From Hyphomonadaceae bacterium (GTDB taxonomy: Bacteria; Pseudomonadota; Alphaproteobacteria; Caulobacterales; Hyphomonadaceae): a stretch of DNA of 34,151 nucleotides. Below, piece by piece: positions 1-34,151 of this stretch. A program made the translations under genes and the position numbers. The notes beneath the pieces were generated by a model. It was given only the letters and a program-made list of their open reading frames with translations, was not told the origin of the DNA and made no database searches. Each line of letters opens with the position of its first letter. The stretch's first letter is position 1. The stretch lies in contig JAIXVM010000077.1 in the NCBI GenBank assembly GCA_027482995.1, positions 1 to 34,151 on the forward strand, given 5' to 3'.

Positions 1-2
1 CG

Positions 3-254
3 CGCGCCCGGGGCGGAACAGCCTATGTCAGGCTCGAACCCTGCCGGGAGCGCTACAGCGGCGCTGCGTCCTGCGCCAACAAGCTCGTGGCCGCCGGCAT
101 CGCCCGCGTGGTGGTCGCCATCGAAGACCCGCACCCCACCGCGAAGGATGGCCTTCAGATTTTGCGCGCGGCAAAGGTGAGCGTTTCAATCGGGCCGGGC
201 GGTCGGCGCGCCGCACGCCTGTATGCGTGGTTCTTCCGGACGGCCGGACACTGA
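3..254 (+). CDS. RibD-like cytidine/deoxycytidylate deaminase-family protein, C-terminal part (5' end outside window)
   Basis: Frame 3 is open from the window edge: ARGGTAYVRLEPCRERYSGAASCANKLVAAGIARVVVAIEDPHPTAKDGLQILRAAKVSV...; matches the LEPC...C...L..AGI.RVVVAI.DP pattern of RibD-type deaminases; stop TGA at 252-254. Confidence 0.7.
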   Translation, partial: RARGGTAYVRLEPCRERYSGAASCANKLVAAGIARVVVAIEDPHPTAKDGLQILRAAKVSVSIGPGGRRAARLYAWFFRTAGH

Positions 255-1304
255 TCAGCCGGCGAATGGTCCTGCATGTGCGCGGACCGTTTCGTAGAAT
301 GCCAGCGAGTCGCGCTGGAAAGCGGCTTTGGTGAACTGCGCCTCGTAACTGGCGCGCCCACCCGCAACGAGTTTCGGCCCGAGCGTCTTGTCATAAAGAA
401 TACGCCCGATGGCGGCCGAAAGCGCCGCCGGATCATTCTTGGGCACGAGCAGGCCGTTGACGCCGTCCTTCACATAGGCGGCGGGGCCGACCGCGTCCGC
501 CGCGACGAGTGGGCGCCCAGCGGCCCAGGCATCAACCGTCACCGTGCCAAACGGTTCGTACCGGGACGGGAACGCCACGATATCGCAGGCCGCGAGCAGC
601 GCGCCGCGATCATTCCGCCAGCCGAGGAAGCGCACTCGGGAATCAAGGCCGAGCCGCGTTGCGTGCGCCTTGAGCTCCGCTTCAAGCGGTCCCTCCCCCG
701 CGATCCAGACATGCAGGTCCGGCAATTGGGCCGTCGCATCGAGCAGCGTATCCAGACCCTTCTTCTCGTGAAGCCGGGCGAGCGACAGGGCAACCGGCAC
801 GCCCTCCGGCGTCGAGAGGCTGGCGCGGGAGACGGGTTCGGCGCCCTGAAAGTCCGCGTACGTATGAATGATGCCGCTGCGCGCTTCGCTGACGCCCTGT
901 TCCCTTATGTGCCGCAACAGGTCGATCGTCAGGCCGACATGCCACTCGCAATTACGGAACCGGGAGAGCTTGTAATAGCCGCCATACCAACCGATCGACC
1001 GGGCGCGATGTTCGGCCGGGGCAAACTGGCCCGCGCGGCCCATCCAGTATTCGATCACGTCTGGCTGGAAGGCCGCGATGGCTTCCGCAATCACCCGGCG
1101 GGTCGGGAACGGCCAGGACGTATTGAAGCTCGCGGTATCGACACCGATGCCCGCCTCGCTGAATTTTCCGGTACGGAACGTGTTGCCGGGCCGCGTCACC
1201 ACATGCTGGGCGAAGCCCGCTTCGGCGAGCGCCAGGACCGATTCCAGCATGATGTTCTCGGCGCCGCCCTCATCGGCGCCCGCCATCACATGCATCACGC
1301 GCAT
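255..1304 (-). CDS. Glycosyltransferase family 4 protein
   Basis: MRVMHVMAGADEGGAENIML start; C-terminal GEGPLEAEL...RVRFLGWRND...PSRYEPFGTVTVDAWAAGRPLVA...GVNGLLVP typical of GT-B GT4 enzymes. Confidence 0.85.
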   Translation of the reverse strand: MRVMHVMAGADEGGAENIMLESVLALAEAGFAQHVVTRPGNTFRTGKFSEAGIGVDTASFNTSWPFPTRRVIAEAIAAFQPDVIEYWMGRAGQFAPAEHRARSIGWYGGYYKLSRFRNCEWHVGLTIDLLRHIREQGVSEARSGIIHTYADFQGAEPVSRASLSTPEGVPVALSLARLHEKKGLDTLLDATAQLPDLHVWIAGEGPLEAELKAHATRLGLDSRVRFLGWRNDRGALLAACDIVAFPSRYEPFGTVTVDAWAAGRPLVAADAVGPAAYVKDGVNGLLVPKNDPAALSAAIGRILYDKTLGPKLVAGGRASYEAQFTKAAFQRDSLAFYETVRAHAGPFAG

Positions 1305-1446
1305 CGGCGTCTCCTGCCCGGTACCAGTTTGCGGGCGTTGCCCCGTCCCGTCTGCGATTAGCGGGGATCGCGCGCGTGGGCAAACTCTGCTTGGCAGTGC
1401 TGCCCGAACTGCCTAGACAGGCGCGAACACACGGACCGGTGAACTG

Positions 1447-2439
1447 ATGGCCGAATATCGCCTCTTCGGGGCTGAGACGTCTCCTTACTCGCTGAAGGTG
1501 AGGTCGGCCCTGCGTTACAAGGGGATCGATTTCGAGTGGATCGCGCGCTCGGCCAGCAACGAGGCCGAATTTCGCAAGAGCGCCGCAACGCCGACCGTGC
1601 CGCTGCTCATCAGCCCGGCGCAGCCACCGGCCCAGGATTCGACGCTGATCCTTGCCGCGCTCGAGCGCACGCATCCCGAGCCCCCGGCCCGGCCTGATGC
1701 CCCCGCTGCCGCCGGCCTCGCGATGATCCTTGAAGACTATGGCGACGAGTGGCTGAACAAGTGCATGTTCCAGCAACGCTGGGGCCAGCATCCGGACCGC
1801 GACGCGGCGGCGCTGCGTGTGCTGATCCAGCTGAATGACGGCAAACGTCCGCGCGCATTCAAGGCGCCGGCCAAGCAGATCGCCGCGCGCATGCTGGCGC
1901 GCCTTCCCCTCGTCGGTGCCGAGCCCGCCAATGCCGCCGCGCTCGAGAATTCCTACAAGCGGTTTGCGCTCCGCCTGAACGCGCACCTTCAGAACCACCT
2001 CTTCATTTTCGGCGGCCGCCCGAGCGCGGCCGATTTTTCCATCGCCGGCCAGTTCCAGCAGATGCTGACCGATCCGACACCGGCTGCCTGGTTGAATGAA
2101 CGTGCGCCGTTTGTGGTGGCCTGGTGCGGGTTCATGGATGATCCGAAAGCCTCGGGCCCGTTCGCGGACTTTGCGGCGCTCACGCCGACGCTGCTTCCCA
2201 TCTTCGAAACCGAAGTGTCGCGAACCTACCTGCCCTGGGCTTTCGCCAATGCGGCGAGCGCGGCGCAGGACAAGAAGCGCTTCTCGGTCACGCTCGATGA
2301 CGGCGCCTTCGATCAGGCCACGCAGTCCTATGCGGCGCGGGCCTTTGCGGCGGTGAAGGCGGGCCTCGCCCCACTGGCCGGTGACGCCGAGCTGACCGCT
2401 TTTCTCGATGCCGCCGGCGCGAGCGCATTTCTTCGCTGA
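1447..2439 (+). CDS. Glutathione S-transferase family protein
   Basis: MAEYRLFGAETSPYSLKVRSALRYKGIDFEWI... thioredoxin-fold GST N-domain; VPLLI; C-terminal helical GST-like region. Confidence 0.8.
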   Translation: MAEYRLFGAETSPYSLKVRSALRYKGIDFEWIARSASNEAEFRKSAATPTVPLLISPAQPPAQDSTLILAALERTHPEPPARPDAPAAAGLAMILEDYGDEWLNKCMFQQRWGQHPDRDAAALRVLIQLNDGKRPRAFKAPAKQIAARMLARLPLVGAEPANAAALENSYKRFALRLNAHLQNHLFIFGGRPSAADFSIAGQFQQMLTDPTPAAWLNERAPFVVAWCGFMDDPKASGPFADFAALTPTLLPIFETEVSRTYLPWAFANAASAAQDKKRFSVTLDDGAFDQATQSYAARAFAAVKAGLAPLAGDAELTAFLDAAGASAFLR

Positions 2440-2440
2440 C

Positions 2441-2471
2441 AAAAAACCCCCGCAGCGAGGGGCTGCGGGGG
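2441..2471 (-). terminator. Rho-independent terminator of the leftward Hsp20 gene
   Basis: 10-bp GC stem CCCCCGCAGC (2447-2456) / GCTGCGGGGG (2462-2471), followed on the minus strand by six U (AAAAAA 2441-2446 on plus). Confidence 0.85.
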
Positions 2472-2501
2472 CTCGTCAGTGAACGGAGAATGACGCCTTG
2501 A

Positions 2502-2987
2502 TCAGGCCGCGTCAGAGGCCTTTTTCTTGCCGATCAGACGGGGCTGCTGGTCAGCCGTTGCGGTGTAACCGATCTCGATCTTGCGGGCTTTCTTCTCTTC
2601 CGGGATCTCGCGGATCAGGTCGATCCGCAGGACGCCGTGCTCGAGGCTCGCGCCCGTCACGAGAACGTGATCGGCGAGCTGGAAGCGGCGGATGAAGCTG
2701 CGCTGGGCAATCCCGCGGTGAAGGAAATTGCGCCCGGCGGCATCTTCGGTTTCGCCTTTCTTTCCGGCGACCGTCAGCAGGCCTTCCTTGGTTTCGATGT
2801 CGAGTTCCGCCTCGGTGAAACCGGCGACCGCGATCTCGATCGCGAAGGCGTTCTCGTCGACGCGCTCGATATTGTACGGCGGATAGCCCTGCGTGCCATC
2901 AAGGCGGGAGGCCTGGTCGATCATGCCGGCGAGGCGGTCAAAGCCGACCATCGTGCGGTAGAGGGGGGTGAGGTCAATCGTACTCAT
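2502..2987 (-). CDS. Hsp20/alpha-crystallin family small heat-shock protein (IbpA-like)
   Basis: MSTIDLTPLYRTMVGFDRLAGMIDQ...YPPYNIERVDENAFAIEIAVAGFTEAELDIETKEGLLTVAGKK...FLHRGIAQRSFIRRFQLADHVLVTGASLEHGVLRIDLIREIPEEKKARKIEI; start reset from ORF 3131 to the ATG at 2987 preceded by AAAGGA. Confidence 0.93.
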   Translation of the reverse strand: MSTIDLTPLYRTMVGFDRLAGMIDQASRLDGTQGYPPYNIERVDENAFAIEIAVAGFTEAELDIETKEGLLTVAGKKGETEDAAGRNFLHRGIAQRSFIRRFQLADHVLVTGASLEHGVLRIDLIREIPEEKKARKIEIGYTATADQQPRLIGKKKASDAA

Positions 2988-2993
2988 GGGATG

Positions 2994-3037
2994 ACAGTCC
3001 TTTCTTTCAAAGCAACTGTGGGTGGGGAAAACCACCC
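2994..3037 (-). promoter_or_regulatory. Candidate ROSE-like RNA thermometer in the 5' leader of the Hsp20 gene
   Basis: Minus-strand RNA: GGGUGG-UUUUCC-CCACCC hairpin abutting ACAGUUGCU-UUGAAAGAA-AGGACUGU, in which UUGCU faces the Shine-Dalgarno AGGA, closed by ACAG/CUGU. Confidence 0.65.
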
Positions 3038-3188
3038 GGATTGAAGATCGCAGAGAGTCCAAACAAACAGCCCGGTTGCCCGGCACTGGCGGCTCGCCTA
3101 CGGCCACGGCCCGTTGTCGGCACCGTGACAATCGCTATGTGGGTAGCGTATGACCTGTATCAAGAGCCCCCTCAACGGAGACCTGAAG

Positions 3189-4094
3189 ATGAGATCACTG
3201 CTGCTCGTGGCCGCCTCGGCCCTGGCGCTGGCCGCCTGTACGCCGGCCAAGACACCGGCCCCGGCTTCCGTTGAAGCGGCCACGCCCGTGGCCGAAGAAA
3301 AGCCGGCGATGACGCTGGCTGAAGCGGTGGCCTCCGACCAGCGCAGCGCCGAGGAAAAAGCCCGCGACGTGTGGCGCCATCCGGTCGAGACCCTGACCTT
3401 CTTCGGTGTCACGTCCGACATGAAGGTGGTCGAAGTCTGGCCCGGCGGCGGCTGGTACACGAACATCCTGGCGCCGTGGCTCGCGGACGGCGGCGGCACG
3501 CTGGTCGCGGCGGGCTGGGACGCCGCCTCGATCGAGGACGCCGAACGCCGCGCCCGCACCGAGGCGCGCATCGCCGAGTTCAAGGCGACCTATGCCGACC
3601 CGAAATTCGGCACCATCGAACACTCCGCCTTCTCGGCTTCCTCCGGCCCGATGACCGCCCCCGGAACCGCTGACGCCGTGCTGACCTTCCGCAACATCCA
3701 CAACTGGATGTCCGGCGGCTATACCGAGAAATTCTTCGCCGATGCCTATGCCGCGCTGAAGCCGGGCGGCATCCTCGGCGTCGAGGAACACCGCCTGCCA
3801 TCTGCCCAGACGCAGGACCCGACCGCGAGCAGCGGCTATGTGCACGAGGACTATGTGAAGACGCTGGCGATCGCCGCCGGCTTCGAATTCGTGGAATCGA
3901 GCGAGGTCAACGCCAACCCGGCCGACACCGCCGACCACCCCTTCGGTGTGTGGACCCTGCCCCCGAACCTCGCGACCACGGGCCGCGACGGCAAACCGGT
4001 CGAGGGCTTCGACCCCGAGAAATACAAGGCCATCGGCGAAAGCGACCGCATGACCCTGAAGTTCCGCAAGCCGGAAGCCACCCCGACGCCCTGA
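3189..4094 (+). CDS. Lipoprotein-signal class I SAM-dependent methyltransferase-like protein
   Basis: Lipobox LALAAC; VWRHPVETLTFFGVTSDMKVVEVWPGGGWYTNILAPWL...LTFRNIHNWM...ALKPGGILGVEEHR; start placed at ATG 3189. Confidence 0.8.
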   Translation: MRSLLLVAASALALAACTPAKTPAPASVEAATPVAEEKPAMTLAEAVASDQRSAEEKARDVWRHPVETLTFFGVTSDMKVVEVWPGGGWYTNILAPWLADGGGTLVAAGWDAASIEDAERRARTEARIAEFKATYADPKFGTIEHSAFSASSGPMTAPGTADAVLTFRNIHNWMSGGYTEKFFADAYAALKPGGILGVEEHRLPSAQTQDPTASSGYVHEDYVKTLAIAAGFEFVESSEVNANPADTADHPFGVWTLPPNLATTGRDGKPVEGFDPEKYKAIGESDRMTLKFRKPEATPTP

Positions 4095-4122
4095 CGTTTT
4101 CCGGACCTCCGGACCCGTCCAT

Positions 4123-4160
4123 AAACCGTCCATACGCAAGTGTGGACGGTTTTCTCTTTT
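4123..4160 (+). terminator. Rho-independent terminator downstream of the methyltransferase-like gene
   Basis: AAACCGTCCATAC-GCAA-GTGTGGACGGTTT stem-loop (one G-T pair) followed by TCTCTTTT. Confidence 0.85.
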
Positions 4161-4315
4161 GGGTTGGGGGTTGCATCGTGGAATCGTCTCAGCGAGCCAT
4201 GCCTGGCGCGTGAACTGTGATCGGGCGCAGGTGACGGCGAATGGCGGCTGTTGGCACAGAGCTCCCGGTGGACGTCCCTCTACCGGGGATCAAAAGCAAG
4301 CGAACTCTGTCCTTG

Positions 4316-4867
4316 TCAGTCGGGCGCCTGTTTTGCCTTCAAGGGTGGTTTGTCCAACAGGTCGTCGATGAAAACAGCAACCAGCATCGCCTGACTGCTG
4401 ACTCTGGCCTTGGCGTAAATCTGACTCAGCTGTGAACGAATCGTGCCGGCAGCCGCGCCGCGCAATCGAGCGATCTCTGCGATGTCGCACCCCTTTAGAG
4501 CGAACAACGCGACCTCGCCTTCACCCTTCGTCAGCCCCCATTCGGCGAAGCGCAGCGCGATATGGTCGGCAAGTGCGCTGCGGGCGCGGCTCAGTGATTG
4601 CTCCTTCCAATGCAACTCACGAGTCAAAAGAAGGATATTGCGCGAACTGACAACAACCCCGGCGAACAGTGCCAGACCGATGACGAGTTCCATCACCAAA
4701 TCTAAACTGAAACCGCGCGCGCCCCCGAGAAACTGATCTTCGAAGCCATCCACGACAAAGTAAGCCGCGGCCACGATTTGCAGCGCCATTAGCGCTACCG
4801 GCAGGGTTAGCAGCCACTGCAGAGGCCAAACTGGGCTGCGGGCGCCAGCAGAGTCAGGCATTTTCAT
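4316..4867 (-). CDS. Membrane-anchored LuxR-type (GerE HTH) transcriptional regulator
   Basis: Two hydrophobic segments (WLLTLPVALMALQIVAAAYFVV; LVMELVIGLALFAGVVVSS), then LTKGEGEVALFALKGCDIAEIARLRGAAAGTIRSQLSQIYAKARVSSQAMLVAVFID. Start at 4867 (MKMPDS) leaves a divergent promoter region; the ORF could extend to 4957. Confidence 0.75.
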   Translation of the reverse strand: MKMPDSAGARSPVWPLQWLLTLPVALMALQIVAAAYFVVDGFEDQFLGGARGFSLDLVMELVIGLALFAGVVVSSRNILLLTRELHWKEQSLSRARSALADHIALRFAEWGLTKGEGEVALFALKGCDIAEIARLRGAAAGTIRSQLSQIYAKARVSSQAMLVAVFIDDLLDKPPLKAKQAPD

Positions 4868-4972
4868 AGGACAATCGCTTAGTGAAAGGCTTTTGAGCGC
4901 CTGCTTATAGGCGCTGCCGTGCGCCAAGAGTAGCAGCAAGGCGTTACTTTCCTGCACCAGTGAGGTGAAAGC

Positions 4973-5779
4973 GTGACCGAAGCGAAAAATGACGTTCTGA
5001 CCAAAGTGCCCGCGATCACACTCGGGTTTTGGATTATCAAGATTTTGGCGACCACGTTTGGCGAGACCGCAGGCGACAGCGTCTCAATGTCATGGCTGGG
5101 GGAGACTACCCCTGACGCGCCAACCTCTTTTTTGCAAAGCGGCTATCTGATCGGAACCTTGATTTTTGGGGCCATTCTCGCGGCGCTGGTTTTCATTCAG
5201 ATCCGCGCGCGTCGCTTCAATCCTTGGCTGTACTGGGCGACCATCATTGCTTCGACCACCGCCGGAACGACGATGGCAGATTTCGTCACTCGCTCGATCG
5301 GACTCGGCTATCCAGGCGGGTCGCTACTTTTGCTGGGGTCCGTGCTGACTTCGCTCTTTGTCTGGCGCCAGGCCTTGGGCACGGTATCCGTCAGTTCGGT
5401 TCACGAGCCGAAGGCCGAACTCTTCTACTGGCTGACGATCACTTTCTCCCAAACGCTAGGTACTGCGTTGGGGGATTGGATCGCAGACGGACCCCTCGGG
5501 TATCTTGGGTCGGCTGTGATTTTCAGCGGGCTGCTTGCGCTTATAGCGCTGGTGTACTTTCGCACCGCCATCGATCGCGCAGCGTTGTTTTGGGCGGCCT
5601 TCATTCTTACACGACCGCTGGGCGCAGTGGTGGGCGACTTCCTTGACAAGCCCCACGACCATGGCGGGCTCGAGTTGAGCCGCGTCTGGGCGACACTCGT
5701 GCTTGGTGTGGCTATCGTGGCTTTGATTATGATGTTTCGCCAAAAGGCGGCGCAGTCTGATGTACAAAAGGAGGCTTGA
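4973..5779 (+). CDS. DUF347-repeat (COG4705-type) membrane protein
   Basis: Four repeat-like blocks: KILATTFGETAGDSVSMSW, ASTTAGTTMADFVTRSIGLGY, TFSQTLGTALGDWIADGPLGY, ILTRPLGAVVGDFLDKP, each between hydrophobic helices. Confidence 0.75.
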   Translation: MTEAKNDVLTKVPAITLGFWIIKILATTFGETAGDSVSMSWLGETTPDAPTSFLQSGYLIGTLIFGAILAALVFIQIRARRFNPWLYWATIIASTTAGTTMADFVTRSIGLGYPGGSLLLLGSVLTSLFVWRQALGTVSVSSVHEPKAELFYWLTITFSQTLGTALGDWIADGPLGYLGSAVIFSGLLALIALVYFRTAIDRAALFWAAFILTRPLGAVVGDFLDKPHDHGGLELSRVWATLVLGVAIVALIMMFRQKAAQSDVQKEA

Positions 5780-5780
5780 G

Positions 5781-6527
5781 ATGCCTCGAACGAATGCTTC
5801 CGGATCGAGCTTGCTGTTTGCATTGAGTATTGTGACTGCATTGCCGGCATGGGCCGGGCCGCCATTTCTTACCGACGACCCTGAGCCAACGGAGACACAC
5901 CGCTGGGAAATCTACGCGCCGCTCGTGGATGGCGAAGGAAACGGGGCGAATTTTGATGGTGCGGCGGGTTTCGAGATCAATTATGGCGCGGCGCCCAACG
6001 TGCAGGTCACGGTCGAACTTCCAACCATTTACGAACATGACTTAGCCGGCACGGAATGGGGAGCGGGCGATGTCGCCGTCTCGCTCAAGTACCGCTTCTA
6101 TCACGACGAGGCCGACGGGTTGTCGATCGCCGTCTTCCCCGGATTGACGCTGCCCACAGCGACCAACGGCTTAGGCGCCGGCGAGGTCACAGGATTTCTC
6201 CCGGTCTGGTTCCAGAAAGATTCCGGGCCGTGGTCGATATTCGGCGGTGGCGGTTACGCCTTGAATCCGGGCGAGGGCAATCGCGACTACGTGACCGGCT
6301 CCTTCGCTGTTTCGCGCCGCTGTTATCAAAACCTGACGCTTGGTGTCGAAGCCGAGCGGCAAAGCGCCGATAAGGTTGGCGGCGGTGCAACAACCAGTCT
6401 TGGACTTGGGGCGATCTACCAGTTGAAAGCGCCATTCCGTCTGCTGGCCTCCGCTGGACCCACTTTTGAGGACGGTGGTGAGACGACCGGATTTCACGCA
6501 TTTCTTGCGCTGGGTATCGATTTGTGA
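5781..6527 (+). CDS. Secreted/outer-membrane beta-barrel-like protein
   Basis: Signal peptide LLFALSIVTALPAWAGPPFLTDDPEPTETHRWEIY; alternating beta pattern with GAGDVAVSLKYRFY, terminal FHAFLALGIDL; start placed at ATG 5781, 1 nt after the DUF347 stop. Confidence 0.65.
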   Translation: MPRTNASGSSLLFALSIVTALPAWAGPPFLTDDPEPTETHRWEIYAPLVDGEGNGANFDGAAGFEINYGAAPNVQVTVELPTIYEHDLAGTEWGAGDVAVSLKYRFYHDEADGLSIAVFPGLTLPTATNGLGAGEVTGFLPVWFQKDSGPWSIFGGGGYALNPGEGNRDYVTGSFAVSRRCYQNLTLGVEAERQSADKVGGGATTSLGLGAIYQLKAPFRLLASAGPTFEDGGETTGFHAFLALGIDL

Positions 6528-6767
6528 GGCGAGTGGTAACTTGCAACGATCGCCAAACATCTACCAAGGCGCCATCCACGAAACGGCGCGGCTTCGACCG
6601 TTTCCGGCGATTTCCTATAGTTCGAAAGCGGGTTCGTACGTTTCGTTCTCAAGTCCGCTCGGTCGGGTCTGCGACTTTTCTGTTTGAAGCCTCTGGGGCC
6701 TCGGTGTTTGCAGCGCCAATACCGCGATGACACGGTGGGAGGGGTTGGACCACTCGGGAAGGCGCGC

Positions 6768-6808
6768 GAGATGGGCCCTCAGACCGGCGGCGCCGGTCGA
6801 GGGTGACG
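6768..6808 (+). repeat. 41-bp palindromic intergenic repeat, copy A
   Basis: GAGATGGGCCCTCAGACCGGCGGCGCCGGTCGAGGGTGACG; nearly identical flanks to copy B at 13409-13449. Confidence 0.85.
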
Positions 6809-6914
6809 ACAGACGGGAGAGGGCGCGCTCGCGAAACGCTGACTGGACAGGTTGCATTTCCCCCGATACGAAGATTATTGTTTATCGATAATACTTCCTT
6901 TGGAGACCCTGACC

Positions 6915-7883
6915 ATGATCAAGCTCTTGTCCTGGCCGCGCGTGCTCGTCGCGGCGGTGTGTCTGATGGCGCAGCCCGCGATGGCCAATCCGCAGCTGGC
7001 TTATATCGAGGGGGCGCGGGTGAACATGGAGGCGCAGGCGCCGTTCATCCAACGCGGCAAGGGCCTGCCGCATGATCACGAGATCACCGTGTACCTGCCG
7101 GCGGGCTATGCCAGCGAACCGGCGCGGACCTATCCGGTGCTGTGGGTGCTGGATGCGCCAATGATGCTGCGCACGGTGGTGGGCATCCAGGACACGCTGG
7201 TGATCGGCAACATGGCGCCGGAGATGATCATCATCGGCGTTGGCAGCCGGAGCGAGGACGGGCTGGCGGGGGTTGGCCGGCGGGTGATGGATTTCTCTCC
7301 TCCGGGGGCGGACTATTTTCCGCGCGGCCTGCGCGGCGAGGCGTGGGAAGAACTGGCCCCCCTGCCCGAGTTTCCGCACCTTGCGGATGCGTTCCTCGGC
7401 TTCCTGGTGGATGAGCTTCGGCCCGAGCTGGCGGCGCGCTACCGGTTTTCGGGCGACCATGCGCTGTTCGGCCATTCGGCGGGCGGGATGTTTGCGGCGC
7501 ACAGCCTGTTTGCGCGGCCGGGCGCCTTCGACAAGATGATCATCGGCAGCCCTTACCTCGAAGGCGTGCGCGGCGCGGCCTTCAAGGCGGAGGAGGCCTA
7601 TGCCAAACACAACAAGGACCTGGACACGGACCTGTTCATCGGCGTGGGCGCCGATGAGACGGACGAGTATTTCCTGGCGGCCTCCGGCATCGTGAGCGGG
7701 GCGGCGGCCTTCTCCGAGACGCTGAGGCTGCGCCGCTATCCCTCGATGGCGCTCAGCACACGGATCTATTCGGACGAAGACCACTATACCGTGGTGCCGC
7801 GCGTGATCAGTGACGGGATCCGGACCCTGTGGGCCGAGGACATCAAGGACATGCCGTCTTCCTGGCCGCAGGCGCCGGAATAG
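6915..7883 (+). CDS. Secreted alpha/beta-hydrolase, putative esterase (PF00756-like)
   Basis: Signal peptide VLVAAVCLMAQPAMA; ITVYLPAGY...YPVLWVLDAP; nucleophile GHSAGG; terminal DEDH; start ATG 6915. Confidence 0.8.
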   Translation: MIKLLSWPRVLVAAVCLMAQPAMANPQLAYIEGARVNMEAQAPFIQRGKGLPHDHEITVYLPAGYASEPARTYPVLWVLDAPMMLRTVVGIQDTLVIGNMAPEMIIIGVGSRSEDGLAGVGRRVMDFSPPGADYFPRGLRGEAWEELAPLPEFPHLADAFLGFLVDELRPELAARYRFSGDHALFGHSAGGMFAAHSLFARPGAFDKMIIGSPYLEGVRGAAFKAEEAYAKHNKDLDTDLFIGVGADETDEYFLAASGIVSGAAAFSETLRLRRYPSMALSTRIYSDEDHYTVVPRVISDGIRTLWAEDIKDMPSSWPQAPE

Positions 7884-7934
7884 CGAGGGCGGCTGGCCGA
7901 TAGGCGCCGGAAGGACGACGGCATCGGAGCGGGC

Positions 7935-7963
7935 TTGACGACATACCGACTGGTTGGTATGTT
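7935..7963 (+). promoter_or_regulatory. Sigma70-type promoter with embedded TetR-type operator
   Basis: -35 TTGACG (7935-7940), 17-bp spacer, -10 TATGTT (7958-7963); ACATACCGAC-TG-GTTGGTATGT near-perfect palindrome at 7941-7962; downstream gene string encodes a TetR protein. Confidence 0.75.
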
Positions 7964-7991
7964 CGCGTCACAGTTTTTGAGGACAGTGCCT

Positions 7992-8405
7992 GTGACGACG
8001 CCTGCGATGACGTTCATCAATCTGCCGGTGACCGACGTGAAGGCGTCGACGGCGTTCTATGAGGCGCTGGGGTTCACCCTCAATCCTCAGTTCTCGGACG
8101 AGTCCGGCAGCTGCCTCGTGATCAACGAGACGACCTTTGCGATGGTGCTGTCGCACGAGAAGTTCCGCGGTTTCAGTGACGCGCCGGTTCCGGATGCGAA
8201 GACGAGTACGGGGCTGATGGTGGCGCTGTCCTTTGAGGACCGCGCGGCAGTGGACCGGTTCTCGGCGGCGGCGCTGGCGCATGGCGGGGGCGAGCCGCGC
8301 CCGGTGGCCGATCTCGGCTTCATGTACCAGCGCACCATCAGCGATCCCGACGGGCACCGCTGGGAGCCGTTCTTCATGGACATGACGCAGGCACCAAAGG
8401 GCTGA
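7992..8405 (+). CDS. VOC (glyoxalase/bleomycin-resistance) family protein
   Basis: MTFINLPVTDVKASTAFYEALGF...DPDGHRWEPFFMD; GTG start at 7992 with GAGGA upstream (alternative ATG 8007); the TTG-started ORF at 7935 overlaps the promoter. Confidence 0.85.
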   Translation: MTTPAMTFINLPVTDVKASTAFYEALGFTLNPQFSDESGSCLVINETTFAMVLSHEKFRGFSDAPVPDAKTSTGLMVALSFEDRAAVDRFSAAALAHGGGEPRPVADLGFMYQRTISDPDGHRWEPFFMDMTQAPKG

Positions 8406-8407
8406 GT

Positions 8408-9025
8408 GTGAAACCGGACACCCGCAGCGCGCTGATGGAGGCCGCGTTCGGCCTGGTGCGGCGGCAGGGGCTGGCGGCGACGAGCGTGGACCAGATCTGC
8501 GCGGCGGCGTGCGTGTCGAAGGGCGCGTTCTTCCACCACTTCAAGAGCAAGGACGAGCTGGCGGCCGCGACGGCATATCACTGGTCGGCGGTGACGGAGC
8601 CGTTCTTTGAGGCAGCGCCTTACCACACGCCGGACGATCCGCTGGAGCGGGTGCTCGGATACATCGACCTGCGGCGAGAAATGATGGCGGGCGAGATTGC
8701 CGAATTCACCTGCGTGGCGGGCACGATGGTGCAAGAGGCCTGGGCGACCAGCCCGGCGGTGCGATGTGCGGCGTGGGACAGCATGAGCCGGCATGCCGAT
8801 GCGCTGGTGGCGGATATCGAGGCGGCGAAGGCCGCGCGCGGTGTTGAGCTCGATGCGCGGGGCCTCGCGTTGCACATGGTGGCGGTGGTGCAAGGCGCGT
8901 TCATCCTGGCGAAGGCGAGCGGTGACCCGGGCATTGGCGCCGAGAGCGCGGCGCACCTGCGCCGGTATGTGGAGCAGCTGTTTGCCCCTGCCCCCGATTT
9001 GAGATCTGCCAAGCCAGGAGACTGA
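8408..9025 (+). CDS. TetR/AcrR family transcriptional regulator
   Basis: LMEAAFGLVRRQGLAATSVDQICAAACVSKGAFFHHFKSKDELAAA canonical TetR HTH. Confidence 0.92.
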   Translation: MKPDTRSALMEAAFGLVRRQGLAATSVDQICAAACVSKGAFFHHFKSKDELAAATAYHWSAVTEPFFEAAPYHTPDDPLERVLGYIDLRREMMAGEIAEFTCVAGTMVQEAWATSPAVRCAAWDSMSRHADALVADIEAAKAARGVELDARGLALHMVAVVQGAFILAKASGDPGIGAESAAHLRRYVEQLFAPAPDLRSAKPGD

Positions 9026-9026
9026 C

Positions 9027-9470
9027 ATGACCGGCACCGTTCGCCTGCAGCGCGTTCTCACGACCAGCCCCGGGAAGGTGTACCGCGCCTTTCTTGAGCC
9101 CGACGCGATCGCCAGCTGGCTACCGCCCAACGGCTTCGTTTGCACCGTGCACGAACTGGACGCGCGGGTGGGCGGGCGGCACCGGATGTCGTTCCGCAAC
9201 TTCACGACGGGCGGAAGCCATGCGTTCGGCGGCACGTATCTGGAACTGATTCCTGGTGAGCGGCTGGTGTACAACAACACCTTCGAAGACGCGGGCATGC
9301 CGGGCGAGATCACCGTCACCGTAGCGCTGAAGGCGGTATCGGTGGGCACGGAGATGACGGTTGAGCAGGCAGGGATTCCGGACATGATCCCGCTCGAGAC
9401 CTGCTATCTCGGCTGGCAGGAGAGTCTGGAGAAACTCGCCCGGCTGGTTCAACCCGAGATCAAAACTTGA
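9027..9470 (+). CDS. SRPBCC/AHSA1-like domain protein
   Basis: TGTVRLQRVLTTSPGKVYRAFLEPDAIASWLPPNGF...VGGRHRMSFRNF...LGWQESLEKLARLV. Confidence 0.85.
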   Translation: MTGTVRLQRVLTTSPGKVYRAFLEPDAIASWLPPNGFVCTVHELDARVGGRHRMSFRNFTTGGSHAFGGTYLELIPGERLVYNNTFEDAGMPGEITVTVALKAVSVGTEMTVEQAGIPDMIPLETCYLGWQESLEKLARLVQPEIKT

Positions 9471-9482
9471 AAGGAGCGGGAG

Positions 9483-10142
9483 ATGCCAAACGTTCCAACC
9501 ATTACGGCATTTGCCAACTCTCCGGATGGTGGCCGCGGAATGGCGCGCGACATGCGCGTGCGCTGGGCGCTGGAGGAGACTGGCCGTCCTTACGCGGTCA
9601 GGCTGGTTTCGTTCGAGGAATTGAAAGCCCCTGAGCATAAAGCGCTGCATCCATTCGGGCAGATACCAACGTATGAGGAGGGTGGCCTTGTGCTATTTGA
9701 ATCCGGTGCAATTGTGGCCCACATCGCCGCGTCCGGCCCCGGACTACTTCCGCCAGATGCGCCGGGTCGGGCGCGGGCGCTTTCCTTCTTGTTCGCAGCG
9801 CTGAATACAGTGGAGCTGCCGATCGTCGAGCGCGAACAGGCGGGGTTCTCGGAACGAGACGATAGTTGGTATGCGGAGCGATTACCGTTGCTTGATCGGC
9901 GCATACGCAACCGCCTGGATGATCTTTCGGCGCGACTTGGCACGAGCGACTGGCTGGACGGTGCGTTCAGTGCGGGTGACCTGATGATGGTGTCGGTGCT
10001 GCAACGACTTCCGGCCAATGTCGGCATCCTGGAGGACTATCCGACCCTCGTGTCCTACGTTGCGCGGGGCAAAGCCCGTCCTGCGTACCAGCGCGCCTTT
10101 GCTGCCCAGTTCGCCGTGTTCCTGCAATCACAATCAACCTGA
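9483..10142 (+). CDS. Glutathione S-transferase family protein
   Basis: RVRWALEETGRPYAVRLVSFEELKAPEHKALHPFGQIPTYEEGGLVLFESGAIVAHIA GST N-domain with GQIPTYEEGGLVLFESGAI. Confidence 0.9.
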   Translation: MPNVPTITAFANSPDGGRGMARDMRVRWALEETGRPYAVRLVSFEELKAPEHKALHPFGQIPTYEEGGLVLFESGAIVAHIAASGPGLLPPDAPGRARALSFLFAALNTVELPIVEREQAGFSERDDSWYAERLPLLDRRIRNRLDDLSARLGTSDWLDGAFSAGDLMMVSVLQRLPANVGILEDYPTLVSYVARGKARPAYQRAFAAQFAVFLQSQST

Positions 10143-10154
10143 AACGAGTTCGCC

Positions 10155-10628
10155 ATGACTGCCCCTGCCCCCGCAAGATACGCGTTGACGCTGGACCGGA
10201 TTCTCGATGCGCCGGTCGCGAATGTCTGGCGCTGCTGGACCGAGCCGAAGCTGCTGGAGGAATGGTTCTGCCCGAAGCCCTGGCGGGCAACGGAGGTGGT
10301 GATGGACCTGCGGCCAGGAGGGGAGATGACCTCAATCTTCCGGGGGCCGGACGGGGAATCCTTTCCGAATGCCGGCGTGTATCTCGAGATCGAACCGATG
10401 CGGAAGATCGTCTCGACCGATGCGTTCCGGGCGGGGTGGGCGCCGTCCGAGCGGGCCTACATGGTGACTGAGACTCTGCTCTCCGAATCCGGGCAAGGCC
10501 GCACGCACATGATCTGGCGCGCGCTCCACTGGAGCGAGGAGGCGATGAAGGAACACGAGGCCATGGGTTTCCATGACGGCTGGGGCGCGGCGGCCGCGCA
10601 GCTTGAGGCGCTGGCCAAGACGCTGTAA
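10155..10628 (+). CDS. SRPBCC/AHSA1-like domain protein (second in the string)
   Basis: ALTLDRILDAPVANVWRCWTEPKLLEEWFCPKPWRATEVVMDLRPGGEMTSIFRGPDGE...GFHDGWGAAAAQLEALAKTL. Confidence 0.88.
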   Translation: MTAPAPARYALTLDRILDAPVANVWRCWTEPKLLEEWFCPKPWRATEVVMDLRPGGEMTSIFRGPDGESFPNAGVYLEIEPMRKIVSTDAFRAGWAPSERAYMVTETLLSESGQGRTHMIWRALHWSEEAMKEHEAMGFHDGWGAAAAQLEALAKTL

Positions 10629-10638
10629 CGCGCGGGGT

Positions 10639-11247
10639 ATGCGACACCTGTTTGCGACGACAATTGAAGAACTTTCGGTGGCCGAGGAGTCCCTCCGCGC
10701 GGCGCTCGAACAATGTGCCTGGGTCCTGTCCGACGAGGATGCGGCGGGCAATGACTGGTGCGAGCGCGAGGGATATCCGGGCTATACGTCCTATGCCTCG
10801 CTGGACGACCTGCCCGAGCGGTTTCCGGAATTTGCCGAACTCAAGACCCATCTCGATACGGCGGCGGCGAATTTTGCGGCGGCGCTGCACTGGGACATAG
10901 ACGGCCTGGCGCTGGAGCTGGACGCGATCTGGGTGAACGTGCTTGGCGAAGGCGGGCACCATTCCGGACATATCCATCCGGGCTCTGTCATTTCAGGCAC
11001 CTATTATGTGTGCGTGCCGGAGGGGGCCGGGCGGATCAAGTTCGAGGACCCGCGCCTTGGCCTGATGATGGCGGCGCCGCAACTGCTGGACGACGCGCCC
11101 GAGGCGGCCCGGCGGTTTGTCTATGTGACGCCGACGCAGGGCACGTGCCTCATGTGGGAGAGCTGGCTGCGGCACGAGGTGGTGGCGGGCACCAGCGAAG
11201 AGGCGCGGATTTCGGTGAGTTTCAATTACGCGCTGCGTCGGCGTTAA
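10639..11247 (+). CDS. Putative 2OG-Fe(II) oxygenase (TIGR02466-like)
   Basis: MRHLFATTIEELSV...WVNVLGEGGHHSGHIHPGSVISGTYYVCVPEGAGRIKFEDPRLG...SWLRHEVVAGTSEEARISVSFNY; start ATG 10639. Confidence 0.75.
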   Translation: MRHLFATTIEELSVAEESLRAALEQCAWVLSDEDAAGNDWCEREGYPGYTSYASLDDLPERFPEFAELKTHLDTAAANFAAALHWDIDGLALELDAIWVNVLGEGGHHSGHIHPGSVISGTYYVCVPEGAGRIKFEDPRLGLMMAAPQLLDDAPEAARRFVYVTPTQGTCLMWESWLRHEVVAGTSEEARISVSFNYALRRR

Positions 11248-11337
11248 CCCTCTCGGGAAGCGCGCACCCTTGACGCCCGCGCGGCGGCGCTGCATCGGGG
11301 CGGGGTAAAATCCCCTGCCCGCCAAAGGATACGCGCG

Positions 11338-11868
11338 ATGGACCTTTCCAAGATCAAGACCGGCCACAATCCGCCGGACGACATCAACGTGCTGGTCGAG
11401 GTGCCGTTGGGCGGGGACGCGATCAAGTACGAGATCGACAAGGAATCCGGCGCGATGTTCGTGGACCGGTTCCTGTACACCGAAATGCGCTATCCCTGTA
11501 ATTACGGGTTCGTGCCGCACACGATGAGCCTCGACGGCGATCCGATCGATGTGATGGTTGTGGGCAACCGCCCGCTGGTGCCAGGCTGCGTGCTGCGCGT
11601 GCGCCCCGTCGGCGTGCTGATGATGACCGATGACAAGGGCCAGGACGAGAAGGTGCTGGCCGTGCCGCACCCGAAGACCACGGCTTACTATGACAAGATC
11701 GCCACTTATCACGACCTGCCGCAGATCCTGATCGACAAGATCCAGCACTTCTTCGAGCACTACAAAGACCTCGAAACCGGCAAGTGGACGAAGGTCGATG
11801 GCTGGTACGGCGTCGACAAGGCGCGCGAGTTGATCCGCACCGCGGTCGAGCGCGGCGAGAAGGGTTAA
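11338..11868 (+). CDS. ppa: Inorganic pyrophosphatase
   Basis: [59 protein letters not shown]; classic family I PPase. Confidence 0.96.
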
Positions 11869-12488
11869 GGCGCGACGATCTCGAACCGGCGGGAGGCGGG
11901 ATTCCGCCAGTGCAGCTCGCCGTGCTTGATGGCGAACCAGGCGCCGTGAAGCTCCAGCTTGCCTGCCGCAACGGCTTCGGCGACCCAGGGAAAGCTCATC
12001 AGGTTTTCGAGGGACGTCTCGATGCCTTCGAGTTCGAGGGCGAATTGCGGGTTGAGCGAGCCGCTGTCCATGACGCGGGCGCGGGCATCATCCAGCAGCT
12101 TGACCCAGGGGGCCACGAACTCGCCGATCAGCGGGCTTTTGGATTGGGTCAGCGAGGCGGTGATGCCGCCGCAGCCACCATGGCCCATCACGACGATGTG
12201 GCGGACCTTAAGCACATTCACCGCAAATTCGAGCGCGGCGGAGACGCCGTGCAGGCCGCCATCCGGCTTGTAGGGCGGCACGAGGTTGGCGACGTTGCGC
12301 ACGACGAACATCTGGCCGGGCGCGGCGTTGAAGATGTCCGACGGCTCGGCGCGGCTGTCGGCGCACGCGATCAGCATCACGTCGGGGTCCTGCCCTTCGC
12401 CGAGTTCGCGGTAGAGCTGGGCCTGCTCAGCGTAGACGCCGGCCCGGAACCGCCTGTAGCCGGCGATCAGATCGTCCACCGTCTTCAT
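11865..12488 (-). CDS. Beta-type carbonic anhydrase
   Basis: [70 protein letters not shown]. Confidence 0.95.
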
Positions 12489-12636
12489 CTTAGCTCCTGC
12501 AGCAATTGTTCAGGCGGGATACGCAATTCTGACCGTGCCGCAAGCAATTTCGAAACCAATGCCAGTTAGAACGGAACGGTCAGTATCGCGGCAGCGCCGA
12601 TTCCGGTTATAGCTGCACCGCGCAAGGAGTTTGATC

Positions 12637-13266
12637 ATGGACACGACCACCGACCCGCAAAGTTCCCCTTCCCTGCCGGCGCCGACCGCGGCCAAATCGC
12701 GCAAGGGACCGACGCGGAGCGAAGTGTCGAAGTCGGCGATCCTGGAAGCGGCGCGCGAGGAAATGGCCGAGAACGGCTGGCGGGGCTTCAGCGTCGATTC
12801 CGTCGCCAAGCGGGCCAGCGCCTCGAAACAGACGATCTATCGCTGGTGGCCGTCGATCGGCGCGATGTGCGTGGACGCGGCGCTTGCGCTGATCCCGGAT
12901 GCGCCGGAAGGCGGGCGCGACCCGCAGGAGCGCATCACCGCGCTGATCATTCCGCTGGAAGCCGCCGCGCGGACCGGCCAGGGCCATGCCGTGCTGCGCG
13001 TTGCGCTGCTCGCGGCTGCCGATGACAAGGAAGCCGGTGAAGCCTGGCGCGCTTGGGTGGGCAAGGATATCCGCCAGCCGCTGCGCATGATCCTTGCCGA
13101 ACTGGCCGCCAAACGCGTGATCCGCCGCGATTTCGAACTGGATGACGTGATCGAGCAACTGCTGGGCCCGATCTTCCACCGGCTGACGATCATGCGCGCG
13201 CCGGTGAAGGAAGGCTTCTGCGCCGACCAGTCGGCCGCGTTCCTGCGCACTTACGGCGCGTTCTAG
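12637..13266 (+). CDS. TetR family transcriptional regulator
   Basis: SKSAILEAAREEMAENGWRGFSVDSVAKRASASKQTIYRWWPSIGAMCVDA TetR HTH; ATG 12637 with AAGGAG upstream. Confidence 0.9.
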   Translation: MDTTTDPQSSPSLPAPTAAKSRKGPTRSEVSKSAILEAAREEMAENGWRGFSVDSVAKRASASKQTIYRWWPSIGAMCVDAALALIPDAPEGGRDPQERITALIIPLEAAARTGQGHAVLRVALLAAADDKEAGEAWRAWVGKDIRQPLRMILAELAAKRVIRRDFELDDVIEQLLGPIFHRLTIMRAPVKEGFCADQSAAFLRTYGAF

Positions 13267-13314
13267 GCAACGGTTGGCGGAACTCGCCAAGAATTCGAAC
13301 ACGATCATTTGACG

Positions 13315-13355
13315 CGCCACACTCGACCGGCGGAGCCGGTCTGAGTGCCCATCGC
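13315..13355 (-). repeat. 41-bp palindromic intergenic repeat, copy C (inverted)
   Basis: Reverse complement GCGATGGGCACTCAGACCGGCTCCGCCGGTCGAGTGTGGCG aligns without gaps to copies A and B. Confidence 0.8.
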
Positions 13356-13408
13356 CCAAGCTGAACCCAACGCACCACACGTCCGGATTGTGATCCGGGA
13401 CGGGTCAG

Positions 13409-13449
13409 GAGATGGGCCCTCAGATGCGCTGCGCGCATCGAGGGTGACG
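13409..13449 (+). repeat. 41-bp palindromic intergenic repeat, copy B
   Basis: GAGATGGGCCCTCAGATGCGCTGCGCGCATCGAGGGTGACG; forms an inverted pair with copy C. Confidence 0.85.
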
Positions 13450-13469
13450 CTCACCTTACGTGCTGTTGA

Positions 13470-14015
13470 TCAGGTCGTCCGGCGCCAGACTTTCAGCGGA
13501 TCGAAGAGGCCGGTTTCGGCGGCTTTCTGGAGCTGGGCCATCTGGTCGAAGACCGGGTTCGACTGCGGCTTGGCGGACGTGGCGCGGTAGAGCGCTTCAT
13601 CGAGACGGCAGATCTGTTCATAGAGCGCCTCGGCGCGGCCGACCAGTTCGAGGAAGCGCGGCGGCAGGCCGCGGTCCTTCTGGGCGGCGGGATCCAGTGG
13701 CGGCTCGTCCCGGCGGATGCGGTACTTGCGGGAATTGGCGTCCTCGCGGCGCATTTCGCCGTCGCGCACCGCCTTTTGCATCACCAGCCAGGACGCGGCC
13801 TGCATCAGGCGCGTCGTCAGCTCCATGCTCCAGGCGGAATAGGTGAGGCTTGCGTCGCGCGGGAGGGTCTTGGCCTGGTCGCGGCCGGGACCATCCAGAT
13901 AGGCAGCGGTTTCCTCGACCAGCGCCATGCCGCGGGTGAACATCGTGTCGAACAGCTTGCCGCCCGTGAAGGACTCAAGCGGGCCCGAAGGGTCAACCGG
14001 TTCACGCTCTGCCAT
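13470..14015 (-). CDS. rcdA: DUF1465 / regulator of CtrA degradation (RcdA)-like protein
   Basis: GGKLFDTMFTRGMALVEETAAYLDGPGRDQAKTLPRDASLTYSAWSMELTTRLMQAASWLVMQKAVRDGEM...RFLELVGRAEALYEQICRLDEALYR. Confidence 0.75.
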   Translation of the reverse strand: MAEREPVDPSGPLESFTGGKLFDTMFTRGMALVEETAAYLDGPGRDQAKTLPRDASLTYSAWSMELTTRLMQAASWLVMQKAVRDGEMRREDANSRKYRIRRDEPPLDPAAQKDRGLPPRFLELVGRAEALYEQICRLDEALYRATSAKPQSNPVFDQMAQLQKAAETGLFDPLKVWRRTT

Positions 14016-14077
14016 AAGACCCACTCTGCTTTCTGCGTCCGAACCGCAAACCTTAAAGACCAGCCCTTTCGCGAGGC

Positions 14078-14263
14078 TTAACTCCCGCCACCAAAGAGTG
14101 AGTCTGCGGCCCGCTTCTGCGCGATCTTGCGCGCGATCTCCGCTTCGCAGGCGGCGATTTCGGATTTCAGCCAGGTGATGTGGTGTTCAAGCTCGGCGAC
14201 CGACATCTGGTCCAGCGCCTGGGGGCGCTTGATGCGGATCGGTTCTTCATCCTGGATCGCCAT
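14078..14263 (-). CDS. DUF1192 family small protein
   Basis: MAIQDEEPIRIKRPQALDQMSVAELEHHITWLKSEIAACEAEIARKIAQKRAADSLFGGGS (61 aa); adjacent to the rcdA-like gene. Confidence 0.8.
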   Translation of the reverse strand: MAIQDEEPIRIKRPQALDQMSVAELEHHITWLKSEIAACEAEIARKIAQKRAADSLFGGGS

Positions 14264-14358
14264 GTGCGTCTCCTCTTTCGGAGGTTTCAGAAAAGCAGAA
14301 AGACCGGCTAGAAGCGACTCCGAATCCCGCGTGCCCAACCCCTGACGGAGGCGAACCC

Positions 14359-15333
14359 ATGACCGCCACGATGACAGCCGCCTTTGCCCCTGCCGGCCAG
14401 CCGCTGGTGCTGACCGAGATGCCGCGCACCGAGCCCGCGCCCGGCGAGGTGCAGATTGAAGTGGCGGCGGCGGGCCTGAACCGCGCTGACCTCGCGCAAA
14501 AGGCGGGCGCCTATCCGCCGCCGCCGGGGGCCTCCCCGATCCTCGGCCTTGAAGTGTCCGGCGTTGTTTCGGCCGTCGGGACCGGCGCGACGCGGTTCAA
14601 GGTGGGTGACCGGGTGGCAGCGCTGCTGGCGGGCGGAGGCTATGCGAGCCATGTGTGCGCCGATGAAGGCTCCGTCCTGCCGGTGTCGGACGGTTTCGAC
14701 CTGACGCTGGCCTGCTGTTTCCCGGAAGCCTTGTTCACGGTGTGGGCGAACGTGTTCGACCGCGCCGGCCTGAAGCCCGGCGAGACGTTTCTCTGCCACG
14801 GCGCGACCAGCGGCATCGGCGTGATGGCGCTGCAGATGGCGAAGGTGTGGGGCGCGCCGAAGATTTTCGGAACGGCGGGATCGGACGAGAAGTGCGCGCT
14901 TGCCCGCGAGCTTGGCGCGACGCGGGCCATCAATTACCGCACAGAAGCGTTCGACGAGGTGGTGAAAGCCGAAGGCGGGGCGGATGTGACGCTCGACATG
15001 GTAGGCGGCGACTACATCCAGAAGAACATCACCGCGGCGAAACTCGACGGGCGGATCATCAACATCGCCTATCAGAATGGCTTTGCGGCGAACGTGAACT
15101 TCGGGCCGGTGCTGATGAAGCGCCTGTCGCTTATGGCAACGACGCTGCGCGCGCGCCCGGTGCCGGAGAAGCGGCGTATCCGGGACGCGGTGGAGCGGGA
15201 TTTCTGGCCGCATGTGATCTCGGGGCGCATCCGTCCGGTGCTGGACGGGACGTTTCCGCTGGCGGAGGCGGAAGCGGCGCTTGCCCGGATGGCGGAAGGC
15301 GGGCATTCGGGGAAAATCCTGCTGCGGCCCTGA
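14359..15333 (+). CDS. NAD(P)H quinone oxidoreductase, PIG3/zinc-binding MDR family
   Basis: AAGLNRADLAQKAGAYPPPPGASPILGLEVSGVV...GDRVAALLAGGGYA...GATSGIGVMALQMAKVWGAPKIFGTAGSDEKCALARELGA. Confidence 0.93.
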   Translation: MTATMTAAFAPAGQPLVLTEMPRTEPAPGEVQIEVAAAGLNRADLAQKAGAYPPPPGASPILGLEVSGVVSAVGTGATRFKVGDRVAALLAGGGYASHVCADEGSVLPVSDGFDLTLACCFPEALFTVWANVFDRAGLKPGETFLCHGATSGIGVMALQMAKVWGAPKIFGTAGSDEKCALARELGATRAINYRTEAFDEVVKAEGGADVTLDMVGGDYIQKNITAAKLDGRIINIAYQNGFAANVNFGPVLMKRLSLMATTLRARPVPEKRRIRDAVERDFWPHVISGRIRPVLDGTFPLAEAEAALARMAEGGHSGKILLRP

Positions 15334-15380
15334 GGGGGGCGCAGGTCTGGACAGGGCTGGCCAAGGGGACATAGCGGACC

Positions 15381-16124
15381 ATGCGAACGAGAACACTGAT
15401 GGGCGCGCTGCTGGCGCTGGGCCTGCTGGCCGCCTGCACACAGGCCGCGCCGGCGAGCGAACCGGCCATTGCCGAAGCGGTTGCCCCAGAGCCTGAGGCT
15501 GAAGCGCCGGAAGAATCCTTCGAGGAAGAAGAGGGTGAAGCTGACCTCGGACAGCCTTGGAACGAGCAAGGGATGTATTGCTGCCACTACGAGGTGATGC
15601 CCTATCCGCCGCCACTCGGCATCAACGGTGAGACGACAACTTTCGAGTATGGTTCAAGACACGGCCAGTCGTTCACCGGCGCGGTTACCTTTTCTTTGTT
15701 GCCCATGCCCGACGGCTGGGATTCGGCGACCCATCCCATCCGCATGCAAGGCGAAAATGGGCTGTCCGTCGACTTGCGGATTGTCGACGATGGCGGTGTG
15801 GATGCGATCGGCAAGATCGACTGGTCACAGATCCTGGGGCGGCCCATCGGCATGGCGGCTTATCTGGCCGGGGCGGCCGAGGACGCGGGGACGCTGGTTT
15901 TCGTCTTCAAGGTGATCGAGGCCAACAGGAAGCTTCTCGAATACAACGACGATCCTGCGTGCCAGACGCCGGGATACATCGCGCTGACCGCGCAATGGGG
16001 AGGCCCCGACGAGGATTACCTCACATTGGCGCTGTTCCGTGATGGCCCCTGGCCACCGGCTGACAGCTCCTCAATGTGCGCGGTCTACAATTATGACGTG
16101 GGCGTCGTTTCCCCCATAGAATAG
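15381..16124 (+). CDS. Hypothetical lipoprotein
   Basis: MRTRTLMGALLALGLLAACTQAAPA lipobox, acidic EAEAPEESFEEEEGEA linker, then a cysteine-containing domain of no family I recognise. Confidence 0.65.
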   Translation: MRTRTLMGALLALGLLAACTQAAPASEPAIAEAVAPEPEAEAPEESFEEEEGEADLGQPWNEQGMYCCHYEVMPYPPPLGINGETTTFEYGSRHGQSFTGAVTFSLLPMPDGWDSATHPIRMQGENGLSVDLRIVDDGGVDAIGKIDWSQILGRPIGMAAYLAGAAEDAGTLVFVFKVIEANRKLLEYNDDPACQTPGYIALTAQWGGPDEDYLTLALFRDGPWPPADSSSMCAVYNYDVGVVSPIE

Positions 16125-16194
16125 CGGGCCCTTTCCAGAGGGCGGCTTCTGGCGTATAGCGCGCGTCAAGGTTCCCAGTTGCCCTGGATCCCGA

Positions 16195-16221
16195 CCGCCC
16201 GGCACCCCCAGTGCCGGGCGG
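16195..16221. other. Perfect 10-bp inverted repeat (stem-loop) in the leader of the trcR-like gene
   Basis: CCGCCCGGCA-CCCCCAG-TGCCGGGCGG; no adjacent T-run on either strand. Confidence 0.6.
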
Positions 16222-16259
16222 CTGCATTTCAGGCGCCATCCAAATTTGAGGAGATTTCC

Positions 16260-16931
16260 ATGTCCGACGTTCTGATGCCCCGCGCCACTGCCGTCTGGCT
16301 GCTCGACAACACGACGCTGACCTTCGCCCAGATCGCGAAATTCTGCGGGCTTCACCATCTCGAGGTGAAGGGCATCGCCGACGGCGACGTCGCCGAGAAC
16401 ATGCGCGGCGTGGACCCGATTGCCGGCGGCATCCTCTCACGCGAGGAAATCGCCCGCGGCGAGGAAGACGGCGCTTACGAGCTGAAAGTCGAGCAGTCGC
16501 GCATCGACCATATCCCGCAGCCGAAACGCAAGGGCAGCCGCTATACGCCGGTGATCCGCCGCGCCGACAAGCCGGACGCGGTCGCGTGGTTCATCCGCAA
16601 CCACCCGGAAGTCTCCGATGCGCAGGTGATCAAGCTGATCGGCACGACCAAGGCGACGATCAACAACGTGCGCGACAAGTCCCACTGGAACGCGACCAAC
16701 ATCAAGCCGGTGGATCCGGTGACGCTGGGCCTGTGCAGCCAGATCGAGCTCGACGAAGTGATCGCGAAGGCCGCCGACAAGCGCCGCAAGATGGACGCCG
16801 AAAAGGCCGCCCGCTCCGAAGGCCCGGGTCTTGCACCTGCGCAGGACACGCCCGCGCCGTTCGTTCCGGAGCCGGCCGAGGCTTACAAGAAGAACATCTC
16901 CGCCGACGACGTGTTCCGCGACTTCGAGTGA
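16260..16931 (+). CDS. trcR: DUF1013 family, TrcR-type cell cycle transcriptional regulator
   Basis: MSDVLMPRATAVWLLDNTTLTFAQIAKFCGLHHLEVKGIADGDVAENMRGVDPI...LTREEI-like block...RYTPVIRRADKPDAVAWFIRNHPEVSDAQVIKLIGTTKATINNVRDKSHWN; start ATG 16260. Confidence 0.88.
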   Translation: MSDVLMPRATAVWLLDNTTLTFAQIAKFCGLHHLEVKGIADGDVAENMRGVDPIAGGILSREEIARGEEDGAYELKVEQSRIDHIPQPKRKGSRYTPVIRRADKPDAVAWFIRNHPEVSDAQVIKLIGTTKATINNVRDKSHWNATNIKPVDPVTLGLCSQIELDEVIAKAADKRRKMDAEKAARSEGPGLAPAQDTPAPFVPEPAEAYKKNISADDVFRDFE

Positions 16932-16947
16932 TCATGCAGGTGGGTGG

Positions 16948-17466
16948 TCAGTCCGCCCGCCTGAGGAACACATAGAAGGCCCCTGCCCCGCCATGCCGGG
17001 GATGGGATTCGGCGTAACCTGATACGAGGCGCCGGGCCGGGGGCGATTCCAGCCAGAGCAGGAAGTTGCGGCGCAGGACGCCCTGCCCTTCCTTGCCCTT
17101 GCCGGTGATGACGAGCACGCAGCGCACACCGTCCGCCTGCTGATTTTCGAGGAATGCGGGAAGCGCGCGCGCCGCGCTGGCCTGGGTGTGGCCGTGCAGA
17201 TCGAACGTGGCGGCGATGGTGAGCTTGCCGCGCCGGACCTTCTTCTCACCGCTCCGTTCGGCCGGCGCGCCGGGCGCTTTGGGCGCTGGCGGTTGTTTGG
17301 GGCGGGCAGCGGGGGCTGGCGCCGGCGGGTCGAGGTCCTGACCGCCTGCGCCGAGCGCTTCGGAAAACGCGTCAAGATCGGCCGTACGCGGACCAATCGG
17401 CTTGACCGTCGCCGCGACCCGCGCCCAGGCGAGGGCTTCTTCCGGCGACAGGCTGCGGCGTTTCAT
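16948..17466 (-). CDS. Smr/MutS2-domain protein
   Basis: FDLHGHTQASAARALPAFLENQQADGVRCVLVITGKGKEGQGVLRRNFLLWL...AESHPRHGGAGAFYVFLRR; ATG overlaps the mltA stop (ATGA). Confidence 0.88.
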   Translation of the reverse strand: MKRRSLSPEEALAWARVAATVKPIGPRTADLDAFSEALGAGGQDLDPPAPAPAARPKQPPAPKAPGAPAERSGEKKVRRGKLTIAATFDLHGHTQASAARALPAFLENQQADGVRCVLVITGKGKEGQGVLRRNFLLWLESPPARRLVSGYAESHPRHGGAGAFYVFLRRAD

Positions 17467-18704
17467 CAGCCGGGCTGGTCCGAAGTTGGCAAGGCGGCGA
17501 CGAGGCCGGCGGCAAACATCCGGGCCGCCACCGCGCGCGGCAGCAACACCCAGAGCCGTCCCGGCGCATTCATCGTGCCGGCGCGGTTGCCCGCCTCGAC
17601 ACCCGTGCCGAAATAGATGTCGCCCCGGACCGGGCCCTTGATGGCGCCGCCGGTATCCTGCGCGATCAGCAGGCCGGACCAATCGCCGCCGAGGCTTGGC
17701 GCGCTGGTCTGCACGAACATCGGCACGCCGAGCGCATGGAACGCCGGGTCCACCGCCATCGAGCCCATCGCGGTGAGCGGGGTGTTGTGCGCCCCAACCG
17801 GGCCGAGGGCGGGGTCGCCTTCCGGAAGGGACTGGAAGAACACGAAGCGTGGATTGATGTTCATGGCCTCGCGCACTTCGGCGGCGCTGGCGCGGTCCAT
17901 CCAGGCGCGGATGCCCTGCATGGACGCTTCGCCGCGCGTGATCCGGCCGGTTTCGATGAGCCAGTTGACTACGGACTTGAAGGGCTGACCGTTATGGGCC
18001 GCGTAGCCCGCACGAAGGGTTTTGCCATCCGGGAAGGTGAGACGGCCCGATCCCTGGACCTGCAGGAAGAAGACATCCGACGGATGGGCGTAGGCAATCG
18101 CAGGCCCGCCGCGCGCGGTGATGTCGGCGCGGGGCGGATACGGACGGGTCGAGCCATCGGCGAGGCGCTGCAGCGGAGAATCGCCATTCTCGACAAAGTC
18201 CGGCGGCACCGCAAAGACAGGCTCGGTGAACGGCGCTTCGGGCGAACGGCGCGCTTCGTACATCGGCTCGAAATAGCCGGTGAACTTCTGCTTGCCGTCC
18301 TTGTCGATGATCTCGATGGGCACGAATTGGGTTTCGAAGATCGCGCGGGCGGCGGCCTCGTCCGGGGCGGCGATCAAGGCCGCGCAGCCAGGTTCCCAGT
18401 CCCCGGCCGATCCGGCCCAGGGCACGCTGAGGGACAAGGGCGCATCCCAAGCGCGGCGGGTGAAGCGGTCGCAGGTGCGCCGGAAGGCTTCAACGGGCGC
18501 GGTGAGCGCGGCGGCATTCCAACCCGGCAGTTCGGCATAGGTGGCCGGACCTGCTGCAGGCGCCGGGCCGGGCGTGGGGGCAGACGGCGTTGAGGGCACG
18601 GTGGGCGCCACGGGCGGCGGGGCGGTTGGCCCGGCCGGCGTCGGCGCCGACTGGCAACCGGCAAGAATGAAGAGCGCGAGAAGACCGTATCGTGAGACGT
18701 GCAT
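17466..18704 (-). CDS. mltA: Membrane-bound lytic murein transglycosylase A
   Basis: Lipobox FILAGC; TGYFEPMYEARRSPEAPF...YPPRADI...FLQVQGSGRLTFPDGKTLRAGYAAHNGQPFKS...FFQSLPEGDPALGPVGAHNTPLTAMGSMAVDP...IAQDTGGAIKGPVRGDIYFGTG. Confidence 0.93.
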   Translation of the reverse strand: MHVSRYGLLALFILAGCQSAPTPAGPTAPPPVAPTVPSTPSAPTPGPAPAAGPATYAELPGWNAAALTAPVEAFRRTCDRFTRRAWDAPLSLSVPWAGSAGDWEPGCAALIAAPDEAAARAIFETQFVPIEIIDKDGKQKFTGYFEPMYEARRSPEAPFTEPVFAVPPDFVENGDSPLQRLADGSTRPYPPRADITARGGPAIAYAHPSDVFFLQVQGSGRLTFPDGKTLRAGYAAHNGQPFKSVVNWLIETGRITRGEASMQGIRAWMDRASAAEVREAMNINPRFVFFQSLPEGDPALGPVGAHNTPLTAMGSMAVDPAFHALGVPMFVQTSAPSLGGDWSGLLIAQDTGGAIKGPVRGDIYFGTGVEAGNRAGTMNAPGRLWVLLPRAVAARMFAAGLVAALPTSDQPG

Positions 18705-18782
18705 CACGGGTTTATGCCGCGAAAGCCGTTCGCGTGTCACGCTTACAATGTGCTTATCGTGCGCCTCGCAGGCGAAGCCGGG

Positions 18783-19400
18783 TCAGCCCGCGACTTCGAC
18801 GTCGTCCAGCAGCCAGTTCGGATCGCTCGCCGTGACGATGCGCTTGAAGGTCCAGATCTCGCGGGCGGTGCGGGTGGTTTCGCCATCGCCAAGCTCGGCA
18901 TCGTAACGCACGGATACTCGGGCGAGATTGCCTTCGAGTTCGGCGCGGTCGATCTCGGCGCGCTTGATGCGGAGGAGCTCGAACGGGCGCTCGCCCGAGG
19001 CGTCGCGGGCGCTGATGGCGGCGTCCCAGGCCTGGTACACGTCATCATCCAGCAGCGGGCGAAGCGCGGCGCGGTCACCGCGGGCATAGGCACCGACGAT
19101 CAGGGTGTAGGCCGCCTTGGCGCCGCGGAGGAAGTCCTCGGCGGTGAAGGACTGGTCGGCGTTGTAGATCTCTTCGAGACCGCCGGCTGCGGGGCCAGTG
19201 AAGGACGGGCGCTCCGGCTCAGCCCGGCGGGGTTGGGGCGCGGCGGCTTCGGGCGTGCTTTTGCGCTGCTGCTCCGGCGCCGGTGACGGACGCTGCATCG
19301 GACGCTCATCGCCGCCCTTGCCGAGCGCCACATAAAGCCGCCACAGCACGAAGAGTGCCACGGCTGCCAGGATGAGGACTTCGATCACGGGGTTCGACAT
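18783..19400 (-). CDS. Tim44/TimA-domain protein
   Basis: N-terminal TM MSNPVIEVLILAAVALFVLWRLYVALGK; FTAEDFLRGAKAAYTLIVGAYARGDRAALRPLLDDDVYQAWDAAI...EIWTFKRIVTASDPNWLLDDVE. Confidence 0.85.
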   Translation of the reverse strand: MSNPVIEVLILAAVALFVLWRLYVALGKGGDERPMQRPSPAPEQQRKSTPEAAAPQPRRAEPERPSFTGPAAGGLEEIYNADQSFTAEDFLRGAKAAYTLIVGAYARGDRAALRPLLDDDVYQAWDAAISARDASGERPFELLRIKRAEIDRAELEGNLARVSVRYDAELGDGETTRTAREIWTFKRIVTASDPNWLLDDVEVAG

Positions 19401-19557
19401 TTTGAGCGTGGGTTCCTTAATCAATCCAAAGGTGTTCAGCGTAGATAGTGCAGGCAAGACGTCCCTGCCAGCCTTTGCGTTGCGCGGCCAAGGGGCGCAT
19501 GATAGCGGGCGCCAAGGGGGCCCTGCCCGCCCGGCCCTTGAAAGTAGAGGATTGATC

Positions 19558-20055
19558 ATGACAGATACCAGCGCGCCCGCAAACCCCGGCCCTGAGGGCG
19601 CGGCGCCTCCCCCGGCCTCCTTGAGGGTGCTTGGGCAGTATGTGAAGGATCTTTCATTCGAGAATCCGGGCCATGCCCCGGTCCAGACGCAGCCGAACAT
19701 CGATCTGGGCATCGATGTGGGCGCCGCCCCGCACGCCGACGGCAACGGGATGTTCGAAGTGTCGCTGAAACTCTCGGCGCGGGCGGTTGCGGGCGAGACG
19801 ACGCTGTTCATTACCGAGCTGGATTATGCGGGCCTCTTCCAGTTGCAGAACGTGACCGAGAAGCAGATCGAGCCGATGCTGCTGATCGAGTGCCCGCGTC
19901 TGCTGTTTCCCTTCGCACGGCGCATCATTGCCGAGATCACCCGCGAAGGCGGCTTCCCGCCCCTGCTGATCGACCCGGTCGATTTCGTGCAGCTCTACCA
20001 GTCGCAATACCGCAAGGCGGCCGAGCGGGCCGCCGGCGCTGAAGCGGGCAGCTAG
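19558..20055 (+). CDS. secB: Protein-export chaperone SecB
   Basis: LGQYVKDLSFENPGHAP...FEVSLKLSARAVAGETTLFITELDYAGLFQLQNV...IECPRLLFPFARRIIAEITREGGFPPLLIDPVDFVQLYQ. Confidence 0.96.
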   Translation: MTDTSAPANPGPEGAAPPPASLRVLGQYVKDLSFENPGHAPVQTQPNIDLGIDVGAAPHADGNGMFEVSLKLSARAVAGETTLFITELDYAGLFQLQNVTEKQIEPMLLIECPRLLFPFARRIIAEITREGGFPPLLIDPVDFVQLYQSQYRKAAERAAGAEAGS

Positions 20056-20753
20056 TTCACCAGCTTCCAGAGCGCGCCATCGCCGAGCTTCTCGATGAAG
20101 GCGGCGTGCGCCGCCAGTTCCTCGAATGTGACCGGCCGGGCAATCGGTTTCGGGCGCTGCAAAGCCGGCGGGCGGGCGTCACTGCCTTCCGCGCCGCTGT
20201 CGCCCTCGAAGCTGAAGGCGCGGGCGCGGCCGCCGCGCAGTTCGAGATAGACGCTGGCGAGCAGCTGGCTATCGAGCAACGCGCCGTGGAAGGTGCGGCT
20301 TTCCAGCGAGATGTCGAACCGTTTGCAGAGCGCATCGAGGCTGGCGGGCGCGCCGGGGAAACGCTTGCGGGCCATCGCCACGGTGTCGATCCAGCGCTCT
20401 TCCGGGATCGGCGGACGGCCGCACCGGTCGAGCTCCGCATTCAGGAAGCCCCGGTCGAACGACGCATTGTGGGCGACGAGCGTCGCATCGCCGAGGAAGC
20501 TGAGGAAGGCGTCCACAATGTCCGGATGCTCGAAGGGCGGCTCATCTTTCAGGTCTGCGTCGGTTATGCCGGTGATGCGGATGGTGGCTTCGGAGACGGG
20601 CTTTCCCGGATTGATCCGGCGGCGGAAGGTGCGCCCGGTCGGGATATAGTTGATGAGTTCGACCGCGCCGATCTCGATGATGCGCTCGCCCTGCGAGGGG
20701 TCGAGACCGGTCGTCTCGGTATCGAAGGCAATCTCGCGAATCCGGGTGGTCAT
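20052..20753 (-). CDS. dnaQ: DNA polymerase III epsilon subunit
   Basis: [54 protein letters not shown]...[17 protein letters not shown]...LDALCKRF. Confidence 0.95.
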
Positions 20754-21358
20754 GAGGTCGCTCCTTCGGCGAGGCGGTGCATGAGGGCGATTATGCTTCG
20801 AACCTGGTCGCGGGCAAAGTCAAAGCCATGCGCGGTGGAGAGTATAAAGTCGGCGCGGGCGCGCTTTTCGGCGTCCGGCAACTGGCGGGCGAGGATGGCC
20901 TCGAAAGCCTCGGGCGTCATGCCGGGCCGAGCGAGGACGCGGGCGCGCTGAACGGCCGGCGGCGCGGACACCACCATCGTGAAATCGCAATGGGCGTCAC
21001 CGCCCGTTTCAAACAGCAGGGGTATGTCCAGTACGCAGAAGCGGGCGCCGTCCGCGTGCGAGCGCTGGCGGAACTCGACCTGCGCCGCGCCGGCGAGCGG
21101 GTGGACGATGCGCTCAAGCCGCTTCATCGCCTCGGGATTGTCGAGCACGTGGGTGCGCAAGACCGTCCGGTCGACGGCGCCATTTGAGGTCACGCCCGGA
21201 AAGGCGGCTTCGATCGGTCCCACGGCCGCGCCGCCCTCGGCATAGAGCGCATGAACTGCGGCGTCGGCGTCGTACACCACGACGCCGTCCTCCCGGAACA
21301 GGGTGGCGGTTGCCGATTTACCCATGCCGATTGAACCCGTCAGTCCAAGGACAATCAT
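20750..21358 (-). CDS. coaE: Dephospho-CoA kinase
   Basis: [39 protein letters not shown]...[13 protein letters not shown]. Confidence 0.95.
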
Positions 21359-22170
21359 TGGACGGCCTCCAGCAACGAGCGGGCGCGCGCATGGGCCGCG
21401 GCGAGATCGGGCCGGGTTCCGAACCAGAGTTCAAAACTGAATGAGGCCTGCGCGACGAGCATGCCGAGGCCATCGAGCGCGCGCCAGCCCTGACGGCGGG
21501 CTTCGGTGAGCGCGGCGGCGGCGCCCTTGCCATAACTGATATCGTAGAAGATGCCGCCGGCCGACTGGGGCAGCTCGAACGCGCCGCCGCTATGGCCGAG
21601 GCTGAGCGTGTTGATGACGACGCTGGCTTTCGCCGCTTCGCGCAGGCCTGTCTCGAGGGGGAGAATGCGCGCCGAGGGCGCAAGGTCGAGCGCCAGCGCT
21701 TCGGCGCGCGCGATCGTCCGGTTACAGATGGTCAGCCGGGCACCGCGCCGCGCAAGCACGTCGGCCACCGCACGGGCGGATCCCCCTGCCCCAAACAGGA
21801 AAACCTCGCGGCCGTCGACCGCGATATCGCCAAAGTCCAGCGTCAGCGCGAAGCCCGGCGCATCCGTGTTCTCGGCACGCCAACCGCCGCCCGGTGCCGG
21901 CACGAGTGTATTGGCCGCACCGATGCGGCGGGCGGTGTCACCTGCGCTGACGGCGAGGCGAAGCGCTTCTTCTTTATGCGGCAAGGTGACGTTGAGGCCC
22001 GCCGCCTTGTGCCCGGACAAGGAGGCGAGCGCGGTTGCAAGCTCGCCGGTCTTGACTTCAAGCGCGGCATAAACGGCGTCGATCCCGTTCTGGCGAAGCC
22101 AATAGTTATGGATGTAAGGCGACAGGGAGTGCGCTACGGGATCCCCGATGACGCCGAGCAGACCGGTCAT
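21355..22170 (-). CDS. aroE: Shikimate dehydrogenase
   Basis: [29 protein letters not shown]...[15 protein letters not shown]...RIGAANTL...NTDAPGF...[20 protein letters not shown]. Confidence 0.95.
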
Positions 22171-22763
22171 TGCGGCAACACCTTCCGGACACGGAGATAA
22201 TCCAGCAGCGGAAGCAGCGGCAGGCCGAGGATCGAGAAGTAATCGCCTTCGATGCTGGAGAAAAGCTGCGCGCCGACTCCCTCCAACTGGTAAGCGCCAA
22301 CAGTGGACAGGAGGCTATCGCCGCACTGCTCCATGTAGGCCTCGATGAATTCAGGTGTCAGAGGCCGCATCGTCAGGCGCGGGCGCGCGAGATGCCGCCA
22401 GACGGGGCGACCGTCCTCACACACGACGATCGCGGTTTCGAGCGTATGGCTCTTGCCGGAGAGCCGGGTGAGATGACTGCGGGCCTCGGCCAGGTCTGCC
22501 GGTTTGTCGAAGGCCTCGTTGCCGAGCGCCAGCATCTGGTCGCCGCCGATGACGAGGCCGCCGCGCGCCGAGGACACACGCACGGCTTTCAGCTCCGCGA
22601 GCTGCATGGCCTGGTCGCGAACCGGGACGCCTTCGGCCCGCAGACTTGTGCGGTACGAAGCTTCATCGACATTCGGCGCCACGCTATCGGCGGCCACGCC
22701 GGCCGCGGCGAGGAGTGCGCGCCGACTGGCGCTGCCCGAAGCGAGCGTGACAGCAAGGCTCAC
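22167..22763 (-). CDS. maf: Maf family nucleotide pyrophosphatase
   Basis: LASGSASRRALLAAAGV...VIGGDQMLALGNEAFDKPADLAEARSHLTRLSGKSHTLETAIVV...EAYMEQCGDSLLSTVGAYQLEGVGAQLFSSIEGDYFSILGLPLLPLLDYLR. Confidence 0.92.
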   Translation of the reverse strand: MSLAVTLASGSASRRALLAAAGVAADSVAPNVDEASYRTSLRAEGVPVRDQAMQLAELKAVRVSSARGGLVIGGDQMLALGNEAFDKPADLAEARSHLTRLSGKSHTLETAIVVCEDGRPVWRHLARPRLTMRPLTPEFIEAYMEQCGDSLLSTVGAYQLEGVGAQLFSSIEGDYFSILGLPLLPLLDYLRVRKVLPQ

Positions 22764-23602
22764 GTCTGGCCCCGGCGTTCAGAGAGAAGGTTGAGGATGG
22801 CGGCGGCGGTCTCTTCGACCGAGCGGCGGGAGACATCGATGGTTTTCCACTTGTTGCGCTGGAACAGGCGGTTCGCCTGCGTGATCTCTTCGCGCACCGC
22901 TTCTTCGTCGGCATAGTCGCCGGCATCGTCCTGGTTCAGCGACATCAGCCGCTGTCGCCGGATCTGCACGAGGCGCTCGGCTGAAATCTTGAGGCCCACG
23001 ACAAGCGGGCCCTTGTCGCCGAGGCGTTCCAGAAAGTCGGGCAGCGGGGCGCCGGGGACCAGCGGAATATTGCCCGCGCGCACCTTGCGGTTGGCGAGAT
23101 AGACGCAGGTGGGTGTCTTCGACGTGCGGCTGACGCCGAGCAGGATGACATCGGCGCCGACCAGGCTTTCCATGTTCTGCCCATCATCATGCGCGAGCGT
23201 AAAGTTGATCGCTTCCATCCGCTCGAAATAATCCTCGTCCATCGCGTGCTGGCCAGCGACACGGTTGTTGGCGGCGACGCCCAGATGGCGGCTGAGCATG
23301 GCGATCGAGGGATCGAGAACCGGTAGTGTCGGGATGCTCCGCTCACGGCAGAAGGCTTCCAGCCGGCCGCGCAGCGCCGCGTCGGAGATCGTATACCAGA
23401 CGACGCCGGGCGCCGCCTCGATCTCGCGGGTGACGCGCTCAAGCTGGCGTTCGGAGCGGACGAGGTAGTAATTGTGCTCGAGCGGCTGGACATTCTCGAA
23501 CTGGGCGCAGGCTGCCCGCTGGACGGCGTTCAGCGTTTCGCCCGTCGAGTCGGAGACGAGGTGCACATTGAAGTAGATGGCGGGCCGGACCGGGCGTGTC
23601 AT
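22760..23602 (-). CDS. Pyruvate,phosphate dikinase/PEP synthase regulatory protein (DUF299/UPF0085 kinase-pyrophosphorylase)
   Basis: FNVHLVSDSTGETLNAVQRAACAQF...AINFTLAHDDGQNMESLVGADVILLGVSRTSKTPTCVYLANRKVRAGNIPLVPGAPLP; start ATG 23602. Confidence 0.93.
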   Translation of the reverse strand: MTRPVRPAIYFNVHLVSDSTGETLNAVQRAACAQFENVQPLEHNYYLVRSERQLERVTREIEAAPGVVWYTISDAALRGRLEAFCRERSIPTLPVLDPSIAMLSRHLGVAANNRVAGQHAMDEDYFERMEAINFTLAHDDGQNMESLVGADVILLGVSRTSKTPTCVYLANRKVRAGNIPLVPGAPLPDFLERLGDKGPLVVGLKISAERLVQIRRQRLMSLNQDDAGDYADEEAVREEITQANRLFQRNKWKTIDVSRRSVEETAAAILNLLSERRGQT

Positions 23603-23628
23603 GGAGCTTCTCTTGCCGGGGGTTCGGG

Positions 23629-23637
23629 CTTTGCACA
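23629..23637 (+). promoter_or_regulatory. DnaA-box-like site
   Basis: CTTTGCACA, one mismatch (position 1) to TTWTNCACA. Confidence 0.45.
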
Positions 23638-23688
23638 AGGGTTGTGACTCGCCTGTGAATTGCGGCCCGCTCCACAAGGAGTCACACG

Positions 23689-23697
23689 GTTTCCACA
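23689..23697 (+). promoter_or_regulatory. DnaA-box-like site
   Basis: GTTTCCACA, one mismatch (position 1) to TTWTNCACA. Confidence 0.5.
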
Positions 23698-23759
23698 GGG
23701 ATACGAATTCGACTCCTGGCTGATCCCTGCTTGTTCCGCGGTGTGACTCGGCGGCGCCG

Positions 23760-23775
23760 TTAACCTCGCGTTAAC
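23760..23775 (+). promoter_or_regulatory. CtrA-binding-type site
   Basis: TTAACCTCGCGTTAAC matches TTAA-N7-TTAAC exactly. Confidence 0.75.
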
Positions 23776-23833
23776 CATTGATCGAAGTGAGGAATCCTCC
23801 AGCGCGTCCGAATGCCCCAAGCTGTGACTCGGT

Positions 23834-23842
23834 TGTGGATTT
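23834..23842 (-). promoter_or_regulatory. DnaA-box-like site, weak
   Basis: Minus strand AAATCCACA, two mismatches to TTATCCACA. Confidence 0.35.
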
Positions 23843-23946
23843 TGGTGGACAAGCCCGGATAAACCGGGCTCTCCAAGAATCCAGCAGCATCATAAGTATA
23901 AGCGCCCTCACGGGCTCATTTGAATGGGATTGAAAGGGGTAGAGCG

Positions 23947-24984
23947 ATGGCCGGCGCCAGCGGGAAGAAATTCTTGGACGTGCTTGCAGGACAGGCAGTC
24001 TCCCCTCCCCCGGTCTGGATGATGCGCCAGGCGGGCCGCCATCTTCCGGAATATCTGGAAACACGGTCGCAGGCGCGGGACTTTCTCGACTTCTGCTACA
24101 CACCGTCCCTCGCTTCCGAAGCTACGCTCCAGCCGGTGCGCCGCTATGGCATGGACGCTGCCATCCTGTTCGCGGACATCCTGCTGATCCTCGATGCGAT
24201 GGGTCTCGATGTCGCTTTCGAAAAGGGTGAAGGCCCGCTGGTGGAGGTGATCCACAAGGCTTCCGATCTCGCCCGGGTTCAGCCCCAAGCTGCCGCGGAC
24301 AAGCTTTCCCCCGTGTATGAGACCGTGTCGCGCGTGAAGGCGCAGCTGCCGGCCTCGTGCGCGTTGATCGGGTTTGCCGGATCGCCTTGGACAGTGACGC
24401 TGTATGCGGTCGAAGGCCGGGGCAAGACGGACAAGTCGATGGCCTGGCGCTGGGCGCACGGGCGGCCGGATGAGCTGGCCGCGGCCATGGATCTGGTGAC
24501 GGAAGCGACCGCCCATTATCTTGCCCGGCAGGTTGAGGCTGGCGCCGACGCGCTGATGCTGTTCGACAGCTGGGCCGAGGGCCTGCCAGACAATATCTTC
24601 CACGAAGTGATCATTGCCCCCACCCAAAAGCTGGTCGCCCGGCTTCGGGAGATGGGCGTGACGGTGCCGATCATCGGTTTCCCGCGCGGCGCAGGCGTGA
24701 TGGTGCCGGACTATGTGAAGGCCACGGGTGTGACCGGTGTGGGCCTCGATACCGCCGCTTCACCAGCCTTCATCAATGCCTCCCTGCCCAAGAACTTCCC
24801 GGTTCAGGGTCACCTCGATCCCCTGCTGCTGATCGAGGGGGGCGCGCGTCTTGACGCACGTGTCGACCAAATTCTGGACGCCTACCGCGGCCGGCCCCAT
24901 ATCTTCAATCTCGGGCACGGGGTTCGCCCCGAAACGCCGATCGCGAATGTCGAGCGCGTGCTGAACCGGATTCGAAAGGGATAA
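23947..24984 (+). CDS. hemE: Uroporphyrinogen decarboxylase
   Basis: PPVWMMRQAGRHLPEYLETR...GFAGSPWTVTLYAVEGRG...DSWAEGLPDNIF...GHGVRPETPIANVERVL; start ATG 23947. Confidence 0.96.
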   Translation: MAGASGKKFLDVLAGQAVSPPPVWMMRQAGRHLPEYLETRSQARDFLDFCYTPSLASEATLQPVRRYGMDAAILFADILLILDAMGLDVAFEKGEGPLVEVIHKASDLARVQPQAAADKLSPVYETVSRVKAQLPASCALIGFAGSPWTVTLYAVEGRGKTDKSMAWRWAHGRPDELAAAMDLVTEATAHYLARQVEAGADALMLFDSWAEGLPDNIFHEVIIAPTQKLVARLREMGVTVPIIGFPRGAGVMVPDYVKATGVTGVGLDTAASPAFINASLPKNFPVQGHLDPLLLIEGGARLDARVDQILDAYRGRPHIFNLGHGVRPETPIANVERVLNRIRKG

Positions 24985-24992
24985 GTCTGCCC

Positions 24993-26066
24993 ATGGGCCG
25001 TAGAGTCGCCGTCGTCCTCTTTAACCTCGGCGGCCCGGACAAACCGGCGTCCGTGCAGCCATTCCTGCAGAACCTGTTCCGCGATCCCGCGATCATCCGG
25101 GCGCCCCTTCCCTTGCGCTGGTTCCTCGCGCGGCTGATCTCGCGCACGCGCGCCCCGGCCGTGATCAAGAACTATGCGATGATGGATGCCGGCGGCGGCT
25201 CGCCCCTACTGCGCGAAACCGAGTTTCAGGCCCGCGCACTCGAGGCAGAGCTGGCGAAGCGACTGCCGGGTGATGAGATCAAGTGTTTCATTGCCATGCG
25301 CTATTGGCACCCGTTCACGGAAGAAGCGGCGGCGGAAGTGAAACGCTGGCGCGCTGACGAAGTTGTGCTGCTGCCGCTTTATCCGCAGTTTTCGACCACC
25401 ACGACGGGGTCATCGCTCGAGGCCTGGAAGAAATCCTTCAGCGGCGCGGCAAAGACAGTTTGCTGTTTCCCGTTCGAGGAAAACTTCGTTTCCGCGCATG
25501 TGGACCGCATTCTTGAAGCCCACAAGAAGGCCGGCGCGCCGGAACAGGTGACATTGCTATTGTCCGCGCACGGATTGCCGGAACAGGTCGTCCGCGACGG
25601 CGACCCCTATCAGTGGCAGTGCGAAACGATGGCGGAAATGATTGCCGGCCGCGTACCGGCGCATTGGGATGTGATCCCCTGTTACCAGTCGCGCGTGGGA
25701 CCGCTGAAATGGATTGGTCCGGCCACGGAAGCTGAAGTCGAACGCGCGGCCAAGGCGAAGAAGCACATCCTGATCGCGCCGATTGCCTTTGTGTCGGAGC
25801 ATATCGAGACGCTGGTTGAGCTTGGCGAAGAGTACCGTCTGATCGCTGAAGCCGACGGCGCGGCGAGCTATACCCGCGTTGAAGCGCTGGGGACGCATCC
25901 GGGCTTCATCCATACGCTCGCGCAGGAAACCGTGTCCGCGCTCGACATGAAAGAAACAATCCGGTCCTGCGCCGGCGGACGGCTTTGCCCAGCGGACTGG
26001 ACGGGATGCCCGCATGCGGTCAAACACCAGAAGGCGGGTGAGCGGGTCAAGGAACTGGCGGGCTGA
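24993..26066 (+). CDS. hemH: Ferrochelatase
   Basis: VAVVLFNLGGPDKPASVQPFLQNLFRDPAII...FIAMRYWHPFTEEA...LPLYPQFSTTTTGSS...LLSAHGLPEQVVRDGDPY...QSRVGPLKWIGPATE...IAFVSEHIETLVEL. Confidence 0.96.
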   Translation: MGRRVAVVLFNLGGPDKPASVQPFLQNLFRDPAIIRAPLPLRWFLARLISRTRAPAVIKNYAMMDAGGGSPLLRETEFQARALEAELAKRLPGDEIKCFIAMRYWHPFTEEAAAEVKRWRADEVVLLPLYPQFSTTTTGSSLEAWKKSFSGAAKTVCCFPFEENFVSAHVDRILEAHKKAGAPEQVTLLLSAHGLPEQVVRDGDPYQWQCETMAEMIAGRVPAHWDVIPCYQSRVGPLKWIGPATEAEVERAAKAKKHILIAPIAFVSEHIETLVELGEEYRLIAEADGAASYTRVEALGTHPGFIHTLAQETVSALDMKETIRSCAGGRLCPADWTGCPHAVKHQKAGERVKELAG

Positions 26067-26075
26067 GGGCGAGGC

Positions 26076-26507
26076 ATGGACATCTATCTCTGGGTCAAGT
26101 CGGCCCATGTCGTGTTTGTTGTGGCCCTGATGGCCGGGCTCTTGATCTATCCGCGCTACAAGATCCATCAGCTGGCGAGCCGGCCGGGTGAACCGCTGTT
26201 CGAGACGATGCGGGACGCTTCGGCCCGCTTGAAACGCATCATCCTCAATCCGAGCCTTATTCTGGTCTGGGGCTTGGGGCTCTGGATGCTGTATCTGAAC
26301 CCATCCCTGCTTCAACAGGGCTGGATGCATGCCAAGTTGGCCCTGGTCGTCGGCATTACGGCGATGCACGCCTATTTCACGGTCCTCGGAAAGAAGGTGG
26401 ACGCGGTCACGGGCACGGTGGAGGCCAAGACGCTGCGCATGCTCAACGAAGTGCCGTTCATCCTGATGATCGGGATTGTGATCCTCGTGATCGTCAAGCC
26501 ATTCTGA
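26076..26507 (+). CDS. hemJ: HemJ-type protoporphyrinogen oxidase
   Basis: YLWVKSAHVVFVVALMAGLLIYPRYKIHQ...RLKRIILNPSLILVWGLGLWML...GWMHAKLALVVGITAMHAYF...LRMLNEVPFILMIGIVILVIVKPF. Confidence 0.92.
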   Translation: MDIYLWVKSAHVVFVVALMAGLLIYPRYKIHQLASRPGEPLFETMRDASARLKRIILNPSLILVWGLGLWMLYLNPSLLQQGWMHAKLALVVGITAMHAYFTVLGKKVDAVTGTVEAKTLRMLNEVPFILMIGIVILVIVKPF

Positions 26508-26647
26508 GGTCCGCGCCTTTCCAGCTTGACCTTTCAGGACAAATTGACGATGAGAGTGTCTGCCGGTGCGCCCGATCCTTGTGGCGCCCCTCGATTTTCC
26601 CTGACCGGCGCCCCCTTTAGCTAAATCCAAAATCCGGACCGCTCCGA

Positions 26648-27937
26648 ATGGCTTCCTCGATGCTCGACAACCTTACCAGCGTGACTCTGCGCGAACTCAA
26701 GGCGAAAACGCCGGAGGAGCTGCTGCAGTACGCCGAAGAACTCGAGGTCGAAAATGCGTCCTCGATGCGTACCCAGGATATGCTGTTCGCAATCCTGAAG
26801 GAGCTGGCGGACAGCGAAGTCGAGATCACCGGCCTTGGCGTACTCGAAGTGCTGACCGACGGGTTCGGGTTCCTGCGTTCGCCAGAATCGAACTACCTGC
26901 CCGGCCCAGACGATATCTATGTCAGCCCTGAAGTGCTCAAGAAGGCGAACATCCGCACCGGCGATACGGTCGAAGGGCCAATCATCGCCCCGCAGGATTC
27001 CGAGCGCTACTTTGCGCTGACCGATGTGAGCCGGATCAATTTCGAAGATCCGGACAAGGCCAACAAGAAGGTCCACTTCGACAACCTGACGCCGCTCTAT
27101 CCGGACCGCCGCCTGAAAATGGAAAGCCGCGATCCGACGAAAAAGGATCGCTCCGGCCGCGTCATCGACATCGTCGCCCCGATCGGCAAGGGCCAACGCG
27201 CCCTGATCGTCGCGCCGCCCCGGACGGGTAAAACCGTCCTGATGCAGAACATCGCCGCCGCGATCGAAGAGAACCATCCCGAGTGCTACCTCATCGTCCT
27301 TCTGATCGACGAGCGCCCGGAAGAAGTGACCGACATGCGCCGAACGGTGAAAGGCGAAGTGGTTGCTTCGACCTTTGACGAGCCGGCGACGCGCCACGTC
27401 CAGGTGGCCGAAATGGTGATCGAAAAAGCCAAACGCCTCGTCGAGCACAAGCGTGACGTGGTCATTCTTCTGGACTCGATCACGCGCCTCGGCCGCGCCT
27501 ACAACACTACGGTCCCCTCGTCCGGCAAGGTGCTGACGGGCGGTGTGGACGCCAACGCCTTGCAACGCCCGAAGCGCTTTTTCGGCGCGGCGCGCAATGT
27601 CGAAAATGGCGGATCGCTGACGATTGTCGCGACCGCCCTGATCGATACCGGCAGCCGGATGGACGAAGTGATCTTCGAAGAGTTCAAGGGCACCGGTAAC
27701 TCCGAGATCGTCCTCGACCGGAAGATCGCCGACAAGCGCACCTTCCCGGCGCTCGACATCATGAAGTCCGGCACGCGGAAAGAAGAACTCATCACGCCGC
27801 AGGACCAGTTGTCGAAGATCTATATCCTGCGCCGCATCCTGGGCCCGATGGGTACCAGCGACGCCATCGACTTCCTGATCGACAAGCTGCGCCAGACGAA
27901 GAACAACGACGAGTTCTTCGAAGCGATGAAGAACTGA
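26648..27937 (+). CDS. rho: Transcription termination factor Rho
   Basis: [41 protein letters not shown]...[20 protein letters not shown]...[69 protein letters not shown]. Confidence 0.98.
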
Positions 27938-27950
27938 CGGACGGCGCCGC

Positions 27951-29303
27951 ATGGGCGCTCGGGATACGATCTGCGCCCTCGCTTCGGGGCCCCTGCCCTC
28001 GGCGATCGCGGTGGTCCGGATATCGGGCCCGGCGGTTTACGAGATCGGCGCCTTGTTTCTGGCAAGCGGATTGCCGCCAGCCCGGCGCGGGACGCTTACC
28101 AAACTGATCGACCGCGATGGCCAGTTGGTGGACGAAGGCATCGTGCTCTTCGCCCCGGCGCCTAACTCCTACACCGGCGAAGACACGCTCGAACTTTTCC
28201 TGCATGGCGGGCCCGCGGTCGTGGCGCATGCGCTTGATGTGCTGACCTCGTTGCCGGAGGTCCGGCTGGCTGAGCCCGGCGAGTTTACCCGGCGCGCGTT
28301 CGAGGCCGGGAAGCTGAACCTGACCCAGGCCGAAGGCGTGGCTGACCTGATCGAAGCCGAGACGCTCGCCCAGAAAGGTCAGGCCCTGCGCCAGCTCGCC
28401 GGCGGCCTGTCCGAAACCTATGCCCGGTGGCGCGACGAACTGATGGGTCTTCTGGCCCTCGTCGAAGTGATGATCGACTTCCCGGATGAGGGGGATGTGG
28501 ACTCGAATGCCGCCTCACCCGTCCACGCCAAAGTCAGCCAGCTGATGACCGAAGTCGAAGCCGCCCTCGGTGATGGCGGCATCGGCGAACGCATCCGGGA
28601 CGGGTTCCGCATCGCCATCATCGGTGAACCCAATGTTGGCAAGTCGACCCTCCTCAACCAGCTCGCCGGACGTGAGGCGGCGATCGTCACCGCCCGGCCG
28701 GGAACGACCCGTGATGTGATCGAGATCCGCCGCGTGCTTGGCGGGCATGTCGTCTGGATCGCGGACACGGCAGGTCTGAGAGAGACGGAGGACGAGATAG
28801 AGGCGGAAGGAATCCGCCGGGCCAGGATGACGGCCGAAGACGCCGACCTGTGCCTGATGGTGATCGACGCATCAGACATGTCACCAAACCCTACCCCCTC
28901 CCCTCTTTATCCCGCCTACCCCTACGCGCCGCCGAAGGGGATCATCGTTGCCAACAAGCGGGACCTGGCGGATCGCAACAACCTTCCCCGGTACGACTAT
29001 CTGATCGGCGCCAATGATGGGTACGGTATCGCTCAGCTTGAAGCCGGGCTGGCATACCGGATCTCGGCCCTTGCCGGATCGGTCGAGGCGCCGGTCATCA
29101 CCCGCGCGCGCCACCGGGAAAAACTGACCCGGGGACTTGCCGCGCTGGCATCGGCCAAGACCGCGCTCGAAGCCGATCTCGGGTTTGAACTGGTGGCCGA
29201 GGACCTTCGCCTGGCCATCCGCGAGATGCAGGGCATCATTGGAGAGATCGGGGTCGAGGACGTGCTTGGCGCGGTCTTCTCCCGCTTCTGCATCGGGAAA
29301 TAG
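27951..29303 (+). CDS. mnmE: tRNA modification GTPase MnmE
   Basis: DTICALASGPLPSAIAVVRISGPAV...FRIAIIGEPNVGKSTLLNQLAGREAAIVTARPGTTRDVIE...DTAGLRETEDEIE...VFSRFCIGK terminus. Confidence 0.97.
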   Translation: MGARDTICALASGPLPSAIAVVRISGPAVYEIGALFLASGLPPARRGTLTKLIDRDGQLVDEGIVLFAPAPNSYTGEDTLELFLHGGPAVVAHALDVLTSLPEVRLAEPGEFTRRAFEAGKLNLTQAEGVADLIEAETLAQKGQALRQLAGGLSETYARWRDELMGLLALVEVMIDFPDEGDVDSNAASPVHAKVSQLMTEVEAALGDGGIGERIRDGFRIAIIGEPNVGKSTLLNQLAGREAAIVTARPGTTRDVIEIRRVLGGHVVWIADTAGLRETEDEIEAEGIRRARMTAEDADLCLMVIDASDMSPNPTPSPLYPAYPYAPPKGIIVANKRDLADRNNLPRYDYLIGANDGYGIAQLEAGLAYRISALAGSVEAPVITRARHREKLTRGLAALASAKTALEADLGFELVAEDLRLAIREMQGIIGEIGVEDVLGAVFSRFCIGK

Positions 29304-29372
29304 CCCCTAGGGAATCCCCTCCCCCGGCGTTATATACCGCGCCTGTCCCCCCCCCTGCTTAAGAGATGGTTA

Positions 29373-31238
29373 ATGCCCACCCCGGCCGGCTTTGATGTGA
29401 TCGTGATCGGCGGCGGCCATGCCGGCTGCGAAGCCGCGGCGGCGTCTGCCCGCTTCGGCGCGCGCACCGCGCTCGTCACGCACAAGCGCTCGACCATTGG
29501 CGAGATGAGCTGCAACCCGGCCATCGGGGGTCTCGGCAAAGGCCACCTCGTTCGCGAGATCGATGCCCTCGACGGCGTCATGGGACGCATGGCGGACAAG
29601 GCCGGCATCCAGTTCCGGATGCTCAACCGGTCGAAGGGTCCCGCCGTCTGGGGCCCCCGCGCGCAGATCGACCGGAAGCTTTACCGCGAAGCGATGCAGG
29701 CCGAACTCGCGAACTACCCGAACCTGACCATCATCGAAGACGGCGCCGAAGACCTGATCCTGGAAGACGGGCGCGTGGCCGGTATCGTCGGCCTGACGGG
29801 GACCCCCTATCGCGCCGCCAAGGTCGTCATCACGACGGGCACCTTCCTCAAGGGCGTCATCCATATCGGTGCGAAACGCATCCCGGCGGGACGGGTGGGC
29901 GAGGCGCCCGCCATCGGATTGTCGGACCGCCTCTATTCGATGGGCCTTCCGATGGGCCGCCTCAAGACGGGGACCCCTGCGCGCCTCGACGGGCGGACGA
30001 TCCATTGGGACCGCCTCGAGATGCAGCCCGCCGATGACGAGCCGATCCCGTTCAGCTTCCTGACCGATCGGATTGAAGTCCCCCAGGTCGCGTGCGGGAT
30101 CACCTGGACGACGCCCGAGACGCACGCGATCATCGATGCAAACCTCAGCCAGTCGGCGGTCTATTCCGGCGCGATCGCCGGAAGGGGCCCCCGCTATTGC
30201 CCGTCGATCGAAGACAAGGTGCACCGCTTCGCGGACCGCGACCGGCACCAGATCTTCCTCGAGCCGGAAGGGCTGGACGATCACACGGTCTATCCGAATG
30301 GCATCTCGACCTCGCTGCCGGAGGAGATCCAGGACCAGTTCATCCGGACCATTCCCGGTCTCGAGGATGTCGTCATCCTCCAGCACGCCTATGCCATCGA
30401 GTATGACTATGTGGACCCCCGCGCTCTCTCGCCGGCACTCGAGGTGAAGGCGATGCCGGGTCTCTATCTCGCAGGCCAAATCAACGGGACGACCGGATAT
30501 GAAGAGGCGGGTGCGCAGGGCCTGATGGCGGGACTGAACGCCGCCCGCTCCGCCGCCGGCAAAGACCCGGTGATATTCGACCGGGCAGAAGCCTATATCG
30601 GCGTTCTGATCGACGACCTCGTGACCCGCGGTGTGACCGAGCCCTATCGGATGTTCACGTCGCGCGCCGAGTACCGTCTCGCCTTGCGCGCCGACAACGC
30701 GGACCAGCGGCTGACCGCGCGCGGCATCGATGCGGGCGTTGTGAGTCCGGACCGCGCAGCGATGTTTCACGTGAAACATCGCGCCCTCGATGAGGCCCGC
30801 GCAAAGCTCAAGGCGCTGACCCTGTCGCCCGCCGCCGCCGTGAAGGCCGGTTGGACGATCAATCAGGATGGCCGCGTCCGGTCGGCCTGGGAGTATCTGG
30901 CGTACAAGGACATCACGTTGAACCATCTGCGCGAGGTCTGGCCAGAGCTTGCTGCGATCCCGGACGCGATCGGCGCGCAGATTGAAATCGAAGCGCTCTA
31001 CGCCGCCTACCTGGACCGGCAGTCGGAGGACGTCGCCGCCTTGCGCCGGGATGAGTCGCTGACCCTTCCGGGCGACCTCGACTACGATGCGATCGGAGGC
31101 CTCTCGAACGAGGTGCGATCGAAGCTCAAGGCTGTGCGGCCGATCACGCTCGGACAAGCAGCCCGCATCGAAGGTGTCACGCCGGGGGCCTTGACCGCGT
31201 TGCTCGGCTACGTGAAACGCGTCCGTCGCACAGCGTAG
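29373..31238 (+). CDS. mnmG: tRNA uridine-5-carboxymethylaminomethyl modification enzyme MnmG
   Basis: [62 protein letters not shown]...[36 protein letters not shown]...[24 protein letters not shown]. Confidence 0.98.
30763..30778. promoter_or_regulatory. parS: parS centromere-like site 1 (inside mnmG)
   Basis: TGTTTCACGTGAAACA, centred in a 24-bp perfect palindrome GCGATGTTTCACGTGAAACATCGC (30759-30782). Confidence 0.95.
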
Positions 31239-31256
31239 TCGCCAACAGGATTCAGG

Positions 31257-31886
31257 ATGACAGATACGGACGACCGCGCGGCCTTCCTGGCCGCCCACGA
31301 TGTTTCACGTGAAACATTGGCCAAGCTCGACACCATTGTTGCGACCCTCGATGACTGGCGGACACGGAGCAATCTGATCGGCCCGAAAGAGTGGCCCCAG
31401 ATCTGGACGCGGCATGTCGGCGACTCGGTTCAGCTGCTTGACCGGATCCCCGATACTGCCCGCGTCGTCGATCTCGGATCAGGAGCCGGCTTTCCGGGAT
31501 TGATTCTCGCCGCGGCCCGTCCGGCGGGTCATGTGACCATGATCGAGAGCGTCGGAAAGAAATGTGCGTTCCTGCGCGCGGCCATTGCGGCGGCCGATTT
31601 GCCGGCCGAGGTCTGGCAGGGGCGGGTCGAGGCGGCGCCCCCGATGGCCGCGTCCTACGTCACCGCACGGGCTTTTGCCCCGCTTCCGGCGCTGATGGAT
31701 TATGCGTCGCCTTGGTTGCTGAAAGGCGCGACGGGGGTTTTCCCTAAGGGCGAACGCTGGAAAGAAGAATTGACGTCAGCCCAGCAAAGGTGGAATTTCG
31801 CTTATCAAGCGATTCCAAGTCGCAGCGGTGGGTCCGGCGTCATTTTAATTGTAAGGGAGGCGGCGCGTCGTCATGGCCAGGCCTAG
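31257..31886 (+). CDS. rsmG: 16S rRNA (guanine-N7) methyltransferase RsmG
   Basis: LDDWRTRSNLIGPKEWPQIWTRHVGDSVQLLDRIPD...VVDLGSGAGFPGLILAAARPAGHVTMIESVGKKCAFLRAA...YVTARAFAPLPALMDYA. Confidence 0.95.
   Translation: MTDTDDRAAFLAAHDVSRETLAKLDTIVATLDDWRTRSNLIGPKEWPQIWTRHVGDSVQLLDRIPDTARVVDLGSGAGFPGLILAAARPAGHVTMIESVGKKCAFLRAAIAAADLPAEVWQGRVEAAPPMAASYVTARAFAPLPALMDYASPWLLKGATGVFPKGERWKEELTSAQQRWNFAYQAIPSRSGGSGVILIVREAARRHGQA
31301..31316. promoter_or_regulatory. parS: parS centromere-like site 2 (inside 5' end of rsmG)
   Basis: TGTTTCACGTGAAACA; 18-bp palindrome ATGTTTCACGTGAAACAT (31300-31317). Confidence 0.95.
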
Positions 31887-32679
31887 GATATTTGCAGTCG
31901 TCAACCAAAAGGGCGGGGTTGGCAAAACCACCACATCCATCAATCTCGGGACCGCTCTGGCCGCCGTTGGGCGCCGCGTTCTGATCGTTGACTTCGACGC
32001 CCAGGGAAACGCGTCGACCGGACTTGGCATCTCGCGCGCGGATCGTTTGCGCACCTCGTACGATCTGGTTGTCGACCGGATCCCGCTCGAGGAAGCCGTC
32101 CTCTCCACCATCGTGCCGCGCCTCGATATCGTCCCCGGTGACGAGAACCTGTCCGGCGTCGAAACCGAGCTCGCGGGTGATGCCCGCCGTTCGTACCGGC
32201 TCAAGGACGCGCTTCAGGCCTATGTCACGCGCGCCGAGACCGGCGACCTTGTGAAGTATGATTACGTCCTGATCGACTGCCCGCCATCGCTGTCGGCGCT
32301 GACCGTCAACGCGATGACGGCGTCCGACGCGCTCCTCGTTCCGCTGCAGTGCGAGTTCCTTGCGTTGGAGGGTCTGTCCCAGCTTCTGCGCACCGTCGAA
32401 GTTGTTCGCTCCGGTCTGAACCCGACCCTCGAGATCCAGGGCGTCGTGCTCACCATGTATGACCGCCGCAACTCGCTGTCCGACCAGGTCGCCAACGAGG
32501 TCCGCTCCTTCTTCGGCAGCAAGGTCTACAATACCGTGATCCCGCGCAACGTGCGCCTGTCCGAGGCGCCGTCGTTCGGCAAGCCGGCGCTCCTGTATGA
32601 TTATCGCTGCCCGGGCAGCGAGGCCTATATCCGGCTCGCGTCCGAAGTCCTGCAGCGCGAGAAGGCGAGGGTGGCATGA
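31873..32679 (+). CDS. parA: Chromosome partitioning ATPase ParA
   Basis: RIFAVVNQKGGVGKTTTSINLGTALAAVGRRVLIVDFDAQGNASTGLGI...DYVLIDCPPSLSALTVNAM; overlaps the rsmG 3' end by 14 nt. Confidence 0.97.
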   Translation: MARPRIFAVVNQKGGVGKTTTSINLGTALAAVGRRVLIVDFDAQGNASTGLGISRADRLRTSYDLVVDRIPLEEAVLSTIVPRLDIVPGDENLSGVETELAGDARRSYRLKDALQAYVTRAETGDLVKYDYVLIDCPPSLSALTVNAMTASDALLVPLQCEFLALEGLSQLLRTVEVVRSGLNPTLEIQGVVLTMYDRRNSLSDQVANEVRSFFGSKVYNTVIPRNVRLSEAPSFGKPALLYDYRCPGSEAYIRLASEVLQREKARVA

Positions 32680-33617
32680 GCAGCGAACCAGTGGATGACG
32701 GCCGCAAGGTCTCACGTCTTGGCCGGGGACTCTCTGCCCTGATCGGCGAAGTCGAGTCGATGGGCGTGCGCCCGCCGGCCGCTGGCCCGCTTCCGGTTCC
32801 GGACCTGCCCATCGTGGACCGGCCCAACGAGATTGCGCTCGAACTCATCCGGCGCAACCCGGCCCAGCCGCGCCGCAGTTTTGACGACGCCGAGCTGGGT
32901 GAGCTCGCCGAGTCCCTCCGGACTAAGGGCGTGCTGCAGGCCATCCTGGTCCGGCCCGATCCGAAAGAGGCGGGCAAGTTCCAGATCATCGCCGGCGAGC
33001 GCCGCTGGCGTGCCGCGCGGATGGCGGGCCTCACCCACATCCCGGCGGTCGTCCGCGAAGTGGATGACCTCGCCCTGCTCGAGATCGGGATCATCGAGAA
33101 CGTGCAGCGCGCCGACCTCAATCCGATCGACGAGGCCGAGGCCTATGATGCGCTGATCAAGCGCTTCGGCCGGACGCAGGACAGCCTCGCCACCAGCGTC
33201 GGCAAGAGCCGGGTCCATATCTCGAATACGCTCCGTCTGCTTCAGCTTCCCGAAGGCGCCCGCGTGCATGTTCGCGCCGGACGGATCTCGGCGGGCCATG
33301 CCCGCGCGGCCCTCGGCAGCCCGAATCCGGAAGCGCTGATCGAACTCGCAATCGAGCGCGGCTTCAGCGTCCGCGAAGTTGAAGCCAAAGCGCGGGAGTC
33401 CCGTGAGGCGGCCCCCGGCTCCAAGGCGATGCCGCCGAAGGGGGCGCCCGAGAAGGATGTCGATACCGAAGCGCTGGAAGCCGATATCAGCCGCGAACTC
33501 GGCCTCGTGGTCGATATCCGGCACGGCAAGGATGGCGGCGAAATCCGGATCAAGTACCGCGACCTCGAACAACTCGACGAAGTCTGCAAACGGCTGACCG
33601 CGAAACGCAAGCTCTGA
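32676..33617 (+). CDS. parB: Chromosome partitioning protein ParB
   Basis: RLGRGLSALIG...IRRNPAQPRRSFDDAELGELAESLRTKGVLQAILVRP...IIAGERRWRAARMAGLTHIPAVVREVDD...IIENVQRADLNPIDEAEAY. Confidence 0.97.
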   Translation: MSSEPVDDGRKVSRLGRGLSALIGEVESMGVRPPAAGPLPVPDLPIVDRPNEIALELIRRNPAQPRRSFDDAELGELAESLRTKGVLQAILVRPDPKEAGKFQIIAGERRWRAARMAGLTHIPAVVREVDDLALLEIGIIENVQRADLNPIDEAEAYDALIKRFGRTQDSLATSVGKSRVHISNTLRLLQLPEGARVHVRAGRISAGHARAALGSPNPEALIELAIERGFSVREVEAKARESREAAPGSKAMPPKGAPEKDVDTEALEADISRELGLVVDIRHGKDGGEIRIKYRDLEQLDEVCKRLTAKRKL

Positions 33618-33620
33618 CGC

Positions 33621-34151
33621 TCAACGTGCCGCTTCGGCAACCCTTGCCAGATCGTTAATCAGTAGGCGGATGATCGGGTCAGCGGTGGCCCCGGCGGTCT
33701 TCGCCTGGGTCTCGGCATCATGTATCCGCTCGAGGATCCGGAGCAGCCGTTTCGGCGGCCAAGTATTCATCCGTTTACGGAAGTCCGGCCACTCGTTCGG
33801 CCAGACGGGTGGCCGCAGGCCCCGCCCCGGATTGGTATCACCGGCAGCGACCTTTTCATGGGCGCTCAGCATCCGGAGCACTTCCATCTGCAGCGACCGC
33901 AGAACGGAAATCGGGCTGGTGCCGGCGTCGGTCAAACGGTCCAGCGCCGAGTGGGCCGCGGCGGGGCGGCCCTCCAGCGCGGCGAGCAGTACGCCACTCA
34001 TGTCCTGGTTGAGGCTCGTCGCGGTCAGGGCAAGGACATCTTGTACGGAGACCGCACGGCCGAGTCCGCGGGAATAGAGCGCGAGCTTCTCGATCTCGGA
34101 ATTGGCAATCGCGCGGTGGCCGGGCAGGCCGGCGGCGAAGAGGATGAGCGC
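33621..34151 (-). CDS. holA: DNA polymerase III delta subunit, C-terminal part (5' end beyond window)
   Basis: Minus frame open to the window edge: ALILFAAGLPGHRAIANSEIEKLALYSRGLGRAVSVQDVLALTATSLNQDMSGVLLAALEGRPAAAHSALDRLTDAGTSPISVLRSLQMEVLRML... Confidence 0.85.
   Translation of the reverse strand, partial: ALILFAAGLPGHRAIANSEIEKLALYSRGLGRAVSVQDVLALTATSLNQDMSGVLLAALEGRPAAAHSALDRLTDAGTSPISVLRSLQMEVLRMLSAHEKVAAGDTNPGRGLRPPVWPNEWPDFRKRMNTWPPKRLLRILERIHDAETQAKTAGATADPIIRLLINDLARVAEAAR

Follow-up and report, generated by a model that had tools for sequence, protein, structure and literature searches.

At the replication origin oriC of Escherichia coli, the initiator DnaA nucleates at strong boxes, and once replication has taken place SeqA blocks the weak boxes, which overlap GATC (PMC4285127). 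In Vibrio cholerae, the binding of the initiator RctB to its iterons depends on methylation (PMC6090056). In Caulobacter crescentus, the methylase CcrM is made only late in the cell cycle, and the GANTC sites close to the origin are hemimethylated in about 80% of the cells of a mixed population (PMC3973325). The Caulobacter origin, Cori, contains G-boxes (TGATCCACA) and weak DnaA boxes, the W-box being TCCCCA (PMC4285127), together with CtrA and GANTC sites, and lies on the hemE side. DnaA boxes of the TCAC type have a precedent as well (PMC5043019), the boxes of the epsilonproteobacteria having the core TTCAC, e.g., TCATTCACN in Helicobacter pylori.

The repeat analysed here, from the ppsR–hemE gap of the budding genus Hyphomonas, resembles each of these systems in part. 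As with the low-affinity sites R5, I2, I3, tau1 and tau2 of E. coli oriC (Dam/SeqA), putative weak initiator sites overlap adenine-methylation sites that are enriched at the origin, near stronger boxes; by sequence, the four sites S1–S4 fit this SeqA-type plan, with a presumed role as initiator sites. In Hyphomonas, however, the methylase is the cell-cycle-limited CcrM (GANTC), and the overlapping sites are strictly fused into one 8-mer, in which the middle base is free. The likeness to Cori includes the hemE-side location, the weak boxes and the CtrA and GANTC sites, but the Hyphomonas boxes read GANTCACA, with the methylation site built into the box, a form that a single change would derive from the G-box (TGATCCACA to TGATTCACA). 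The G-box itself is absent from the regions upstream of hemE in all Hyphomonas scanned; a perfect copy occurs inside hemE, at 24248-24256 of the window. The 12-mer and 11-mer iterons of V. cholerae are likewise initiator repeats containing a methylation site, but they belong to another initiator (RctB), to Dam/GATC and to a secondary chromosome. The epsilonproteobacterial boxes share the T at position 5 preceding CAC and show that a DnaA box may end in TCACA; their position 4 is a fixed T and they contain no methylation site, whereas position 4 is free in Hyphomonas. Neither TGTGANTC nor GANTCACA was found mentioned in the open-access papers searched.

The window, i.e., the whole stretch of 34,151 nucleotides that was analysed, is assigned to the genus Hyphomonas by a hemE search together with one shared contig (L029 = L031, Hyphomonas johnsonii MHS-2). 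As reported by the initial annotation, an exact-match scan of the window locates TGTGACTC four times within 188 bp of the gap between ppsR (DUF299) and hemE, three times on the plus strand and once on the minus strand. The features of the gap are as follows:

22760..23602, minus strand: ppsR (DUF299; Pfam Kinase-PPPase), left border (PF03618, E 3.5e-88; open reading frame, start set at ATG 23602).
23643..23650, plus strand: S1, TGTGACTC; TGTG invariant in 39 aligned Hyphomonas, GANTC lost in one clade of 6 genomes.
23654..23662, plus strand: S1 partner box TGTGAATTG, 11 bp downstream; TGTGGATAG or similar in relatives.
23679..23686, minus strand: S2, TGTGACTC, reading GAGTCACA on the plus strand; 7 of 8 columns invariant, the N column taking all four letters.
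23690..23697, minus strand: S2 partner box, TTTCCACA on the plus and TGTGGAAA on the minus strand, 11 bp away; itself TGTGANTC in some relatives.
23711..23715, no strand assigned: extra GANTC site (GACTC) between S2 and S3, kept in most relatives.
23742..23749, plus strand: S3, TGTGACTC, unpaired, directly before the CtrA-type site (exact match and alignment).
23760..23774, no strand assigned: CtrA-type site TTAA-N7-TTAA, exact in 31 of 41 relatives and in 40 of 41 with a one-letter variant allowed.
23823..23830, plus strand: S4, TGTGACTC (exact match and alignment).
23834..23842, plus strand: S4 partner box TGTGGATTT (AAATCCACA reversed), 11 bp downstream.
23890..23902, plus strand: AT-rich element TCATAAGTATAAG, candidate unwinding element, kept in 38 of 41 Hyphomonas.
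23904..23915, no strand assigned: short inverted repeat GCCCTCACGGGC (GCCC-N4-GGGC) adjoining the AT-rich element, in 39 of 41 Hyphomonas.
23947..24984, plus strand: hemE, right border (Pfam URO-D, E 1.4e-105).

The AT-rich element upstream of hemE (23890-23902) has a trio-like look and its AT part is common to the sister genera, three of which have the form TAATAATNATAAG (19 of 23 genomes).

No fifth exact copy of TGTGACTC occurs in the whole window, and dinucleotide shuffles contain 0.54 copies on average, none of them reaching four. For four copies in 188 bp at a predefined location, the Poisson probability is about 4e-16 at the genomic background rate and 3e-12 at the shuffle rate. In the organism's own assembly, TGTGACTC is found 9 times and TGTGANTC 47 times in 3,003,553 bases, with no second cluster of either outside the ppsR–hemE gap, and the 8-mer is accordingly not equally dense elsewhere in these 3.0 Mb. 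This assembly is a fragmented draft (335 contigs, 84.6% complete), a state that would favour a chance repeat or an assembly artefact, but such an origin is barely credible in view of the identical positions occupied in 41 Hyphomonas genomes, single-contig ones included, and of the single cluster in the genome itself.

Alignment of the orthologous gaps of the Hyphomonas genomes confirms that the 8-mer is kept in close relatives; with its density, this makes both of the refutation tests named by the initial annotation passed. The repeat unit first proposed, TGTGACTC, is real as a repeat but too narrow as a conserved unit, which is TGTGANTC, with a free sixth letter and fixed positions. Altogether, the 41 Hyphomonas genomes contain 171 TGTGANTC sites, each genome having between 3 and 5; the N letter is C in 105 of the sites, G in 31, T in 20 and A in 15. 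As the relatives share descent, the counts are not independent, and those of sites and genomes overstate independence. Column conservation was assessed in 39 aligned Hyphomonas, the changes being counted by the Fitch method on a hemE tree of 29 genomes. Against a region mean of 2.9 changes per column, the sixteen TGTG columns of S1–S4 display no change at all, the four N columns 5, 5, 5 and 3 changes (18 in total), and the twelve A/T/C columns 7 changes, 5 of them at S1, where the clade devoid of GANTC retains TGTG. The TGTG core is fixed and the methylation site is gained and lost more readily. Judged from these substitutions, the pattern shows evolutionary protection of both halves, the CACA core and GANTC.

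On the opposite strand, TGTGANTC reads GANTCACA, i.e., a CACA core preceded by GANT. The initial annotation had noticed a CACA core that departs from the DnaA box in the first half, as well as a GACTC/GAGTC methylation site embedded in each copy, and both observations hold in the alignment: TGTG/CACA is invariant, and GANTC is largely kept while its middle base drifts. The first half fails to match the consensus TTWTNCACA, since position 4 of GANTCACA is free and position 5 is a fixed T. This arrangement is the reverse of that in TTWTNCACA, and is the pattern of GANTC laid over a CACA core. As the T at position 4 is contacted by DnaA in the classical box and is replaced here by a free N, binding would be weak at best. 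The mismatch lowers the case for a classical box, not that for a weak box, because weak sites may deviate.

Depending on the site, the 8-mers are single or paired. At exactly 11 bp from each of S1, S2 and S4, the same strand bears a further TGTG, mostly as TGTGGA; S3 has no partner at this distance. Among 303 same-strand TGTG pairs spaced 4-40 bp apart, 116 lie at exactly 11 bp, the next commonest spacing being 23 bp (26 pairs). The spacing of 11 bp also leads in the sister genera, but not in other families. All 42 Hyphomonas genomes contain the combination TGTGANTC-N3-TGTG. Of its 102 matches, about 90 are located at the origin and 11 in other places, with 1 left unplaced, compared to 7 matches for the reversed control. 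In some species, the S2 partner too has turned into TGTGANTC. Helical phasing with neighbouring DnaA-like boxes is thus found at S1, S2 and S4.

The gap that contains these pairs is at or near the chromosome origin. Marker-frequency analysis located the origin of H. neptunium near hemE, in a genome where the GC skew and the positions of dnaA and of the DnaA sites gave no clear origin (PMC6650430), and CtrA ChIP in the same species gave a site and signal by the origin (PMC7200025). GC skew offers no origin mark in the window either. In a single-contig Hyphomonas relative (3,705,021 bp), the first base falls inside the ppsR–hemE gap. Another Hyphomonas, G026, displays in its region L273 (reverse complement, ~898-1395) some 416 extra bases between S3 and S4, including an open reading frame of 132 amino acids with a DUF983 domain; this insert replaces the CtrA-site region and leaves S1-S3, S4 and the AT-rich element intact. 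The region L272 contains all four sites.

TGTGA is the core of the CRP half-site, and repeats lying between two divergent genes, with S1 at 41 bp from the ppsR start, might be read as promoter elements for ppsR and hemE, such as half-sites of a CRP-type regulator, rather than as origin elements. The gap nevertheless contains no TGTGA-N6-TCACA palindrome and its geometry is that of 11-bp direct pairs; added to the mapped origin of H. neptunium near hemE and to the DnaA-like boxes that fill the same slots in sister genera, this makes a promoter function very improbable.

The content of these slots was compared across the family, using genus labels (g14–g22) as assigned by the tool. In g15, the S1 slot holds TGTGGA pairs, and the S4 slot holds TATGGA, TGGGGA or TGAGGA ahead of TGTGGA; TGGGGA, the reversed W-box (PMC4285127), gives this one sister genus a further likeness to Caulobacter. 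Outside Hyphomonas, TGTGANTC amounts to two copies in the nearest genus, g18, at most one in g21, and none or one in the gaps of the rest of the family and of the sampled other families of the order. The TGTGANTC cluster is specific to Hyphomonas. Since the sister-genus slots hold DnaA-like boxes and few TGTGANTC, the GANTC form appears to have arisen stepwise in slots of DnaA-like boxes. In the genera g17 and g22 (L127, L142-L150), most origin gaps contain 9-13 GANTC per 400 bp and at most one TGTGANTC; they include GGACTCGACTC or similar doublets, another form of GANTC enrichment.

In the window as a whole, GANTC is more than twofold depleted (70 sites versus 168 expected from shuffles), and against this depletion 8 sites are gathered in 335 bp at the origin (P 3e-7). 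Of 42 Hyphomonas genomes, 41 encode a CcrM-type RAMA domain, and the organism's own genome encodes a CcrM-type methylase with the motif DPPYNLQLGG. The boxes might be weak DnaA boxes whose GANTC serves something else, as part of a general enrichment in CcrM sites at the origin that would mark replication status, ease strand opening or time the transcription of hemE or ppsR. GANTC sites not joined to TGTG are indeed conserved too (GAATC/GACTC between S2 and S3), and in several sister genera 7-13 GANTC per 400 bp are accompanied by no more than one TGTGANTC. However, an independent enrichment would not predict fusion with TGTG, and this fusion recurs at four slots, extends in several lineages to the S2 partner and has taken the place of TGTGGA in slots known from sister genera; we therefore regard general enrichment as doubtful, though deserving consideration.

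With respect to the protein that may read the sites, DnaA was identified in 41 of the 42 Hyphomonas genomes, and its domain IV retains the RDHTT helix, which reads CACA. In an alignment whose register was verified against 1J1V, the Hyphomonas protein has K at the position of E. coli R399. An altered specificity of DnaA due to this residue was considered and rejected: the same K occurs in M. tuberculosis DnaA (3PVP) and in sister genera that lack the motif, and so explains nothing by itself. Stand-alone frames of DnaA domain IV, mostly of 114-146 amino acids, are encoded in most, not all, Hyphomonas and in sister genera (e.g., G015:C1:752044-752229), and might possibly act as competitors for DnaA boxes. 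As readers of the motif they were discarded, being absent from Hyphomonas that keep it, e.g., G023 and G034.

This absence also bears on the proposal that TGTGANTC is bound by a different protein, either GcrA or a reader of methylated or hemimethylated GANTC, which would compete with DnaA at the TGTGGA neighbours; the initial annotation had likewise considered a different regulator of the initiator. A competitor overlapping a DnaA array would need fixed phasing too, and GcrA, which is present family-wide, binds methylated GANTC (PMC3667746). Its family-wide distribution nevertheless contrasts with a genus-specific motif, and its extended motif YGAKTCK (PMC7987155) fits 14 of the 171 TGTGANTC sites, S1–S4 of the window not being among them, so that the class of GcrA-activated GANTC was rejected for TGTGANTC. 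Overall, a site for another protein looks unlikely.

We consider it somewhat probable that TGTGANTC is a weak DnaA box with an embedded CcrM site (GANTC), rendering initiation sensitive to the methylation state. The initial suggestion, a weak DnaA site peculiar to the lineage and linked to methylation, has the best, if partial, support of the explanations considered, from the restriction to Hyphomonas, the DnaA-like slots of the sister genera, the 11-bp phasing and the retention of GANTC. Putative occupancy of the slots by DnaA is well supported on these comparative grounds; that DnaA binds the boxes, that CcrM methylates these sites in Hyphomonas and that methylation changes the binding are three steps that we infer. 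At three of the four sites, TGTGANTC forms a head-to-tail pair with a further box, usually TGTGGA, at a distance of one helical turn (11 bp). Nucleation of DnaA would take place at the TGTGGA boxes and be followed by extension to the TGTGANTC boxes, with the methyl marks situated within the extension sites. If Hyphomonas behaves like Caulobacter, S1–S4 would carry methyl groups on both strands up to initiation and then remain hemimethylated for the greater part of the cycle, until the late synthesis of CcrM. Such a shift could lower (or raise) DnaA occupancy and gate the extension, and together with CtrA could help to limit the origin to one firing per cycle. Counting against a necessary role, C. 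crescentus devoid of ccrM still replicates efficiently (PMC3973325). A further-reaching idea may be put forward tentatively: DnaA would read origin methylation directly, without a SeqA-like protein, most weak boxes having been turned into CcrM sites and forming an epigenetic once-per-cycle switch. To our knowledge, no SeqA-like reader of hemimethylated GANTC has been described.

The control of initiation by CcrM methylation is a long-standing question in alphaproteobacteria. In the Hyphomonas origin, the methylation site is part of a putative initiator box, which renders the question testable by changes that break GANTC and keep TGTG: the change from TGTGACTC to TGTGACAC does so, and TGTGAATC keeps both. 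The pair TGTGANTC-N3-TGTG offers a simple signature, present in every Hyphomonas genome examined and nearly always at the origin, and boxes bearing GANTC may explain why the prediction of the H. neptunium origin from DnaA boxes failed.
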